Assembly: GCF_004785645.1 (NCBI RefSeq)
Contig: NZ_SRPE01000008.1
Coordinates: 124,001-188,000, forward strand
Direction of reading: 5' to 3'
Origin: Empedobacter tilapiae
Lineage (GTDB): Bacteria; Bacteroidota; Bacteroidia; Flavobacteriales; Weeksellaceae
Length of the DNA stretch: 64,000 nt
This document shows positions 1 through 64,000 of this stretch, piece after piece (the stretch's first letter is position 1; the number at the start of each line of letters is the position of its first letter). The notes beneath the pieces are model-generated. The model was not told where the DNA came from and did not search any database. It saw nothing but the letters and a program-made list of their open reading frames with translations. A program made the position numbers and the translations under genes.

Positions 1-944
1 CAGATTTATTAGAAGAAGCAGCTGGATTAATTGGTACTAAAGAAGTAGGAGCGAAGCAGATGTTTGAATCGTTGAAAAAATTTCAAGCATTGCCAGATTA
101 TCTACAAGTTTGGCCAGCACATGGAGCAGGTTCTGCTTGCGGAAAAGCTTTGGGAGCTGTGGCAAGTACAACGGTTGGTTATGAGAAAATCAGAAATTGG
201 GCGTTGCAATTTAATTCGAATGAAAAAGGATTTGTTGATTATTTATTGGCAGATCAACCCGAAGCGCCAGCATATTTTGCAATGATGAAAAAGCTGAATA
301 AAACAAAACGTCCTTTGTTGATCGAAGTTCCGAAATGGACAAAGTTAACATACATCGAATTTGAAAAAGCGAAAGATTTTGGAATGAAAGTGATTGATGC
401 GCGTATCAAAACAGATTTTTCTCAATTACATTTACCTGGTACATTTAATATTCAAAATAATAAAACGTTTAATACTTGGATGGGTTGGATGGTAAATTAT
501 CAAGAACCAATTGTGTTGATTGTAGAAGAGGACGAAGTAGAAGAAATGACGCGAAAATTAATGCGAATAGGTTTGGATAATGTCTATGGTTATATCACTC
601 CAACAGATATGTTGAGTAATTTTAGTTCTTTACAATCTTCTATTTTAATCGACGCAGATACAATGGAAAATTACATTGGAAATGATGAGGTTCAGATTTT
701 AGATGTTAGAGGAGAAGCAGAATTTAAAGAAGGTCATATCGAAGGAGCGAAGCATATTTTTGTCGGTTATTTACCAAAAAGATACAATGAATTAGATCCA
801 ACTAAAAAAATTGCTTTGCATTGTCAAGCTGGAGATCGAGCAACGATTGCACAAAGTTTTTTGGAATCGAAAGGTTTTGAAATTGAAAATTATAGTGGAG
901 GAATTGCTGATTGGAAATTGAATCAAAAACCATTAGTGAAATAA
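1..944 (+). CDS. MBL-fold/rhodanese protein, 5' end outside window
   Basis: The reading frame is open from base 3 and has no start in the window, so the N-terminal part is missing. The visible 314 codons begin near the end of a metallo-beta-lactamase fold of the persulfide-dioxygenase type (typical PAHGAGSACGKALG segment). Two rhodanese domains follow. The first lacks a catalytic Cys. The second has the LDVRGEAEFKEGHIEGA segment and the active loop HCQAGDR, so it should carry a persulfide. The family handles glutathione or protein persulfides in the cytoplasm. The stop is 1 base before the next rhodanese gene, so 1-1573 looks like one sulfur-relay operon. An ATG at 60 is internal to the domain and is not a likely start. 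Confidence 0.88.
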   Translation, partial: DLLEEAAGLIGTKEVGAKQMFESLKKFQALPDYLQVWPAHGAGSACGKALGAVASTTVGYEKIRNWALQFNSNEKGFVDYLLADQPEAPAYFAMMKKLNKTKRPLLIEVPKWTKLTYIEFEKAKDFGMKVIDARIKTDFSQLHLPGTFNIQNNKTFNTWMGWMVNYQEPIVLIVEEDEVEEMTRKLMRIGLDNVYGYITPTDMLSNFSSLQSSILIDADTMENYIGNDEVQILDVRGEAEFKEGHIEGAKHIFVGYLPKRYNELDPTKKIALHCQAGDRATIAQSFLESKGFEIENYSGGIADWKLNQKPLVK

Positions 945-945
945 T

Positions 946-1239
946 ATGTTTTTCAAAAAGATTTTAAAAATGTTGACATCAAATTCGAATGTAGAAAATT
1001 ATTTACAAGAAGGTGCTTTATTGTTAGATGTTCGTACAAAAGCAGAGTTTTTGGTGGGACATCATGCAGATGCGATGAATATTCCGTTACAAGAATTAGA
1101 AGTAAGATTAAAGGAATTACCAAGCAAAAAAATTATAACAGTTTGTAGAAGTGGAGCTCGTAGTGCGCAAGCAGCAACAATTTTAAATAAAAATGGATTT
1201 GATGTAATAAACGGCGGTCCTTGGCAAACGATAAAATAA
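946..1239 (+). CDS. single-domain rhodanese-like protein
   Basis: A 97-residue protein made of one rhodanese domain: LLDVRTKAEFLVGHH near the N-terminus and the active loop VCRSGARSAQAA with the catalytic Cys. It has no signal peptide beyond a mildly hydrophobic start and no other domain. It probably carries sulfane sulfur between the upstream MBL/rhodanese protein and the thioredoxin downstream. It starts 1 base after the previous stop, which implies translational coupling. The exact sulfur donor cannot be read from sequence. Confidence 0.9.
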   Translation: MFFKKILKMLTSNSNVENYLQEGALLLDVRTKAEFLVGHHADAMNIPLQELEVRLKELPSKKIITVCRSGARSAQAATILNKNGFDVINGGPWQTIK

Positions 1240-1264
1240 GTGTAATAATATCTAAATTTTAAAA

Positions 1265-1573
1265 ATGGATTTATTGGATAAAATACAAGGAAATGGTTAT
1301 TATTTGATTGATTTTTATGCAGATTGGTGTGCTCCATGTCAATTACAACTTCAGTTTTTAGAAAAATTGAAAGAAAAATTTCCTGAAAATGTAGAAATTA
1401 TAAAAATAGATGTAGATAAAGACAAAGTAAGTACTATTCAATTTGATGCAATGTATCAAGTAAATGGAGTACCAACTTTGATGCTTTTTCATCAAGGAAA
1501 GCTACTTTGGAAACATTATGGAGTAAAGTTTGAAGATGATTTACAGGTAATTGTGAAACAATTTTTGATATAA
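1265..1573 (+). CDS. thioredoxin-family protein
   Basis: A 102-residue thioredoxin fold. The active site is W21-C22-A-P-C25 (usual thioredoxin: WCGPC), the cis-Pro segment is NGVPTLMLF, and there is no signal peptide, so it acts in the cytoplasm. It is the last gene of the rhodanese operon and could reduce persulfides or disulfides formed by the two upstream proteins. Pairing of rhodanese and thioredoxin is common in flavobacterial sulfur operons; the specific partner here is inference. Confidence 0.88.
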   Translation: MDLLDKIQGNGYYLIDFYADWCAPCQLQLQFLEKLKEKFPENVEIIKIDVDKDKVSTIQFDAMYQVNGVPTLMLFHQGKLLWKHYGVKFEDDLQVIVKQFLI

Positions 1574-1577
1574 AAAA

Positions 1578-1626
1578 GACAGTAGTTGCTTAATAATTCT
1601 TCTTAGAATCAAGTGCAACTACTGTC
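1578..1626 (-). terminator. terminator between convergent operons
   Basis: Perfect 12-bp inverted repeat GACAGTAGTTGC / GCAACTACTGTC with a 25-nt loop that itself holds ATTCT/AGAAT. Read on the minus strand it is followed by TTTTTTAT, so it best terminates the copper cluster arriving from 1871. On the plus strand the T-tract is weak, though the hairpin lies right after the thioredoxin stop. Confidence 0.8.
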
Positions 1627-1643
1627 AAATTATTTTCTTACTC

Positions 1644-1871
1644 TTACTTTTTTTTCACGTATTTTTTTGGACTTTTTTTGAATTCAACTTTACAGCTTTT
1701 ACTACAAAAACCATAAATTTTCTTTTGATAAATTGCAGTATCTGTTAAGAATTGTGCAGTATTCATTCCACAAATAGGATCTTTCTCGTTTAAAACTTTT
1801 ACTTTTAGTTTTTGTTGAGCAAAAATTGAAAAAGAGATGATGAAGAATGTTAATATTAATATTTTTTTCAT
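1644..1871 (-). CDS. exported YHS-domain protein
   Basis: A 75-residue protein with a Sec signal peptide (hydrophobic residues 4-17, FAQQ cleavage region) and a short YHS domain: D31-P-I-C34-G-M36, then F-C56-S-K-S-C60. YHS/TRASH-like Cys sets bind soft metals such as copper. It lies 2 bases after the outer-membrane barrel gene and closes the minus-strand cluster 1644-5672. The product is probably periplasmic. Copper as the ligand is inference from the neighbours (MbnP and MbnH homologues). Confidence 0.82.
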   Translation of the reverse strand: MKKILILTFFIISFSIFAQQKLKVKVLNEKDPICGMNTAQFLTDTAIYQKKIYGFCSKSCKVEFKKSPKKYVKKK

Positions 1872-1873
1872 TG

Positions 1874-2839
1874 TTATTGATTTTTAGATTGAAATAAATT
1901 GTAATTAAAAAAGAAACCTATTCTGTTTTTTACTTCGATTTCTCCCGAATTTAAATCAGAAAGTATAGGTTGAAAATATTCTATACCAAAATTAAATTTT
2001 CGAGCAGCTACTTCTAATCCTAATTTCGCAAATTGAGCTTTTCCCTTAGATTTTGGAATCGTCTCCCCAAATTGTTCATTTTTATAATAAAGTTCATTTT
2101 GAAAACCGACTTTTCCAAGTAATTTTAATTCATTGTTAATGAAAAGATGTTGTAATTGAATTAATTGATTCCATTGATCTCCAAATTTATATTTCTTCTT
2201 ATTCTCTCCTTTCAAGTTGTAGTCTGTTACTAATTGTAAAGTCGAATTCTTATAAGCTAATTGGTAATTTATTGCAAACTGAGTATCCCAACTTCCTGTA
2301 CCTAATTGAAAACTAGGATTGGTTGTTTCAGCATTTGCTTGATTAAATTTTGCGATTGGAATTTTTAAACCTATTGCAGCACTTAATCCATGTTTTAGCT
2401 CATTAGAACTTGTATTTGATTTAATGACTTTAACTATTCCCATCATATTTAAATCTCCAATACCAGAAATAGAAGAAGAGTTTTTACCTTCTTTATTATG
2501 AAAATGGTAAGGAATACTAGCATTGATGTCAATTCTATTATTTATTGGAATTCTCGCCCATAATTGAATAGTATTGAATTGTTGCTTTTGTGTTCTTTTA
2601 TTAGAAAAAGCATCTTCTTTAGCTTTATAATATTGATGAAGATAACGAATACCAATGAAATTTGAATTTATAAGATTTTCAATTCCATTTGAGGTTGAAG
2701 TCGCAGAACAACCACAAGCATCACAATCTAATTCTAAATCATATAAATGAGAGACTACAATAGAATCATTTTCTGTATGAGCAAATAATGAAATGGGTGT
2801 AAACAATATAACGAAAAATAAATTGATATATAATTTCAT
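1874..2839 (-). CDS. outer-membrane beta-barrel protein with CxxCxC motif
   Basis: About 321 residues from the ATG at 2839, chosen because it opens directly on a signal peptide (MKLYINLFFVILF...SLFAHT) and removes a 14-bp overlap; a longer start at 2863 is possible. The mature N-terminus carries C39-D-A-C42-G-C44-S-A-T-S, a motif I know from flavobacterial proteins beside MauG/MbnH-type peroxidases. The rest consists of alternating amphipathic strands ending in aromatic residues (FFFNYNLF), as in transporter-like or FadL-like barrels. It sits between the peroxidase and the YHS gene. A role as outer-membrane metal-binding or uptake partner of the MbnP/MbnH pair is plausible but unproven. Confidence 0.75.
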   Translation of the reverse strand: MKLYINLFFVILFTPISLFAHTENDSIVVSHLYDLELDCDACGCSATSTSNGIENLINSNFIGIRYLHQYYKAKEDAFSNKRTQKQQFNTIQLWARIPINNRIDINASIPYHFHNKEGKNSSSISGIGDLNMMGIVKVIKSNTSSNELKHGLSAAIGLKIPIAKFNQANAETTNPSFQLGTGSWDTQFAINYQLAYKNSTLQLVTDYNLKGENKKKYKFGDQWNQLIQLQHLFINNELKLLGKVGFQNELYYKNEQFGETIPKSKGKAQFAKLGLEVAARKFNFGIEYFQPILSDLNSGEIEVKNRIGFFFNYNLFQSKNQ

Positions 2840-2849
2840 TTGAATAGAT

Positions 2850-3890
2850 TTAAAATTCTGCATAAGCAGGATTATTAATAAATGAGTAATCAGTTAATGT
2901 TTTTAGAAAAGAGATAATTGCTTTTTTTTCTTCTTCTGTCATAGGAATTCCAATTCGATTATTTTGTTTGAGTTGTGAATCCAAATTTTTATCATTTTGT
3001 ACACCTTCTGAATAAAAATTCAAAACAGCTTCTAAACTATAGAATCGTCCATCGTGCATATAAGGTTTGGTTATTTCAACATTTCTTAAACTTGGAACTC
3101 TAAACTTCATAAAATCAGTAGAATCTAATGTGACACGATATAAACCTCCATCTTTGTATTGTTTATTATAATACATTCCTATATTTCGAAAAGACTCATC
3201 TGTAAAAAGTGTTCCTTTATGACAGCTTGAACATTTCTGTTGAAAAAGTTGTAAACCTTTTTTTTCGGTTTCGATTAAATTCGCCTCTTTCCTTAAAAAT
3301 TGATCATATTTAGAATCTTTCGATACAACTGAAGCCATAAACTGTCCTAATGCGCTGAGAATACGATTTGCATCGATTTTATCATCTCCGAAAGCATTTT
3401 TAAACATTTTTCGATAAGAAGAATCTGATGATAATTTCTTAATGATTTCGGGAAAAGTTGTATCCATCTCTTCTTCAGCTGTAATAGGAGAAATTGGTTG
3501 TTGAGCTAAATCATGAATAACGCCATCCCACATAAATCGATTTAGAAAAGCCAAATTTTGAATAGGAGGAGCATTTCGAATTCCTAATCGATCATCAATC
3601 CCATGGCTAACAGGATGTCCGTGGTGAGTAAAGGCATTTTCTTGAATATGGCAAAAAGCACATGAAATAGTATTATTTCTAGATAATCGACCTTCATAGA
3701 ATAGTTTTTTTCCTAACTCAACACCATTTTTAGTTAACGGATATTTATCTGTATCAAATGTTATTTTAGGAAAATAAGAAGGAGTTTCTAATTGATAAGG
3801 TTCATCAACGATCTGTCCATAATCAATATCATCATCATTACAACTTAATAAGATGAATAAGCTGAATATAATTGTTATTATTTTATTCAT
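2850..3890 (-). CDS. di-haem cytochrome c peroxidase (MauG/MbnH-like) lipoprotein
   Basis: 346 residues from the ATG at 3890, which opens a lipoprotein signal peptide with Cys17 (FILLSC); the frame extends to 3923 but that would hide the lipobox. There are two haem c sites, C77-A-F-C80-H81 and C220-S-S-C223-H224, and the usual bacterial CcP/MauG segments (GKKLFYEGRLS, FRNIGMYY, PSLRNVEITKPYMHDGRF). The gene is 44 bases downstream of the MbnP-like gene. In methanobactin systems MbnH, a MauG-family enzyme, oxidises a Trp of MbnP to kynurenine to make a copper site. By context this gene is more likely an MbnH-type maturase than a general peroxide scavenger, but the sequence alone does not decide. 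Confidence 0.88.
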   Translation of the reverse strand: MNKIITIIFSLFILLSCNDDDIDYGQIVDEPYQLETPSYFPKITFDTDKYPLTKNGVELGKKLFYEGRLSRNNTISCAFCHIQENAFTHHGHPVSHGIDDRLGIRNAPPIQNLAFLNRFMWDGVIHDLAQQPISPITAEEEMDTTFPEIIKKLSSDSSYRKMFKNAFGDDKIDANRILSALGQFMASVVSKDSKYDQFLRKEANLIETEKKGLQLFQQKCSSCHKGTLFTDESFRNIGMYYNKQYKDGGLYRVTLDSTDFMKFRVPSLRNVEITKPYMHDGRFYSLEAVLNFYSEGVQNDKNLDSQLKQNNRIGIPMTEEEKKAIISFLKTLTDYSFINNPAYAEF

Positions 3891-3934
3891 TGTTTGTAGA
3901 ATTATGCGGTGTTTTATAAACACCGCTATAAACT

Positions 3935-4777
3935 TTATTGATTTTTTTCATCGTTATGTACATGATCAACTCGAAACATATTTTGTATGTTCTCTGTTAC
4001 CAATTGTGCAAAGTTGGAAGATCCCATAATATTATTGTTCGACTCATCTAATGTCAATTTATGATCACCACTTAAATAGGTATTCAAATTTGCCATAATA
4101 TGAATAGATGGCTTAATTTTAGAAGTCACTCGTGCAGATGTAGGTAAATCTAATGTTACTTCTCTATATAAATCTTGAACATTATTTTTGTTAATATCTC
4201 CCATATTTCCTGTATGAGTTAAGAAGAAAGTATCAGTAGTAGTTTTCCCATAAAGACCTTCTATTTTAAAGAAAACATAACCAGCAGCCCAAGCCCAAGT
4301 CATTCCATTTTTCTTTGCTTTTTCCCAAAAAGTAGCTTGTCCAGTCTGGCCTAATAAATAAGCTTTCTGAGATACACCAAGTCCAAAACGTACTTTTGTA
4401 TATTTATTTTGAGGAATATTATCCAAATTTAAATAAACGACATTAGCTATTGCAGAATCTTGATTAATAACAAAAGCGCCTTTGTCTGGATCATTTTTAT
4501 GATAATCAAATTCATTTCCTTTTTCGTCAATTAATGTGATGTTAGAAATGATATATTTTAATGTTGTTAATTTATGTTTTTGTCCACTTGATGAGGTTTG
4601 TGTTGTTTGATCTAGAACAATTCCTCCTAAATTATCAAATCCATTTTCAAACTTTAATTGAATTTTACCTGTTTCAGTTGATTTAATTTCAGAGAAATCA
4701 TCATCGTTGTTGCAGGAAGTAAATAAAGTAAATAATGCGATAAATGATAAGTTTAAAAAATATTTGAATGTTTTCAT
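3935..4777 (-). CDS. MbnP-family lipoprotein
   Basis: 280 residues with a lipoprotein signal (LFTSC, Cys22). The body matches the MbnP/TIGR04052-type family: KIQLKFENGFDNLGGIVLD, a LTTLKYIISNITL strand, and the hallmark WAWAAGYVFFKIEG stretch (Trp161 and Trp163). The C-terminus has DHVHND. MbnP of methanobactin producers is a periplasmic copper protein whose site contains a kynurenine made by MbnH; the MbnH-like gene lies immediately downstream. No methanobactin precursor or core enzyme is visible here, so this would be a methanobactin-independent MbnP. The family call is strong, the copper role is inferred. Confidence 0.85.
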   Translation of the reverse strand: MKTFKYFLNLSFIALFTLFTSCNNDDDFSEIKSTETGKIQLKFENGFDNLGGIVLDQTTQTSSSGQKHKLTTLKYIISNITLIDEKGNEFDYHKNDPDKGAFVINQDSAIANVVYLNLDNIPQNKYTKVRFGLGVSQKAYLLGQTGQATFWEKAKKNGMTWAWAAGYVFFKIEGLYGKTTTDTFFLTHTGNMGDINKNNVQDLYREVTLDLPTSARVTSKIKPSIHIMANLNTYLSGDHKLTLDESNNNIMGSSNFAQLVTENIQNMFRVDHVHNDEKNQ

Positions 4778-4814
4778 TGTAATAATTGTTTAATTTTTTT
4801 GAATAAAAATGCTG

Positions 4815-4839
4815 TTGGAAAACAATTATTGTTCTCCAA
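4815..4839 (-). promoter_or_regulatory. 25-bp near-perfect palindrome before the MbnP-like gene
   Basis: TTGGAAAACAAT, one central T, then ATTGTTCTCCAA: 12-bp arms with one mismatch. It lies between the stop of the small membrane protein at 4862 and the MbnP-like start at 4777. On the minus strand it is followed by AGCATTTTTATT, so it may be a weak terminator of the upstream gene or an operator for the MbnP gene. Confidence 0.5.
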
Positions 4840-4861
4840 TACTAGATATTTGTTATATTAA

Positions 4862-5257
4862 TTAAACAATTGCAATTGGAGGTTTTAGATATTTAAAAAC
4901 CCAATCGATAGAATAGGATGATTGCCAAAAGAATCGATGTTTTATTTTTACAATAAAATCTTGAATAAATGGAATATCTAAGCATTCGAAATGTATATAA
5001 ATTTCTGCAAATCGAATATTCTTTACTAAAACTGAATCAGATTGTTGTTCTGTTTCTTTTAGTTGCTTCGATAAATAACATTTTCCATTGCATTGCATTT
5101 CTGGTCGCTCTTTATTGATACAATATTCATCAATAATCTTCTCCTGAGTACTAATGAATACAGTAAAAGGAATTAATGATCGAAAACCAATTAAAAGCAC
5201 GAACAATGCAATCAATAAACAATTGAAACTTTTGACAAATCTTATATGAAATGTCAA
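4862..5257 (-). CDS. small membrane protein with conserved Cys motif, paralogue of 5307-5672
   Basis: 131 residues with one N-terminal transmembrane helix (about 12-37) followed by E-Y-C46-I-N-K-E-R-P-E-x2-C56-N-G-K-C60-Y-L-x2-Q. The same pattern occurs in the next gene upstream. The Cys residues lie outside the membrane helix, probably in the periplasm, and could bind metal or form disulfides. It is the second gene of the cluster that continues into MbnP and MbnH. I know similar unnamed proteins beside flavobacterial metal genes but no assigned function. Confidence 0.65.
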   Translation of the reverse strand: MTFHIRFVKSFNCLLIALFVLLIGFRSLIPFTVFISTQEKIIDEYCINKERPEMQCNGKCYLSKQLKETEQQSDSVLVKNIRFAEIYIHFECLDIPFIQDFIVKIKHRFFWQSSYSIDWVFKYLKPPIAIV

Positions 5258-5306
5258 TTTGATTAAATGTTAATGAGATAATAATTTGATAAATAGGGAT
5301 TATTTA

Positions 5307-5672
5307 TCAAATAGGAGGCTGAAGTTGTTGATCCAATTGATATTGAGTTTCGAAAGCTAATTCGAAAGTCGAAACTTTGTTAATAGGTTTTATAAAGGTA
5401 AATGTATAGATTTCTAATTTAGCTTGATAAATAAAATAATCTATAGTACGTAAAGAAACTTGAATTTTATTATCATCATTTTGTTCATCATGAATAGTTT
5501 TGGAAATCTGTTCTTTAAGATAACATACTCCATTACACATCAACTCTGGACGTTCTATGTTAATACAATATTCGTTAGAAATCTTATCATAATTCACTAA
5601 ATAGTCAATAACAGGTAGCAATGGTCTACAAGTTATTAAAACGACAGTTATTATGAAAAGGTAAGATTTCAA
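5307..5672 (-). CDS. small membrane protein with conserved Cys motif, first gene of cluster
   Basis: 121 residues: N-terminal hydrophobic helix (4-26), then E-Y-C36-I-N-I-E-R-P-E-x2-C46-N-G-V-C50-Y-L-x2-Q, matching the downstream paralogue in spacing and order. The C-terminal half is not alike beyond a PPI ending (PPIAIV in the paralogue). This looks like an old tandem duplication. It heads the minus-strand cluster, so its promoter should lie in 5673-5830. Function unknown; a metal-binding or disulfide role is a guess from the three Cys and the neighbourhood. Confidence 0.62.
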   Translation of the reverse strand: MKSYLFIITVVLITCRPLLPVIDYLVNYDKISNEYCINIERPELMCNGVCYLKEQISKTIHDEQNDDNKIQVSLRTIDYFIYQAKLEIYTFTFIKPINKVSTFELAFETQYQLDQQLQPPI

Positions 5673-5826
5673 TTCCTTAAAATTTTTATAAAATTAGACA
5701 ATTTTTATTTAATTAGAAAATGAAGATTATCAGTTTTTCTCAGAAATTGAATTCAAGTTGCTTTTAAAATAATATTAGGAAAATAATCTTAAAAGGGTTA
5801 TATTTTTTAGATTGAGAAAGATATCG

Positions 5827-5834
5827 TAGCTTTG
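5827..5834 (+). promoter_or_regulatory. TAnnTTTG -7 element
   Basis: TAGCTTTG matches the Bacteroidota -7 consensus. A TTG at 5812 is too close (12 nt) to be a canonical -33. If used, transcription would begin near 5841 and give a leader of about 300 nt before the GreA/Rnk-type gene at 6145. Confidence 0.45.
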
Positions 5835-5856
5835 TTATATCATTTTCATGAAAATT

Positions 5857-5970
5857 ATGACTAATTATATCGACATATACAGAAGAAACAACCAATCTTG
5901 GTTGTCTTTGTCGTTGGCATATTTGCATGATGATACTTTCTTAAGAAGCTCAAAAGAGTTTATCAACTAA
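5857..5970 (+). CDS. possible 37-residue leader peptide
   Basis: ATG to TAA, starting MTNYIDIYRRNN and ending SSKEFIN, right behind the TAGCTTTG element and just before the CCCTG/CAGGG hairpin. I do not recognise it. It could be a small protein, a leader ORF or a remnant of a degraded gene; chance is also possible at this length. Confidence 0.22.
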   Translation: MTNYIDIYRRNNQSWLSLSLAYLHDDTFLRSSKEFIN

Positions 5971-6144
5971 TCCCTGTTACGATCCAAAGCAGGGAACCTT
6001 CGATTTATTTAATTATCAATTATTTCAATTTTCTGGAAAGAGATTTGTATCAAATAGTAGCGTTTTAGAATTTCATGTCATTTGATATTTGGATCTTAAA
6101 AATCTACTCCAAAATATTGAAAAGTTAACGAAGAATTTATCATA

Positions 6145-6522
6145 ATGACAACGAATATAATTTTAACAACAGGTTTATATGATTTAATTAAAGATCATTT
6201 AAGAAGAAAAAGAGTAACAAAAGATCAAGAAGATATTTTAACGAATGAATTGAGACATGCAGAGCAAATTCTTCGTCGAGATTTATCAGAAGATATTGTT
6301 TCAGTTGGAAAGAAAGTTACAATTAAAGAATTAACTTCAAATGAAGAATATCAATTAAATTTTGTAAGTCCAGAAAAAGCTAAACCTAAGAAAAATCGCC
6401 ATTCTATTTTGATGGATGAAGGTTTGGCAACTATTGGATACAAAAAAGGTGATGTAGTAGAGTGGCCAACAGAAAAAGGAACAAAAAAGTATGAAATTTT
6501 GAATGTAGAAACTGTAGCTTAG
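6145..6522 (+). CDS. GreA/GreB-family (Rnk-like) transcription factor
   Basis: 125 residues. The C-terminal two thirds match the GreA/GreB C-terminal (FKBP-like) domain: VSVGKKVTIKEL, EYQLNFVSPEKA, ILMDEGLATIGYKKGDVVEW, then KYEILNVE. The N-terminal part is a short helical arm, too short for the full Gre coiled coil, so it is closer to Rnk or the truncated Gre proteins common in Bacteroidota. Such proteins bind in or near the RNA polymerase secondary channel. It stands alone, with a terminator directly behind it. Confidence 0.82.
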   Translation: MTTNIILTTGLYDLIKDHLRRKRVTKDQEDILTNELRHAEQILRRDLSEDIVSVGKKVTIKELTSNEEYQLNFVSPEKAKPKKNRHSILMDEGLATIGYKKGDVVEWPTEKGTKKYEILNVETVA

Positions 6523-6540
6523 TTTCTTAATTGAATAGAA

Positions 6541-6564
6541 AAACCGAGCAAGTTTGCTCGGTTT
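6541..6564. terminator. bidirectional terminator
   Basis: AAACCGAGCA-AGTT-TGCTCGGTTT, a perfect 10-bp stem with T-runs on both strands, between the convergent Gre-like gene and murI. Confidence 0.93.
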
Positions 6565-6584
6565 TTATTTATATTTTTTTAAAA

Positions 6585-7394
6585 TTACACATCTATATGA
6601 GAAGCTATAATAGGTTTTCCGTAAAATATAGTGGCATTTTCTTCAAAATTTTTAGCATTATCAGTTGTATGAAAAGTTAATGAACCATTTTTAGAACATT
6701 GTGTCTCAACTTCAGTATGATGTTGTAAATATTTTATTAATTTATTTGCAACTAATTCTCCTTGAGATAGAATAGTGACGTTTTTAGGAGTGTAATTTTT
6801 AATTACGGGTAATAATAAAGGATAGTGAGTGCAAGCTAAAACAATAGTATCAATTTCAGAAGATAAAGAAAATAAATGTTCAATATCTTTTTCTACGATA
6901 TTATTAGCTGCTTTACTGTTAATTTCATTGTTTTCAACTAGTGGAACCCAAAGCGGACAAGCATGTTGGAAAACTTTTATATTAGGATGAAACTTATTAA
7001 TTTCAATTTTATAAGATTCTGATAAAACAGTTCCTTGTGTTGCTAAAACCCCAACTTTATTATTTTTTGTGTATTCATTTATTGATTCAGTTGTAGGACG
7101 AATTACACCTAAAACTTTTTTACCTTCTGGTAAATCATTTTGTTGAATTGTTCTTAAAGCTTTTGCAGAAGCTGTATTGCAGGCTAAAATAACTAAATTA
7201 CAACCTAAGTCAAACAATTTGAAAACACATTCTTTTGTATATTCATAAACTGTTTCAAACGAACGAATTCCGTATGGAATACGTGCATTATCACCTAAAT
7301 AAATATAATCATATTGTGGTAATTTTTTCTGAATTTCCTTGAAAACGGTTAAACCTCCATAACCAGAATCAAAAACACCAATTGGTCCTTGCAT
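6585..7394 (-). CDS. murI: glutamate racemase
   Basis: 269 residues. It converts L-glutamate to D-glutamate for peptidoglycan in the cytoplasm. Family signatures are all present: GVFDSGYGGLTVFKEI at the start, YLGDNARIPYG, the first catalytic Cys in LACNTASAKALR and the second in LACTHYPLLLP. Length is normal. It is not in an operon with the neighbours. Confidence 0.97.
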   Translation of the reverse strand: MQGPIGVFDSGYGGLTVFKEIQKKLPQYDYIYLGDNARIPYGIRSFETVYEYTKECVFKLFDLGCNLVILACNTASAKALRTIQQNDLPEGKKVLGVIRPTTESINEYTKNNKVGVLATQGTVLSESYKIEINKFHPNIKVFQHACPLWVPLVENNEINSKAANNIVEKDIEHLFSLSSEIDTIVLACTHYPLLLPVIKNYTPKNVTILSQGELVANKLIKYLQHHTEVETQCSKNGSLTFHTTDNAKNFEENATIFYGKPIIASHIDV

Positions 7395-7451
7395 TTTAGC
7401 TGTCTTAATTTGATGATAAAATTACAAAATGTATTGCAAATAAAAATGAAA

Positions 7452-7658
7452 TTATAAATTCAAAAAATGATCCTTTTTAGGAGTCATAATTAATTTAAAA
7501 ATAAATAATATGATTCCTGTAATTTGAATAATAGAAGCTAAAAATAGCATCAAATTGGTAGAAATAATAAAATGAAAATGGGTGATTTTACACAAAATGC
7601 CAATTATAAATAGAATTGAACCAAAAAGAAAAATGATAAGTGGAAATATAAATCTCAT
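7452..7658 (-). CDS. small two-helix membrane protein
   Basis: 68 residues, two hydrophobic helices (about 3-23 and 30-58) and a charged tail TPKKDHFLNL. The layout (FLFGSILFIIG...KITHFHF) resembles the two N-terminal membrane helices of GldL-like proteins found as small stand-alone genes in flavobacteria, but it lacks the GldL cytoplasmic part. It starts 6 bases after the broken DUF4256 gene. Function unknown. Confidence 0.55.
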   Translation of the reverse strand: MRFIFPLIIFLFGSILFIIGILCKITHFHFIISTNLMLFLASIIQITGIILFIFKLIMTPKKDHFLNL

Positions 7659-7664
7659 AATTTT

Positions 7665-8225
7665 CTAAATTTTTAAAATCCCTCTAAAACCACGTGCAGC
7701 ATAATATGATTGGGCGCCGTTGTGATAAACAAAAATAGTTCCGTAACGATAATCACCAAATATAGCACCTCCTAACTCTCTAATTAGTTGTGGAGTTTTT
7801 AACTAACTTGACGTTTTTTGATCGACAATTTCTACAGATTGTAATAAACGATATTCGTCTTCAGTAAGTAACTCAATTTTCATGTTTTTGGCGAAATCTA
7901 TTGCGTTGTTTTTTGGTTGATGTTTTTTTCGAGATGTTTGTCCTTCATAATCATACGCCAAACTTCTACGATCTTTCGGACTTTCCGTCGAACAATCTAC
8001 AACATAATACTCGTCAGTTTTATCATCATAAAAAATAACATCAGGTTCACCTCCAGTAATTTCCATTTGATACAAAGACCAAATTTTTTCAGGTTGATTG
8101 ATGATCTTTTCTTCTATTTTTTGCCAATCCAAACCTTGATGCCTCTGTATATTCTTCTCAAACCGTTGTTTCAAAATTTGAATACAATTTTGTTGTTCTA
8201 TTATAGTTAATTTGTCTTTGATCAT
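7665..8225 (-). pseudogene. DUF4256 gene with an in-frame amber stop
   Basis: Codons 1-140 encode the N-terminal three quarters of a DUF4256 protein (RFEKNIQRHQGLDW, GGEPDVIFYDDKT, YYVVDCSTESPKDRRS, AIDFAKNMKIELLTEDEYR). At 7803-7805 the codon is TAG where the family has Trp (the usual KTSSW context). The same frame then continues for 45 more codons (LKTPQLIRELGGAIF, VYHNGAQSYYAARGFRG) to a TAG at 7665, giving the normal family length of about 186 residues. There is no frameshift. The gene is therefore a recent nonsense pseudogene, a sequencing error or a readthrough case. Biochemical role of DUF4256 is unknown. Confidence 0.85.
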
Positions 8226-8451
8226 AGAATTTATTGCTTTGAGAAACTAATTTTCTAATCAAATATATTCAAAAAAAGATGAACTTGTTAACTGATTTAT
8301 CGATAATAGATTAGTAGGAAAAGGTGAATCTGAAAATTATATACATCATCTTCCAAATTGTATAATCTTTTGAAATGAAGTTGTACGAAATTTGTAACAG
8401 AAGATTTTGTAAATTTAAATGAAGTAAATCGCTCAAATTCGAAAATATAAC

Positions 8452-9024
8452 ATGGAAAATACAAAGAAATTATTTATAAAAAATATGGTTTGTCATCGCT
8501 GTAAAGTAGTAGTAGGACGAATTTTGAAGATGAATAACATTGAAACAAATCATATCGAATTGGGAGAAGTTGAATTGAAAAATCCTATTGATAATGAACA
8601 ATTAGAATTGGTTCGGAATGAATTAGAAGAAGTTGGTTTTGAGTTGATTGATGATAAAAGAAGTAAGTTGATTGAACAAATAAAAACATTGATTATTCAG
8701 CTGGTTCATCAGGAAAATAACGAACTTAAAGTCAATTTATCTGATTATTTGAGTGAGAAAACTAATTTGGATTACAAATATATTTCGAATCTATTTTCAG
8801 AAATGGAAGCACAAACTATTGAAAAATATTTTATTCAGCAAAAAATAGAAAAGGTCAAAGAATTAATGATTTATGACGAATTATCGTTGAGTGAAATTGC
8901 GTTTCAATTGAATTATTCGAGTGTGGCACATCTTAGTGCACAATTCAAAAAAGTAACTGGGTTAACGCCTTCTGTTTTCAAACAATTGAGCAAACATACG
9001 CGTCGAGCAATTGATAAAATATAA
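8452..9024 (+). CDS. AraC-type regulator with N-terminal heavy-metal-associated domain
   Basis: 190 residues. Residues 1-65 look like an HMA (ferredoxin-like) domain with M12-V-C14-H-R-C17. The C-terminal half is an AraC/XylS DNA-binding domain (LSLSEIAFQLNYSSVAHLSAQFKKVTGLTPSVFKQL). This combination suggests direct metal sensing, with Cu(I) as the likely ligand, controlling the copper operon it heads. The next gene starts 10 bases downstream, so it is probably co-transcribed and autoregulated. Such HMA-AraC proteins occur in Bacteroidota copper loci; the ligand is inference. Confidence 0.82.
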   Translation: MENTKKLFIKNMVCHRCKVVVGRILKMNNIETNHIELGEVELKNPIDNEQLELVRNELEEVGFELIDDKRSKLIEQIKTLIIQLVHQENNELKVNLSDYLSEKTNLDYKYISNLFSEMEAQTIEKYFIQQKIEKVKELMIYDELSLSEIAFQLNYSSVAHLSAQFKKVTGLTPSVFKQLSKHTRRAIDKI

Positions 9025-9034
9025 ATCAAAAATT

Positions 9035-9859
9035 ATGAAAAAATATAGTTTTTTAGTTATCGGAAGTTTTCTTGCTTTTACAGCAAATGCACAATTTAAA
9101 AATCAAGAAACAAAACAATTTCAAGTAAAAGGAAATTGTGTAAATGCGAAAGAATTAATTGAAAAAGCTGGTAATCAACCTCGAATTTCTAAAGTGGATT
9201 TTGATGCATCGACTCAAATAGCTTTGATTACATATAATAAAGCAAAAACAAATTCGAACGAAATTTTGAAGAAAGTTGCTTTGGCGGGTTTTGATAATGC
9301 AGAATATATGGCACCAGATGAGGCTTACGCGAAATTGGAGAAAGATTGTCAATATTCTCGTGATAAAAAAATGACGATGAACCATAAGGAAATGAATAAT
9401 TCCAATCATACTTCAAATGAAAGTTCTCAACAACAAAATCAATTGTCACTCGTTTTTGATGCTTACTTTTCATTAAAAGATGCTTTTGTAAAAACAAATG
9501 AAAGTGAAATCTCGAAACAAATCACTGCTTTTTCGAAATCAATTTCTGCTGTAGAGATGGGTAAACTTTCACATGAATCACATACGATTTGGATGGAAGT
9601 TTTTAAAGACTTAGAAACAACTTCAAAACAATTAGTTCAAGAAAAAAATATTGATAAACAGCGTGCATTTTTTGCAAAATTATCATCACCAATGTACAAA
9701 TTAGCTCAAAAAGCAAATCTTGGTTATACCATTTATTATCAAAATTGTCCAATGTTTAATGGTGGTTCGAATTGGTTAAGTAAAGATTCAGATATTAAAA
9801 ATCCATTTTACGGAAATATAATGTTGACGTGTGGAGGTACAATTGAAACTTTAAAATAA
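9035..9859 (+). CDS. exported DUF3347 protein with degenerate HMA domain
   Basis: 274 residues from the ATG at 9035, which opens a clear signal peptide (KKYSFLVIGSFLAFTANAQ); the earlier ATG at 9011 would add a charged tail and overlap the previous gene. Residues 27-105 resemble an HMA domain, but the usual CxxC is reduced to C35-V-N-A. A linker rich in H/N/S/Q follows, then DUF3347 (YFSLKDAFVKTNES, MYKLAQKANLGYTIYYQNCPMFNGGSNWLSK, NPFYGNIMLTCG). DUF3347 proteins and fusions occur with copper efflux systems. Probably a periplasmic copper-binding or chaperone protein. Confidence 0.82.
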   Translation: MKKYSFLVIGSFLAFTANAQFKNQETKQFQVKGNCVNAKELIEKAGNQPRISKVDFDASTQIALITYNKAKTNSNEILKKVALAGFDNAEYMAPDEAYAKLEKDCQYSRDKKMTMNHKEMNNSNHTSNESSQQQNQLSLVFDAYFSLKDAFVKTNESEISKQITAFSKSISAVEMGKLSHESHTIWMEVFKDLETTSKQLVQEKNIDKQRAFFAKLSSPMYKLAQKANLGYTIYYQNCPMFNGGSNWLSKDSDIKNPFYGNIMLTCGGTIETLK

Positions 9860-9864
9860 AAACA

Positions 9865-11997
9865 ATGAGTAAGCATATTTGTCCTATGCATCCTCAGGTT
9901 ATTAAAGATGAACCAGAAAATTGTCCGCTTTGTGGTATGCGTTTAGTTACTTTAGGAAATGAGCAAAAAACAGAAGCTCGTTACGAACACCACAATCATA
10001 GCAAAGACGTACATCATCACAGAGAAGAAAATAAAAATTCTCATGTGCATGATAAGCATAAAGGGCATCATACGAACGATTTTATTAAACGATTTTGGAT
10101 TAGTTTAATTGTAACTATTCCCATTCTATTGTTGTCAGAAATGATTCAGCATTGGCTTGGTTTTTCAATTCATTTTGCAGGTGATAAGTGGATTTTACTG
10201 TTGCTAAGTACATTTATCTTTATTTATGGAGGAATGCCTTTCTTTAAAGGAATGGTAGGTGAAATAAAAGCGAAAGTTATTGGTATGATGACGTTAGTTG
10301 CATTGGCTATTTCTGTCGCATATTTATATAGTATCGCAGTTGTTTTTGGTCTAAAAGGAATGGATTTCTTTTGGGAACTTGCTACATTAATAGATATTAT
10401 GCTCTTAGGACATTGGTTAGAAATGCGTTCACAAATGTCTGCATCAAAGGCTTTGCAATCATTAGTAGCATTACTACCATCTACCGTAGCAGTTGAGCGT
10501 AACGGATCTTACACTGAAATTCCTTTAGAAGATCTACAGCGAGGAGAGAATGTAATGATTAAACCAGGAGAAAAAATTCCAGTTGATGGGGTTGTTTCTG
10601 AAGGTAAATCATCAGTGAACGAAAGTATGTTGACAGGCGAAAGTGTACCAGTTCAAAAAAATATTGGTGAAAAAGTAATTGCTGGATCTATTAATGGGGA
10701 TGGAATGCTGAAAGTTGAAGCTTTAGGAATTGGAAAGGATAGTTACTTGAATAAAGTAATTGATTTGGTTCAATCTGCTCAGCAAGTAAAATCAAATACT
10801 CAAAACTTAGCAGATAAAGTGGCAAAATGGTTGACGTATATAGCCTTAATAGCTGGCGTATCAACATTTATATATTGGTATATAACAAGTCAAGATATTG
10901 CTTTTGCTTTAGAACGTATGGTAACTGTTATGGTAACAGCTTGTCCGCATGCACTAGGAGTTGCAATACCTTTAGTAGTAGCAATTTCGACAACACAATC
11001 AGCAACAAGTGGTTTATTAATTCGTAATCGAAAAGCATTTGAACAAGCAAGAAATTTAACAACAATTATCTTCGATAAAACTGGAACTTTAACTGAAGGA
11101 TCGCATGCTGTTCAGCAAATTATTCCTTTGACAGATAAATACACGGCAAACGAATTATTACAAAATGTTGCAGCAGTTCAACAAAACTCAGAACATCATA
11201 TTGCGAAAGGTATTTTGAGAAAATTAAAAGAAGAAAAATTACCCTTATTACTTTCTACGAATTTTGAGTATATGCAAGGAATGGGTGTAAAAGGAAAAGT
11301 AGAAGGTAAAGAAGTTATTGCTGCTGGATCTAATTATTTTACTCAAAAAGTAATTAAAATTCCAAATACACCTTCAAGTATTGATGTTAATACAGAAACA
11401 ATTTCTTATGTTTTGATTAATGATGAAGTTGTAGGTGTAATCAGTATGGCTGATACAATCAGAGAAAATTCTTATCAAGCTATCGAAGAGTTAAAAAATA
11501 TGGGAATCAAAACTTATTTATTGACAGGAGATAATGAAAAAATAGCATTTTCTGTTGCGAATAAGTTGAAAATGGATGGATATTTTGCCAATGTTTTACC
11601 TCACGAAAAATTAGAAAAAATAAAAGAATTTCAACAAGAAGGAAAAATAGTTGCTATGACGGGCGATGGAGTGAATGATGCACCAGCGTTGGCACAAGCT
11701 GATATTGGTATTGCAATTGGTTCAGGTACAGATGTAGCAGCTGAAACTGCAGATATTATTTTGGTGAATAGTGATCCATTGGATGTTAGCAAACTAATTA
11801 ATTTCGGAAAAAGAACGTATAACAAAATGATTCAAAATCTTTTTTGGGCAGTTGGTTATAATGTTATTACGATTCCGTTGGCAGCAGGTGTTTTGTATCC
11901 ACATTTTATGTTGAGTCCTGCATTAGGTGCAGTTTTAATGAGTTTGAGTACAATAATCGTAGCGATTAATGGAAGTTTACTAAAACTAAACAAATAA
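9865..11997 (+). CDS. CopB-type copper-exporting P1B ATPase
   Basis: 710 residues. The N-terminus has a metal-binding CPMHP...CPLCGM zinc-ribbon-like motif (residues 6-25) and a His-rich stretch (about 44-70). The transport motif is C360-P-H362, the hallmark of the P1B-3 (CopB) subgroup rather than the CPC of CopA. Other core motifs: TGES, D404-KTGTLTEG, TGD, GDGVNDAPALAQ, and the C-terminal membrane motifs YNVITIPLA and MSLSTIIVAING. It moves Cu ions from the cytoplasm to the periplasm using ATP. It starts 5 bases after the DUF3347 gene. Silver or Cu(II) as substrates are possible. Confidence 0.93.
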   Translation: MSKHICPMHPQVIKDEPENCPLCGMRLVTLGNEQKTEARYEHHNHSKDVHHHREENKNSHVHDKHKGHHTNDFIKRFWISLIVTIPILLLSEMIQHWLGFSIHFAGDKWILLLLSTFIFIYGGMPFFKGMVGEIKAKVIGMMTLVALAISVAYLYSIAVVFGLKGMDFFWELATLIDIMLLGHWLEMRSQMSASKALQSLVALLPSTVAVERNGSYTEIPLEDLQRGENVMIKPGEKIPVDGVVSEGKSSVNESMLTGESVPVQKNIGEKVIAGSINGDGMLKVEALGIGKDSYLNKVIDLVQSAQQVKSNTQNLADKVAKWLTYIALIAGVSTFIYWYITSQDIAFALERMVTVMVTACPHALGVAIPLVVAISTTQSATSGLLIRNRKAFEQARNLTTIIFDKTGTLTEGSHAVQQIIPLTDKYTANELLQNVAAVQQNSEHHIAKGILRKLKEEKLPLLLSTNFEYMQGMGVKGKVEGKEVIAAGSNYFTQKVIKIPNTPSSIDVNTETISYVLINDEVVGVISMADTIRENSYQAIEELKNMGIKTYLLTGDNEKIAFSVANKLKMDGYFANVLPHEKLEKIKEFQQEGKIVAMTGDGVNDAPALAQADIGIAIGSGTDVAAETADIILVNSDPLDVSKLINFGKRTYNKMIQNLFWAVGYNVITIPLAAGVLYPHFMLSPALGAVLMSLSTIIVAINGSLLKLNK

Positions 11998-12060
11998 ATT
12001 TCGAGATTAAATTTTCACGAATAAATGAAGTAAAGAAATAGAATAGAAGATATAAATAAA

Positions 12061-12489
12061 ATGAAAAAGTTAACAATAGTTTTAGGCGTTTCAATATTAA
12101 GTATTTTTGTATTAACATCTTGTCAAAATAAAAAAGAAGAACCAACAGTTACTGCTCACGAAGAACAGATGTCAGATATGATGCAACCTTCGCAAACAAT
12201 GGCTTACAATGTTGGAGATAAGGTTCCGAATAAACAAGTTTGTATGGTAAATAATGCGTATATGGGCAAAGATCAGTTCGAAGTTCCTTATGATGGAAAA
12301 ACGTATTATGGATGTTGTAATATGTGTGTGGAACGTATTCCGAATGATGAAACTGCACGGAAAGCAACGGATCCTTTTACAGGAAAGGAAATTGATAAAG
12401 CGAATGCATATATCGTTTTGAAAGATCAGCAAGGAAATGTTGATTATTTCGAAAACGAGGAGAATTATAAGAAGTTTAGTCAATTATAA
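12061..12489 (+). CDS. Cys-rich lipoprotein, TRASH/MlpB-like
   Basis: 142 residues with a lipoprotein signal (VLTSC, Cys21). The body has VCMVNNAYMG, then YYGCCNMC and the downstream ATDPFTGKEIDKANAYIVL, a pattern seen in flavobacterial proteins next to copper oxidases and related to TRASH/NosL-like metal-binding modules. A Met/His-containing linker (EEQMSDMMQPSQTM) precedes it. It sits between the copper ATPase and the multicopper oxidase and probably binds copper in the periplasm, perhaps delivering it to the oxidase. Confidence 0.75.
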   Translation: MKKLTIVLGVSILSIFVLTSCQNKKEEPTVTAHEEQMSDMMQPSQTMAYNVGDKVPNKQVCMVNNAYMGKDQFEVPYDGKTYYGCCNMCVERIPNDETARKATDPFTGKEIDKANAYIVLKDQQGNVDYFENEENYKKFSQL

Positions 12490-12502
12490 TATAATCATTC
12501 AC

Positions 12503-14752
12503 ATGAGGAAATTACTTTGTTTATTTATTGTTCCATCAACGATTGCTTTACATGCGCAAAAACGTGTAGAATATGATTTATATGTACGTGATACCATTGT
12601 TAATTTTTCTGGTAAGGATAAAAGAGCTATTTCAGTAAATGGTCAAATTCCGATGCCAACTTTAGAGTTTACGGAAGGTGATACGGCGGTTATTCGTGTG
12701 CATAATAAATTGAAGGAAGATACTTCATTGCATTGGCATGGTGTGTGGTTACCAAATAAAGAAGATGGTGTTCCGATGTTGACGCAGATGGGAATCAAGC
12801 CAGGTGAAACGTACACGTATTCATTTCCGATTATTCAAAACGGAACGCATTGGTATCACAGTCATTCGGGTTATCAAGAACAAATTGGAATGTATGGTTC
12901 TATGATTTTAAAGAAACGCGAAAATGATCCAACTTTTCGAAAAGGAATTGATGATTTACCTACAATTCCTGTGATGTTGAGCGAATGGACCGACTTGAAA
13001 CCTGAAAATATTCAACGAATGTTACACAATGCAAACGATTGGGCGGGAATCAAAAAAGGTTCAACGCAAAGTTATGCAGAAGCAATTCGTGAGGGGCATT
13101 TTAAAACAAAACTTACCAACGAATGGAAACGTATGTTAGCAATGGATGTGAGTGATGTTTACTATGAAAAATTCTTGATTAATGCAGCAAACGAAAGTCA
13201 ACTTAAACAATTCAAAGCTGGTGATAAAGTACGTTTACGAATTTCGAATGGTGGTGCATCAACTTATTTTTGGTTGCGTTATGCAGGTGGAAAAATCACT
13301 GTTGTAGCAAATGATGGAAATGACGTAGAACCTTTAGAGGTTGATCGATTAATTATTGGCGTTTCAGAAACCTATGATATTGTAGTAACGATTCCCGAAG
13401 GTGGTTTATCATACGAATTTCAGGCAACTTCTGAGGATAGAACGGGTTCGGCTTCGTTGTTCATTGGTGAAGGAAAGAAACAATTGATGGAACCACTTCC
13501 GAAATTGAAGTATTTTGAAGGAATGAAGATGATGAACGACATGATGAATATGGACGGAACAATGAACGATATGGGCATGAAAATGAGCTTGCAACAAATG
13601 GACATGAACACTGTGATGTATCCTGAAATTTCTGGCGAAGCGAAAAAGAAATCCAAAAAATCAAAGAAAGATTTTACTGGAGATCATTCAGAAATGAGTG
13701 AAATGGATCATTCTTCACACGGAAATACATCCTCAAACATTACCACTTTAAATTACGGAATGCTAAAATCACCTGAAAATACAACACTTCCGAAAGATGC
13801 TCCAATAAAAGAAATGCGTTTTGAATTAACAGGGAATATGAATCGTTATGTGTGGAGTATGGATAACAAAGTGTTTTCAGAAACCGATAAAATTCCAGTC
13901 AAGAAAGGCGAAATTCTACGTATTACTTTATATAATAATTCTATGATGCGTCATCCGATGCATTTACATGGATTCGATTTTCGTGTCATCAATAAAAATG
14001 GCGAATATTCTCCGTTGAAAAATGTATTGGATATTATGCCAATGGAAACAAATGTCATCGAATTTGAAGCAAATACAGAAGGCGATTGGTTTTTCCATTG
14101 TCATATTTTGTATCACATGATGGCTGGAATGAACCGCGTTTTTGAAGTCGGAGATTATCAAAATCCTAATTTACGAAATAAAAAACATGCATATAAAATG
14201 TTGCAAATGGAAAGTAACATGAAGCACTTGATGGTAGAAAACGATTTTGCTACAAACGGTTTAGACGGTGCAATGATGGTACAAGATGCACGTTGGGCAC
14301 TAACTTCAGAATGGAGTATAGGTTACAAACCTGAACATGGTTATGAAGTTGAGACACATTTAGGAAGATTTATCGATCGAAATCAATGGTTTCAGGTTTT
14401 TGTAGGTTTTGATTGGAATGAGCATAAAATGTTGGCAGAACACGGAAATATAGAAAAAAATATTTTTGGTCAAAAAACAGATAGAAACAAAGGATTATTC
14501 AGTGCGGGATTTGTGTATAAATTACCAATGTTAATTGATTTTCAGACTGAGATTTACCACACAGGAAAAGTTCGTTTGCAATTTATGCGAGAAGATATTC
14601 CAATTTCAAAACGAATTCGCGCAGGTTTTATGTGGAATACAGACAAAGAATATATGGGCGAGTTGAGCTATATCTTAAACAGAAATATGCATATCCGAAC
14701 ACATTACGATAGCGATATGGGATTCGGTGTAGGATTGCGATTGGTATATTAG
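12503..14752 (+). CDS. copA: CopA-type multicopper oxidase with extra C-terminal strand-rich domain
   Basis: 749 residues from the ATG at 12503, which gives a proper signal peptide (LLCLFIVPSTIALHAQ). The cupredoxin copper motifs are intact: H77-W-H79-G, HWYHSHSGYQEQ, HPMHLHGFDF and H532-C533-H534-ILYH538-MMAGM543 (type 1 Cys and axial Met). A Met-rich insert runs from about residue 340 to 370, with more Met/His around the KKSKKSKK stretch. After the oxidase core, the last 160-200 residues form an additional strand-rich module ending GFGVGLRLVY, resembling half of an outer-membrane barrel or a CopB-like module. Role: periplasmic Cu(I) oxidation. It is the last gene of the copper operon. Confidence 0.9.
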   Translation: MRKLLCLFIVPSTIALHAQKRVEYDLYVRDTIVNFSGKDKRAISVNGQIPMPTLEFTEGDTAVIRVHNKLKEDTSLHWHGVWLPNKEDGVPMLTQMGIKPGETYTYSFPIIQNGTHWYHSHSGYQEQIGMYGSMILKKRENDPTFRKGIDDLPTIPVMLSEWTDLKPENIQRMLHNANDWAGIKKGSTQSYAEAIREGHFKTKLTNEWKRMLAMDVSDVYYEKFLINAANESQLKQFKAGDKVRLRISNGGASTYFWLRYAGGKITVVANDGNDVEPLEVDRLIIGVSETYDIVVTIPEGGLSYEFQATSEDRTGSASLFIGEGKKQLMEPLPKLKYFEGMKMMNDMMNMDGTMNDMGMKMSLQQMDMNTVMYPEISGEAKKKSKKSKKDFTGDHSEMSEMDHSSHGNTSSNITTLNYGMLKSPENTTLPKDAPIKEMRFELTGNMNRYVWSMDNKVFSETDKIPVKKGEILRITLYNNSMMRHPMHLHGFDFRVINKNGEYSPLKNVLDIMPMETNVIEFEANTEGDWFFHCHILYHMMAGMNRVFEVGDYQNPNLRNKKHAYKMLQMESNMKHLMVENDFATNGLDGAMMVQDARWALTSEWSIGYKPEHGYEVETHLGRFIDRNQWFQVFVGFDWNEHKMLAEHGNIEKNIFGQKTDRNKGLFSAGFVYKLPMLIDFQTEIYHTGKVRLQFMREDIPISKRIRAGFMWNTDKEYMGELSYILNRNMHIRTHYDSDMGFGVGLRLVY

Positions 14753-14777
14753 AAATATAAATAGTACAAAACAAAAA

Positions 14778-14800
14778 GCTTCGAGATTAATTCTCGAAGC
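14778..14800. terminator. bidirectional terminator
   Basis: GCTTCGAGA-TTAAT-TCTCGAAGC, perfect 9-bp stem flanked by A-run and T-run, between the convergent oxidase and TlpA genes. Confidence 0.92.
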
Positions 14801-14828
14801 TTTTTTATGTTTTATAATTCTTGAATGA

Positions 14829-15407
14829 TTAATTCATCGCTTTCAGCTCATTTAAAAAATCGACGATATCCTGTCCAGAATAATCTGCCATACCCATTGT
14901 TGTATGTGCAATATTTCCTTTCTTGTCCAAAATAACAGTTGTTGGTAACGAACCATTAAAAAATTCAGTTGGAATAGATGAATTTGGGTAAACTACAGGC
15001 AACGATAATTTTTTACGTTCCATAAATTTTGTCACTTTATCACGTTTTCCTTCTACTTCAACCGTCAAAATAACGATTTCTTTATCATCTTTTACTTTAT
15101 CATAAAGTTTTTGAATTGATGGCATTTCCGCAATACAAGGAGGACACCAAGTTGCCCAAAAATTCATGAAAACAACTTTACCTTTCAAATCTTCCATATT
15201 AATTGCTTTTCCATCAGCATACACCATTTCGAACGTATAGTTTGCTTCAGATTTTGGTTGAGTTGTTGGTTCAACTTTTTCTAATTTCGGTTCAAATAAG
15301 CCTAATTTCATTAAACCTTGTTGCATCATTGCTTTTGCTTCTGGCACAAGAAGTAAGACCAAAGCTAGTGCTCCTATGATAATCGTTGAATAATTTCTTT
15401 TTAACAT
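14829..15407 (-). CDS. TlpA/ResA-type membrane-anchored thioredoxin
   Basis: 192 residues from the ATG at 15407, which lies 2 bases after the DoxD-like stop; the frame extends to 15437 but would overlap that gene. One N-terminal membrane anchor (about 6-24), a linker, then a TlpA-like thioredoxin domain with W87-C88-P-P-C91, FMNFWATW and SLPTTVILDKKG. Such proteins reduce or form disulfides in the periplasm. The tight coupling to a DoxD-like protein suggests that the two work as a membrane redox pair. Confidence 0.88.
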   Translation of the reverse strand: MLKRNYSTIIIGALALVLLLVPEAKAMMQQGLMKLGLFEPKLEKVEPTTQPKSEANYTFEMVYADGKAINMEDLKGKVVFMNFWATWCPPCIAEMPSIQKLYDKVKDDKEIVILTVEVEGKRDKVTKFMERKKLSLPVVYPNSSIPTEFFNGSLPTTVILDKKGNIAHTTMGMADYSGQDIVDFLNELKAMN

Positions 15408-15409
15408 TG

Positions 15410-16384
15410 CTATAAATTTGTTATTGTTTGTTCCCATTGTAATCCGCTTATATCGGTTAAAACTACTTTGTGAATTTTGTCTGAAATATCAAAATTCAGA
15501 TTTGCTTTCGCACCCAAAGGTAACACTAAACTGTGTTTGTGCGGTGTAACTTTTGCTACATAATAATTCGAAATTTGTTGTTTGTCCAAATTGGATAACT
15601 CTTTCATATCCAAACTTTCAATTATTTCATTTTGATGATTATGAAAATCTATTTGAATCAAAAAAGAGCCATAAACATCAGCACCTTCTATTCGCATTAC
15701 ATCAAATGAAACCTTGTTTTGATATTGTTTCAAATTAGATATTTCCACTTTTGGTTTGACAGATTTATTGTGTAAAGTCCCGTAAACTCCACCATGAAAA
15801 ACCTGATTTGTAAACAAAGTAACGAATAAAATAAAAAAACTAAAACCTACAAAATAAGGTCTGTATCTTTTGATTGAAATTGAATTCCAAATATTTTCTT
15901 GTTGAATAAATTGATTTTTATTAAAGAAATAATCCAACGAAATTTTTCCTGAACCAGCCTGAAATAGCGTAAAACCTCCAGCTAATCCTAAAACGCCAAT
16001 TTGCCATTCATCTAAACAAGTTGTACCAATCCAGCCTGAACCAAGTAAAATTCCCATTGCCAAAAAGAAAACAGCAATACTCATGATTCGTGTTTTGTAA
16101 CCAAGTATTAAAAGTAAGCCAACAACGCCTTCTACGATGGTGAAAATCCACATATTCCAAAGCAACGCTTCAGGATTTTCGACTAAATATTGAATAAGTG
16201 GCTTGATAAAAAGGGCATTTGGTAAAAAATGATTGAATTTTTCGCCAATATAACCCGCAGCTTCTGGATCAAGTTTATTTTCTAAAATTAAACGCCTCCA
16301 AAAGGCAGAAAAGTACGTCCAACCAATGACTAAACGTAACGCCAATACAGCATTACCCATTGATAAAACAGATTTATTTTGCAT
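15410..16384 (-). CDS. DoxX/DoxD-like membrane protein (TQO small-subunit type)
   Basis: 324 residues. The N-terminal 150 residues hold four membrane helices of the DoxD/TQO small subunit family (ALRLVIGWTYFSAFWRR, ALLWNMWIFTIVEG, GYKTRIMSIAVFFLAMGILLGSGW). A fifth helix lies near 185-205, followed by a periplasmic strand-rich domain like DoxA (FDVMRIEGADVYGSFLIQID, LVLPLGAKANLNFDI). It is thus a DoxD-DoxA type fusion. Archaeal DoxDA oxidises thiosulfate to tetrathionate with quinone. Here the TlpA thioredoxin neighbour suggests quinone-linked thiol oxidation instead, but that is inference. Confidence 0.8.
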   Translation of the reverse strand: MQNKSVLSMGNAVLALRLVIGWTYFSAFWRRLILENKLDPEAAGYIGEKFNHFLPNALFIKPLIQYLVENPEALLWNMWIFTIVEGVVGLLLILGYKTRIMSIAVFFLAMGILLGSGWIGTTCLDEWQIGVLGLAGGFTLFQAGSGKISLDYFFNKNQFIQQENIWNSISIKRYRPYFVGFSFFILFVTLFTNQVFHGGVYGTLHNKSVKPKVEISNLKQYQNKVSFDVMRIEGADVYGSFLIQIDFHNHQNEIIESLDMKELSNLDKQQISNYYVAKVTPHKHSLVLPLGAKANLNFDISDKIHKVVLTDISGLQWEQTITNL

Positions 16385-16435
16385 GAATTTTTATATAAGT
16401 GATTGAATATTGTTGTCTAAATTAATTGTGAAAAA

Positions 16436-16798
16436 TTAAGATATCAACGAATACTTCAATTGCTTATACAACAGATAAAAAGGTATTTTTGGTGATTGAA
16501 TTTCATTCGAATCAATATCTTCTTCAATTAATGAAGAACGTGCTAACCCAATGAAATGAATCGGTGAATTTGGTAAATCGAAATTCGGAACATCAAGATT
16601 CTTTGTTGATTTTTTAATAGTTTCAAACTTAACAACAGAACATGAATTCGAATGATTTTGATTGATTTTGACTTGAGAAGTTTTTGTTTGATGAACATTT
16701 TCTACTTCCAAAATCGTATGAATAGAAGCTTTGATGCTACATGGCGTAAGTAGCACAAAAATCGAAGAGATAATTAAAATGAAACTTCTAAAATTCAT
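16436..16798 (-). CDS. small exported or membrane protein of unknown function
   Basis: 120 residues with an N-terminal hydrophobic segment (MNFRSFILIISSIFVLLTPCSIKAS) and a polar remainder with no motif that I recognise. It lies 51 bases upstream of the DoxD-like gene on the same strand and may be its first operon partner. It faces away from the FecCD gene across about 85 bp. One Cys lies in the mature part (NSCSVVKF). Confidence 0.55.
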   Translation of the reverse strand: MNFRSFILIISSIFVLLTPCSIKASIHTILEVENVHQTKTSQVKINQNHSNSCSVVKFETIKKSTKNLDVPNFDLPNSPIHFIGLARSSLIEEDIDSNEIQSPKIPFYLLYKQLKYSLIS

Positions 16799-16853
16799 GA
16801 AACGAAACTAATCATTAATTTTCAATAAAAACCAATTCACAATTAAACTTTAA

Positions 16854-16878
16854 GAAATTATTAGAATTTCTATCTTTG
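16854..16878 (+). promoter_or_regulatory. promoter with adjacent dyad upstream of the FecCD gene
   Basis: TATCTTTG at 16871-16878 matches TAnnTTTG and ends 5 nt before the ATG at 16884, so the transcript would have almost no leader. Immediately before it lies GAAATT-ATTAG-AATTTC (16854-16870), a 6-bp dyad over the core promoter and a candidate operator for an iron-type repressor. Confidence 0.55.
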
Positions 16879-16883
16879 TCTTG

Positions 16884-17888
16884 ATGAAAGAAAAACTACT
16901 ATTTTTTGTTTTAATAATTCTAACACTTTTACTTTTCGTTTTGAGTTTAAGTGTTGGAAAAGTCTCGATTTCTTTCACCGAAATTTTTAATGTATTTTCT
17001 GGTCATTCAGACGAAATGTTGCATAATCTTGTCCTTAATTTTCGTTTACCAAAATCATTAACTGCTTTATTGGTTGGTATTTCGTTGCCAATTTCAGGTT
17101 TTTTAATGCAAGAATTATTTAAAAATCCGTTGGCAGAACCTTCTGTTTTGGGAATAACTTCGATGGCAAGTTTAGGCGTTGCTATTGTTATTTTTCTTTT
17201 TTCGATGATTGGTTTAGAAGAATTTCTTAACAATCCTTGGATTACAATTATTGCTTCATTTTTAGGTGCAATTGTCGCGTTGTTTTTGGTTATTTCATTA
17301 TCATTTCGTGTTAAATCATCTGCATCTTTGGTGATTATCGGATTTATGGTTGCAGGTTTAGCAGGTGCATTAATTGGCATGATGCAATATTTTGCTCCTT
17401 CCGATAAAATAAAAACGTATTTAGTTTGGGGATTTGGCTCATTAAGCGGATTGTCTTGGGAACAATTAGGCGTTTTTGGTTTATTTATTTTGAGCGGAAT
17501 TATTGTTTCATTATTTACTTTACGTGGAATTACAGCCTTATTATTGGGCGAAAAATATGCACAATCATTAGGAATTAATATCAAAAAATTACGTTTCACG
17601 ATTTTAGTTTCGACAGCTTTATTAACGGCATCAGCTACGGCTTTTGCAGGACCAATTAGCTTCATTGGATTGGCAGTTCCACATATTTGTAGAACATTAT
17701 TACGAACAGGTGATATGAAAATTTTGTACCGATGGATTTTTGTTTCTGGAATATTTTTTATGTTATTATTTTCGATTTTGACAGAAGTTTTTCCGTTTGG
17801 AACATTACCAATTAATATTATTACAGCATTATTTGGAGCGCCGATTGTCATTAGTATTTTGTTGAATAATAAAAACGAAGTGCGATGA
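16884..17888 (+). CDS. FecCD-family ABC transporter permease
   Basis: 334 residues from the ATG at 16884 (a TTG at 16881 also opens the frame). About ten membrane helices and typical FecCD/BtuC segments: NFRLPKSLTALLVG, GFLMQELFKNPLAEPSVLG, WGFGSLSGLSW, GPISFIGLAVPHICR, PINIITALFGAPIVISIL. It imports iron-siderophore, haem or cobalamin-type substrates across the inner membrane. The ATPase gene overlaps its stop by 4 bases. No substrate-binding protein or TonB receptor is adjacent, so the substrate cannot be named. Confidence 0.92.
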   Translation: MKEKLLFFVLIILTLLLFVLSLSVGKVSISFTEIFNVFSGHSDEMLHNLVLNFRLPKSLTALLVGISLPISGFLMQELFKNPLAEPSVLGITSMASLGVAIVIFLFSMIGLEEFLNNPWITIIASFLGAIVALFLVISLSFRVKSSASLVIIGFMVAGLAGALIGMMQYFAPSDKIKTYLVWGFGSLSGLSWEQLGVFGLFILSGIIVSLFTLRGITALLLGEKYAQSLGINIKKLRFTILVSTALLTASATAFAGPISFIGLAVPHICRTLLRTGDMKILYRWIFVSGIFFMLLFSILTEVFPFGTLPINIITALFGAPIVISILLNNKNEVR

Positions 17889-18874
17889 AAAATACCGTTT
17901 TGAAATTAGAAAATGTTTCAGTTGGATATGGTTCAAAAGAAATTGTTTCGGCTATAAATGCGACTATAAATTCGAATGAATTAGTTGCTGTTTTAGGAAA
18001 AAATGGAGCAGGAAAATCAACATTGATTAATTCTATTTTAGGTTTTCAGAAAACATTGAATGGAGAAATTTATTTAGAAAATAAGCCAATCAAAAAATTA
18101 TCTTCTCAAGAAATAGCACAGCAAATAGCAGTTGTTTTACCACGTTTGTCGATTGTTCCAAAAATCAAAGTTTCGGAATTGGTTGCCATGGGACGTTTGC
18201 CTTATCACAAGGTTTTGAAAAAGATTTCTAACGAAGAACAAAACTTAATTGATGAGGTTTTAGAATTGGTTGGAATTACAAATTTAGCAAATCAATTTGC
18301 GAATGAAATTAGCGAAGGTCAATTACAATTGGTGATGATTGCACGTGCATTATGTCAAGATGCTAAATTGGTAATTTTGGATGAGCCTACTTCTAATTTA
18401 GATTTAGCGAATCAATATCGAATTTTCAATTTATTGACTGAGTTAAAATTGAAAACGGATAAATCATTTCTAATGATCACGCACGAAGTTGATTTTGCAT
18501 TGGAAAAAGCGGATAAAATTTGGTGGATTGAAAATGGAAACCTTTTCGAAAATATTCCAGAACAAATGGCTTTTGAGCATCAAATTATTCAGAAATTATC
18601 TAACCAAAATCTGATGTATGATGAAAAAAATAATCGCTTTTCAACACAAAAATCGTTTTCTAAAACGATTGGTGTAAAAGGAAATTCAGAATTGGCTTTT
18701 TGGGTAAAAAATGCCTTAATTCGTAATGGAATTTCTGTTGTAAATAATGCGGAAAATCATATTGAAATCACAGAAAATAACATCATCTTTGATGGAATAA
18801 AGTTTGAAACGATAGAAGAAATTGTAAATTTTGTACAATACTATGAAAAATATAATTGTAACGGGAGCGAGTAG
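17885..18874 (+). CDS. FecE/BtuD-type ABC transporter ATPase
   Basis: 329 residues. Walker A G38-K-N-G-A-G-K-S-T46, signature ISEGQLQLVMIARAL (the usual LSGGQ is ISEGQ), Walker B LVILDEPTSNLDL and the H-loop MITHEVDF. It is about 70 residues longer than most FecE proteins; the C-terminal extension (from about 255) looks like a small alpha/beta module of unknown role. ATG overlaps the permease stop (ATGA), and its 3' end overlaps the next gene by 32 bases. Confidence 0.92.
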   Translation: MKNTVLKLENVSVGYGSKEIVSAINATINSNELVAVLGKNGAGKSTLINSILGFQKTLNGEIYLENKPIKKLSSQEIAQQIAVVLPRLSIVPKIKVSELVAMGRLPYHKVLKKISNEEQNLIDEVLELVGITNLANQFANEISEGQLQLVMIARALCQDAKLVILDEPTSNLDLANQYRIFNLLTELKLKTDKSFLMITHEVDFALEKADKIWWIENGNLFENIPEQMAFEHQIIQKLSNQNLMYDEKNNRFSTQKSFSKTIGVKGNSELAFWVKNALIRNGISVVNNAENHIEITENNIIFDGIKFETIEEIVNFVQYYEKYNCNGSE

Positions 18875-19532
18875 AGGAATTGGTTTTGAATTGGCAAAAC
18901 AACATTTAGAGTTAGGAAATAGAGTGTTGACAGTTTCTCGAAATATAGATAAATTGAAGGAATTAACAGCTTTTGCAAAAGAAAATCAATATCAGTTTAT
19001 TGGTGTTGATTTGGCTAATTTTGATGAGATTTCAGAAGTTTTGAAGGCTGTGGAATCTTGGAATAAAGTAGACGTTTTGTATAACAATGCGGGGATTTGT
19101 ATCAACAAACCATTTATAGAAATGCAACAAGAGGATTTGTTAACTTCTTGGCAGATTAATTTTATGGCGCCTTATCGCTTAATACAAGTTTTAATGCCAA
19201 AATTTGATACTTCTTCTCATGTTGTAAATATATCGACAATGGGAGCCGTACAAGGTTCAGTAAAATTTCCTGGATTATCTGTTTATTCATCTTCAAAATC
19301 AGCAACGGTTAATTTAACAGAATTGTTAGCAGAAGAATTGAATGAACTTGGTCCAAGAATAAATGCAGTAGCTTTGGGAGCGGTGCAAACAGAAATGTTA
19401 GAAGAAGCGTTTCCAGGATATATTGCACCTTTACAGCCAGATGAAATGGCCGAATATTTGGTCGATTTTGGATTGAATGGTTGGAAATATTTTAACGGTA
19501 AAATTCAACAAGCTTCTATTTCTACACCATAA
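18843..19532 (+). CDS. short-chain dehydrogenase/reductase
   Basis: 229 residues from the ATG at 18843. Classical SDR: nucleotide motif G8-A-S-R-G-I-G14, NNAG in LYNNAGICINKPF, catalytic Ser in VNISTMG and YSSSKSA for the Tyr-x3-Lys pair. NAD(P)-dependent, cytoplasmic, substrate unknown. It overlaps the ATPase gene by 32 bases, so it is the third gene of the iron-type operon, although no functional link to transport is obvious. Confidence 0.88.
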   Translation: MKNIIVTGASRGIGFELAKQHLELGNRVLTVSRNIDKLKELTAFAKENQYQFIGVDLANFDEISEVLKAVESWNKVDVLYNNAGICINKPFIEMQQEDLLTSWQINFMAPYRLIQVLMPKFDTSSHVVNISTMGAVQGSVKFPGLSVYSSSKSATVNLTELLAEELNELGPRINAVALGAVQTEMLEEAFPGYIAPLQPDEMAEYLVDFGLNGWKYFNGKIQQASISTP

Positions 19533-19565
19533 AAAAAACGTAATAAGAATCTTTAAAAAAGATAT

Positions 19566-19600
19566 AATCTGCATAAAAAATAAGGTTTTTTATGCAGATT
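19566..19600 (+). terminator. rho-independent terminator of the FecCD-SDR operon
   Basis: 15-bp perfect stem AATCTGCATAAAAAA / TTTTTTATGCAGATT with loop TAAGG, followed by a T-run. Confidence 0.9.
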
Positions 19601-19642
19601 TTTTTATTTGATATAAATGGAATATCCTTAAAACTAAAACCT

Positions 19643-19650
19643 TATTTTTG
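19643..19650 (+). promoter_or_regulatory. TAnnTTTG element for the two-component operon
   Basis: TATTTTTG ends 4 nt before the ATG at 19655. With normal -7 geometry, transcription would begin at about the start codon, giving a leaderless message. Confidence 0.6.
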
Positions 19651-19654
19651 TAGT

Positions 19655-20344
19655 ATGCATATTTTAGTAGTAGAAGATGATCAAAGAATGTCTGAATTAA
19701 TTCGAAGAGGATTAGTAGAAAATGGATTTGAAATAACTGTAGTTTATGATGGTGAAATGGCACTTAAATTAGCTCTTCGCGAAGAGTATGATTTAATTGT
19801 ATCTGATATTATTTTACCCAAATTAAGTGGATTAGATTTTTGTCAAGAAATTAAAAAGCAGAAGCCTTTTCTTCCTATTATTATGTTAACAGCTCTAGGG
19901 ACAACAGATGATAAAGTAGAAGGATTTGATGCTGGGGCAGATGATTATATGGTGAAACCTTTTGAAATGAGAGAACTTGTTGCAAGAATAGGTGTTTTAT
20001 CAAAAAGAAAATTTAATCATAATTCGCAATCTTTTTTATTAAAATATGATACTTTAGAGATGAATCTTCATACTAAAATTATAAAAAGAGAAGAAAAAGA
20101 AATTGATTTAACTCCTAAAGAATTTCGACTGCTTCAATATATGTTAGAAAACAAAGAACGCGTTTTATCTAGAAATGAAATTGCAGAAAATGTTTGGGAC
20201 ACACATTTTGATACAGGAACTAATTTTATTGATGTTTATATAAATTATTTAAGAAATAAAATTGATAAACATTTTTCTACAAAACTAATTCACACAAAAA
20301 CAGGTCAGGGATTTATATTTAAAAAAGATGAAAATAAGAGTTAG
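19655..20344 (+). CDS. OmpR/PhoB-family response regulator
   Basis: 229 residues from the ATG at 19655; the frame runs back to 19592 through the terminator, so that start is rejected. Receiver domain: acidic pocket E7-D8-D9, phospho-acceptor D51 (SDIILPK), conserved Thr in MLTALGTTD and Lys in YMVKPFEM. Winged-helix DNA-binding domain from about 130 (LTPKEFRLLQYMLENKERVLSR, TKTGQGFIFK). It overlaps the histidine kinase gene by 17 bases. The likely target is the metal efflux operon downstream, where four 11-bp-spaced repeats lie at 21751-21791. Confidence 0.93.
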   Translation: MHILVVEDDQRMSELIRRGLVENGFEITVVYDGEMALKLALREEYDLIVSDIILPKLSGLDFCQEIKKQKPFLPIIMLTALGTTDDKVEGFDAGADDYMVKPFEMRELVARIGVLSKRKFNHNSQSFLLKYDTLEMNLHTKIIKREEKEIDLTPKEFRLLQYMLENKERVLSRNEIAENVWDTHFDTGTNFIDVYINYLRNKIDKHFSTKLIHTKTGQGFIFKKDENKS

Positions 20345-21698
20345 ACTGACTATTCTATTCACTTTGCTTACAGCTGCAATACTTTTCTTTTTTGCTTTTA
20401 TTATTTATTATTCAGCTAAAAAAGATAGAGAAAAAGAGTTTTTTGAATTATTGAAAAAAGAAGCAATTACAAAATCAAATCTTTTTCTTAAAGCTAAAGT
20501 TCCTTCAGAAGTTTTACATAATATTTATCATAATAATAGACAAACAATCAATGAAGTAGAAGTAGCGGTTTATAATCAAAACAAAAAACTACTTTATCAT
20601 GATGCAGTTGAAATAGATTTTGTAAAAGAAACTGACGAATTATTTGATGAAATAAAACAAAAAGAATTTGTGATTTTTTATCAAGATAAATGGCAAGTAG
20701 TTGGAATGAATTATGTTGTAGATGGTAATCATTACATTGTAACTGCGGCTGCTTTAGATGAATATGGATACAGTAAAATGAATAATTTATTGAAAAACAT
20801 TATACTGATTTATATTCTTTCTTTGCTATTAATTATTTTATCTGCTTTCTTTTTTACAAATAAAGCAATCAATCCAGTAAAAGAAATAACAAATAAAGCC
20901 AAACAAATTTCTGCTTCGAATTTAGATTTGAGGATTGAATTGAAATCAAAAGGAGATGAATTAGCAGAATTAACAACAACAATTAATCAAATGTTGCAAC
21001 GATTAGAAAATTCTTTTGATGCACAAAAAAGCTTTGTTTCTAATATTGCGCATGAACTTCGTACACCTTTGGCTGCAATTATAACAGAGCTAGAAATGGC
21101 TGTAGATAAAGAGCATACCAACGAAGAATATCAACAGTTAATCCAATTTGCATTGAATGATACGAAAAGAATTGTTCGCTTTTCAAATAGTCTGTTTGAT
21201 ATGGCAAAAGCAAGTTATGATCCTTCGGAAATAAATTTTAAAATGATTCGGATTGATGAAATACTTTTAGATTCTGTTGCGCAAATTCAAAAAAACAACA
21301 AAGAGTATAAAATAGATTTAAATTTTATTCGAATACCAGAAGAAGAAAACGAAGTTGCAGTTATAGGAAACGAGTATTTATTAAAGGTTGCTTTTACTAA
21401 TTTAATAGAGAATGCTTGCAAATATTCAATTAATAATAGTTGCATTGTTCAGGTAGATTTTGATGATAAAGAAGTGAAAATTAATTTTATTAATAAAGGA
21501 GATAAAATTGATCAAGAAGAATTAGCATTGATTTTTAAACCTTTTTTTAGAAGTGATAAACATAAAAATATTCAAGGACAAGGAATAGGGTTACCTCTGA
21601 CAAAGAAAATTGTCGATTTACATGATGCTCGTTTAGAATTATATTCTGAAGAAGGAAAAGAAACTATTTTTCAGATTGTGTTGAAGAAATCAAAATAA
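20328..21698 (+). CDS. sensor histidine kinase
   Basis: 456 residues. Two membrane helices (about 7-28 and 155-180) enclose a periplasmic sensor loop, then HAMP (NKAINPVKEITNKAKQI...), HisKA with H242 in SNIAHELRTPLAAI, and HATPase_c with N box NLIENACKYS and GQGIGLPLTKKIV. The periplasmic loop shows no Cys/Met metal motif, though it has several His residues (LHNIYHNNR, LLYHDAVE). CusS-like kinases beside RND metal pumps usually sense copper, silver or other divalent metals. Confidence 0.92.
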   Translation: MKIRVRLTILFTLLTAAILFFFAFIIYYSAKKDREKEFFELLKKEAITKSNLFLKAKVPSEVLHNIYHNNRQTINEVEVAVYNQNKKLLYHDAVEIDFVKETDELFDEIKQKEFVIFYQDKWQVVGMNYVVDGNHYIVTAAALDEYGYSKMNNLLKNIILIYILSLLLIILSAFFFTNKAINPVKEITNKAKQISASNLDLRIELKSKGDELAELTTTINQMLQRLENSFDAQKSFVSNIAHELRTPLAAIITELEMAVDKEHTNEEYQQLIQFALNDTKRIVRFSNSLFDMAKASYDPSEINFKMIRIDEILLDSVAQIQKNNKEYKIDLNFIRIPEEENEVAVIGNEYLLKVAFTNLIENACKYSINNSCIVQVDFDDKEVKINFINKGDKIDQEELALIFKPFFRSDKHKNIQGQGIGLPLTKKIVDLHDARLELYSEEGKETIFQIVLKKSK

Positions 21699-21722
21699 AA
21701 GTTAAATCATAAAAAATAATGG

Positions 21723-21744
21723 AAGCCTGCTATTTAGCAGGCTT
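21723..21744 (+). terminator. terminator after the kinase gene
   Basis: AAGCCTGCT-ATTT-AGCAGGCTT, perfect 9-bp stem followed by TTTTTTG. Confidence 0.93.
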
Positions 21745-21750
21745 TTTTTG

Positions 21751-21791
21751 TTCTAATAAAATTCTAACATTCTTCTAAAGGGTTTCTAACA
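21751..21791 (+). promoter_or_regulatory. four TTCTAA direct repeats, 11-bp period
   Basis: TTCTAA begins at 21751, 21762, 21773 and 21784, spaced exactly 11 bp apart; units 2 and 4 share TTCTAACA. This is the geometry of OmpR/PhoB-type binding arrays. It lies just upstream of a TAnnTTTG element and directly downstream of the two-component genes. Confidence 0.7.
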
Positions 21792-21812
21792 GTAGTACTT
21801 TTTGATGTATTG

Positions 21813-21820
21813 TAGATTTG
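21813..21820 (+). promoter_or_regulatory. TAnnTTTG element for the MgtC/efflux operon
   Basis: TAGATTTG. No TTG lies at the normal -33 distance, as expected for an activator-dependent promoter; the last TTCTAA repeat covers about -43 to -33 of the predicted start (near 21827). The leader to the ATG at 21941 would be about 115 nt. Confidence 0.6.
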
Positions 21821-21940
21821 CACCAGAAAAAAAATATAATGGAAACAGATTCCCAATTTGTCGAACAATAAACCTAAGATTCATTTATAACTGCTTTTGA
21901 GATAATTGAAACTTTGGTTTGTCTTAAGAAAGGAAATAAA

Positions 21941-22639
21941 ATGAATTTAATGAATTTTACAATGCAGCTAGGATTAGCTTTTCTATTAGGAGCTGCAATA
22001 GGTTTAGAGCGAGAATATCGTCAAAAAAGTGCTGGATTAAGAACAAATACTTTAGTATGTATTGGTTCAGCAGCGTTTATATTAATGTCTTATTCTATCG
22101 GAGGTGATGCAGTAGGACGAATAGCTTCATATGTTATCAGCGGAATAGGTTTTTTGGGCGCTGGAGTAATCATGAAAGATGGATTAAGTGTAAGAGGATT
22201 GAATACTGCCGCAACGATTTGGTGTTCAGCAGCAATTGGGTTGTTTGCCGGTTCTGGACTTTCAATAGAAGCAGTTATACTTACTTCAATTATAATGCTA
22301 GCACATCTATTATTAAGACCAATCAGCAATCACATTTATCGTTACTCTTTCAAAAATAAAAACCACAAGGATACTGAATATTTATTGGTTATAAAATGTA
22401 GAAATGAGGTAGAAAATCATTTGAGAGTATTACTAATGCGATCAATTGAGAATAATGAAAATCTTATGATGAAATCTCTTTCAAGTGATGATGATTTAAT
22501 AAATGATTCTGTAATGATTTCAGCAGAAATATCAGCTTTAAATCAACAAGATAGTCTTTTAGAAAAAATAGCAAGTCGATTAACAATTGAAAAAGATGTC
22601 CAAAAAATTCGTTGGGAAATTATAAGTAACGAAGTGTGA
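21941..22639 (+). CDS. MgtC/SapB-family membrane protein
   Basis: 232 residues from the ATG at 21941; the longer frame from 21914 adds a charged tail before the first helix. Four to five membrane helices with the MgtC core: LGLAFLLGAAIGLEREYRQKSAGLRTNTLVCIGSAAF, GIGFLGAGVIMKDG, VRGLNTAATIWCSAAIGLFAG. The C-terminal 85 residues form a small soluble ACT-like domain. MgtC proteins modulate Mg homeostasis, ATP synthase or acid survival in other bacteria. Being first in an operon with a CzcCBA-type pump is a recurrent arrangement in Bacteroidota. Exact role here unknown. Confidence 0.85.
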   Translation: MNLMNFTMQLGLAFLLGAAIGLEREYRQKSAGLRTNTLVCIGSAAFILMSYSIGGDAVGRIASYVISGIGFLGAGVIMKDGLSVRGLNTAATIWCSAAIGLFAGSGLSIEAVILTSIIMLAHLLLRPISNHIYRYSFKNKNHKDTEYLLVIKCRNEVENHLRVLLMRSIENNENLMMKSLSSDDDLINDSVMISAEISALNQQDSLLEKIASRLTIEKDVQKIRWEIISNEV

Positions 22640-22680
22640 AAATAATAAAACAGTAATAAGAATATACAGAAAAATATCTC

Positions 22681-23811
22681 ATGAAAATAACAAGATTAAC
22701 TCATTTTATACTGCTTTTAGTAGGAAGTACAATGCTTTTGACGAATAGTTGTAAGAATAAAACAGAGCAAACTGATAATCCAGATTTTTATTGGGTAAAT
22801 AATGAAATAGAATTATCAGAAAATTCTCCAATAGAGTCTAAATTGAAATTAGAAACAACAAAACTTCAAACGATAGAATCGGAGTTAGGTTCGGCAGGAG
22901 TTGTAAAAGCAATTCCTGAACGATTTGCTCAGGTAGCATCACCTTTTGCAGGACGCATAGTAAAATCTTTTGTCACATTAGGACAGTATGTGCAAAAAGG
23001 CTCTCCTGTTTTTGAGATAAAATCTTCAGAATATTTTTCAGCTCAACAAGAATATTTTTCAGCTCAACAAGAGTTAAAACAAGCTGAAATGAATTTGAAA
23101 CGTCAAAAAGATTTATACAATCATGCTGTAGGTGTTAAAAGAGAATTAGAGGAAGCTGAGACAGATTACAAGTTAAAGAAAATAGCAACAGATCAAACTG
23201 CTGCATCATTAAAAGTTTTTAATTCATCTTCTCGAGTAGAAATGGGGCAATCTTTAATTGTTAGGTCTCCTATTTCTGGACGAGTTGTAAGCAGTGATTT
23301 AGTTGTTGGACAATTCTTAAAAGAAGATCATGAAGCTTTAGTTACAGTAGCAGAATTATCCAAGGTATGGATTTTGGCACAAGTAAAAGAACATAATTTA
23401 GGTTTCTTAGAAGAGTTAAAATATATAACATTTACAGTTGATGCTTTTCCATCAAAAATATTCGAAGGGAAGGTAATTAATATAGGACAATTATTAAATG
23501 AAGAAACGAGGAGTGTTGATGTGCTTATAGAAACGGATAATAATCAATTTGTTTTAAAACCAGGAATGTATGTTAACGTAACATTGAATAGTCTAGATAA
23601 AGAAGAGATAATTCTTCCGGCTAAAGCTGTTTTTCAAGAAAATGAAAGTCAATATATTTTTGTAAAAACAGGTGATAGAAAATATCGAAAAGCAAAAGTA
23701 AAAGCAATTGGAACTTCAGAAAACAACGATTTTGTTCGTATTACAGATGGTTTAAAAGTAGGAGAAAAAGTAGTGATTGAAGGAGGTGTTTTTTTAATGG
23801 GAGCAAAATAA
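22681..23811 (+). CDS. CusB/CzcB-type periplasmic adaptor lipoprotein
   Basis: 376 residues with a lipoprotein signal (LLTNSC). Membrane-fusion-protein order: lipoyl half (VASPFAGRIVKSFVTLGQYVQKGSPVFEI), alpha-hairpin with a duplicated EYFSAQQ heptad, second lipoyl half (VRSPISGRVVSSDLVVGQFL), beta-barrel and membrane-proximal domain. It links the RND pump to the outer-membrane channel. It lacks the Met cluster of E. coli CusB, so a CzcB-like substrate range (Zn, Cd, Co or Ni) is as likely as copper. Confidence 0.9.
   Translation: MKITRLTHFILLLVGSTMLLTNSCKNKTEQTDNPDFYWVNNEIELSENSPIESKLKLETTKLQTIESELGSAGVVKAIPERFAQVASPFAGRIVKSFVTLGQYVQKGSPVFEIKSSEYFSAQQEYFSAQQELKQAEMNLKRQKDLYNHAVGVKRELEEAETDYKLKKIATDQTAASLKVFNSSSRVEMGQSLIVRSPISGRVVSSDLVVGQFLKEDHEALVTVAELSKVWILAQVKEHNLGFLEELKYITFTVDAFPSKIFEGKVINIGQLLNEETRSVDVLIETDNNQFVLKPGMYVNVTLNSLDKEEIILPAKAVFQENESQYIFVKTGDRKYRKAKVKAIGTSENNDFVRITDGLKVGEKVVIEGGVFLMGAK
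23029..23070 (+). repeat. 21-bp tandem duplication inside the adaptor gene
   Basis: Two identical 21-bp units (23029-23049 and 23050-23070) encode EYFSAQQ-EYFSAQQ in the alpha-hairpin. In-frame and heptad-length, so it lengthens the coiled coil without breaking it. Confidence 0.9.
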
Positions 23812-23824
23812 ATAAGCTATTGTG

Positions 23825-26800
23825 ATGAATAAACTAATAGAAATGTCGATTGCCAAAAAATGGTTAATGTTGGCTTTGTTTTCTTTGGCTGCATTATTTG
23901 GATATTATTCTTGGAAACAATTATCTATCGAAGCTTATCCTGATATCGCTGATGTAACTTCACAAGTCGTAACTCAAGTTCCTGGGCTAGCTGCGGAAGA
24001 AGTAGAACAACAAATAACAATTCCAATAGAAAGAGAGCTAAATGGTTTACCAGGTATGCATGTTATGCGTAGCAAAAGTACATTTGGATTATCCATAATT
24101 ACGATTGTATTTAAAGATGGGGTAGATGATTATTGGGCTCGTATGAGAATTCAAGAACGATTGAATGATATTGAGTTGCCGTATGGAGCTGAACCAGAAT
24201 TAGATCCTTTAACATCTCCTATTGGAGAAGTATTTCGTTATATTATTGAAAGTGACACAAAGAGTTTAAGAGAATTAACAGATTTACAACGATTTGTTAT
24301 TGTACCAAGAATTAATCAAGTTTCAGGAGTTGCAGAAGTAACAAATTTTGGAGGAATCACAACGCAATATCAAATAGAAATAAATCCAAATAAATTAACT
24401 CAATATAATATATCGTTAAATGATGTTGTAGAAACAATAGAAAAAAATAACATCAATGCAGGAGGAAGTACATTACCTCAAGGAGATATAGGTTATGTGA
24501 TTAGAGGAATAGGTCTTGTAAAAGATTTAGAAGATTTTGGTAAGATTGTTATTAAATCAGAAAAAGGTATTCCTGTTTTATTATCAGATATAGGCGAATT
24601 AAAATATGGAAACTTAGAGCGAAAAGGAATTTTAGGCTACAGCGATAAAAGCCGAAATCATAGTGATGGAATTGAAGGAATAGTTCTATTGTTAAAAGGA
24701 GAAGATACTTCTGTAGTTTTAGAAGGTATTCATGAAGCTGTAGTTGAATTGAATAATGATTTATTGCCAAAAGATGTAAAAATACATGCATTTTTAGATC
24801 GTACAGATTTGGTCGATACAACACTTAATACTGTTTCGTACACATTAATGGAAGGTATTTGTTTAGTCATTATTGTACTAATTGTATTTCTTGGAAGTTG
24901 GAGGGGAGCTCTTCTAGTAGCGATAACAATTCCTATTTCATTACTTATCGCATTTATATTAATGCATTTTACATCTATTCCAGCCAATTTACTTTCGTTA
25001 GGAGCTATAGATTTCGGAATTATTGTAGATGGAGCTATTGTGATGATGGAAACCGTTTTGAAAAAAAGAGAGGAAAATCCAAAAGAAGAATTAAAGGAGA
25101 AAACTATTTCAACGATCGCGAAACAAGTAGCAAAACCAATATTTTTTGCAACACTAATTATTATAACAGCTTATTTACCATTATTTGCTTTTGAAAGAGT
25201 AGAACGTAAACTTTTTACTCCGATGGCTTTTACTGTTGGTTATGCATTACTTGGAGCTTTATCAGTTGCACTTTTATTAATCCCAGGATTAGCATTTGTG
25301 ATGTATAAAAAACCAAGAAAAATTTATCATAATAAATGGTTGGAAAAGCTAACGAAGTCTTATTCAAAGGTTATCAAAAAAATAGTTGTTAAACCCAAAA
25401 AAGTTACTCTACCATTACTTCTAATTCTTGCTAGCGCAACAGTATTATCTATTTCTGTTGGAAAAGATTTTTTACCAACATTAGACGAAGGTTCTATTTG
25501 GTTACAAGTAGAATTACCTCCAGGATTATCGGTAGAGAAGTCAAAAGAAATGAGCGATGTATTGAGAGAACATACAATGAAATATGACGAAGTTACTTAC
25601 GTAATGGTTCAAGCTGGTAGAAATGATGACGGAACAGATCCATGGACAGCATCTCATTTTGAAGTTTCAATAGGACTGAAACCATATAAAGAATGGCCTA
25701 GAGGAAAAACTAAGAATGATTTGATTCGAGAATTAGAATCAGAGTATACTAGTATGCCTGGATATACAGTTGGTTTTTCTCAACCAATGATTGATGGAGT
25801 TATGGATAAAATTTCAGGAGCACATAGTGAGTTGGCTGTAAAAATATATGGGAAAGATTTTACTGAAACACGTAAAATTGCTGAGAATGTCATGAAAGAA
25901 TTAAAAATGGTAAAAGGAGCTGTTGATGTATCAATAGATCAAGAACCGCCTTTACCTCAACTTCAAATTCATGCTAATCGAGATAAAATTGCACAATATG
26001 GATTGAATGTTTCTGATGTTTCAGAATTAATAGAAGTTGCAATTGGAGGAAAAGCTATTTCTCAAATATTTTCAGATGATAGAGTGTATGATTTTACTTG
26101 TAGATATAAAGAAGATAGTAGAAATACACCAGAAAAAATACGACAATTAACTTTGACAAATGTAGATGGTGTAAAAATACCATTAGCGCAAGTTGCGGAT
26201 GTAAAACTAAATACAGGAGAAAGTACAATTACGCGTGAAATGAATAAACGTCATTTGACAATAAAACTGAATTTGAGAGACCGCGATTTAAGTTCTTTCC
26301 TAAAAGAAGCTCAAAATAAAATAGAACAAAATATTGATTATGATCATAGTCAATATCATATTAAATGGAGTGGACAGTTTGAAAATCAAGACAGAGCTTA
26401 TACAAGACTTTCAGTTATTATTCCAATTGCAATATTAGTCATGTTTATACTTTTATATGCAGCATTCGGTAAATTGAGACAAGCTCTGCTTTTAATAGGA
26501 ATTATTCCTTTGGCGATATTCGGTGGAATGTTAGCTTTAAATGTAAGAGGAATGACTTTGAATGTATCTTCAGCAGTTGGTTTTATTGCATTATTCGGAG
26601 TTGCAATTCAGAATGGAGTGATTATGATTTCTCAAATCAATTTACTGAAAAATAAAGGAATGGAACTTTCTCAAGCTGTTATAGAAGGAACAAAAAATCG
26701 TTTCAGACCTGTTTTGATGACAGCCACAGTTGCGATTCTAGGATTATTACCAGCTTCATTAGCAACAGGAATAGGATCAGATGTTCAACGTCCATTAGCA

Positions 26801-26932
26801 ACGGTTATCGTATACGGATTATTATTCTCAACAATCATTACACTTTTTGCCCTTCCAGCTTTGTATTATATGATCGAAAAGAAATGGGGAAAAGATTCAG
26901 TAGAAAAATCAGTTAATCAAAAACAAGATTAA
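23825..26932 (+). CDS. CusA/CzcA-type heavy-metal RND efflux pump
   Basis: 1035 residues from the ATG at 23825. The full RND architecture is present: N-terminal helix, two large periplasmic loops, and helix 4 with the heavy-metal signature DFGIIVDGAIVMMET. Further family segments are AYPDIADVTSQVVTQVPGLAAEEVEQQIT and GVAIQNGVIMISQINLLK. It exchanges protons for metal ions and expels them through the TolC-like partner. The length matches CusA/CzcA. The genes run adaptor, pump, outer-membrane channel with almost no gaps (13 and 1 bases). Confidence 0.94.
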   Translation: MNKLIEMSIAKKWLMLALFSLAALFGYYSWKQLSIEAYPDIADVTSQVVTQVPGLAAEEVEQQITIPIERELNGLPGMHVMRSKSTFGLSIITIVFKDGVDDYWARMRIQERLNDIELPYGAEPELDPLTSPIGEVFRYIIESDTKSLRELTDLQRFVIVPRINQVSGVAEVTNFGGITTQYQIEINPNKLTQYNISLNDVVETIEKNNINAGGSTLPQGDIGYVIRGIGLVKDLEDFGKIVIKSEKGIPVLLSDIGELKYGNLERKGILGYSDKSRNHSDGIEGIVLLLKGEDTSVVLEGIHEAVVELNNDLLPKDVKIHAFLDRTDLVDTTLNTVSYTLMEGICLVIIVLIVFLGSWRGALLVAITIPISLLIAFILMHFTSIPANLLSLGAIDFGIIVDGAIVMMETVLKKREENPKEELKEKTISTIAKQVAKPIFFATLIIITAYLPLFAFERVERKLFTPMAFTVGYALLGALSVALLLIPGLAFVMYKKPRKIYHNKWLEKLTKSYSKVIKKIVVKPKKVTLPLLLILASATVLSISVGKDFLPTLDEGSIWLQVELPPGLSVEKSKEMSDVLREHTMKYDEVTYVMVQAGRNDDGTDPWTASHFEVSIGLKPYKEWPRGKTKNDLIRELESEYTSMPGYTVGFSQPMIDGVMDKISGAHSELAVKIYGKDFTETRKIAENVMKELKMVKGAVDVSIDQEPPLPQLQIHANRDKIAQYGLNVSDVSELIEVAIGGKAISQIFSDDRVYDFTCRYKEDSRNTPEKIRQLTLTNVDGVKIPLAQVADVKLNTGESTITREMNKRHLTIKLNLRDRDLSSFLKEAQNKIEQNIDYDHSQYHIKWSGQFENQDRAYTRLSVIIPIAILVMFILLYAAFGKLRQALLLIGIIPLAIFGGMLALNVRGMTLNVSSAVGFIALFGVAIQNGVIMISQINLLKNKGMELSQAVIEGTKNRFRPVLMTATVAILGLLPASLATGIGSDVQRPLATVIVYGLLFSTIITLFALPALYYMIEKKWGKDSVEKSVNQKQD

Positions 26933-26933
26933 A

Positions 26934-28208
26934 ATGAAAAAATATTGGTTATTAGTTGTGTGTAGTTTATTTATAGTAAATACTAAATTAATTGCTCAAA
27001 CAACAAATGAAAGCGAATTAGATTATAAAAAATTTATAGAAACAGTTCAAGCAAACAATATTTCTTATACAGCAGAGCGCTTTAATGTAGATATTGCCGA
27101 AACAGAAATTTTAAGTGCAAAAGCATTTGCGGATCCCGAACTTCAATTTGAATATTTTGATAATGGAGAAGCCAAAAGAAAAATGGGACTTGGATATTCA
27201 GCGGAAGTTGGATGGGTTTTAGAATTAGGAGGAAAAAGAAAAGCTCGAATTAATTTAGCTAAAAGTGAATTTGAATTAACGAAATTAATTCTTTTAGATT
27301 ATTTCAAAAATTTAAAAGCAGACGCAACATTAGGATTTCTTCAAACAATCTATCAGAAAGAGATGTTGAATGTAAAAGAGAATTCTTATAACATGATGAA
27401 TCAGTTAGCAAATTCGGATGAAATAAGATTCAAATTAGGAGAGATTTCTGAAACTGATGCAAGACAAAGTCGATTAGAAACTCAATCATTAAAAAATGAA
27501 ATAATACAAGCAGAAACAGATTTTGCTACATCAAAAATTCGATTATCAACTTTTATGGGAATTGATCAATATGCAGATTTATTTTCTACAGTAGGAGATT
27601 TGAAGACGTTTCAACGTGATTTTGATTTAATCAATTTGACTGAAATGGCCTTAAGTAATCGAACAGATTTATTAGTTGCCTTGCAAAGTAAAGATGTTAG
27701 TCAAAGAATGATTGAGTTGGCTAAAGCAAATCGTGCAATAGATTTGGGATTGATTTTAGGATTAGAGCATTCAACAGCTGTTAGAAATTTGGAAGCAGAA
27801 ACTCCTCAGTTCACACAAATTAAAGGAGGAATAAGTATTCCATTGAAATTTTCGAATAAATATAATAATGAATTGAAGGTTGCTAAAATGCAATTTAAAC
27901 AAGAGGAGCTAAATTATAAACAAACAGAATTAGAGATTAAATCTCAAGTAAAAGAAGCATATGAGTTGTATGAAGGTTATAAAAAGCAGTTGAAACAATT
28001 TGATATTGAAATATTAAAAAATGCGAATTTAATATTAGAGGCTAAAAAGTACAGTTACAAAAGAGGAAATTCGTCTTTGTTAGAGGTTCTAGATGCTCAA
28101 CGAACTTATAATGAAACTCAAAATCAATATTTGGAAACTCTATATAATTGCGCTTCAAGTCTTATTGATTTAGAAAGAGTAGTAGGGATTTGGGATATTG
28201 ATTTTTAA
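26934..28208 (+). CDS. TolC/CzcC-family outer-membrane efflux channel
   Basis: 424 residues with signal peptide (KKYWLLVVCSLFIVNTKLIAQ). Two TolC-type helical repeats rich in Ala/Lys/Glu, with EISETDARQSRLETQSLKNE and GNSSLLEVLDAQRTYNETQNQYLE marking the second helix of each. Starts 1 base after the pump stop. Forms the exit duct of the tripartite pump. Last gene of the operon. Confidence 0.9.
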   Translation: MKKYWLLVVCSLFIVNTKLIAQTTNESELDYKKFIETVQANNISYTAERFNVDIAETEILSAKAFADPELQFEYFDNGEAKRKMGLGYSAEVGWVLELGGKRKARINLAKSEFELTKLILLDYFKNLKADATLGFLQTIYQKEMLNVKENSYNMMNQLANSDEIRFKLGEISETDARQSRLETQSLKNEIIQAETDFATSKIRLSTFMGIDQYADLFSTVGDLKTFQRDFDLINLTEMALSNRTDLLVALQSKDVSQRMIELAKANRAIDLGLILGLEHSTAVRNLEAETPQFTQIKGGISIPLKFSNKYNNELKVAKMQFKQEELNYKQTELEIKSQVKEAYELYEGYKKQLKQFDIEILKNANLILEAKKYSYKRGNSSLLEVLDAQRTYNETQNQYLETLYNCASSLIDLERVVGIWDIDF

Positions 28209-28268
28209 ATCTTGGCTAATTCTAAAGATTTATGAATTATCTCAATTGACTGATTTCAGATATAATAA

Positions 28269-28352
28269 CCTATTTATAATAAACCGAGGACTCGGGAAAA
28301 GATAAACAGCCCTATTTATAATAAAATTCTATCGGCAGACATTATAAATAGG
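28269..28352. repeat. direct and inverted copies of CCTATTTATAAT
   Basis: CCTATTTATAATAAA occurs at 28269-28283 and again at 28311-28325; the reverse complement ATTATAAATAGG lies at 28341-28352. The last two can form a 12-bp hairpin with an 18-nt loop. It lies between the efflux operon and the convergent MATE gene and could act as a terminator or RNA-stability element. Confidence 0.6.
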
Positions 28353-28452
28353 TATGATTTAGATAAATGTAAACTTACAGACATTACAAATGGATTTGTT
28401 TGTAATCAAATCTTTACAATTGTGGATTAAGAAATTTTAAGTAATTGAAATA

Positions 28453-29784
28453 TTAATGATTAAAAACTCGTTTTCTAAAAATATACATCAATGGAAAACT
28501 ACGCAAGAACATCCAAATGCCAAATGCAATCCAGATTCCATAAATATTTAAACCAAAGTAATCTGCAAGATAAATGGTTGGTAGAAACCCAAGAAATGTT
28601 GCGATAATTAAGTTGTTTCGCAAGAGTTTTGCATCACCCATTCCTTTGAAAAATCCATCAAAAATATAAGCTAACGTATTGATTGGTTGCATCAATAAAA
28701 CCATCCAAAATACAGAATTGAAAATGGTCAAAACATTTGGATCTTGATTAAAAATTTGTCCAATTTGATTGTAAAAAATGAAACAAATAGCAATTAAAAT
28801 ACACGCAATTAAAACAGAATATTTGGAAATATCTTTGCTTAAAATCCAAAGTTTAGGATAATTTCGTTCGCCTTGTAAACGACCTGCCATAGCATTTCCA
28901 GCGCCAGCATATCCATCGATAAAAAATGAAAAGAACAGCCAAATATTCATCAAAATACTTTGCGCGGCGATGTAATCTTTTCCATAATCTGTAGCATAAG
29001 AATTGGCAAGAAAAAATGCAACATTTAACGAAGCTGTTCGTAAAATAAAATTGAAACTTAAGTTGACATATTTTTTAAAAAGTGGATGAATGGTTTTGCC
29101 TGGATTTAATCCGAAAGTGGTTTTAGTGAAATAATAATAAAATGCCATAATAACCATAATCAGTTGTGCAATAAGACTTGCATAAGCAGCACCTTTTATA
29201 TGGTAAGCAGGAATAAATCCATCAATTCCAAAAATTAAAATATAATCCAATACAACGTGAATAATAGCAGCTGCCAAGCTACATTTCATTGCCCAAATTG
29301 TATTTTGTATTCCTCTGAATGTACCAAAGAGCGTTAAAGAAATAAGTGTTAATGGAAAACCAAATGCTCTAATTTTGTAATAATCGACAGAAAATTGTAA
29401 AACCAAATTTTTTGCATTGTATAGTTCGAATAAGTTTTGAGCAAAAAAATAGGTTGGAACAAAAATAAGTAAGCTTAAAAAGATATTGAAGTATAAAGCT
29501 TGTGGAACTAATGTTTTTAGACTATTTAATTTATTTGCACCAAAACTCTGAGAAACTAATGATGAAATAGAGGTTTTGGTTTGAGCAACTATCCAAATTA
29601 TTCCAGAAAGAAAAGAACCAACCAAACCAGTCGCAGCAAGTGCTTCTACTGAATATTCTTTTACATTTCCTACCATTGCAATGTCAGTTAATGTAATTAA
29701 TGATTCCGCTATTCCAGAGAAAATAGCTGGAATGGCTAATTGGTTAATTTGTTTAAATGTAATTCTATCCGAAATTGAACTCAT
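28453..29784 (-). CDS. MATE-family multidrug exporter
   Basis: 443 residues from the ATG at 29784 (the frame also opens with TTG at 29793). Twelve membrane helices, with MATE features in both halves: ITFKQINQLAIPAIFSGIAESLITLTDIAMVG at the start and FFIDGYAGAGNAMAGRLQGERNY in the middle. It resembles the DinF-like branch common in Bacteroidota. It exports cationic compounds using Na+ or H+. It starts 9 bases after the stop of the small membrane protein upstream. Confidence 0.9.
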   Translation of the reverse strand: MSSISDRITFKQINQLAIPAIFSGIAESLITLTDIAMVGNVKEYSVEALAATGLVGSFLSGIIWIVAQTKTSISSLVSQSFGANKLNSLKTLVPQALYFNIFLSLLIFVPTYFFAQNLFELYNAKNLVLQFSVDYYKIRAFGFPLTLISLTLFGTFRGIQNTIWAMKCSLAAAIIHVVLDYILIFGIDGFIPAYHIKGAAYASLIAQLIMVIMAFYYYFTKTTFGLNPGKTIHPLFKKYVNLSFNFILRTASLNVAFFLANSYATDYGKDYIAAQSILMNIWLFFSFFIDGYAGAGNAMAGRLQGERNYPKLWILSKDISKYSVLIACILIAICFIFYNQIGQIFNQDPNVLTIFNSVFWMVLLMQPINTLAYIFDGFFKGMGDAKLLRNNLIIATFLGFLPTIYLADYFGLNIYGIWIAFGIWMFLRSFPLMYIFRKRVFNH

Positions 29785-29793
29785 TTCGAGCAA

Positions 29794-30180
29794 TTATTTT
29801 TTTACACGTTTATAAGGAGGTTTGTTTTTAACGATTTGATTGAACATAAATAATGTAATTCCAACCAAAGAAAAATAGCCTAAAAGAGGTAAAGTTGGAA
29901 CATTATAATCGTTGTATTTGAACATGAAAATACAACCTAAATATCCAGCAAAAATCAAATAATAGATTACTTTTTTGAATGATCCGTAAGTGAATTTTCC
30001 TCGAATAAACTCGATTAGATTAATAAAGATTAAGAAAAAATAAAATCCAAAAAAAATGTAACGTAACGGATTGATTGGGCGATCTGTTGTTCTTACATTA
30101 ATCATTAGATTGTAATTATAAATACCATTGTAAATTAACAATAATAAAATTAGAATAAGTATGATACGAAATAATTTCAT
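29794..30180 (-). CDS. small membrane protein, four predicted helices
   Basis: 128 residues, hydrophobic helices at about 4-22, 42-58, 72-90 and 97-115, with short charged loops (RTTDRPINP, IEFIRGKFTYG) and a basic tail NKPPYKRVKK. No motif that I recognise. It lies directly upstream of the MATE gene in the same orientation and probably shares its transcript. Confidence 0.6.
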   Translation of the reverse strand: MKLFRIILILILLLLIYNGIYNYNLMINVRTTDRPINPLRYIFFGFYFFLIFINLIEFIRGKFTYGSFKKVIYYLIFAGYLGCIFMFKYNDYNVPTLPLLGYFSLVGITLFMFNQIVKNKPPYKRVKK

Positions 30181-30226
30181 GAAAATTATATGATATTAAA
30201 AAAGCTGTTAGAACAGCTTTTTATGA

Positions 30227-30763
30227 TTATTTTTTTTGTTTGAAATCTAATGATAGTGAATTAACGCAATAGCGTAATCCAGTTTGTGTAGGACCATCAT
30301 CAAAAACATGACCTAAATGGCTTCCACAATTACCGCATAAAATCTCAGTTCTTTTCATTCCATGAGAAGTATCTATACGTTCTATAATTTTATCTTTTTC
30401 AATTTCTTTGTCAAAACTAGGCCAACCGCAATGTCCATCAAATTTAGAGTCAGAAGAAAATAATTCTTCTCCACAAGCACCACATGTATAAATACCATTT
30501 TCGAAATGCATGTTAAATTTTCCTGTAAAAGGGCGTTCTGTTCCTGCTTCTCTTAATACATAGTATTGTTCTGAAGAAAGCTCTTTTTTCCATTCTTCTT
30601 CAGATTTGTTTACTTTAAATTGAGGTTTCTCAGTCATTGCAATTGTATTTGAAGATTCAACTATTTTTCCATTTTCTTTTTTGTGTTGTGACGTACAAGA
30701 AGCAATTAAGCTAAATAATATCGCAACAACGAAAAAAGAGTGGTATTTTTTTAGGCAATCCAT
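30227..30763 (-). CDS. msrB: peptide-methionine (R)-S-oxide reductase, lipoprotein form
   Basis: 178 residues with a lipoprotein signal (LFSLIASC). The MsrB domain is complete: zinc ligands CGACGEE and CGNCGSH, GHCGWPSF, and the catalytic Cys in GLRYCVNSLSL. It repairs oxidised methionines of envelope proteins. It overlaps the aroB gene by 13 bases. Export fits the many Met-rich copper proteins of this window, but the linkage to them is only by function. Confidence 0.92.
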   Translation of the reverse strand: MDCLKKYHSFFVVAILFSLIASCTSQHKKENGKIVESSNTIAMTEKPQFKVNKSEEEWKKELSSEQYYVLREAGTERPFTGKFNMHFENGIYTCGACGEELFSSDSKFDGHCGWPSFDKEIEKDKIIERIDTSHGMKRTEILCGNCGSHLGHVFDDGPTQTGLRYCVNSLSLDFKQKK

Positions 30764-31803
30764 TTATTATATTTTTCAAAAGCCTGTCTGATTTCTTCTT
30801 CAGTACAAACTACATCATATCGACAATGTCCAATTTTATTAATCAAACTAAAGTTGATTGAGTTATTTTGATTTTTCTTGTCGTGTTTCATCCATTCCAT
30901 TAAGTTGGGAAAAATTTTCATATCAATTGTATTTAATGCATACATTGAAGAAAAACTCTCACAAACTTCTTCTAAATCTATTTTAGAAATTAATTCTTGA
31001 TCATAACTAAGGAATGTCTCAATAATCATTCCGATTACAATTGCTTCTCCATGTAAAAGGGGAAAATCAGTTTCCAATGATTCACTTTCAATAGCATGCC
31101 CAATTGTATGTCCGAAATTTAGGATTTTACGTTCTCCTTTTTCGTAAGGATCATTATTTACAACATTTTCTTTAATATGAATAGAATCCATTATAAATGG
31201 AGCTAAAGTTTCTGCATTATGGGAAGGTAATTGAACTAGATTGTCCCAATGATCACGATTTTTGATTAACCCATGTTTTAGCATTTCAGCTAATCCAGAT
31301 TTTACTTGTCGTTGTTCTAAGGTTAATAAAAATTTTGGATCTACTAAAACCATTTCGGGTTGAGTAAATGTTCCAACCATATTTTTCATTCCTTCTAAAT
31401 CAATTCCATTTTTTCCTCCAGCAGAAGCATCAACTTGTGATAATAAAGTTGTTGGAATATTAATAAATTTAATTCCACGTTTAAATGTGGAAGCCATAAA
31501 ACCTCCCATATCAGTTAAAACTCCACCTCCAACATTTATTACTAAAGAGTGACGATCAGCACCTAGTTCACTCAAAGCTAACCAAAGATTATTTACTGTA
31601 TCAATGTTTTTATTATCTTCTCCTGAATCAATTTCAAGAATTTCATAAGCTGAAATATTGTCTAAATCGGCTAACAAAATTGGCAAACAATGAACATGAG
31701 TGTTCTCGTCTACCAAAAAGAAGATAGAAGAAAAAGTGTTTTTTTCAAGGTAATCGTCTAATATGTATGCGATTGACCCAAAGTGAATCGGGGCTGATTT
31801 CAA
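30751..31803 (-). CDS. aroB: 3-dehydroquinate synthase
   Basis: 350 residues. Shikimate-pathway enzyme that cyclises DAHP using NAD and a divalent metal. Family motifs: VGGGVLTDMGGFMASTFKRG, PTTLLSQVDASAGGKNGIDL, KSGLAEMLKHGLI, LNFGHTIGHAIE, and HGEAIVIGM. Normal length. Upstream partner of msrB in a two-gene operon. Confidence 0.96.
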   Translation of the reverse strand: MKSAPIHFGSIAYILDDYLEKNTFSSIFFLVDENTHVHCLPILLADLDNISAYEILEIDSGEDNKNIDTVNNLWLALSELGADRHSLVINVGGGVLTDMGGFMASTFKRGIKFINIPTTLLSQVDASAGGKNGIDLEGMKNMVGTFTQPEMVLVDPKFLLTLEQRQVKSGLAEMLKHGLIKNRDHWDNLVQLPSHNAETLAPFIMDSIHIKENVVNNDPYEKGERKILNFGHTIGHAIESESLETDFPLLHGEAIVIGMIIETFLSYDQELISKIDLEEVCESFSSMYALNTIDMKIFPNLMEWMKHDKKNQNNSINFSLINKIGHCRYDVVCTEEEIRQAFEKYNKWIA

Positions 31804-31826
31804 AATGAAAATATTTTATTAAAATG

Positions 31827-31888
31827 TGCCTAAAATTACGGCGACCTTTTTACATCAACCAAATATTTTGAATGATTTATTTTAGGCA
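31827..31888. promoter_or_regulatory. spaced inverted repeat TGCCTAAAAT / ATTTTAGGCA
   Basis: 10-bp perfect arms at 31827-31836 and 31879-31888, 42 bp apart, in the divergent region between aroB and the GlmU-like gene. It could be a bipartite operator or chance; no family of regulators is indicated. Confidence 0.35.
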
Positions 31889-31939
31889 TTTAAAAAGATA
31901 AAACTCTATTGATCTTATAAGCTTATAGAATAATTATTT

Positions 31940-31947
31940 TAAATTTG
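31940..31947 (+). promoter_or_regulatory. TAnnTTTG element for the GlmU-like gene
   Basis: TAAATTTG, ending 16 nt before the ATG at 31964. Confidence 0.55.
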
Positions 31948-31963
31948 CACAAATTCTTAACTA

Positions 31964-33112
31964 ATGAATATAATCCTTTTTGATGGTGAGGAGTGGGAAC
32001 ATCTTTTGCCTCTTACGTTTACAAAGCCTGTGGCATCGTTACGAATGGGAGTTTTAAGTTTTGCCGAACGTTGGAAAAAAATTCTAAATACAACAGTGTC
32101 TTACCAAACTCAGCCCTATTTAGAAGAAAAATTTTCAACAGACTTTCAATTAGAAAATATATTCATTAATCCTTCATTTTTCCCAACGAAAGAGCTAATT
32201 GATACTATAAAAGAATTAGAATTGAATGAATCTATTCTTTTTGAAAATAAACTCGTAGCGGTTAAAACTTCTGAAAAAACTCCTAGTGTTACATCAAGAA
32301 CAATTCAACTTGAAGAAATAATTCATATTAAAAATTCATGGGATTTATTTACATATAATTTCCAAGCTATTGAATTTGATTTTGAATTATTAACTAAAGA
32401 CAGAATTTCTCAGCCTATTTCTGATACAAATAAAGTTTTACATCCTGAAAAAATCTTTATTGAAGAAGGAGCAAAAGTTGAATTTTCTATTTTAAATGCA
32501 ACAGAAGGTCCTATTTATATTGGTAAAGATGCTGAAATAATGGAAGGTTGTATGATTAGAGGAGGATTAGCTTTATGTGAGCATGGAAAAATTAACATGG
32601 GAGCAAAAGTTTATTCTGGCTGTACTATAGGACCATATTGTAAAGTAGGAGGAGAGTTAAATAATGCAATTTTAATGGCTTATTCTAATAAAGGTCACGA
32701 TGGTTTTTTAGGGAATGCTGTGATTGGAGAATGGTGTAATTTGGGAGCAGATACAAATAACTCTAATCTAAAGAATAATTATGCAGAAGTAAAATTATGG
32801 AGTTACAAAGAAAAAAGATTTGTAAAAACAGGATTACAATTCTGTGGTTTAATTATGGGAGACTATGCTAAATCTGCAATTAATAGCCAATTTAATACTG
32901 GTACGGTTGTTGGTGTTTGTGCCAACGTTTTTCAATCAGGGTTTCCTCCAAACATGATTAAACATTATAGTTGGGGTGGACAATCAGATGCTCCAGTATT
33001 TAGTTTTGAAAGAGCTTGTGAAGCTGCAGAGAAAATGATGGAAAGAAGAAAAGTAGAATTTACTTCTACTGATAAGAAGATTTTAGAACATATTTTTAAT
33101 TTAAATAACTAA
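31964..33112 (+). CDS. GlmU-like putative sugar nucleotidyltransferase/acyltransferase
   Basis: 382 residues. The N-terminal half is a divergent nucleotidyltransferase fold (NIILFDGEEWEHLLPLTFTKPVASLRMGVLSFAERW) without the normal GlmU LAAGxGTRM loop. The C-terminal half is a left-handed beta-helix with hexapeptide repeats (APIYIG-type: GPIYIGKDAEIMEG, GAKVYSGCTIGPYCKVGG, IGEWCNLGADTNNSNLKNNY). Bacteroidota carry this GlmU-family protein in addition to true GlmU. Substrate unknown; a UDP-sugar is likely. Confidence 0.85.
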   Translation: MNIILFDGEEWEHLLPLTFTKPVASLRMGVLSFAERWKKILNTTVSYQTQPYLEEKFSTDFQLENIFINPSFFPTKELIDTIKELELNESILFENKLVAVKTSEKTPSVTSRTIQLEEIIHIKNSWDLFTYNFQAIEFDFELLTKDRISQPISDTNKVLHPEKIFIEEGAKVEFSILNATEGPIYIGKDAEIMEGCMIRGGLALCEHGKINMGAKVYSGCTIGPYCKVGGELNNAILMAYSNKGHDGFLGNAVIGEWCNLGADTNNSNLKNNYAEVKLWSYKEKRFVKTGLQFCGLIMGDYAKSAINSQFNTGTVVGVCANVFQSGFPPNMIKHYSWGGQSDAPVFSFERACEAAEKMMERRKVEFTSTDKKILEHIFNLNN

Positions 33113-33208
33113 CTAATTTAATAAAGAGAAATATTAAGAATTAAAGGTAAAAATTGTTATATGATTAATTTTACATGTTAATCTTTTAACAATTAATTAA
33201 AAAATCCT

Positions 33209-33216
33209 TAATTTTG
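33209..33216 (+). promoter_or_regulatory. TAnnTTTG element
   Basis: TAATTTTG, 28 nt before the ATG at 33245. Confidence 0.55.
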
Positions 33217-33244
33217 CTTTTTGTTAGAAAAGAATATTTGTGAA

Positions 33245-34282
33245 ATGACTGGTAAATATAAAAACGTTTTAGAGTTAATTGGAGATACTCCATTAGTTCA
33301 ATTAAACAGAATTAACCAAGACATTCCAGGCGAAGTTTATGCAAAGTTAGAATGTTACAATCCTGGACATTCAACAAAAGACAGAATAGCTTTACATATT
33401 ATAGAAGAGGCTGAAAATAAAGGTCTATTAAAACCTGGTGCTACTATTGTAGAAACAACTTCAGGTAATACTGGATTTGCTGTAGCTATGGTTGCTATCG
33501 TAAAAGGATATAAATGTATCTTAGCGGTATCGGATAAAACAAAAGCAGAAAAAATTTCATTCTTAAAAGCAATGGGAGCAAAAGTGTTTTTGTGCCCTGC
33601 GAATGTACCTGCTGATGATCCTAGATCTTATTACGAAGTGGCAAAACGAATTGCTGCAGAAACGCCAAATTCTCTTTATATAAATCAATATTTTAATCAA
33701 GGGAATACAGAAGCTCACTATTTAACAACAGGTCCTGAAATCTGGAATCAAACCGAAGGTAAGATAACACACTTAATTGGTTGTACAGGAACAGGAGGAA
33801 CTTTGACAGGTAGTGCTCGTTATATCAAAGAACAAAATCCTAATGTTAAAATCATTGGGGTGGACGCATATGGATCAATTTTAAAAGGTTATCATGAAAC
33901 TGGAAAAGTAGATCCAAATGAAATTTATCCTTATAGAATAGAAGGAATGGGGAAAAACTTAGTACCTGGAGCCTTAGACTTTGATATGGTAGATAAATTT
34001 ATTAAAGTTACAGACGAAGAAGCTGCTTATCGTACAAGAGAAATTGCTTTGAAAGAAGGAATAATGGCAGGTTATACATCTGGAGCTGCAACGCAAGCCT
34101 ACAAACAATTAGCAGGAGAAGGAGAGTTTAATGAGAATTCTTTAGTTGTTATTTTATATCCTGATCATGGATCTCGTTATATGACAAAAGTCTTTAGTGA
34201 TGATTGGATGGCAGAAGAAGGCTTCACAAATAGTAGACTCAACGGCTTAGAAGCTCGTGCTACTGTAGAGCGTATAAAATAA
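33245..34282 (+). CDS. cysteine-synthase-fold PLP enzyme, candidate cysteate synthase
   Basis: 345 residues from the ATG at 33245 (a TTG at 33221 lies too close to the promoter). Fold-type II PLP enzyme: PLP-Lys45 in [25 protein letters not shown], the phosphate loop [11 protein letters not shown], and [12 protein letters not shown]. General family: cysteine synthase / cystathionine beta-synthase. The PGHSTKDR context differs from the usual NPxxSVKDR. Next door lie a serine-palmitoyltransferase-family enzyme, SerC and SerA. I infer O-phosphoserine plus sulfite to cysteate as the reaction, the first step of capnine synthesis. Ordinary CysK/CBS activity is the alternative. Confidence 0.75.
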
Positions 34283-34286
34283 TATG

Positions 34287-34340
34287 TATATTTGTAAAAA
34301 ATTAATAATAAAGTAGGTAGTGTTAATTCACTTTCTACTT
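34287..34340 (+). promoter_or_regulatory. internal promoter and leader hairpin before the acyltransferase gene
   Basis: TATATTTG at 34287-34294 starts 4 bases after the upstream stop. A hairpin AAGTAGGTAGTG (34311-34322) / CACTTTCTACTT (34329-34340) with two mismatches and a following T-run lies inside the predicted leader, so it could terminate the upstream transcript or attenuate its own. Confidence 0.55.
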
Positions 34341-34374
34341 TTTTTCAATAATAAAAAAATTAAACTAGAATAAA

Positions 34375-35634
34375 ATGGACATTTTTGAGCGTTTAAAACA
34401 AAACCCTGGACCATTAGGTCAATTTGCTGATTATGGTGAAGGTTACTACGTTTTTCCTCAGTTAAAAGGAGAAATTGGACCAGTAATGGAATTTCAAGGT
34501 AAAAAAGTTATTACTTGGTCAATCAATAACTATTTAGGTTTAGCTAACCACCCGGAAGTTCGTAAAGCAGATGCAGATGCTGCGGCAGAATATGGTATGG
34601 CTTATCCAATGGGAGCTCGTGCAATGTCTGGTCAAACAGATTACCATGCTCAATTAGAGCAAGAGTTGGCTGATTTTGTTCAAAAAGAATCTGCTTATTT
34701 AATGAACTTTGGGTACCAAGGAATGTTATCTACAATTGATGCTTTAGTATCTAAAAATGATGTAATCGTTTATGATGCTGAATGTCACGCTTGTATTGTT
34801 GATGGTGTTCGTTTACACTTTGGTAAACGTTTTATTTATCAACACAACAATATCGAAAGTTTCGAAAAAACAATTATTCGTGCACGTAAATTAGCTGATA
34901 AACAAGGAGGTGGGATTTTAGTGATTACAGAAGGTGTTTTTGGAATGACAGGTAAACAAGGTATTTTGAAAGAAATTGCAGCTTTCAAAGACGAATACAA
35001 ATTCCGTTTACTAGTAGACGATGCTCATGGTTTTGGTACATTAGGAAAAACTGGAGCTGGAGCTGGAGAAGAGCAAGGATGTCAAGATAAAATAGATATT
35101 TATTTCTCTACTTTTGCAAAATCTATGGCTGGTTTCGGAGCATTTATTGCAGGAAACAAAGATATTATTCGTATTTTAAAATATAATTTACGTTCTCAAA
35201 TTTTTGCGAAGTCATTGACAATGCCAATGGTTGTCGGAGGTTTAAAACGTCTTGAATTATTACGTTCTCAACCAGAACTTAAAGATAAGTTATGGCACAA
35301 TGTAGAAAAAATTCAGAAAGGATTAGAAGAAAGAGGATTTGATATCGGAGGTTCTAACACGTGTGTTACACCAATTGTATTGAATGGTTCTCCTATTGAA
35401 GCAACTGTATTAGCAAAAGAAATGCGCGAAGAATATGGTATTTTCGTTTCTGTAGTGGTTTATCCAGTTATTCCAAAGGGAATGATTATTTTCCGTATTA
35501 TACCAACAGCAGCCCACGAAGATGAGCATATTGAATATACGCTTAACTCATTTGCTGAGATTAAAAATAAATTAGCGGATGGATATTACAAACGTAAAGC
35601 AGAAGAATTGAATGTTGATTTCGTTCAATACTAA
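34375..35634 (+). CDS. alpha-oxoamine synthase: serine palmitoyltransferase or cysteate-fatty acyl transferase
   Basis: 419 residues. PLP-dependent condensing enzyme: NNYLGLANHPEVRKA, NFGYQGMLSTIDAL, VYDAECHACIVDGVRLH, LLVDDAHGFGTLG, and PLP-Lys249 in FSTFAKSMAGFGAF. It joins an acyl thioester to an amino acid with loss of CO2 to form a long-chain base. In Flavobacteriia this enzyme class makes capnine from cysteate. The preceding gene (possible cysteate synthase) and the following phosphoserine genes favour that over sphingolipid synthesis. Substrate not decidable from motifs alone. Confidence 0.88.
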   Translation: MDIFERLKQNPGPLGQFADYGEGYYVFPQLKGEIGPVMEFQGKKVITWSINNYLGLANHPEVRKADADAAAEYGMAYPMGARAMSGQTDYHAQLEQELADFVQKESAYLMNFGYQGMLSTIDALVSKNDVIVYDAECHACIVDGVRLHFGKRFIYQHNNIESFEKTIIRARKLADKQGGGILVITEGVFGMTGKQGILKEIAAFKDEYKFRLLVDDAHGFGTLGKTGAGAGEEQGCQDKIDIYFSTFAKSMAGFGAFIAGNKDIIRILKYNLRSQIFAKSLTMPMVVGGLKRLELLRSQPELKDKLWHNVEKIQKGLEERGFDIGGSNTCVTPIVLNGSPIEATVLAKEMREEYGIFVSVVVYPVIPKGMIIFRIIPTAAHEDEHIEYTLNSFAEIKNKLADGYYKRKAEELNVDFVQY

Positions 35635-35656
35635 AAAATATTCAATCAAATGATAT

Positions 35657-35690
35657 AAAAACCCTAGACTTATTCAGTTTAGGGTTTTTT
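35657..35690 (+). terminator. terminator after the acyltransferase gene
   Basis: AAAAACCCTA / TAGGGTTTTT stem with a 13-nt loop and a following T-run. Confidence 0.85.
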
Positions 35691-35747
35691 GTTTGTTTTC
35701 TGTTTAAAAGTAAAGGCTATAATAGTTAATTTAGACAATTGATTTAG

Positions 35748-35755
35748 TATATTTG
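35748..35755 (+). promoter_or_regulatory. TAnnTTTG element for serC
   Basis: TATATTTG, 39 nt before the serC ATG at 35795. Confidence 0.55.
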
Positions 35756-35794
35756 TTACAATTTAATACACACAAACACACAACAATTTTAATT

Positions 35795-36865
35795 ATGAAA
35801 ATTCACAATTTTAGTGCAGGACCATGCATTTTACCACAAGTTGTTTTCGACAAAATGGCTCAAGCTTGTTTAGATTTCAACAATTCAGGAACATCAATCT
35901 TAGAAATTTCTCACCGTCGCAAAGATGCAGTAGAAGTGATTGATACAGCAAGAGCGTTGGTAAAAGAATTGATGAATGTTCCAGAAACGCATGACGTAGT
36001 TTTTATGCAAGGCGGAGCTTCATTGCAATTTCCTACAGTTGCTTACAATTTATTGAAAGAAGGTGGAAAAGCAGCTTATACACAAACAGGAAAATGGGCA
36101 GAAAATGCTATCAAAGAAGCAAAGCGTTTCGGAGAAATCGAAGTTATTGCTTCTTCAAAAGATCAAAATTATAATTATATTCCAAAAGGATACACTGTTC
36201 CTTCTGATGTCGATTATTTCCATTGTACATCAAACAATACAATTTTTGGAACACAAATGAAAGAGTTTCCAAACTCTCCAGTACCAATGGTTTGCGATAT
36301 GTCTTCGGATATTTTATCTCGCACAATAGATGTTTCTAAATTTGGAGTTATCTATGCTGGAGCTCAAAAGAATATGGGACCTGCGGGGTCTGCTGTCGCA
36401 ATTGTTCAAAAAGATTTATTAGGTAAAACAGAACGTAATATTCCTGATTATTTAAATTACGAAACGCATATCAAAAAAGAATCATCGTTTAACACTTGGC
36501 CAGTAATTGCAATTTACGGTGTCATGTTAAATTTACAATGGTTAAAAGAACAAGGAGGAGTGGAAGCAATTGCAAAAATTAATACTGCAAAAGCGGATGC
36601 AATCTATGCTGAAATTGATCGTAATGGATTATTTACAGGAACAGCTTCAACAGAAGATCGTTCTCAAATGAATGCCACTTTTGTCTTAAATAACGAAGAT
36701 TTTAAAGCTGATTTTGACGCAATGTTAAAAGAAGCTGGAGTTGTTTCTTTAGCAGGTCACCGCGATGTTGGTGGATACCGTGCATCAATGTACAACGCTT
36801 TACCATTAGAATCTGTTCAAGTTTTGGTAGAAGTAATGAAACAATTTGAACAAAAATTTGGTTAA
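35795..36865 (+). CDS. serC: phosphoserine aminotransferase
   Basis: 356 residues from the ATG at 35795 (MKIHNFSAGPCILP); the longer frame from a TTG at 35753 is not used. Aminotransferase class V: FSAGP start, GGASLQFPTVAYNL, CDMSSDILSR with PLP-Lys in YAGAQKNMGPAG, LAGHRDVGGYRASMYNA at the C-terminus. Makes O-phospho-L-serine from 3-phosphohydroxypyruvate. No serB lies next to it, which leaves room for phosphoserine to be used directly by the upstream PLP synthase. Confidence 0.95.
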   Translation: MKIHNFSAGPCILPQVVFDKMAQACLDFNNSGTSILEISHRRKDAVEVIDTARALVKELMNVPETHDVVFMQGGASLQFPTVAYNLLKEGGKAAYTQTGKWAENAIKEAKRFGEIEVIASSKDQNYNYIPKGYTVPSDVDYFHCTSNNTIFGTQMKEFPNSPVPMVCDMSSDILSRTIDVSKFGVIYAGAQKNMGPAGSAVAIVQKDLLGKTERNIPDYLNYETHIKKESSFNTWPVIAIYGVMLNLQWLKEQGGVEAIAKINTAKADAIYAEIDRNGLFTGTASTEDRSQMNATFVLNNEDFKADFDAMLKEAGVVSLAGHRDVGGYRASMYNALPLESVQVLVEVMKQFEQKFG

Positions 36866-36875
36866 TCAGCAAACA

Positions 36876-36922
36876 TTAGATGCTAGATATTAGTATTGAG
36901 AAATATATTATCTAACATCTAA
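36876..36922. repeat. imperfect inverted repeat between serC and serA
   Basis: TTAGATGCTAGATA (36876-36889) and TATCTAACATCTAA (36909-36922), one mismatch over 14 bp, 19-nt loop. Could form an RNA hairpin that tunes serA expression or be a dispersed genomic repeat. Confidence 0.6.
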
Positions 36923-36953
36923 AATCTCACATCTTAATTTCTATAATAATAAC

Positions 36954-37904
36954 ATGAAAATATTAGCAAACGACGGAATTTCTAAAGCAGGACAAAACGC
37001 TTTAGAAGCAAAAGGTTTCGAAGTAATAACTGCTCACGTAGCACAAGAACAATTAGAAAATTATATCAACGAAAATGCAATTGAAGTACTTTTAGTTCGT
37101 TCTGCGACTAAAGTTCGTCAACCCTTAATAGATGCGACAAATCTCAAAATTATTGGTCGTGGTGGGGTTGGTATGGACAATATTGATGTTACTTACGCAC
37201 GCGAAAAAGGAATTCAAGTCATTAATACGCCAGCATCATCTTCTCAATCTGTAGCAGAATTTGTAATTGCTCATTTGTTTTCTATCGTTCGTAATTTGCA
37301 CCAAGCTAATCGTAGTATGCCCTTAGAAGGTGATTCAAACTTCAATGGATTGAAAAAAGCTTATGCAAAAGCAATCGAATTGAGAGGAAAAACAATGGGA
37401 GTAATCGGTTTTGGTCGTATTGGTGTAGAAGTTATTCGTGAAGCGATTGGTTTAGGAATGAATATCTTAGTTTATGATAAATTTCCAGCGACGCGTGACA
37501 TCGAATTAGAATTTTTCGATGGTCAAAAGTTAACATTTACCATTACTTCTGTCGATTTTGATGAAGTTATTACAAAAGCAGATTTTATTTCGTTGCATGT
37601 TCCAGCACAAGATGGGTATATTTTGGGTGAAAAAGAATTTGCGAAAATGAAAGATGGAGTAATTGTAATAAATACTGCCCGTGGTGGAGTAATTGATGAA
37701 AGAGCCTTGGTGGATGCGATTGAAGATGGTAAGGTTGCAGGTGCTGCATTAGATGTTTTCGAAAATGAACCAACTCCAGAAATGGGATTATTGATGAACG
37801 AATCTTTGTCATTATCCCCTCATATTGCAGGTTCTACAAATGAAGCTCAAGACAGAATTGGAACTGAATTAGCTACACAAATCGTTGAGATTTACGGAAA
37901 ATAA
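36954..37904 (+). CDS. serA: D-3-phosphoglycerate dehydrogenase, short form
   Basis: 316 residues. D-2-hydroxyacid dehydrogenase with NAD motif GFGRIGVEV, catalytic Arg in NTARGGVIDE, and the Glu/His pair ending in LSPHIAGSTNEAQ. It lacks the C-terminal ACT regulatory domain, so serine feedback is not expected by that route. Follows serC by 88 bases; together they make phosphoserine. The 3-phosphoglycerate substrate is inferred from the serC partner. Confidence 0.88.
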   Translation: MKILANDGISKAGQNALEAKGFEVITAHVAQEQLENYINENAIEVLLVRSATKVRQPLIDATNLKIIGRGGVGMDNIDVTYAREKGIQVINTPASSSQSVAEFVIAHLFSIVRNLHQANRSMPLEGDSNFNGLKKAYAKAIELRGKTMGVIGFGRIGVEVIREAIGLGMNILVYDKFPATRDIELEFFDGQKLTFTITSVDFDEVITKADFISLHVPAQDGYILGEKEFAKMKDGVIVINTARGGVIDERALVDAIEDGKVAGAALDVFENEPTPEMGLLMNESLSLSPHIAGSTNEAQDRIGTELATQIVEIYGK

Positions 37905-37934
37905 TCGGCTTTATTCTATTTAAATTTACTTGAA

Positions 37935-39182
37935 ATGCCACAATTTAAACCATTCAAAGGAATTCGTCCAACAGAAGAAACCTCTCAAGATTTTGTAACA
38001 CTTGCTGTTAATCAATATTCTAAAGAAGAAGTAGATTATTATATTAATACAAGAGAGAACTCTTTTTTACATATAATTTTACCAACTTGGGATGATTCTA
38101 TTGAAGATCCAAAAGAAAAATTCAGAAGAGTTAGGAAGAATTTAGAAGAATTTATTGAAAAGAAAATATTAGTTCAAGATAAATCATCATTTTATATTTA
38201 TCAAGTTATTCAACCAAATGGCCGTGAAACAAAAGGACTTTTAGGACTTGTAAATATTGAAGATTATAGAAACAATAAAATCAAAAAACACGAAGAAACA
38301 TTGGAACGCCGTGTTGAATTGTTTGCTGAATATTTAAAAGAATCTCATTTTCATGCTGAACCTGTATTATTAACATATAAACCTGCGCAAAGAGTAGATT
38401 TATTAATAGATACAGAAATGAAACGAAAACCAATTCTGAAAATAGATGAATCTAATGGAACACAGCATCTATTGTGGAGAGTTGATAATCGATTAAATTT
38501 AAAACAATTAAAAGATTCTATCGAAAAATTAGAAGATTTATATATCGCAGATGGACATCATCGTATGGAAAGTTCTGAACGTTATACAAAATACACAACA
38601 GAATCATCTGAAGATGAAGTTTATGGAAACGAATCATTTAATTTTACTTTAGCGCTTTTGGTTTCAAATGAAGATTTGATTATCAATGATTACAATCGTT
38701 TAATAAAAGATTTAAATGGATTATCTTCGAAAGAATTTATTCAACACTTAGAAGATTATTTCGAAATTATTCCGAAAAATGAAGAGTTAACTATTCCTAC
38801 GAAAAAACATCATTTGGTTATGTATTTAGATAATCAATTTTATAGTCTTTACGTAAAGAATAATATTCTAAAAACAGAAGGCCTAAGTGAATTGGATACA
38901 TACATTTTTGAAGAAACAGTTTTGAAACCAATTCTTAATATTCAAGATACTAAAAAAGATAAGCGAGTTCATTATGAATGTGGTACACGTGATAAAGTTG
39001 GAATAGAAGCCTTGAAGAATAAAGTGGATCATCATGACTATATTGCTGCATTTGCTTTTTATCCTGTAGATGTTAAAGACCTACAATTAATAGCTGATTT
39101 AGGACTTAAAATGCCTCCTAAAAGTACGTATATCGAACCAAAACCTTTGAGTGGTTTTGCAGTATTTGATTTGAAAGAATAA
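37935..39182 (+). CDS. DUF1015 protein
   Basis: 415 residues of DUF1015 (FKPFKGIRPTEE start, NSFLHIILPTWD, YIYQVIQPNGRETKGLLGLVNIEDY, LLIDTEMKRKPILKIDE). The centre has LYIADGHHRMESSERY; a DGHHR motif resembles the active motif of ParB/sulfiredoxin-fold serine kinases (SerK, SbnI). It lies 30 bases behind serA, a frequent association. I infer a possible role in serine/phosphoserine metabolism, but DUF1015 has no function that I can state as established. Confidence 0.85.
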   Translation: MPQFKPFKGIRPTEETSQDFVTLAVNQYSKEEVDYYINTRENSFLHIILPTWDDSIEDPKEKFRRVRKNLEEFIEKKILVQDKSSFYIYQVIQPNGRETKGLLGLVNIEDYRNNKIKKHEETLERRVELFAEYLKESHFHAEPVLLTYKPAQRVDLLIDTEMKRKPILKIDESNGTQHLLWRVDNRLNLKQLKDSIEKLEDLYIADGHHRMESSERYTKYTTESSEDEVYGNESFNFTLALLVSNEDLIINDYNRLIKDLNGLSSKEFIQHLEDYFEIIPKNEELTIPTKKHHLVMYLDNQFYSLYVKNNILKTEGLSELDTYIFEETVLKPILNIQDTKKDKRVHYECGTRDKVGIEALKNKVDHHDYIAAFAFYPVDVKDLQLIADLGLKMPPKSTYIEPKPLSGFAVFDLKE

Positions 39183-39187
39183 ATAAA

Positions 39188-39847
39188 ATGAGTATTCAAG
39201 AAAATTTAAAAATAATAAAAAATACGATTCCTGAGCATGTAACACTTGTTGCAGTTTCTAAAACAAAACCTGTTGAAGATTTGCAAGAAGCATATGAAGC
39301 TGGAATTCGCGATTTTGGTGAAAATAAGATTCAAGAAATGTGCGATAAATATGAAGTTCTTTCAAAGGATATTCGTTGGCACATGATTGGGCATGTACAA
39401 AGCAATAAAGTGAAATATATGGCGCCTTTTGTATATTTAATACATGGCGTTGATAGTTTGAAATTGTTGAAAGAAATTAATAAACAAGCCGAAAAAAATA
39501 ATCGTGTTATTGATGTATTGTTGCAACAATTTATAGCCGATGAAGAAACAAAATTTGGTTTGGATAAAGAAGAAATTCAACATATCATGCAAGAAGAAAT
39601 TCAGCATTTACCAAATGTTAGAGTTGTAGGATTGATGGGAATGGCAACGTTTACTGAAGATGAAAATCAAATTCGTGAAGAGTTTCGTTCTTTAAAATCT
39701 AACTTTGATTCTTTAAAATCTATTTATGAAAATATTTCTATTTTATCAATGGGAATGTCAGGTGATTACCAAATCGCGATAGAAGAAGGTAGTACAATGG
39801 TTCGCATCGGAAGTTCGATCTTTGGACATCGTAATTATTCGATTTAA
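39188..39847 (+). CDS. YggS/PLPBP-family PLP homeostasis protein
   Basis: 219 residues, single alanine-racemase-like barrel. PLP Lys in VAVSKTKPVEDL, FGENKIQEM, WHMIGHVQSNKVKY, SMGMSGDYQIAIEEGSTMVRIGSSIFG. The family has no known catalytic activity and buffers PLP. It starts 5 bases after the DUF1015 gene. In an operon with several PLP enzymes (synthase, acyltransferase, SerC) this is a sensible place. Confidence 0.92.
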   Translation: MSIQENLKIIKNTIPEHVTLVAVSKTKPVEDLQEAYEAGIRDFGENKIQEMCDKYEVLSKDIRWHMIGHVQSNKVKYMAPFVYLIHGVDSLKLLKEINKQAEKNNRVIDVLLQQFIADEETKFGLDKEEIQHIMQEEIQHLPNVRVVGLMGMATFTEDENQIREEFRSLKSNFDSLKSIYENISILSMGMSGDYQIAIEEGSTMVRIGSSIFGHRNYSI

Positions 39848-39868
39848 CAGAATATTTTTACAATATAA

Positions 39869-39899
39869 AAACCCCTAAAATTTATGTTTTTAGGGGTTT
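39869..39899. terminator. bidirectional terminator
   Basis: AAACCCCTAAAA / TTTTAGGGGTTT, perfect 12-bp stem with a 7-nt loop, between convergent genes. Confidence 0.9.
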
Positions 39900-39908
39900 A
39901 CTTTTTTA

Positions 39909-40850
39909 TTATTTCGAAAAAGGCAAAGTCTTTAAATTGACATTTCCACCAGAAATGATTATCCCGATATTTGTATTCTGATAATTTTCTTTTTCTTTGA
40001 TTAATGCGGCTAAAGCCACAGCAGAAGAAGGTTCGCAAACAATTTTCAAACGTTCCCAAATTAATTTCATTGCTGCAATTATTTCTTCTTCCGTTACACG
40101 AATTATTTTTTCTACACCTTTCTGAATGATTGGAAAATTAATATCACCTAGTTCTGTTTTCAAACCATCTGCAATTGTATTTGTTGTAGTGTTAGATTCT
40201 ATTTTACCACTTTCTAACGAACGATAGGCATCATCTGCTTCAAAAGGTTCTCCACCGATTACTTTACAATTTATACCAAAATTTTCGGCAGCAATGGTTG
40301 TTCCAGCAATTAAGCCTCCACCACCAACAGGAGTAAATATATAATTCAGGTCTGGATGTATTTCTAATAATTCTTTCGCTGCAGTTCCTTGTCCAAGAAT
40401 AACATTGAAATCATTTGAAGGATGAATAAACGTTGCACTTTTTTGTATTTCGATTTGTTTTGCTGCTTTTTCTCTAGCTTCTAAAGTTGGATCACACTCG
40501 ATTATTTGTCCATTGTATCCTTTTACAGCGTCTTTTTTAACTTGTGGAGCTGTAGTTGGCATCACAATAAAAGCTTCAATTTCCAAGCTTTTTGCTGCAA
40601 GCGCTAAAGCCTGTGCAAAGTTTCCAGAAGAATGCGTAACTACACCTTTTTGCTTTTGTTCGTCTGTAAGTTGTATGATAGCATTTGTTGCACCACGCAT
40701 TTTGAAGGCACCCATTTTTTGAAAGTTTTCGCATTTAAAAAACAAATTCGCTCCAAGTATTTCATTTAGTAAAGTAGAGGTTAAAATAGGTGTATTGTGA
40801 ATAAAAGGTTTAATACGTTGATGTGTTTCTATCATAGCCTGTTTGTACAT
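39909..40850 (-). CDS. threonine/serine dehydratase-like PLP enzyme
   Basis: 313 residues, fold-type II: PLP-Lys in FQKMGAFKMRGATNA, SSGNFAQALALAA, PVGGGGLIAG, and CEPSSAVALAAL near the end. No C-terminal ACT domain, so it is the catabolic or serine-racemase-like form rather than biosynthetic IlvA. It likely deaminates threonine or serine, or racemises serine. RidA lies 2 bases upstream in the same operon and would remove the reactive enamine product, which supports the dehydratase reading. Confidence 0.85.
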   Translation of the reverse strand: MYKQAMIETHQRIKPFIHNTPILTSTLLNEILGANLFFKCENFQKMGAFKMRGATNAIIQLTDEQKQKGVVTHSSGNFAQALALAAKSLEIEAFIVMPTTAPQVKKDAVKGYNGQIIECDPTLEAREKAAKQIEIQKSATFIHPSNDFNVILGQGTAAKELLEIHPDLNYIFTPVGGGGLIAGTTIAAENFGINCKVIGGEPFEADDAYRSLESGKIESNTTTNTIADGLKTELGDINFPIIQKGVEKIIRVTEEEIIAAMKLIWERLKIVCEPSSAVALAALIKEKENYQNTNIGIIISGGNVNLKTLPFSK

Positions 40851-40852
40851 AT

Positions 40853-41230
40853 TTATAGTTTTGAGATTGCAGTTACTTCAACTTCGATTAATGCATCATA
40901 ATGCAATTCATTTGTTGGAATAATACATCGTGTTGGTTTATGATCTTCAAAAAAATTACTGTAAGCAGCATTTACTTCATCCCATAATTGAATATTCGGA
41001 ATGTAAATTCGAACTTGTAATACATGCTTTTTATCACTATTAGCTTGATGTAATATAGTTTCGATGTTTTTTAAAACTAAGTTAGTTTGCTCTGAAATTG
41101 TTGTTGGAATTTTCTTGGTTTCGCGATCAATTGGTAATTGTCCAGATAGATATAAAATGCCATTGTGCTCAATACATTGTGAATAATGTCCGTTTGCAAT
41201 TGGCATACTTTCAGTGTGAATTATATTCAT
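40853..41230 (-). CDS. RidA-family enamine/imine deaminase
   Basis: 125 residues from the ATG at 41230 (MNIIHTESMPIANGHYSQC); the frame extends upstream to 41281 through the promoter palindrome, so that start is rejected. RidA features: GILYLSGQLPIDRETKKI, NLVLKNIETILHQAN, VRIYIPNIQLWDEVNAAYSNFF, TRCIIPTNELHYDALIEVEVTA. The catalytic Arg of RidA is present in PTRCIIP. It hydrolyses 2-aminoacrylate-type intermediates made by the dehydratase downstream. Confidence 0.9.
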   Translation of the reverse strand: MNIIHTESMPIANGHYSQCIEHNGILYLSGQLPIDRETKKIPTTISEQTNLVLKNIETILHQANSDKKHVLQVRIYIPNIQLWDEVNAAYSNFFEDHKPTRCIIPTNELHYDALIEVEVTAISKL

Positions 41231-41270
41231 TTTTATTGTTTTAAATATATCTTTATATAAAGACATATTA

Positions 41271-41314
41271 CAAATGTACAATTTATCTTTACATCAAGAT
41301 AAATTGTACATTTG
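41271..41314. promoter_or_regulatory. perfect 19-bp inverted repeat carrying two divergent promoters
   Basis: CAAATGTACAATTTATCTT, 6-nt spacer TACATC, AAGATAAATTGTACATTTG: all 19 positions pair. Each outer end is a TAnnTTTG element (TACATTTG), at 41271-41278 on the minus strand for ridA and at 41307-41314 on the plus strand for the MarR gene. A likely operator of the MarR regulator. Confidence 0.85.
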
Positions 41315-41331
41315 TTTTTCAATCAATTGTG

Positions 41332-41829
41332 ATGAAAAAAGAAAAAGATTTAATAGATGTATTAATTACAGAATGGAATTTGGAGCGCCCAGAGTTGGAT
41401 GTTGATGCAATGCAGATTGTAGGTAGAATTATGAAATTAGGAAAGATTTTCGAAAATAGAGCAAGTATGGCTTTAAAAGACAATGGAATTTATTATACTG
41501 ATTTAGATGTGTTAGCAACGCTTCGACGCTCAGGATTTCCTTATCAATTAACTCCAAAACAATTGATGCAATCTGTTGTGATTACTTCTGGAGCAATGAC
41601 AGCACTTTTGAATCGCTTAACAAAATTAGAATTAATTTATCGCGCAGCAGATGAAAATGATGGACGAATTAGCTTAGCAGGTCTTACTGAAAAAGGAAAG
41701 GAAGTTATAGATGATGCGATTCATAAAAGGTTTGATGAAGCTAAAAAATCAATAAAAATTTTGAGTAAAAAGGAACGAAGTGATTTATCAGTTTTATTAA
41801 GAAAATTATTGATAGAATTAGATGAGTAA
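41332..41829 (+). CDS. MarR-family transcriptional regulator
   Basis: 165 residues from the ATG at 41332. Winged helix: DLDVLATLRRSGFPYQLTPKQLMQSVVITSGAMTALLNRLTKLELIYRAADENDGRISLAGLTEKGKEV. Typical helical dimerisation ends. Divergent from ridA-dehydratase and 18 bases downstream of the 44-bp palindrome, so it most likely represses both itself and that operon until it binds a ligand, perhaps an amino-acid derivative. Confidence 0.9.
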   Translation: MKKEKDLIDVLITEWNLERPELDVDAMQIVGRIMKLGKIFENRASMALKDNGIYYTDLDVLATLRRSGFPYQLTPKQLMQSVVITSGAMTALLNRLTKLELIYRAADENDGRISLAGLTEKGKEVIDDAIHKRFDEAKKSIKILSKKERSDLSVLLRKLLIELDE

Positions 41830-41843
41830 AGTTTTATAAAAAA

Positions 41844-41868
41844 AACCTGAACATAACTCGTTCAGGTT
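41844..41868. terminator. bidirectional terminator
   Basis: AACCTGAAC / GTTCAGGTT with 7-nt loop, A-run before and T-run after, between the convergent MarR gene and the barrel gene. Confidence 0.9.
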
Positions 41869-41886
41869 TTTTTTCAGGAATAAATT

Positions 41887-44271
41887 CTAACCTTTTCCTC
41901 CACCTTGTTCTTGGTTAGATTTAGAACGCTCTATATTAAATTGCTTTCCAAAATTATATGTGATTCCGAAACGAAACATTCTATAAGCGGAATATTCTCT
42001 TGTATTTTTTATATCATTTGAAATTGAAGAATAATATGGGTTTTTATTTTCAAATAGATTGCTGATATTTAATGATAATTGTAATTTTTTATCAAAAACC
42101 ATTGCGCGAAATCCTATATTATGACGCATAAAGTCTCCAGTTGTTTGCAAGTTATCGTAACCTTTAGCGTAGTAATTGAAAGAATAATTAGCAAACAATG
42201 TTTTCTTTTTGTTTAAATCCAAATTATTAGTTAACCTAAATTCTGAATTTAAACCATCAATATCTTTCATTTCTGGAATAGAACTAGTTGTTTTACTATA
42301 GTAAATATCTGCTGTAGCATTCAACTTCCACCATTTTGTAGGTTTTATATTTAAGTTTTCACTCAATCCGAAACTATATGATTTTCCAATATTATATGGT
42401 TTAGTGGTATTTATTTTAGTTTCTGGATCATAAATACTTACTTGTTCAAAAATATCATTAGAATTTTTATAATAAATACTTGTAACAGTTAAATCCTTAT
42501 AAGCATATTCAAGTTCAAAGTTATTCGAGTTAGAAGGTGTTAAATTAGGATTACCAAGTGATATATTATAATCATTTTCTTTTGTTTCAAAAGGATTTAA
42601 ATACCAAATAAAAGGGCGGTCTACTCGACGACTATAGTTTAAAGTAAACGAATGATTTTCTGCTGCTTGATACATTAAATAAGCTGTAGGATATAAACCG
42701 TCAAACTTTTTTGAATACTCAAAATTTTCGTTTTTCATTAATCCTTTTACTTCTGCATGTTCATAACGTAAACCAGCTTTTGCTGTCCATTTTTCTGCAA
42801 ATTGTTTTTCTATAGAATAATATAAGGCATAGATGTTTTCGTTGTATTGAAATCCATTGATATTATTTGTTTCATTTGTATTTGTTTTAGTCAAACGGTT
42901 ATTATCTGCCTCATCTTTCGCCCAACGTAAACGCGTTCCGTAATTCATTTTCCATGAATTGATTGGATGCTCCATGTCTAAACTAGCGTTATAACGATTA
43001 GATTTTTGGTCAGCATTAGAAATATTGTTTTGGTATTTACTAGTTGTTTCTTCCCAAGAACTGTTATACTCTTTACTTATTGTTTTCGATTCTTCTGAGA
43101 AAGGATTATTAGAGTAATCAAAATCGAACGTTAATTTTTTTCCATCAGTATCAAATTTCTTGATGATATGATAATTCAAACCAAGGTAGCTCCAATCCCA
43201 ATTAGATCCACTACGATCCATTGTTATATATCGATAAGGTTGATCTTGATTAATTTTGACAACATTTGTTGTTGAAAAATTATTGTATTCACCATCTCCT
43301 TTTGCTAAATTAAGATTAAAACCTGTGATGAGTTTATTATTTATCTGGTAATCAACACCTACTTTTCCTCCGATATAGGCGTTTTTATTTTTATTAACGC
43401 CGTTGCTTTTCCATGTTTCATCAGGATAATATGTTTTCTCGTTTGATTTGTTATACCAACGTCCTGATCCGTTGTAAACATTTGCCGTTACAGTCCATTT
43501 GTCTTTTCTAAAATTGATGTTTCCATTCAAATTGTATCCTGGATATTTTTGTTGATTATAAGTTGAAGATAAAGACCCATTCAAGCTTTCTCCTTTTGCA
43601 CTTTTCAGAACAATATTGATTATTCCACTATTTCCAGTGGCATCATATTTTGCAGGAGGATTTGTAATGATTTCAATCTTTTCGATGTCTTCTGCACGAA
43701 TTGTCTTTAGGTAATTAGCTAATTGATCACTACTCATTTGCATTAATCGATCATCAATCATAACTGTAATCGAGCCTTTTCCAATGATAGATATAGCGTC
43801 AGAATTTTCATCAACTTTTACACGAGGAGCTAGTTTTAGCGCATCTAAAGCATTACCGCCTTTTGCACCTTCAGCTTGATCAACATTAAAAATAAGACGA
43901 TCAACTTTTTTCTCAATCATTTTTTTTTGTCCTGTTACAATAGTTTCATTTAACGAAACTTCTGTTTCTTTTATAGGAACAATGATAACTCCAATCTCTT
44001 GGTTATCTTGAATAATGATTTGCTGTGAATGTAAAAGAAGTCCAGATTCTTCAACTTTTAGTACATATGTACCGTTTTCTAAAGTAGAAGTAAAAAGTCC
44101 ATTCTCATTAGTTGATACCTCATCAATAATTTTATCATCTTGAAAAATTACAACATCAGCTAAAGCTACAGGGGTTTGATTAGTATATAGAATAGTTCCT
44201 TTTATTTCTTGTTGAGCATAGGTTTGAATAGCTGCAACACAGAAAATTATTGGAAATAATATTTTTTTCAT
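41887..44271 (-). CDS. TonB-receptor-like outer-membrane beta-barrel protein
   Basis: 794 residues with signal peptide (KKILFPIIFCVAAIQTYAQQ). N-terminal carboxypeptidase-regulatory-like domain (GTILYTNQTPVALADVVIF), a plug-like segment (GNALDALKLAPRVKVDENSDAISIIGKGSITVMIDDRLMQM), then a large barrel of the PF14905 type ending NFGKQFNIERSKSNQEQGGGKG. These proteins resemble TonB-dependent receptors but usually lack a SusD partner; none is seen here. Substrate unknown, no metal motif. Confidence 0.88.
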   Translation of the reverse strand: MKKILFPIIFCVAAIQTYAQQEIKGTILYTNQTPVALADVVIFQDDKIIDEVSTNENGLFTSTLENGTYVLKVEESGLLLHSQQIIIQDNQEIGVIIVPIKETEVSLNETIVTGQKKMIEKKVDRLIFNVDQAEGAKGGNALDALKLAPRVKVDENSDAISIIGKGSITVMIDDRLMQMSSDQLANYLKTIRAEDIEKIEIITNPPAKYDATGNSGIINIVLKSAKGESLNGSLSSTYNQQKYPGYNLNGNINFRKDKWTVTANVYNGSGRWYNKSNEKTYYPDETWKSNGVNKNKNAYIGGKVGVDYQINNKLITGFNLNLAKGDGEYNNFSTTNVVKINQDQPYRYITMDRSGSNWDWSYLGLNYHIIKKFDTDGKKLTFDFDYSNNPFSEESKTISKEYNSSWEETTSKYQNNISNADQKSNRYNASLDMEHPINSWKMNYGTRLRWAKDEADNNRLTKTNTNETNNINGFQYNENIYALYYSIEKQFAEKWTAKAGLRYEHAEVKGLMKNENFEYSKKFDGLYPTAYLMYQAAENHSFTLNYSRRVDRPFIWYLNPFETKENDYNISLGNPNLTPSNSNNFELEYAYKDLTVTSIYYKNSNDIFEQVSIYDPETKINTTKPYNIGKSYSFGLSENLNIKPTKWWKLNATADIYYSKTTSSIPEMKDIDGLNSEFRLTNNLDLNKKKTLFANYSFNYYAKGYDNLQTTGDFMRHNIGFRAMVFDKKLQLSLNISNLFENKNPYYSSISNDIKNTREYSAYRMFRFGITYNFGKQFNIERSKSNQEQGGGKG

Positions 44272-44729
44272 ATTAGCTTATTTTACTTTTAAGACGCGCG
44301 ACGTATTGAAAAGTTACATCATCAAATTTTATTTTTTTCAAAAAAGATTAGGTTTTATATCAATAGGTTATTGCTTTTCTATTGACAAACAATTTGTTCG
44401 TCTAGAGTAAAGAAAGGTTTTAAGCGATAAGATTTGATGTGTAAAATTTATTATTAAATAGAAAAAATGGCGGAAAGTGAGGGAACTTTTATCCGATGCC
44501 TATCCGTCACTTCTCCGATGCCCATCCGTCGATCATTCTATGGGCATCCGTTAACTCTCCGATGCCCATCGGATAAATGAAGGGATAGTATGCGTATTTA
44601 GAAAGCAGGAAAATGATATAATTTTTATAAATACAAAATCCCAATTAATATTTTTATTGGGATTAAGTACTAACGAAATAGATACAGTTTGTTAATATGA
44701 TTAAAGAAAAATATTTTCTGTGATGTAAG
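44272..44729. other. 458-bp intergenic region with tandem repeat
   Basis: No coding frame of note. It contains the 22-bp tandem repeat at 44492-44579. The rest is A+T-rich with no family-level feature that I recognise. Confidence 0.6.
44492..44579. repeat. 22-bp noncoding tandem repeat, four units
   Basis: Units begin at 44492, 44514, 44536 and 44558. Each is built around GATGCCYATC, near-palindromic (unit 3 carries the complementary ATGGGCAT core; unit 4 is the perfect palindrome TCCGATG-CC-CATCGGA). It is much richer in G+C than its surroundings. 22 is not a multiple of 3, so it does not encode a repeat protein. Confidence 0.75.
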
Positions 44730-45446
44730 TTAATTGAATTCTTTTTCTAACTGAATTGATTTAGGAAAAAGAATATTATTTTCTATATGAATATGTGTAT
44801 GCAAATCGTTTTCGAAATCTTGTAGCATTGCAAATGCAACTCTATAAGTGTTACATGCATCTGCAGGAGGATTATAATCGTTAGTTAATTTTGCGATTTT
44901 AGCAAAACGATCTCCCTCTGTAGTATGTTCATGCTCCATCATATGAACCGGATTTTCCACAGTACCAAAGGGAGCGTGTTCTAAAGTTGTTCCTTTTCTC
45001 TTTGCATTTGCCATTTTTTTTATGAATGGAAAAAGAATTAATTCTTCCTTTTTTAAATGTGCACTTAATTCTTTTGCTGTTTCATTGAAGAGTTTATTTA
45101 TCTCATAAAGCTCAGGGTGTTTTTCTCCATGTACTTTGCAAAGTTTATCTAGAAATGCTAAAAGAATAGGAGTTTTTTCTTCAACATATAAATGATGTGT
45201 TTTTTCAACATATTCTGTTAAAAGATCCAAAGGCCAAGATTTAAAATCAATGCTATTGTCTGTTTTCGTAGGTAAGTTTTCCAGTTCTTGGTAGATTTTT
45301 TTAGTATCTATTAATTTGCTTTCGCAGGCTTCTTCAATTGTTCTTCCTCCTCGACAGCAGAAATCAATACCATATTTTTTGAATACGGCAGCAGTTCTAA
45401 AGTCTTCTGCAACCATTTCTCCTATTAAATCTGTTTTTGTGTTCAT
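44730..45446 (-). CDS. ric: RIC di-iron protein (iron-sulfur cluster repair)
   Basis: 238 residues. N-terminal ScdA_N domain with FC30-C31-RGG, then a hemerythrin-like domain with the His/Glu ligands (THHLYVEEKTPILLAFLDKL, HLKKEELILFPFIKKM, MMEHEHTTEG, HTHIHIENNILFPK). It repairs iron-sulfur clusters after nitric oxide or oxidative damage. It lies 39 bases downstream of an Rrf2 regulator on the same strand, the standard NO-response pair. Confidence 0.94.
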   Translation of the reverse strand: MNTKTDLIGEMVAEDFRTAAVFKKYGIDFCCRGGRTIEEACESKLIDTKKIYQELENLPTKTDNSIDFKSWPLDLLTEYVEKTHHLYVEEKTPILLAFLDKLCKVHGEKHPELYEINKLFNETAKELSAHLKKEELILFPFIKKMANAKRKGTTLEHAPFGTVENPVHMMEHEHTTEGDRFAKIAKLTNDYNPPADACNTYRVAFAMLQDFENDLHTHIHIENNILFPKSIQLEKEFN

Positions 45447-45485
45447 AATAAAATACTTTTTTGTCCTTTATTGGTTTAAATTTTT

Positions 45486-45926
45486 TTACTCAATATTTAG
45501 TTTTAAAAAAACATTCTTTGTTTCTAATTTATCAACCAACATTCTGATTGTGGTAGACTCTAATAATTGTTTTAGATTATTTCGTATTCCTTTAAATTGA
45601 TCGTGTAGTGGGCAAGGATTCTTTTCTGAACATTGTTTTAATCCTAATGCACATCCATTAAAAATTTTATCACCATCAAATTCTCTTACAATCAAAGCCA
45701 ATGAGTTGTCTAAATTTGTGTCGTTCAAATGAAAACCACCATTAGGACCTTTTGTTGATTGTAATAGATTCCGTTTTGTCATTTCTTGTAAAATTTTTGC
45801 TATGAAATATTCGGGAGAGTCAATTCCTTTGGCAACTTCTTTTATCCCAATTCTATTTCCTTCCTTTGTTTGTTGAGCAATATATATTAATGCTCTAATA
45901 GCATATTCGCAAGTTTTTGATAACAT
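45486..45926 (-). CDS. Rrf2-family iron-sulfur regulator
   Basis: 146 residues from the ATG at 45926 (MLSKTCEYAIRALIYIAQQ); the frame extends to 45956 across the promoter. Winged helix with GIDSPEYFIAKILQEMTKRNLL and wing KGPNGGFHL. Three Cys, C92-x6-C99-x5-C105, in the position of the cluster ligands of NsrR/IscR. It probably senses NO or iron-sulfur status and controls the RIC gene downstream. Confidence 0.9.
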   Translation of the reverse strand: MLSKTCEYAIRALIYIAQQTKEGNRIGIKEVAKGIDSPEYFIAKILQEMTKRNLLQSTKGPNGGFHLNDTNLDNSLALIVREFDGDKIFNGCALGLKQCSEKNPCPLHDQFKGIRNNLKQLLESTTIRMLVDKLETKNVFLKLNIE

Positions 45927-45945
45927 TTGGTGTTCATTAACATGG

Positions 45946-45953
45946 CAAATATA
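45946..45953 (-). promoter_or_regulatory. TAnnTTTG element for the Rrf2-RIC operon
   Basis: CAAATATA on the plus strand, that is TATATTTG on the minus strand, 19 nt before the ATG at 45926. Confidence 0.5.
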
Positions 45954-46032
45954 CATTAATATTTAATAAAAGAGTAATAGGTGTTTTATTTTTTTTATAC
46001 TAAATCTACTTTTTAAGGTAATCATATTTGAC

Positions 46033-46040
46033 TAAATTTG
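46033..46040 (+). promoter_or_regulatory. TAnnTTTG element for menC
   Basis: TAAATTTG ends 4 nt before the menC ATG at 46045, predicting a leaderless message like those at 16884 and 19655. Confidence 0.55.
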
Positions 46041-46044
46041 AAGT

Positions 46045-47082
46045 ATGAAAGCAAGTTTTGAACCTTATATATTAAAATTTAAAAATCCAAGTGGAACATC
46101 ACGTGGAGTTTTGACAGAAAAATTAACTTATCTTTTTAAAATAGAAGAAGATGGAAAAGAATATGTTGGTGAATGTGGACTATTTAAAGGATTAAGCTAT
46201 GATGATAGACCTGATTATGAAGAAAAGTTACAATGGGTTTGTGATCATATTGAGTTAGGAGTTGATGAATTATGGCGCGAATTACGCGAATGGCCTTCTA
46301 TTCAATTTGGTGTCGAGCAGGCTTTTCAGAATCTTTCTGTTAATCGATATAATGATAGTTATTCAGATAAATTGAATCCAGATTTGTACGAATCGGCTTT
46401 CTCTACAGGAGATAAAGGTATTCAGACTAATGGATTAATTTGGATGGGTTCTATTGATTTTATGCGCGAACAAATCAAAGAAAAATTAGCAATTGGTTTC
46501 AAATGTATCAAATTCAAGATTGGCGTTGATTGGGAAAATGAACACAAGATTATTCAACAATTAAGACAAGATTTTTCTGCGGATCAATTAGAATTGAGAG
46601 TAGATGCGAATGGAGGTTTTACATTTGAAGAAGCAAAAGTGGTATTGCAACAATTGGCTGAATTAAAAATACATTCGATTGAACAACCTATCAAAGCTGG
46701 ACAAATCGAGTTGATGACAGAGTTATGTGCTAGTACACCAGCACCAATCGCATTGGATGAAGAATTAATCGGAATTGTTCATCAAGAAGATAAATTCAGA
46801 CTTTTAGAACAAATAAAACCCCAATATATTATCTTAAAACCTAGTTTAGTTGGAGGAATTAGAGGTTCTCTAGAATGGATAAATGCTGCTGATACTTACG
46901 AAATTCCATTTTGGATAACTTCTGCCTTGGAAAGTAACATAGGACTGAATGCTATTGCACAATGGACGGCTATTTTATATCCAGAAATGCCCCAAGGGTT
47001 GGGAACAGGAGGTTTATTTACAAATAATTTCCCAAGCCGTTTAGAATTAAGAGGAGAATATTTATTTAGAAACAAATTATGA
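46045..47082 (+). CDS. menC: o-succinylbenzoate synthase
   Basis: 345 residues, enolase superfamily. First Lys in CIKFKIGVDW, metal ligands in RVDANGGF, SIEQPI and ALDEELIG, second Lys in YIILKPSLVGG. Dehydrates SHCHC to o-succinylbenzoate in menaquinone synthesis. The menE gene two positions downstream in the same operon supports this over dipeptide epimerase. The next gene overlaps its stop. Confidence 0.92.
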   Translation: MKASFEPYILKFKNPSGTSRGVLTEKLTYLFKIEEDGKEYVGECGLFKGLSYDDRPDYEEKLQWVCDHIELGVDELWRELREWPSIQFGVEQAFQNLSVNRYNDSYSDKLNPDLYESAFSTGDKGIQTNGLIWMGSIDFMREQIKEKLAIGFKCIKFKIGVDWENEHKIIQQLRQDFSADQLELRVDANGGFTFEEAKVVLQQLAELKIHSIEQPIKAGQIELMTELCASTPAPIALDEELIGIVHQEDKFRLLEQIKPQYIILKPSLVGGIRGSLEWINAADTYEIPFWITSALESNIGLNAIAQWTAILYPEMPQGLGTGGLFTNNFPSRLELRGEYLFRNKL

Positions 47083-47693
47083 TGAGTAGAATAATTATCG
47101 CAATTATAACAACTATTATTTTAATGAGTTGTCAAACAACCAAAAAGAATTTTGATTTAGTGGCGATTCAAAAATATCAAACCGAATTAGCTACTTTTTA
47201 CACTGATCCTAAAACGACACCTTTAGTTGATGAAGAAAATACTAATTTTAAAGGAATTACTTTTTTTCCGATTAGTGAAAAGTACATTGTAAAAGCTAAA
47301 TTTACATCTATTAAAGATGGAAAAGTAATTCCGTTTCCCACTTCAGCGAAGAAGATTAAAAATTATAAAGAATACGGAACTGTAACTTTTATATTAGATG
47401 ATATAGAACAAACATTGACGATTTATCAATCTTACCCAATTATGGAGAAATATGAGGATAGTTTGTTTTTACCTTTTATGGACGAAACGAACGGTGTAAC
47501 ATCTTATGGAGGAGGAAGATATTTGGATTTGAGCACAAGGGATTTAGGTAGAAAAGTCAATGAAATTATATTAGATTTTAATCAGGTGTATAATCCTTAT
47601 TGTGCATATAGTAAACATTACAATTGTCCGATTCCACCAGCGAATAATGTATTGGATGTAGAAATTAATGCAGGTGTAAGTTATCATAAATAA
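47079..47693 (+). CDS. DUF1684 lipoprotein
   Basis: 204 residues with a lipoprotein signal (IILMSC). DUF1684: ATFYTDPKTTPL, GITFFPISEKYIVKAKF, YGTVTFILDDIEQTLTIYQSY, FLPFMDETNGVTSYGGGRYLDL and the C-terminal NPYCAYSKHYNCPIPPANNVLDVEINAG. Function unknown. Position inside the menaquinone operon is conserved enough to notice, but no enzymatic link is clear. It overlaps menC by 4 bases. Confidence 0.85.
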   Translation: MMSRIIIAIITTIILMSCQTTKKNFDLVAIQKYQTELATFYTDPKTTPLVDEENTNFKGITFFPISEKYIVKAKFTSIKDGKVIPFPTSAKKIKNYKEYGTVTFILDDIEQTLTIYQSYPIMEKYEDSLFLPFMDETNGVTSYGGGRYLDLSTRDLGRKVNEIILDFNQVYNPYCAYSKHYNCPIPPANNVLDVEINAGVSYHK

Positions 47694-47694
47694 G

Positions 47695-48717
47695 ATGTTA
47701 TATTTAGATTTTTCTCAACCTATTTTTGATGTTAATTCAATTCAATCAACGAATGAATTTGAGCAATCAGTCAAAGATTTTTTAGTTGAGTGGTTTTCTG
47801 ATTCTGAGATAATGATTGCGCATACTTCGGGCTCAACAGGAACTCCGAAAGAGATTATTTTGACCAAAGAGAATATGCGTAAAAGTGCAAATATGACAGG
47901 AAAATATTTGCAGTTAGAAAAAGAAAATTTGGCATTATTGGCAATGCCTGTAACTTATATTGCGGGAAAACTGATGTTGGTTCGTGCAGTAGAAATAGGT
48001 TTAAAATTGATTTGTATGCAACCAACTTCGCATATTTCTTTGGATGAAATCAATCATGGAATTTCTCAAGATTTTACTTCGATTGATTTTGTTGCATTAA
48101 CGCCAATGCAAGTAGAGAACTCTCTGAAATTTGTTTCGAAATGTAAGAAGTTAATTATTGGTGGTGCTCCTCTTTCGGAGAAAGTGAAACAAGAATTATA
48201 TGCTTTTGACAATGAAGTGTACGAAACATATGCAATGACAGAGACTATTACTCATATTGCTTTTAAGCAAGTTGCGAATAAAAAATATCCGAATGCAGAT
48301 CAAGTTTTTGAAGCTTTTGATGAGGTAACGATTTCGCAAGATAATCGCGGTTGTTTGGTGATTGATACGCCTTATGACGGTTTGCAAGTTGTAACGAATG
48401 ATATCGTTGAAATCATTGATTCACGTAAATTTAACTGGATTGGGCGAGCAGATAATGTGATTAATTCGGGTGGAATAAAACTTTTTCCAGAACAAATAGA
48501 AGAGAAATTAAAGCCTTTTATTAATACAGAATTTTATATTACATCAAAATTAGATGAGCTGTTAGGACAAAAACTTATATTGATTGTAGAAGGCGAGGAG
48601 AGAAGCTTAAATTTTTCTTCTGCTAACTTAACAAAATATCAGTATCCAAAGGAAATTATTTTTATAGATAAATTTCCTCGAACTGAAAGTGGAAAAATAA
48701 AAAGACAAAAATTTTAA
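47695..48717 (+). CDS. menE: o-succinylbenzoate-CoA ligase, short form
   Basis: 340 residues, AMP-binding enzyme with ATP loop HTSGSTGTPKEI, YAMTETITHIAFK, IGRADNVINSGGIKLFPEQIE and C-terminal Lys in PRTESGKIKRQKF. Shorter than typical MenE (about 450) because the N-terminal subdomain is reduced, as in other Bacteroidota. Activates o-succinylbenzoate with CoA. Last gene of the menC operon. Confidence 0.88.
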   Translation: MLYLDFSQPIFDVNSIQSTNEFEQSVKDFLVEWFSDSEIMIAHTSGSTGTPKEIILTKENMRKSANMTGKYLQLEKENLALLAMPVTYIAGKLMLVRAVEIGLKLICMQPTSHISLDEINHGISQDFTSIDFVALTPMQVENSLKFVSKCKKLIIGGAPLSEKVKQELYAFDNEVYETYAMTETITHIAFKQVANKKYPNADQVFEAFDEVTISQDNRGCLVIDTPYDGLQVVTNDIVEIIDSRKFNWIGRADNVINSGGIKLFPEQIEEKLKPFINTEFYITSKLDELLGQKLILIVEGEERSLNFSSANLTKYQYPKEIIFIDKFPRTESGKIKRQKF

Positions 48718-48730
48718 TCTATAGAAGAAA

Positions 48731-48752
48731 ATCATCAAACTAGTTTGATGAT
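48731..48752 (+). terminator. terminator of the menaquinone operon
   Basis: Perfect palindrome with arms ATCATCAAACT / AGTTTGATGAT followed by a T-run. Confidence 0.9.
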
Positions 48753-48900
48753 TTTTTTATTAATCTATATCGTTATTAGCTTGAAAAATAGGCTGTTTAT
48801 GAAATTTTTGAAGTGTATTTTTATAAAAAATGAAAAAAGATTGCAACATTGATTAACTTAATGCGTCTTTAGAATAGAAACACATGAAAACTAATATATT

Positions 48901-49464
48901 TTGAAAATTGAAAATACTCCATATAACGATAAGGAATTACTTGATTTGTGCGAAGCAGGTCAGGAGTTGGGGTATTCAAAACTTTATCAAAAATATTCAA
49001 AACAAGTTTATAATACTGTTTTAAGGTTAGTTTCTGAAGAATCTGAAGCGGAAGATTTGACACAAGATATTTTTATTTCATTTTTTGGAGATATTCAAAA
49101 AATGAAAAGTGTAGATTATTTAGGCGCATGGTTTAAAAGAGTCGCAATCAATAAATCTATTTCTCATTTACGAAAAAGAAAAGTCTATTTTACTGATATT
49201 GAAAATACACAACTCATTGATGAAAGTGAAGAAGAATTAGTAGAAATGGAACATCTTGAAGGAAGAATTGCAGAAGTACAAAGTGCGATAGAAGCCTTAT
49301 CTGTAGAATCTCGGACAATTGTAAATTTGTTTCTTTTCGAAAATATTCCGCAAGAAGAAATAGGGAAAATGCTTGGAATGACAAGCGCGACAGTTAGAAG
49401 TAAGTATCATCGTGCTAAGAATAAAATAGCGCAAACATTACAACAAACTATTTATTATGAATGA
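48901..49464 (+). CDS. ECF-type RNA polymerase sigma factor
   Basis: 187 residues with TTG as the only sensible start: an in-frame TAA lies at 48892 and no in-frame ATG precedes region 2. Region 2: YSKQVYNTVLRLVSEESEAEDLTQDIFISFF; region 4: IEALSVESRTIVNLFLFENIPQEEIGKMLGMTSATVRSKYHRAKNKI. It overlaps the following membrane protein gene by 8 bases, the normal sigma/anti-sigma coupling. A weak start codon may keep its level low. Confidence 0.9.
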   Translation: MKIENTPYNDKELLDLCEAGQELGYSKLYQKYSKQVYNTVLRLVSEESEAEDLTQDIFISFFGDIQKMKSVDYLGAWFKRVAINKSISHLRKRKVYFTDIENTQLIDESEEELVEMEHLEGRIAEVQSAIEALSVESRTIVNLFLFENIPQEEIGKMLGMTSATVRSKYHRAKNKIAQTLQQTIYYE

Positions 49465-50299
49465 TTCATTAAAAAAATATATAGATAATAATCGAGAAGC
49501 TTTTGATAATAAAGAACCTTCAGATGAATTATGGAATAAAATAAAAAAGAATATTCCGAAGCAAAATGAAGATGAAGTAACAAAGGTTATAGAAATAAAG
49601 AAGAAATGGAGTATTAGCGACTGGAGTATTGCGGCTTCTGTTCTTCTTGTAATTGTAATCGGAACTTATTTTTTGTTGAATAATTCTAAGGTTAATTCTT
49701 TAGAACCAGAAATCAATATTGTAAAAGATGTATCTAAGGAAGTACCTAAATCATTGGAAAATGAAAAAGATTTTTCAACATATGAGCAACTTGAATCGAT
49801 CAAAAAAGAACATGATGAAATTATAGTTCATCATAAAATAGAAGAAAAAGAATCTTCAAAAACGTTTAAAGAAAAAATAGTTGAAAATGAAGATATTTCT
49901 TTAAGAGCAGAGTTGATGGAGAAATTAAATGATCAAGAATCGACAAGTAATCGAATTGATGCCATTGCTAGATTAGGAAATTTAGAGTCTTTGACAGATG
50001 AAGAGTCAAATCTTTTGAAAGAAATGATTAAAAGTGATCCAAATACAATTGTAAGATTAAATGCAATTGAGGTTTTAGCTAATAAATTTCCAAAACAAAA
50101 TGTTTCTAATGAACTGACTCAAATTTTTATGCAACAAGATGATCCTATGGTGCAAATGGAGTTGATAAATGTTATAGCAAAATTGAATAACAATACTTTT
50201 GATTCTAAATTGATTCAAAAACTACAAGAAATGGTTCTAGATCCTCGGACAATGCCTTTTGTTAAGGATGAAGCGTATGCAGTACTTTTAAGAAAATAA
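49457..50299 (+). CDS. membrane protein with HEAT-like repeats, candidate anti-sigma factor
   Basis: 280 residues: short N-terminal cytoplasmic part (SDELWNKIKKNIPKQNE), one membrane helix (about 55-72), a charged linker, then HEAT-like helical repeats from about 150 (LMEKLNDQESTSNRIDAIARLGN, VRLNAIEVLANKF, PMVQMELINVIAKL). No zinc-finger anti-sigma motif is visible. Coupling to the sigma gene suggests it holds the sigma factor at the membrane and senses an envelope signal through the repeats. That role is inference. Confidence 0.7.
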   Translation: MNDSLKKYIDNNREAFDNKEPSDELWNKIKKNIPKQNEDEVTKVIEIKKKWSISDWSIAASVLLVIVIGTYFLLNNSKVNSLEPEINIVKDVSKEVPKSLENEKDFSTYEQLESIKKEHDEIIVHHKIEEKESSKTFKEKIVENEDISLRAELMEKLNDQESTSNRIDAIARLGNLESLTDEESNLLKEMIKSDPNTIVRLNAIEVLANKFPKQNVSNELTQIFMQQDDPMVQMELINVIAKLNNNTFDSKLIQKLQEMVLDPRTMPFVKDEAYAVLLRK

Positions 50300-50322
50300 T
50301 TAATCAATAAATACTTTTGACA

Positions 50323-51132
50323 ATGATAAAAAAAATAATTCTATTGACATCTACATTATGGATGATGTCGTTACATGCACAAAATAAAACTGATGTAACA
50401 GAAAATGAAACGACAGAAAGTGAAACAATACAATCTTATAAATTGTCTGTTAATAAAGGAAAGTTAAAAATAGATCTTGGACGAACAACAATAGAAGGTT
50501 ACGATGGAAAAGAAATCATTTTCTCTAAAAAACAAACTTCAAAGAAAGTTGATGAACGAGCAAAAGGATTGCGTGCAATCAATGCGAATGGTTTGGACGA
50601 TAATACAGGATTAGGAATTAATGTTATTGAAAAAAATGGTATAGTTGAAGTGGTTCAGTTGAATAGAATAACTCCTCCAAATATTTCAATTAAAGTACCT
50701 AAAGCAATGTTGATTTATTTTGATCATCAATCACAATTTGGTAGTACAGTAACATTACGCAATTTAGAAAATGAGATAGAGGTATCTACTTCATATAATA
50801 GTATTGTATTAGAAAATGTAACAGGACCAGCTACTGTTAATAGTATTTATGGTAATATAGACGCAAAATTTAGCCAAAATGTAAAAGGACCTTTATCTGT
50901 TGTTTCTATTTATGGCCGTGTAGATGTTACTATACCTAAAACTGTAAAAGCAAATGTAAAAGCATCTACTTCGTATGGTGAAATTTTAGTAGCACCAGAA
51001 TTACCTTTAAAAATGGAAAGTAAATCGGGAATGATACGATATAATGATCAATTAAATGCGACTTTAAATGAAGGAGGAACAGGTTTTACTTTTAGATCAG
51101 ATTATGGAAAAATATATTTAAGAGCATTATGA
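50323..51132 (+). CDS. exported adhesin-like beta-helix protein (DUF4097-type), paralogue of next gene
   Basis: 269 residues from the ATG at 50323 (two codons after an alternative start at 50317). Signal peptide ILLTSTLWMMSLHAQ. The rest is a strand-rich solenoid with repeats such as ENEIEVSTSYNSIVLENVTGPATV, YGNIDAKFSQNVKGPL, YGRVDVTIPKTVKA, YGKIYLRAL, typical of DUF4097/putative auto-transporter adhesin head domains. Third gene of the ECF operon, overlapping the next by 4 bases; perhaps a regulon output. Confidence 0.75.
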   Translation: MIKKIILLTSTLWMMSLHAQNKTDVTENETTESETIQSYKLSVNKGKLKIDLGRTTIEGYDGKEIIFSKKQTSKKVDERAKGLRAINANGLDDNTGLGINVIEKNGIVEVVQLNRITPPNISIKVPKAMLIYFDHQSQFGSTVTLRNLENEIEVSTSYNSIVLENVTGPATVNSIYGNIDAKFSQNVKGPLSVVSIYGRVDVTIPKTVKANVKASTSYGEILVAPELPLKMESKSGMIRYNDQLNATLNEGGTGFTFRSDYGKIYLRAL

Positions 51133-51851
51133 GAACACTATTTACATTAGCTTTAGGTCTGCTTACAGCAGCACTATTTGCACAGACTGATATCCATAAA
51201 AAATATTCAGTTAAAAAGGGAGATGAACTTGTGTTGAAATTTGATTATCCGCAATTAGTAAAGATTACAACATGGGATCAAAATGAAGTTCAAATTAATG
51301 GGAAAGTATATATTAATAATGGAGAGAATGACTCTGCATTCGAATTAATTGAACAATCTTCTAATCATCAAAAAACCATAGAAGGAAGAATTACTAATTA
51401 TAAAGTTCTTCCACATCGGGTAACAGCTTACAATGGAAAAGAAAAAGTAGAGTTTAATTCGATTGAAGAGTTTAAATCTCATCAAAAACAGACAAAACAA
51501 ACATATAATACAACAACAATGGGAGTTCAGATTGATATTGTATTAGAAATAAAAGTGCCTAAACATATGAAAACACAGATAGAATCTGTATATGGAACAG
51601 TTGAGGTTAACTCTTTTGACGGACCTTTGGTTGCAAAATCAACTTATGGCGGAGTCGATACAACAATTCAATCTAAAAAAATAGGAGAAATTACTGTTGA
51701 GACATATTATGGAGTATTGTATAGTAATTTAGATTTTTCATTAAAAGCAATCAAGGACGATAATTTTCATAAGATTGCAACAGCTACTATAGGTCAAGGA
51801 CCAAAACAAGAATACTCTTCTCAATACGGAAATGTTTACTTGAGAAAGTAA
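51129..51851 (+). CDS. exported adhesin-like protein, paralogue of previous gene
   Basis: 240 residues, signal peptide FTLALGLLTAALFAQ. Strand repeats MKTQIESVYGTVEVNSFDGPL, STYGGVDTTIQ, ETYYGVLYSNL and the C-terminal SSQYGNVYLRK, which matches the DYGKIYLRAL end of the preceding protein. Probably a second member of a duplicated pair, both at the cell surface or in the periplasm. Last gene of the sigma-factor operon. Confidence 0.75.
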   Translation: MRTLFTLALGLLTAALFAQTDIHKKYSVKKGDELVLKFDYPQLVKITTWDQNEVQINGKVYINNGENDSAFELIEQSSNHQKTIEGRITNYKVLPHRVTAYNGKEKVEFNSIEEFKSHQKQTKQTYNTTTMGVQIDIVLEIKVPKHMKTQIESVYGTVEVNSFDGPLVAKSTYGGVDTTIQSKKIGEITVETYYGVLYSNLDFSLKAIKDDNFHKIATATIGQGPKQEYSSQYGNVYLRK

Positions 51852-51964
51852 TTCTAGACATTTCGACCAAGATCTCTCTTTTATAATCAGACATTTTTTA
51901 TAACATTTTTTTTTGCAAAATATATTGCGAATAGCCTACTTCATGTCTTTATGTAAAAGATAAA

Positions 51965-51999
51965 AAACCTCTAAACAAATTAAATCTGTTTAGAGGTTT
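51965..51999 (+). terminator. terminator of the sigma-factor operon
   Basis: AAACCTCTAAACA / TGTTTAGAGGTTT, perfect 13-bp stem, 9-nt loop, then AGTTTTT. Confidence 0.88.
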
Positions 52000-52060
52000 A
52001 GTTTTTATGGTAAACCGTAATTTAACTATAAATAAGTCAATTACTTTTACTAAAAAAAAT

Positions 52061-53128
52061 ATGGATTTTAAAGACTTTATTAAAAAGCTTGGTGAAAGAG
52101 TTGACTCTTTAAAAGATCAAGTAAATACAGAAGAAGCGACAAAAAATGCATTTATAATGCCTTTTATTAAAGAGTTAGGATATGATGTTTTTAATCCTTT
52201 TGAAGTTGTACCAGAATATACAGCTGATGTAGGGATTAAACAAGGTGAAAAAATTGATTATGCAATATTAAAAGATAATGAGCCTGTTCTCTTAATTGAA
52301 TGCAAACATCATGCTTTGCCTTTATCTATAAATAATGCTTCGCAACTTTTTAGATATTTTCATACAACGAAAGCTAAGTTTGCAATTCTAACAAATGGTA
52401 TTGATTATAAATTTTTCACAGATTTAGTAGAACCAAATAAGATGGATGAAAAACCATTCTTTTATTTTAATATTACGGATATAAAAGATGTTCAAATAGA
52501 AGAATTAAAGAAATTTCATAAATCTTATTTTGATTTTGAAAATATTGTTAATACAGCAAGTGATCTTAAGTATACAAATGAATTGAAAAAACTGATTAAT
52601 CAAGAAATTAGTACTCCTTCAGTTGATTTTGTAAGGCATTTCGCAAAACAAATTTATCCTAGTATTGTAACTCAAAAAGTAATTGAACAATTTTCAACAT
52701 TGATTAAGAATTCTTTTACTCAACAAATTAATGATATTGTTACAGATAGATTACAATCAGCTTTAGCAAAAGAGACAACTAATCAGCAAACTTCTACCGA
52801 TATAAATGAAGAAGAAGATGATACAAGAATTGTTACGACACAAATAGAGCTAGATGGTTTTATGATCGTTAAAGCTATTGGAACAGCTGAATGCTCTCCA
52901 GAAAGAATTGTTTATCGTGATGCACAATCTTATTTTGCTATTTTGTTTGATGATAATAATAGAAAACCAATTTGTAGGCTCTATTTTACAGAGAAAAGAT
53001 TACAAATTGGATTATTTAATGAGAATAAAGAAGAAAATAAAATAGAGTTGAATAAAATGGATGATCTTTATAAATATTCTAACGAATTAAAATATGTTAT
53101 AAAACATTATATGACTCAAGATAATTAA
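52061..53128 (+). CDS. orphan type I restriction HsdR-N-like nuclease
   Basis: 355 residues from the ATG at 52061; an ATG at 52007 is 8 bases after the terminator stem and adds an unrelated basic tail. The N-terminal PD-(D/E)xK fold has D66 in GEKIDYAIL and E80-C81-K82 in PVLLIECKHH, with an upstream Glu in the EATKNAF helix. The C-terminal part (from about 255) is an unassigned alpha/beta domain. No HsdM, HsdS, helicase or toxin partner is near. Could be a restriction or anti-phage nuclease, or a DNA-repair enzyme. Confidence 0.8.
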   Translation: MDFKDFIKKLGERVDSLKDQVNTEEATKNAFIMPFIKELGYDVFNPFEVVPEYTADVGIKQGEKIDYAILKDNEPVLLIECKHHALPLSINNASQLFRYFHTTKAKFAILTNGIDYKFFTDLVEPNKMDEKPFFYFNITDIKDVQIEELKKFHKSYFDFENIVNTASDLKYTNELKKLINQEISTPSVDFVRHFAKQIYPSIVTQKVIEQFSTLIKNSFTQQINDIVTDRLQSALAKETTNQQTSTDINEEEDDTRIVTTQIELDGFMIVKAIGTAECSPERIVYRDAQSYFAILFDDNNRKPICRLYFTEKRLQIGLFNENKEENKIELNKMDDLYKYSNELKYVIKHYMTQDN

Positions 53129-53132
53129 TAAA

Positions 53133-53164
53133 AAAGAGGTTTTAAGTTTACTCAAAACCTCTTT
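53133..53164. terminator. bidirectional terminator
   Basis: AAAGAGGTTTT / AAAACCTCTTT with T-runs on both strands, between convergent genes. Confidence 0.9.
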
Positions 53165-53167
53165 TTT

Positions 53168-54112
53168 TTATTTTTTGTCAGTATTCTGAAAATGCATAAT
53201 GTCTAATTTAAAACTTTCCTCAATTATAGCTCTTTCTAAATCAAGAATTTCTTTTAAGGATGTATAATCTATTTTATTTGCATCATCTGTTGGTTTGTGG
53301 TAATCTTCGTGTCCATCTGTATGGAAAAATAAAACAGGAATATCTTTTTCATAAAAAGAAGTTTGATCAGAACCTCCTCTTCCTTCATGTTTTTTATTGA
53401 ATTTTATAAATTGAGTTGGATTAATATTTTTAAAAATTGTTTCGAACTCAGGAGAAGTTCCATATCCAATTATAGAAACTCCAGCTGTTTTGTTAAATCT
53501 TCCAATCATATCCATATTCAACATCCAATGAATTTTATTTAAATCATAAGTAGGATTTTTGATAAAATAACGAGAACCAACCAAACCTAGTTCCTCTGCT
53601 CCAAAAGCAATGAATAAAAAATTGACAGGTTCTTGTATATTATTTTGACTATAAATACGAGCTAATTCTAATAAACCAGCTATACCAGAAGCATTATCAT
53701 CGGCGCCATTATGAATAATTCCATAACCATCTTTTGCCAAAGAACTACCTTGCTTACCTTCTCCTAAATGATCGTAATGCGCTCCAATTACAATTGTTTT
53801 CACAGCTTTATTATCTAAAAAGCCAATAACATTTTGAGCAGAACGAATACTATCAGGTACAATTACTTTTCGAACTTTTGCATCGAACTTTTGAAAATAA
53901 CCATTTTCTCCTAAAGTTTGAAGATTGTATTTTTTAAATTCTTTTGCAATATATTTTGCAGCTTTTAAATTCTGTTTACTTCCTGTTCCTCGACCTTTCA
54001 TTGCATCATCTGCTAAGAAATAAACATGTTTTTTTAGTTTATTAATTTCAATTTCTTGAGAGAAAATGTTTATTCCTAAAAATAAAAAAAAAATTAAAAT
54101 ACGATTTTTCAT
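53168..54112 (-). CDS. M28-family zinc aminopeptidase, exported
   Basis: 314 residues with signal peptide (ILIFFLFLGINIFSQ). M28 core: KHVYFLADDAMKGRGTGSKQN, metal-binding IGAHYDHLGEG, GADDNASGIAGLLELARI, FGAEELGLVGSRYF, LNMDMIGR and DQTSFYEKDIPVLFFHTD with the final His at GHEDYHKPTDD. It removes N-terminal residues from peptides outside the cytoplasm. A minus-strand TAnnTTTG element lies at 54139-54146. Confidence 0.92.
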   Translation of the reverse strand: MKNRILIFFLFLGINIFSQEIEINKLKKHVYFLADDAMKGRGTGSKQNLKAAKYIAKEFKKYNLQTLGENGYFQKFDAKVRKVIVPDSIRSAQNVIGFLDNKAVKTIVIGAHYDHLGEGKQGSSLAKDGYGIIHNGADDNASGIAGLLELARIYSQNNIQEPVNFLFIAFGAEELGLVGSRYFIKNPTYDLNKIHWMLNMDMIGRFNKTAGVSIIGYGTSPEFETIFKNINPTQFIKFNKKHEGRGGSDQTSFYEKDIPVLFFHTDGHEDYHKPTDDANKIDYTSLKEILDLERAIIEESFKLDIMHFQNTDKK

Positions 54113-54200
54113 AAGTATAATAAAAGTAATGTTTTAAACAAAAATAGAGAAAATGATAAAGAAATAAGAATTCAAATTATAAATGAATAATAGAACGACT

Positions 54201-54231
54201 TTGTCAACTTCCTAAAAATATCTTAATTTTA
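54201..54231 (+). promoter_or_regulatory. promoter with TTG-N20-TAATTTTA
   Basis: TTG at 54201-54203 and TAATTTTA at 54224-54231 (one mismatch to TAnnTTTG), spacing 20 nt, ahead of the TPR-like gene at 54254. Confidence 0.5.
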
Positions 54232-54253
54232 TCACTGCTAAAAAACTTATACT

Positions 54254-55126
54254 GTGGATTACAATCGATTTTTTAATGACATTTTTTTCTTGATTCTTGA
54301 TGATGAAATGGATAAAAATCAATATCCAATTTGGCAAAGCTTTTCGTTTATTCACAATCCGATTCAGCAATTAATTAAAGCACAAGATTTATTGAATCAA
54401 TTATTGCACGAATTTCCGAAAGACAAAAAAGCATTGTTCTTAAAAGGTATAGTTCAGCGAAATTTAAATTTTAACGAAGAATCTATTTTATATCTTTTAG
54501 AAGCAAAAAAAGAAGACTATTATTTATATGCTACGAACTTTTATATTGCCGAATACTATATTCATAAATTGAAATTTGAGGAAGCGCAAAAATATTTAAA
54601 AGAAATTGAAATCGTTTATCCAACGAACAAGCGTTTTCTTTTTTTATCGATTTTGGTAAGTTTAGAACTTTTTGATTTTGATGAAGCTAAACGATATTTA
54701 AATAATTTATATCAATTAGTTGAAGATAAAAAAGTTTTGGAGTTATTAAGTAAAAATCTTCAGATTACAGAAGAAATAGTTTTGAAAACAACCAATCGAT
54801 TAATCTTGAAAAATTTTAAATTAAGAAGTTTCAATTATAACCTTCAATTGAAAACTAATTTGATCACTTTTTATAAAAACTTTGCAGATATAGGTGTTAA
54901 TTTTAATGGAATTAATTGTTTTATAATGGCTCTTACATTAAAACAGATTACATTATATCCGACGTTTCATAATCTCGAAATTTACAATGTACAAACTGTC
55001 TTAGATTTTATAGATGTTGATAAAAAAGGAGTGCAAATGCTTTTAGATGATATTGATTTTGAACATGATTTTGTGAAAAATTATCACGAGTATTTGGAAG
55101 TAGAAGTTTTAATGAAAGAAGATTAA
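54254..55126 (+). CDS. TPR-like protein of unknown function
   Basis: 290 residues with a GTG start; an ATG at 54305 is an alternative. Helical repeats of TPR type in the first 170 residues (LLNQLLHEFPKDKKALFLKGIVQRN, ESILYLLEAKKEDYYLYATNFYIAEYYIHKLKFEEAQKYL). The C-terminal 110 residues have no known family. Followed after 30 bases by a second unknown gene. Confidence 0.65.
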   Translation: MDYNRFFNDIFFLILDDEMDKNQYPIWQSFSFIHNPIQQLIKAQDLLNQLLHEFPKDKKALFLKGIVQRNLNFNEESILYLLEAKKEDYYLYATNFYIAEYYIHKLKFEEAQKYLKEIEIVYPTNKRFLFLSILVSLELFDFDEAKRYLNNLYQLVEDKKVLELLSKNLQITEEIVLKTTNRLILKNFKLRSFNYNLQLKTNLITFYKNFADIGVNFNGINCFIMALTLKQITLYPTFHNLEIYNVQTVLDFIDVDKKGVQMLLDDIDFEHDFVKNYHEYLEVEVLMKED

Positions 55127-55156
55127 AATTTATTTAATTTTGCAAAAAATTATATA

Positions 55157-55537
55157 ATGGAGTTTGTTCAGAATAAAGATGAAGTTTTTGACAATGTAGA
55201 ATTATTTCTAGAAGGATTGGAAATGGGAACTGATCAAGAAAAAAAGAAATCAATCCAGTTAATCAAAAAATCAAAAACTTTTTTAGTAATAGATACTGAT
55301 GAGGTAATGGTTTTTGCTCCAAGTACTTTCTTAGGTTATCAGGAAAATGACATCAAGAATTTTACAGGTAAATTGTTAGAAAATGAAACAAACCCAGTTT
55401 TGACAAAATTATTAGGTTCTACACCAAAAATTGATAAAACTTTAGATGAATTATTTTTAGATTTTTGTGATGAACTTGAGATTAATCGTAATGATGTAGG
55501 ATTATCACGTGATTATTGGATTTTAAAAAATATATAA
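55157..55537 (+). CDS. small acidic protein of unknown function
   Basis: 126 residues, no signal peptide or membrane helix, acidic (LFLEGLEMGTDQEKKK, TLDELFLDFCDELEIN). Likely cytoplasmic and co-transcribed with the TPR-like gene. I do not recognise the family. Confidence 0.65.
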   Translation: MEFVQNKDEVFDNVELFLEGLEMGTDQEKKKSIQLIKKSKTFLVIDTDEVMVFAPSTFLGYQENDIKNFTGKLLENETNPVLTKLLGSTPKIDKTLDELFLDFCDELEINRNDVGLSRDYWILKNI

Positions 55538-55540
55538 AAA

Positions 55541-55574
55541 AAAAGACTTTTTAATCTGAGTTAAAAAGTCTTTT
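55541..55574. terminator. bidirectional terminator
   Basis: AAAAGACTTTTTAA / TTAAAAAGTCTTTT, perfect 14-bp stem with loop TCTGAG. Confidence 0.9.
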
Positions 55575-55590
55575 TTATATAACAATTTAA

Positions 55591-55929
55591 TTAACTAATT
55601 AAATTAATTTCAAGTTTTCCAATAGGTTCTATTCCTTTCAAAGCACTATCAATCTCACATTGTAATAAACCACTTCCCCCACCAAAATGATGAATTTGTT
55701 TTATTTTAGGAAAATAGGTGTTTATCCATTCTTCAACATTCTCTATTTCCGAAGAACCAATTCCACTACTATATAAAACAATTTGAATTGTATTTGTTGA
55801 TACAAACCACTTCAATTCTTCTTGTGTACATGTACAAAATGCTTTCCAGTTTTCATTTTTGTTAATTATACGATCTAAAGTGTCAACAATTTCTTTGTTT
55901 TTGCCAAAAACAGCTATTTGTACTTGCAT
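55591..55929 (-). CDS. small alpha/beta protein of unknown function
   Basis: 112 residues. Pattern of strands and helices (VQIAVFGKNKEIVDTLDRII, IQIVLYSSGIGSSEIENVEEWINTYFP, IKQIHHFGGGSGLLQCEIDSAL) recalls a receiver-like fold but the phospho-acceptor Asp is absent. No signal peptide. Function unknown; stands alone. Confidence 0.6.
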   Translation of the reverse strand: MQVQIAVFGKNKEIVDTLDRIINKNENWKAFCTCTQEELKWFVSTNTIQIVLYSSGIGSSEIENVEEWINTYFPKIKQIHHFGGGSGLLQCEIDSALKGIEPIGKLEINLIS

Positions 55930-56000
55930 ATCAGATTAATTAAAATGCAAAGTAACAACACCATAAATGGTTGTACATTGACTTACGTCAAGAAATAAAA

Positions 56001-56025
56001 AAATCGTTTCTTTTAGAAACGATTT
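56001..56025 (-). terminator. terminator of the TPR gene
   Basis: AAATCGTTTCT-TTT-AGAAACGATTT, directly after the TPR stop; on the minus strand a T-run follows. Confidence 0.88.
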
Positions 56026-56781
56026 TTAAGATTTTTGTATTTCTAATTGTGCTAATCTTTCTGTAGCTAAATAAAAATCTGGATTTAACTGTAAAGTTTT
56101 TTTGTATTCTTCTATAGCTTCATCTTGCTTTTCTAATTTTTCAAGAATAGCTCCTTTGTTGTAATATGATAAAAAATGATTAGGATTTAGTTCTATAGAT
56201 TGATCAAAATCACTTAAAGCATTATCTAAATCATTTAATACGAAATAAGTATTTCCTCTGTTGTAATATGATAAAAAATGAGGTTTCATTTCAATCACTT
56301 TCGAATAATCTTCAATTGCATGATCAAATTTCTGTAATTGATCATAGCAAAAAGCACGGTTATGATAACATGATTCATATTCAGGATTAATTTCCAAAGC
56401 TTTGTTAAAACATGTAATTGCATCATCATATTTGTTCAAATTCATCAATACATAACCTTTTTGATGATAAGCAACAAAATTATTAGGATCGATCTCAATT
56501 ACTTTATCAAAGTTTTCAGCTGCTTTAGTAGGATTATATTGATTGAAATTTGCCATTCCTCTATAAAAATAGAAGTTTGGATTTTTATCATCTAATTCAA
56601 TCGCTTTATCAAAATCTTTGATTGCATCTGTATTTTGTTTCATGTAATATTGGCTTAATCCACGACCGAAATATGAATTTGCCACTTCTATTTGACGCTT
56701 AATTGATAATGTAAAATAATCAACTGCTTTTCTGTACTGACCTTTGCGGAGATATTGACTCCCATCTTCATAAAAACTCAT
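56026..56781 (-). CDS. tetratricopeptide-repeat protein
   Basis: 251 residues made of about seven TPR units, each near 34 residues (AVDYFTLSIKRQIEVANSYFGRG, YDDAITCFNKALEINPEYESC, AIEDYSKVIEMKPHFLSYYNRG, DNALSDFDQSIELNPNHFLSYYN). No signal peptide or membrane helix, so a cytoplasmic scaffold. No partner is evident from the neighbours; the epimerase gene is divergent. Confidence 0.85.
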   Translation of the reverse strand: MSFYEDGSQYLRKGQYRKAVDYFTLSIKRQIEVANSYFGRGLSQYYMKQNTDAIKDFDKAIELDDKNPNFYFYRGMANFNQYNPTKAAENFDKVIEIDPNNFVAYHQKGYVLMNLNKYDDAITCFNKALEINPEYESCYHNRAFCYDQLQKFDHAIEDYSKVIEMKPHFLSYYNRGNTYFVLNDLDNALSDFDQSIELNPNHFLSYYNKGAILEKLEKQDEAIEEYKKTLQLNPDFYLATERLAQLEIQKS

Positions 56782-56859
56782 AGTTCAATATTACAACAAA
56801 CTCTTTAAATTTTAAATAAAAAAAATTAGAAAAGTTTATCTTTACACAAAACAACTCAC

Positions 56860-57258
56860 ATGAAAATAGAACACTTAGGCATTGCTGTAAAAGATTTAGG
56901 TTTATCGAATGATTTATTTGAAAAATTATTAGGAAAAGCTCCATATAAAGAAGAAGTAGTGGAGTCGGAAGGTGTGAAAACCTCTTTTTTTGAAGTAGGC
57001 GAATCGAAGATTGAATTAGTAGGTTCTGAAAAAAATGATAGTGCAATTGAAAAATATTTAGAAAAAAATAGAGAAGGAATTCATCATATTGCTTTTGGTG
57101 TAGATAATATAGAGGAAGAAATAGAGCGTCTTAAAAATCAGGGGTTTACTTTTATTAATGAAACACCTAAATTGGGTGCAGACAATAAACGTATTGTATT
57201 TTTGCATCCCAAAACAACGAATGGTGTATTGGTAGAGCTTTGCGAAGATGTAAAATAA
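56860..57258 (+). CDS. mce: methylmalonyl-CoA epimerase
   Basis: 132 residues, VOC/glyoxalase fold. Metal-binding pattern: His in IEHLGIAVKDL, Glu in SKIELVG, His in GIHHIAFGVDNI and Glu in VLVELCED. Converts (S)- to (R)-methylmalonyl-CoA in propionate metabolism. Normal length. A TATCTTTA element at 56838-56845 may be its promoter. Confidence 0.93.
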   Translation: MKIEHLGIAVKDLGLSNDLFEKLLGKAPYKEEVVESEGVKTSFFEVGESKIELVGSEKNDSAIEKYLEKNREGIHHIAFGVDNIEEEIERLKNQGFTFINETPKLGADNKRIVFLHPKTTNGVLVELCEDVK

Positions 57259-57336
57259 TTTTGAAGTTAAAAAAAATAGCTTTAATATTGCAAACGAATT
57301 AAGCAATAGCTTCTTTATTTTTATTGCTACTATTCT

Positions 57337-57410
57337 GGTCCTATAACTCAGTTGGTTAGAGTAGCTGACTCATAATCAGCAAGTCCTTGGTTCGAGCCCA
57401 AGTGGGACCA
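57337..57410 (+). tRNA. tRNA with CAT anticodon (tRNA-Met; tRNA-Ile2 possible), copy 1
   Basis: 74 nt cloverleaf: acceptor GGTCCTA/TGGGACC, D arm ACTC...GAGT, anticodon loop CTCATAA with CAT, T arm CTTGG-TTCGAGC-CCAAG, discriminator A, CCA not encoded. CAT serves elongator Met or lysidine-modified Ile; three copies favour Met. Confidence 0.92.
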
Positions 57411-57440
57411 CAACATTAAAATACACGAGAAATTTTCTCT

Positions 57441-57514
57441 GGTCCTATAACTCAGTTGGTTAGAGTAGCTGACTCATAATCAGCAAGTCCTTGGTTCGAG
57501 CCCAAGTGGGACCA
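57441..57514 (+). tRNA. tRNA with CAT anticodon, copy 2
   Basis: Identical in sequence to copy 1 by inspection. The spacers between copies are also similar (both end GAGAAATT...CTCT), so the array arose by tandem duplication. Confidence 0.92.
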
Positions 57515-57543
57515 CACATTGAAAATAACAAGAGAAATTCTCT

Positions 57544-57617
57544 GGTCCTATAACTCAGCTGGTTAGAGTAGCTGACTCATAATCAGCAAGTCCTTGGTTC
57601 GAGCCCAAGTGGGACCA
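57544..57617 (+). tRNA. tRNA with CAT anticodon, copy 3
   Basis: Same as copies 1 and 2 except for one change in the D loop (CAGCTGG instead of CAGTTGG). Terminator directly behind. Confidence 0.92.
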
Positions 57618-57619
57618 CA

Positions 57620-57643
57620 AAAGCACCTTTTTAAAGGTGCTTT
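57620..57643 (+). terminator. terminator of the tRNA operon
   Basis: AAAGCACCTTT-TT-AAAGGTGCTTT, 11-bp stem followed by T-run. Confidence 0.92.
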
Positions 57644-58720
57644 TTTTATGTCTATAATTTTTAGTCTTCTTTCTTTTTTTATAATTAATTATAAATGAAG
57701 TTTTTATGTTTTTTTAAGTAGACTTGAAAGGCTTTCATTTAACGATGAGCCGATTAGTAGTTTTTTAAGGTTTTCAGAAATGTGAATGAGATTGAGATTT
57801 AGATTTCTCGAAATGATATGTTGGATGAGATCTTGAAAGTTATACAATCTAATATGTAAAAAGTACTAAAACAACGTATTTGACAATCTGAATTCATTTA
57901 TTTTTTCTCGATATAAAACATTTGAAATTAAAAGGAGAAGCTTTATAAGCTTCGGAATATTACTTTTTGCTTGATCAAAAAGTAATCAAAAGTTATTCAT
58001 ATGATTTATTATTATTTTAAGGTATTCATGAATGCAAAGCATTACAAGATCGCGATTTTCGACGTTCAATTAGCATTTCACGCACTAAAAAGATTAAATG
58101 ATTGCATACGCTCACTAATCTTTTTTACGCTTGTTTCCAATGGATTGAAACCCGTCTGCAAATCGTATGTCGGCTCTAAAATTCGTTCTTGAAAGTGAAT
58201 TTGAATATAAAAAAAAATAGTTTTGCATAACGCATAACGTAAAAACAAAACCCTTTTCCCAAAAAAAAGTTGGCGCGATGTACAGGAAAAGGAGAGGCTT
58301 TAAAACTAATGTTGAATTAAAAACTTATGTAAAATTATGATAGAGTAAACAGATTAACACTCTATCTCTCGAAGACAACACAAAGAGTATAAATGATCAT
58401 TATAAAGTAATTAGTGTTAAATTTTAGTTTTCATTTATTAATGTGTTTTTTTAAACTGTTGAAGGGGGAATTTTTATCAAAAAATTACGAATGTATACTA
58501 TTTATTTGGTGTAAGTTTTCTAAGATTTGGAACATTTAAATCTAAGTAAATTTGAATTGCTCAAATATACTAAGACTCTTCTTTACTTATTTCTTATAAG
58601 ATGTTATTCATCTAAAAAGAGATTTTTATTTTATGAATTAAATCAATATTATTCTTCTTTTATAATATAAATCAATAAACTAAAAAGGACTAATTTTGCG
58701 AAAAATAAAATTTAATTTAT
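57644..58720. other. 1.08-kb region without convincing genes
   Basis: A+T-rich. It includes an inverted repeat TTACTTTTTG-CTTGAT-CAAAAAGTAA at 57960-57985 and a more G+C-rich stretch at about 58035-58190 resembling the dispersed intergenic repeats that I know from flavobacterial genomes. A 63-codon frame at 58001-58192 has no protein-like features. The tail holds the promoter of the next gene. Confidence 0.55.
58691..58698 (+). promoter_or_regulatory. TAnnTTTG element for the T9SS protein gene
   Basis: TAATTTTG, 22 nt before the ATG at 58721. Confidence 0.55.
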
Positions 58721-60235
58721 ATGAAGAAAGCTCTACTCTCAGTTTTCTGTTTATTTTCTATGCATACTATTTTAGCACAACAAGATGTGTTGTGGGAAAA
58801 ATCTATAGGAGGAGAACAGGCAGAATATCTTTACAATGCTATTTCTACACCCGATTATGGCTTCTTGATTTTAGGTAGTTCAGCATCTAATGCAACAGGA
58901 GATATCCAAAAGAAAAATCAAGGAAGTTTAGATTATTTTATCTGGAAAATGGATGAAAATGGTAAACAAGAATGGCAAAACTCGTTTGGCGGGAATGGTT
59001 CAGATTTTTTATATGCCGCCCAATCCACTTCTGATGGTGGCTATGTTTTAGCAGGAGCTTCTACATCTTCTAAATCTGGCGATAAAGTGAGTGAAAACCA
59101 AGGAAACGAAGATATTTGGGTTATTAAAATAGATGCACAAGGAAAAATACAGTGGCAAAATTCGTTTGGCGGAAATGGGAATGATATTCCTGTAGCTATT
59201 ATTCGAACAAAGGATAAAGGATATTTAATTGCTGCTAATTCTAATTCAACGCCTTCTTCCTACAAAAAGAGCGAAAATTTTGGAGGAAATGATTATTATA
59301 TCATCAAGCTAAATGAAAAAGGAGAAATCCTTTGGGAAAAAACATTTGGAGGTTCTTTTGATGATCAAATCAAATCAGTTACTGAGACTAAAGATGGTTT
59401 TGTTTTAGTAGGGGATTCGAATTCACCTATAAGTGGAAATAAAACGATAGATCAAACATCTAATGGAACTTGGATTGTTCAAATTAATCAAAAAGGTGAA
59501 ATAATTTCAGAGCAAAATTTAAATTTGAATACAGACAATCAATTGATTTCTTTTCAAGAAAATAAGAATGGTTATTTGTTTTCAATTCTAGAAAAGATTG
59601 AAAATAAGTTAAAACCAAAGGTTATTCAAACCGATTTTAACTTTCAAACTCAAAAAACAACCGAATTGGAAATAGAGAATGATTTGTCTATTACAGAAAT
59701 CAAATTGATTGACAATAAATACCTTTTTACAGCGAATAAAATCTCTACGTTAGAACAGTTAAAATCTAACAATCATGCAATAGAAAGCTATTATATCGCT
59801 AAAACTTTTGATGAAAATGGTTCAGAAATTTGGAAGAAACAATTTGGAGAAGAAGGATTCAATTACCTTGAAAAAGCGATAACAACACGTGATGGTTCAG
59901 TTATTTTATTTGGAAACTCAACACAAGAAGGTAAAGGGAGTAATGGACAATCCGATTTTTATTTAGTGAAATTAGGTGATAAATCTTCTACAGAAAAACG
60001 TACCTATATCGAAGCCTATCCAAATCCTACGCGTGATATTGTGAATGTTTTAATCAACAAAGAGTTTGAAAAAGCGGTTATTGAAGTTTACAATTTAACA
60101 GGACAATATTTGCAAACCAAAGAGGTGAAATACCGCTCAACGCCTATTTCTCTAGGTAATTACCCAGCAGGTATTTACATCCTAAAAATTAACACTGACA
60201 ACCAAACCGAATCTATTAAAATCATTAAAAAGTAA
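58721..60235 (+). CDS. T9SS-sorted repeat protein, probable beta-propeller
   Basis: 504 residues with signal peptide (LLSVFCLFSMHTILAQ). About five repeats of W-x3-FGG...D...DGGY-x-LAG (for example WQNSFGGNGSDFLY, WQNSFGGNGNDIPV, WEKTFGGSFDDQIK, WKKQFGEEGFNYLE), near 60 residues apart, suggesting propeller blades. The C-terminus is a type A T9SS sorting domain: EAYPNPTRDIVNVLI, EVYNLTGQYLQ, LPAGIY-like YPAGIYILKI. It is exported and probably attached to the cell surface. It stands 2 bases before the first RHS-type gene. Confidence 0.9.
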   Translation: MKKALLSVFCLFSMHTILAQQDVLWEKSIGGEQAEYLYNAISTPDYGFLILGSSASNATGDIQKKNQGSLDYFIWKMDENGKQEWQNSFGGNGSDFLYAAQSTSDGGYVLAGASTSSKSGDKVSENQGNEDIWVIKIDAQGKIQWQNSFGGNGNDIPVAIIRTKDKGYLIAANSNSTPSSYKKSENFGGNDYYIIKLNEKGEILWEKTFGGSFDDQIKSVTETKDGFVLVGDSNSPISGNKTIDQTSNGTWIVQINQKGEIISEQNLNLNTDNQLISFQENKNGYLFSILEKIENKLKPKVIQTDFNFQTQKTTELEIENDLSITEIKLIDNKYLFTANKISTLEQLKSNNHAIESYYIAKTFDENGSEIWKKQFGEEGFNYLEKAITTRDGSVILFGNSTQEGKGSNGQSDFYLVKLGDKSSTEKRTYIEAYPNPTRDIVNVLINKEFEKAVIEVYNLTGQYLQTKEVKYRSTPISLGNYPAGIYILKINTDNQTESIKIIKK

Positions 60236-60237
60236 TT

Positions 60238-63207
60238 ATGAAGAAAAATATAGTCTTGCTTCCTATTTTATTTTTAGGATTAAGTAATATTAGCGCACAG
60301 GATTATAATAATCCTCTTCAAAAAATAATTCCTAATCCACCAGAAGTTTCTTCCATTGGAAAATATTTGGAGAAACCCATTTCATTATCAAATGGTTCTG
60401 TAAGTATTAATATACCCTTGTTTACTTATGGTTTATCTGAAAATTTAAGTATACCTATTAATCTTAATTATTATGGTGATGGAGTAAAAATAAATGAAAA
60501 TGCTAGTTCTATAGGATTAGGATGGAGTCTTTCTACATTGTCATTCATCAACAGAAAAATCAATGGAACCTTAGATAACTATAATTCTCCTTTTTTAGAT
60601 AATTTAGAAAGAGCAAAGAATGCTTTATTTAGTCTTCCAGGTTCTGTAGAATATGCTTGGTTAGAAAATAGTATTGAATCCTTAGATACTCAACCAGATG
60701 AATTTATTGTTAATATTTTTGGAAACAGTTTTAGATTATATTTCGATGGTACTCAAAAAAAATTTTTAAGTGTTCCTAAAAATGATTATTTAATTGAATC
60801 AAATATTATTAATGGATATGTTCAGAGTTTTATTATAATAGATACAGAAGGTAATAAATTTTACTTTGGAAGTTCAGAAAATTCACAAACTATTGATTTT
60901 GGTTCAACTATATACGGTACTGAATACGGTAATATACCGAGTAATCCTCCTTATACGAATTCTTGGTATTTATCTAAAATTATAACTAAAAATAATAAAG
61001 AAGTTAAATTTTCATATGTAAATAATACTATTTCAGAACAAACTATACCTTACGAATATGATAATATAAGTCATACTTCTCAATACATGTATATAAATAC
61101 AACAGATAATTTTTTAGGTTCACGAGGTAAATATGATAGTTGGAATGTAAATAATGAAAACAATAATTTTAACATATATCCTACTTCAGATGCCATTGTA
61201 GACAATAATAAAGTGAATATTATTTATAATACTTATTCAGAAAGTAATGTTTCTGATCTTATTTTAGATAAAATTTATATTGATGAAAAAATATTAGCTG
61301 AATTTATAAAAAGTTCTTCAGTTAGAAAAGATCATAGATCATATAAATATGATAAAATAAATATTTATAATAGTACAAATAAAATTATCAAATCTTTTAA
61401 TTTTCAACATTCTTATTTTAATGATGAATATCCATTACCAAAGGAAGATTGTGCAAAAAGTAAAGTATATCCTTCTTTTAAAGAATATTATGAGAAGTCA
61501 AGATATCGATTAAGGCTTGATAATATTTCTTATAAAGATGAAAAAGATCAAAATATTTATAATTATAAGATTGAATATTATTCAGGAGAATTACCAAGTA
61601 AACTGTCCTATTCGCAAGATTTGGCAGGTTATTATAATGGAAATAATAATTGTAGTTTGATACCTAAACAATCTTATAAATTCACAGCATTAAACAATAG
61701 TACTTCTTTAAGATATGTAGGAGATGCTAATAGAAACCCAAATATAAATTTTAATAAGATAGGAGCTTTAAAAAAGATTATATATCCAACGAAAGGATCT
61801 ATAGAATTTGATTATGAAAATCATGATTACAGTGAAGTTCTTTCGCCATTTTATGATGAAGAAATGACCACAGGAAAAAAATTTGGAGGACTTAGAATAA
61901 AAAGCATCATAAATAAAGATTCTGATAATAGTGTAATCTTAGAAAGAAAATTTAAATATAGTGAATTATTGAATGGTGTAGAGTATTCAACAGGTGTTTT
62001 GATTGGTATACCTATCGTTGTAGAAGAGGATTATTTCAAAGAAATTAATAAGCTTAATGGGCATATAAATTTTCCTTTAAAAACGTCTTCAAATTCGTTA
62101 ATTTCTTATAGAAAAGTGATAGAAGAAACAGTATCAAATAATCAAACATTAAAAACAGAATATACTTTTAAAAGTAGTTTAGGAGAGGTTGGAGATTCTA
62201 ATGCTCAGTATAGGCTTAGTACTCCTCCTTTTTATTGGAGAATAGGAAAACCTTTTGAAACTATACATTTTAGAGATTTAACACCAGTAAAAGAAGAAAC
62301 ATTAAGATATTCAACTAAAGGATTTACATTTATTAATAACAAATATGTTAGGATTGAACCAAGACAACAGATAGCTAATTCTCCATACACGACTTATACT
62401 GACTTTAAATATGAATTTTATCCTTTCTTTACTGAATATGAGTATGTTGACTCTAGAAAAGAAAAAGATTATCTATCAGGAGGAACGATTACCACAGAAA
62501 CAAACTACAATTACGATAGTCCAAATCATTTACAATTAAGTAAACAAACCACTCAAAATAGTAAAGGCGAAACACTAACGACCGAATACCAATATCCTCC
62601 AGATTTAGTTGGACAAGAAGATTACATGAAAGAATTGACGGATGCTAACCGTATTGTAGAACCAGTTGTTGTCAAACAAAGTGTTGAAGGAGTATATATT
62701 TCAGAAGTTCATAATCAATATAATTTATTCAATGGAATTATTCAGAAAGCTGCTGTTCATCTAAAGAAAGGAAATGGTATAAATATTAATACTACAACCG
62801 ACCGCAAAATCACTTACAACAGTTATGATGCTAAAGGGAATCTAACGCAATATACATTAGAAAATAGAATTCCTGTTGCTATTATTTGGGGATATGGAGG
62901 TCAATATCCAGTTGCTAAGATTGAAGGATTTACGTTTGCTAATGTTACAAGTAAATTAGCAAATTATTTAACTAAAATACAAAACGGAACTTTGACTGTT
63001 GCAGAACAATCGACTATTCGAACATTAATTCCTGATGCTATGATAACAACATATATGTACAAACCACTTGTTGGTGTAACAAGTATTACAGGACCAAATG
63101 GACAGACAGAATATTACAAATATGATGCTTCTAATCGTTTGCAATCTATTGTAAATGATAAACAAGAGGTTTTAAAAACATTCCAGTACAACTATAAACA
63201 ACCCTAA
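60238..63207 (+). CDS. large exported RHS/YD-repeat-related protein
   Basis: 989 residues, signal peptide (IVLLPILFLGLSNISAQ). The N-terminal region resembles the SpvB/RHS start of flavobacterial proteins (ISLSNGSVSINIPLFTYGLSENLSIPINLNYYGDG, ASSIGLGWSLS). Long strand-rich middle; YD-type motifs appear at the end (YNSYDAKGNLTQYTL, YYKYDASNRLQSIVNDKQEVLKTFQYNY). It has no C-terminal toxin or T9SS domain. It lies between the T9SS protein and the DUF6443/RHS protein, so it may be a chaperone-like or assembly partner. Confidence 0.8.
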   Translation: MKKNIVLLPILFLGLSNISAQDYNNPLQKIIPNPPEVSSIGKYLEKPISLSNGSVSINIPLFTYGLSENLSIPINLNYYGDGVKINENASSIGLGWSLSTLSFINRKINGTLDNYNSPFLDNLERAKNALFSLPGSVEYAWLENSIESLDTQPDEFIVNIFGNSFRLYFDGTQKKFLSVPKNDYLIESNIINGYVQSFIIIDTEGNKFYFGSSENSQTIDFGSTIYGTEYGNIPSNPPYTNSWYLSKIITKNNKEVKFSYVNNTISEQTIPYEYDNISHTSQYMYINTTDNFLGSRGKYDSWNVNNENNNFNIYPTSDAIVDNNKVNIIYNTYSESNVSDLILDKIYIDEKILAEFIKSSSVRKDHRSYKYDKINIYNSTNKIIKSFNFQHSYFNDEYPLPKEDCAKSKVYPSFKEYYEKSRYRLRLDNISYKDEKDQNIYNYKIEYYSGELPSKLSYSQDLAGYYNGNNNCSLIPKQSYKFTALNNSTSLRYVGDANRNPNINFNKIGALKKIIYPTKGSIEFDYENHDYSEVLSPFYDEEMTTGKKFGGLRIKSIINKDSDNSVILERKFKYSELLNGVEYSTGVLIGIPIVVEEDYFKEINKLNGHINFPLKTSSNSLISYRKVIEETVSNNQTLKTEYTFKSSLGEVGDSNAQYRLSTPPFYWRIGKPFETIHFRDLTPVKEETLRYSTKGFTFINNKYVRIEPRQQIANSPYTTYTDFKYEFYPFFTEYEYVDSRKEKDYLSGGTITTETNYNYDSPNHLQLSKQTTQNSKGETLTTEYQYPPDLVGQEDYMKELTDANRIVEPVVVKQSVEGVYISEVHNQYNLFNGIIQKAAVHLKKGNGININTTTDRKITYNSYDAKGNLTQYTLENRIPVAIIWGYGGQYPVAKIEGFTFANVTSKLANYLTKIQNGTLTVAEQSTIRTLIPDAMITTYMYKPLVGVTSITGPNGQTEYYKYDASNRLQSIVNDKQEVLKTFQYNYKQP

Positions 63208-63218
63208 GCTAAAGCGAA

Positions 63219-64000
63219 ATGAAACACTTTTATAAAAATTTTATATACGGTACGCTTTTCACTTTAGGAAGTGGTAGTGTATATGCACAAACATCTACAG
63301 AGAATTACATTAAAACAGTTGAATGTTTAAAAGCCGATTGTTCTGAAAAGAAAGAAACTGTTGTTTATTTTGATGGTCTAGGTCGTGAGAAGCAAGCTTT
63401 AGAAGTTGCTGGATCTCCAACAGGAAAAACGATTGTAACCCCGTTTGAATATGATGGTTTTGGACGTCAAGCCAAAGAGTATTTACCTTTTCCAATAACA
63501 TCAGCAGCTAACACTATTGTCAGTTCTTCAGCTAATGGAAATTCGTTTTATTCTACATTAACAGGTGATACAACACCATTCTCTGAGAAAACGTTTGAGA
63601 ATTCACCTCTAAATAGAGTATTGGCACAAGCTGCGCCAGGGAATTCTTGGAAAAAAGGTGCACACGAAATAAGATTTGGTTATGATACGAATGTAGATGG
63701 AGAAGTGTATAAATTTGGCGTAGATAATCCAACAACAACGCCAGTTTTAACTTTAAATTATCCTATTACAACATACGAAGCGGGAACATTATATAAAACT
63801 GTGACGACAGATGAGAATGGACAACCTATTCAGGAATTTAAAGACAAAGAAGGGAGAGTTGTTCTGAAAAGAATTAATATTCCCGCAATTAGTGGAAATT
63901 CTTCTGGTAATCATGATACGTATTATGTGTATGATATTTATGGAAACTTAACATTTGTTTTACCTCCTAAATTAATTGATACTGATCATGGAAATATCAT
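63219..64000 (+). CDS. DUF6443/RHS-repeat protein, 3' end outside window
   Basis: ATG at 63219, frame open to the window end (260 codons). Signal peptide FYKNFIYGTLFTLGSGSVYAQ. Then the DUF6443-type start of RHS proteins: ENYIKTVECLKADC, ETVVYFDGLGREKQALEVAGSPTGK, FEYDGFGRQAKEYLPF, YDIYGNLTFVLPPKLID. The full protein should be long and end in an RHS core plus variable tip, which may be a toxin; both lie outside. Starts 11 bases after the previous stop. Confidence 0.85.
   Translation, partial: MKHFYKNFIYGTLFTLGSGSVYAQTSTENYIKTVECLKADCSEKKETVVYFDGLGREKQALEVAGSPTGKTIVTPFEYDGFGRQAKEYLPFPITSAANTIVSSSANGNSFYSTLTGDTTPFSEKTFENSPLNRVLAQAAPGNSWKKGAHEIRFGYDTNVDGEVYKFGVDNPTTTPVLTLNYPITTYEAGTLYKTVTTDENGQPIQEFKDKEGRVVLKRINIPAISGNSSGNHDTYYVYDIYGNLTFVLPPKLIDTDHGNI

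Follow-up and report, generated by a model that had tools for sequence, protein, structure and literature searches.

A predicted PecS/MftR-type operator and predicted mirrored promoters in a perfect palindrome of Empedobacter tilapiae

The marR-ridA cassette

The window analysed here is a stretch of 64,000 nucleotides of Empedobacter tilapiae DNA. Between its yggS gene and a gene for a TonB receptor lies a three-gene cassette with its own regulator (39909-41829): marR on one strand and, divergent from it, ridA and the gene for a PLP enzyme on the other (Table 1). The palindrome that is the subject of this analysis lies between the divergent marR and ridA genes, where the earlier note on this DNA had placed it.

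Table 1. Genes and predicted control elements of the cassette, in window coordinates
Feature	Position	Strand	Basis or remark
PLP enzyme, serine racemase / hydroxyaspartate ammonia-lyase group	39909..40850	-	Begins 2 nt past ridA
ridA, Rid family hydrolase	40853..41230	-	TIGR00004, 110.4 bits (cut-off 106.25)
Predicted weaker second operator ATATCTTTATATAAAGACAT	41247..41266		Overlies the inferred ridA start, about +1 to +20
ridA promoter -7 box TACATTTG (forward-strand CAAATGTA)	41271..41278	-	Inferred start about 41266, 36-nt leader
Predicted strong operator core TTATCTTTACATCAAGATAA	41283..41302		PecS/UrtR (MftR) type, by sequence
Possible -33 element TTG	41295..41297	-	16 nt from the ridA -7 box, within the operator core
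marR promoter -7 box TACATTTG	41307..41314	+	TAnnTTTG fit; inferred start about 41319, 13-nt leader
marR, PecS/MftR-like MarR repressor, 165 aa	41332..41829	+	Domain and structure-sequence matches

The best model scores of the PLP enzyme both fall below their cut-offs: 402 bits for BhcB beta-hydroxyaspartate dehydratase (cut-off 550) and 375 bits for threo-3-hydroxyaspartate ammonia-lyase (cut-off 452). Its two nearest solved structures bear the name serine racemase. The dehydratase (39909-40850) reads SSGNF where the three solved relatives compared read SSGNH, a possible change of specificity.

The cassette is sparsely distributed. In genome samples that overlap in part, marR was found in 4 of 296 genomes of the family (E ≤1e-20, its own included), all of one genus; in 2 of 395 of the phylum (1e-15, its own included); in its own alone among 395 of the order (1e-15); and in 2 of 295 from the order of Moritella (1e-35). 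A scan of genome contigs gave one locus, in the gammaproteobacterium Moritella sp. JT01. No close plasmid copy turned up in the plasmid collection, all 219 records (E ≤1e-10) being less than 60% identical. The PLP enzyme is present in 4 of 14 genomes of the genus, the same four that carry marR, and in nine of the ten cassette-free genomes the TonB receptor gene comes next after yggS (the tenth, L050, has no receptor match within the stretch examined); to judge from this distribution, marR, ridA and the PLP enzyme gene are therefore gained or lost as one cassette. Among its carriers the receptor gene comes directly after marR in three of four; two other reading frames intervene in L009. A literature search yielded no precedent, among the matches listed and as judged by titles and abstract openings, for MarR control of ridA together with a dehydratase, and one with five exact core motifs brought up a single paper, on an unrelated subject.

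The regulator

The MarR protein has a winged-helix MarR domain (PF12802, 35.5 bits, cut-off 27; PF01047, 30.6 bits, cut-off 24.6), and its best matches among PDB sequences are MftR (8ylf, E 4.8e-27) and PecS (8ylh, E 5.4e-23), named here as in the structure titles. It carries the feature of the UrtR subfamily, an extra N-terminal helix with a conserved tryptophan: W15 is invariant in all six proteins aligned (window, L003-L006 and L015) and aligns with the tryptophan of MftR and PecS, and a low-confidence structure model places a helix at residues 7-18. In HucR, W20, D73 and R118 are urate-contact residues; D59 and R104 of the MarR protein align with HucR positions 73 and 118, and both are invariant in the same six proteins. 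The likeness to MftR and HucR does not extend to HucR H142, another urate contact (PMC12893000), whose position is occupied here by D128. The T/S-S-G-T element ascribed to the alpha3-alpha4 loop of the subfamily (PMC12893000) appears as T85-S86-G87-A88, deviating at the fourth residue; MftR has S-S-G-S and PecS T-S-G-T.

A composite palindrome

The palindrome spans 46 bp (41270-41315), with arms at 41270-41289 and 41296-41315 that are complementary at 20 of 20 positions around a 6-nt centre. The earlier note had described it with 19-nt arms at 41271-41314, which is right as to its existence and slightly short as to its length. By chance, perfect 20-nt arms with gaps of 0-10 are expected 1.3e-5 times in 64 kb at 30% G+C; simulation of 20 windows (first-order Markov, even gaps 0-10 only) produced perfect arms of 9-14 nt at the longest. 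The window holds no other perfect arms longer than 16 nt at gaps ≤10. Perfect arms of 14-16 nt (gaps 0-10) occur at six further places, each with a run of T at the arm that gives it the look of a terminator.

Going outward from the dyad, one passes in either half through 3 central nt, AAGATAA, ATTG, TACATTTG and T. By its sequence the palindrome is thus a composite, with an operator inside and promoter -7 boxes at its ends, and the last 8-9 nt at the outer end of either arm are to be read as promoter sequence rather than as operator. The rarity claimed for it holds only for its perfect length; as an operator it has an ordinary PecS/UrtR form, and is paired.

The predicted operator pair

The centre of the strong core lies 39 nt upstream of the marR ATG, and its CAAT/ATTG flanks prolong the symmetry to 41279-41306. 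The second, weaker dyad, which the earlier note had overlooked, is centred 36 bp away. The features of a PecS-type operator are present by sequence: TATCTT half-sites, an 18-bp dyad, and two dyads in the intergenic region. The strong core matches the published V. vulnificus PecS site, TATCTTTATATTAAGATA, at 16 of 18 positions; the V. vulnificus intergenic region is reported to contain two footprinted sites, two being the commoner case (PMC6391409).

Shared with the PecS-pecM systems of Vibrio vulnificus, Pectobacterium and Dickeya, as these are described in PMC6391409, are a MarR protein with an N-terminal helix and conserved tryptophan, a divergent target, and AT-rich 18-bp intergenic dyads, commonly two, with a near-identical core. 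The differences are that the divergent gene there is pecM (an EamA-type pump), whereas here it is ridA with the PLP enzyme gene; that the sites reported for V. vulnificus are 57 bp apart rather than 36; and that the predicted promoters here are of Bacteroidota type.

Across the 27 contigs of its own genome, the degenerate 20-mer matched at 15 places with ≤2 mismatches: one with none, one with one and 13 with two. The places with zero and one mismatch are the two predicted operators of the marR/ridA locus. A reversed control pattern matched at 16 places, a total without breakdown by mismatches. A wide regulon was accordingly rejected, the search being no higher than background apart from the two local sites. 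Since these two alone match at 0-1 mismatches, the simplest reading of the sequences is that MarR is a local regulator.

The predicted mirrored promoters

The Bacteroidota -7 box TAnnTTTG is placed at -12 to -5 by a flavobacterial transcriptome study (PMC9723704), and it is this placement that yields the inferred start sites of Table 1. A -33 TTTG motif as well as TAnnTTTG -7 boxes have been described for sigma-A promoters of Bacteroidota (PMC2483708). The earlier note had each half of the palindrome end in a -7 element, and at each end there is indeed a box of this type, on opposite strands; the marR-side box lies 17 nt ahead of marR. Of 29 window genes, 12 have TAnnTTTG upstream, marR among them (two control patterns scored 0 of 29 and 4 of 29), although a few of the 12 boxes are implausibly near the ATG; the 29 are genes of at least about 150 aa with at least 40 nt of free upstream DNA, ridA being too short for inclusion. 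The mirror of the possible -33 TTG on the plus strand (41288-41290) reads TTT. The predicted promoters resemble Bacteroidota sigma-A promoters in their boxes (PMC9723704, PMC2483708) and differ in that two mirrored boxes flank one operator. The overlap with both promoters that the earlier note had envisaged is borne out in that the core, 41283-41302, covers the -33 region of each inferred promoter.

Predicted operator and promoters in related loci

Six loci were compared: the window, L003, L004 and L005 of the genus, L006 of Moritella and L019 of Moritella's order. In every one of them the intergenic region contains a pair of TATCTT-n6-AAGATA dyads, some of these imperfect. Within the genus the distance from the strong dyad to the marR ATG is exactly 39 nt in all four members, all of which also have the marR-side -7 box (TACATTTG in three, TACTTTTG in one); two retain the ridA-side box. 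In L006 and L019 the dyads are still present, the outer arms are missing, and TAnnTTTG does not occur on either strand in the 165 nt before marR. These loci thus separate the operator from the promoter.

The perfect 20-nt arms themselves are found in two of the four genus members with these genes, the window and L005; in the latter all 24 examined positions pair, the centre included. An ungapped count gives 15 paired positions out of 23 for L003 and 13 out of 23 for L004, the left box being offset by 1 nt in both. The half-site AAGATAAGTTG is common to L005 and L006 on both sides (it ends earlier in L019), so that operator symmetry may reach 28 bp. The earlier note had taken the whole 44-46 bp as one operator, and had regarded absence of the palindrome from relatives as evidence against it. 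What is conserved as operator is the inner 20 bp, with a shared symmetry of at most 28 bp; the palindrome is absent from relatives in part, its outer arms lacking in two loci of Moritella's order and imperfect in half of the genus members with the same genes. On whether the perfect palindrome is ancestral the gene trees give no common answer: a DNA tree of the dehydratase groups the window with L003 (support 0.97) and one of marR groups L003 with L004 (0.88).

In the two loci from Moritella's order, ridA is broken into pieces with stops (L020:3303-3643) or reduced to a C-terminal remnant, residues 82-122 (L021:4894-5016); the dehydratase and marR frames remain open in both, and to judge from these sequences the enzyme seems to have outlived its RidA partner. 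The Moritella genome also has a second PecS-like gene, divergent by eye from a pecM-looking gene, with two TATCTTTT half-site dyads 56 bp apart (L017:1986-2061); two related regulators with similar operators would thus coexist in one genome. For another MarR protein of that genome (L018) the best pattern match has 3 mismatches. So has that of L015, the 51% identical relative in genome G546 (TTGTCTTGACTTCAAGATAC, starting 40 nt before the ATG), which was rejected as the same system on account of its different neighbours.

A model for two-way repression, and its alternatives

From the dyads, the -7 boxes and the conservation of the operator pair, all of which can be read off the sequences, we infer binding, start sites and repression as follows. 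The palindrome is probably an operator placed exactly between back-to-back sigma-A promoters and bound by the PecS/MftR-like repressor, which has a second, weaker site and represses marR and the ridA-dehydratase operon until released by a ligand. A homodimer of the divergently encoded repressor would occupy the strong core and cover both -33 regions; a second dimer would occupy the weaker site, 41247-41266, which spans roughly +1 to +20 of ridA, and the two dimers jointly would shut off marR (autoregulation) and the ridA-dehydratase operon. Two-way repression from the operator pair is likely. A ligand would then free the repressor from DNA, candidates being urate or xanthine, suggested by the regulator's kin, and hydroxyaspartate, serine or another amino acid of that sort, suggested by the enzyme. 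Threonine and 2-ketobutyrate, proposed earlier, were a guess: serine racemases and hydroxyaspartate ammonia-lyases are the enzyme's nearest kin, and those of the regulator are urate-responsive proteins.

It is conceivable, if somewhat less than an even bet, that the extra length of the palindrome is mutational, template switching during replication having perfected short inverted repeats that consist of the operator and the mirrored promoters, in which case arm perfection beyond about 28 bp would have no function of its own. This reading is compatible with an operator between two promoters. Between the window and L005 two arm positions differ, and both changes are mirrored in both arms: right against right and left against left are identical at 18 of 20 positions, and pairing within each is 20 of 20. 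One arm position reads A/A, T/T, T/T and G/G across the four genus members, and in the right arm of the weak site of L003 two adjacent bases match the left arm and differ from L004. The homogenisation of repeat arms by template switching is, moreover, already in print for yeast (PMC8604942) and E. coli (PMC7202029). These mirrored changes are suggestive of template switching, but the events are few, the species are four and related, a symmetric dimer or a need for equal promoters would also account in part for mirrored changes, and no inverted spacer was seen in the sequences compared. In L003 the weak operator has its dyad 76 nt ahead of the marR ATG; pairing between its arms extends over 16 positions (4-19, counted outward) and overlaps the changed ridA -7 box. 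More tentatively still, the arms may evolve in concert, template switching copying mutations across so that the operator and both promoters change together, with a -7 box occasionally rewritten (perhaps in L003).

It is improbable that all of about 46 bp is one operator whose outer arms are read too, by two dimers side by side or by extended contact, with selection keeping the arms perfect. The perfect arms of the window and of L005, which differ from each other by two paired changes, would accord with such an arrangement, as would the V. vulnificus PecS protection, reported to run asymmetrically about 8-10 bp past the 18-bp consensus (PMC6391409). However, L003 and L004 keep the genes and the core but have an imperfect left outer arm, L006 and L019 dispense with outer arms, and a -7 box makes up the outer 8 nt. 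An RNA hairpin or terminator, for which a long perfect inverted repeat followed by five T on the plus strand (41315-41319) might be taken, is very improbable by position, since the palindrome lies upstream of both inferred starts and between divergent genes, no plus-strand gene reads into it (the nearest, yggS, ends at 39847), and relatives keep the core and not the full hairpin.

Significance

By its sequence the operator of this locus, set between two mirrored promoters, is of an ordinary, well-described type; what remains as novel is the mirrored arm changes, possibly mutational in origin. If the arms do evolve in concert, regulatory symmetry would be partly a mutational product and not purely a sign of selection. 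The locus also cautions that a long perfect palindrome is not necessarily a long operator. For a PecS/MftR-like repressor next to ridA and a PLP amino-acid enzyme it offers a compact case that can be put to the test. Two loci in Moritella's order have the same regulator and enzyme without such promoters, so that comparison alone tells operator from promoter.
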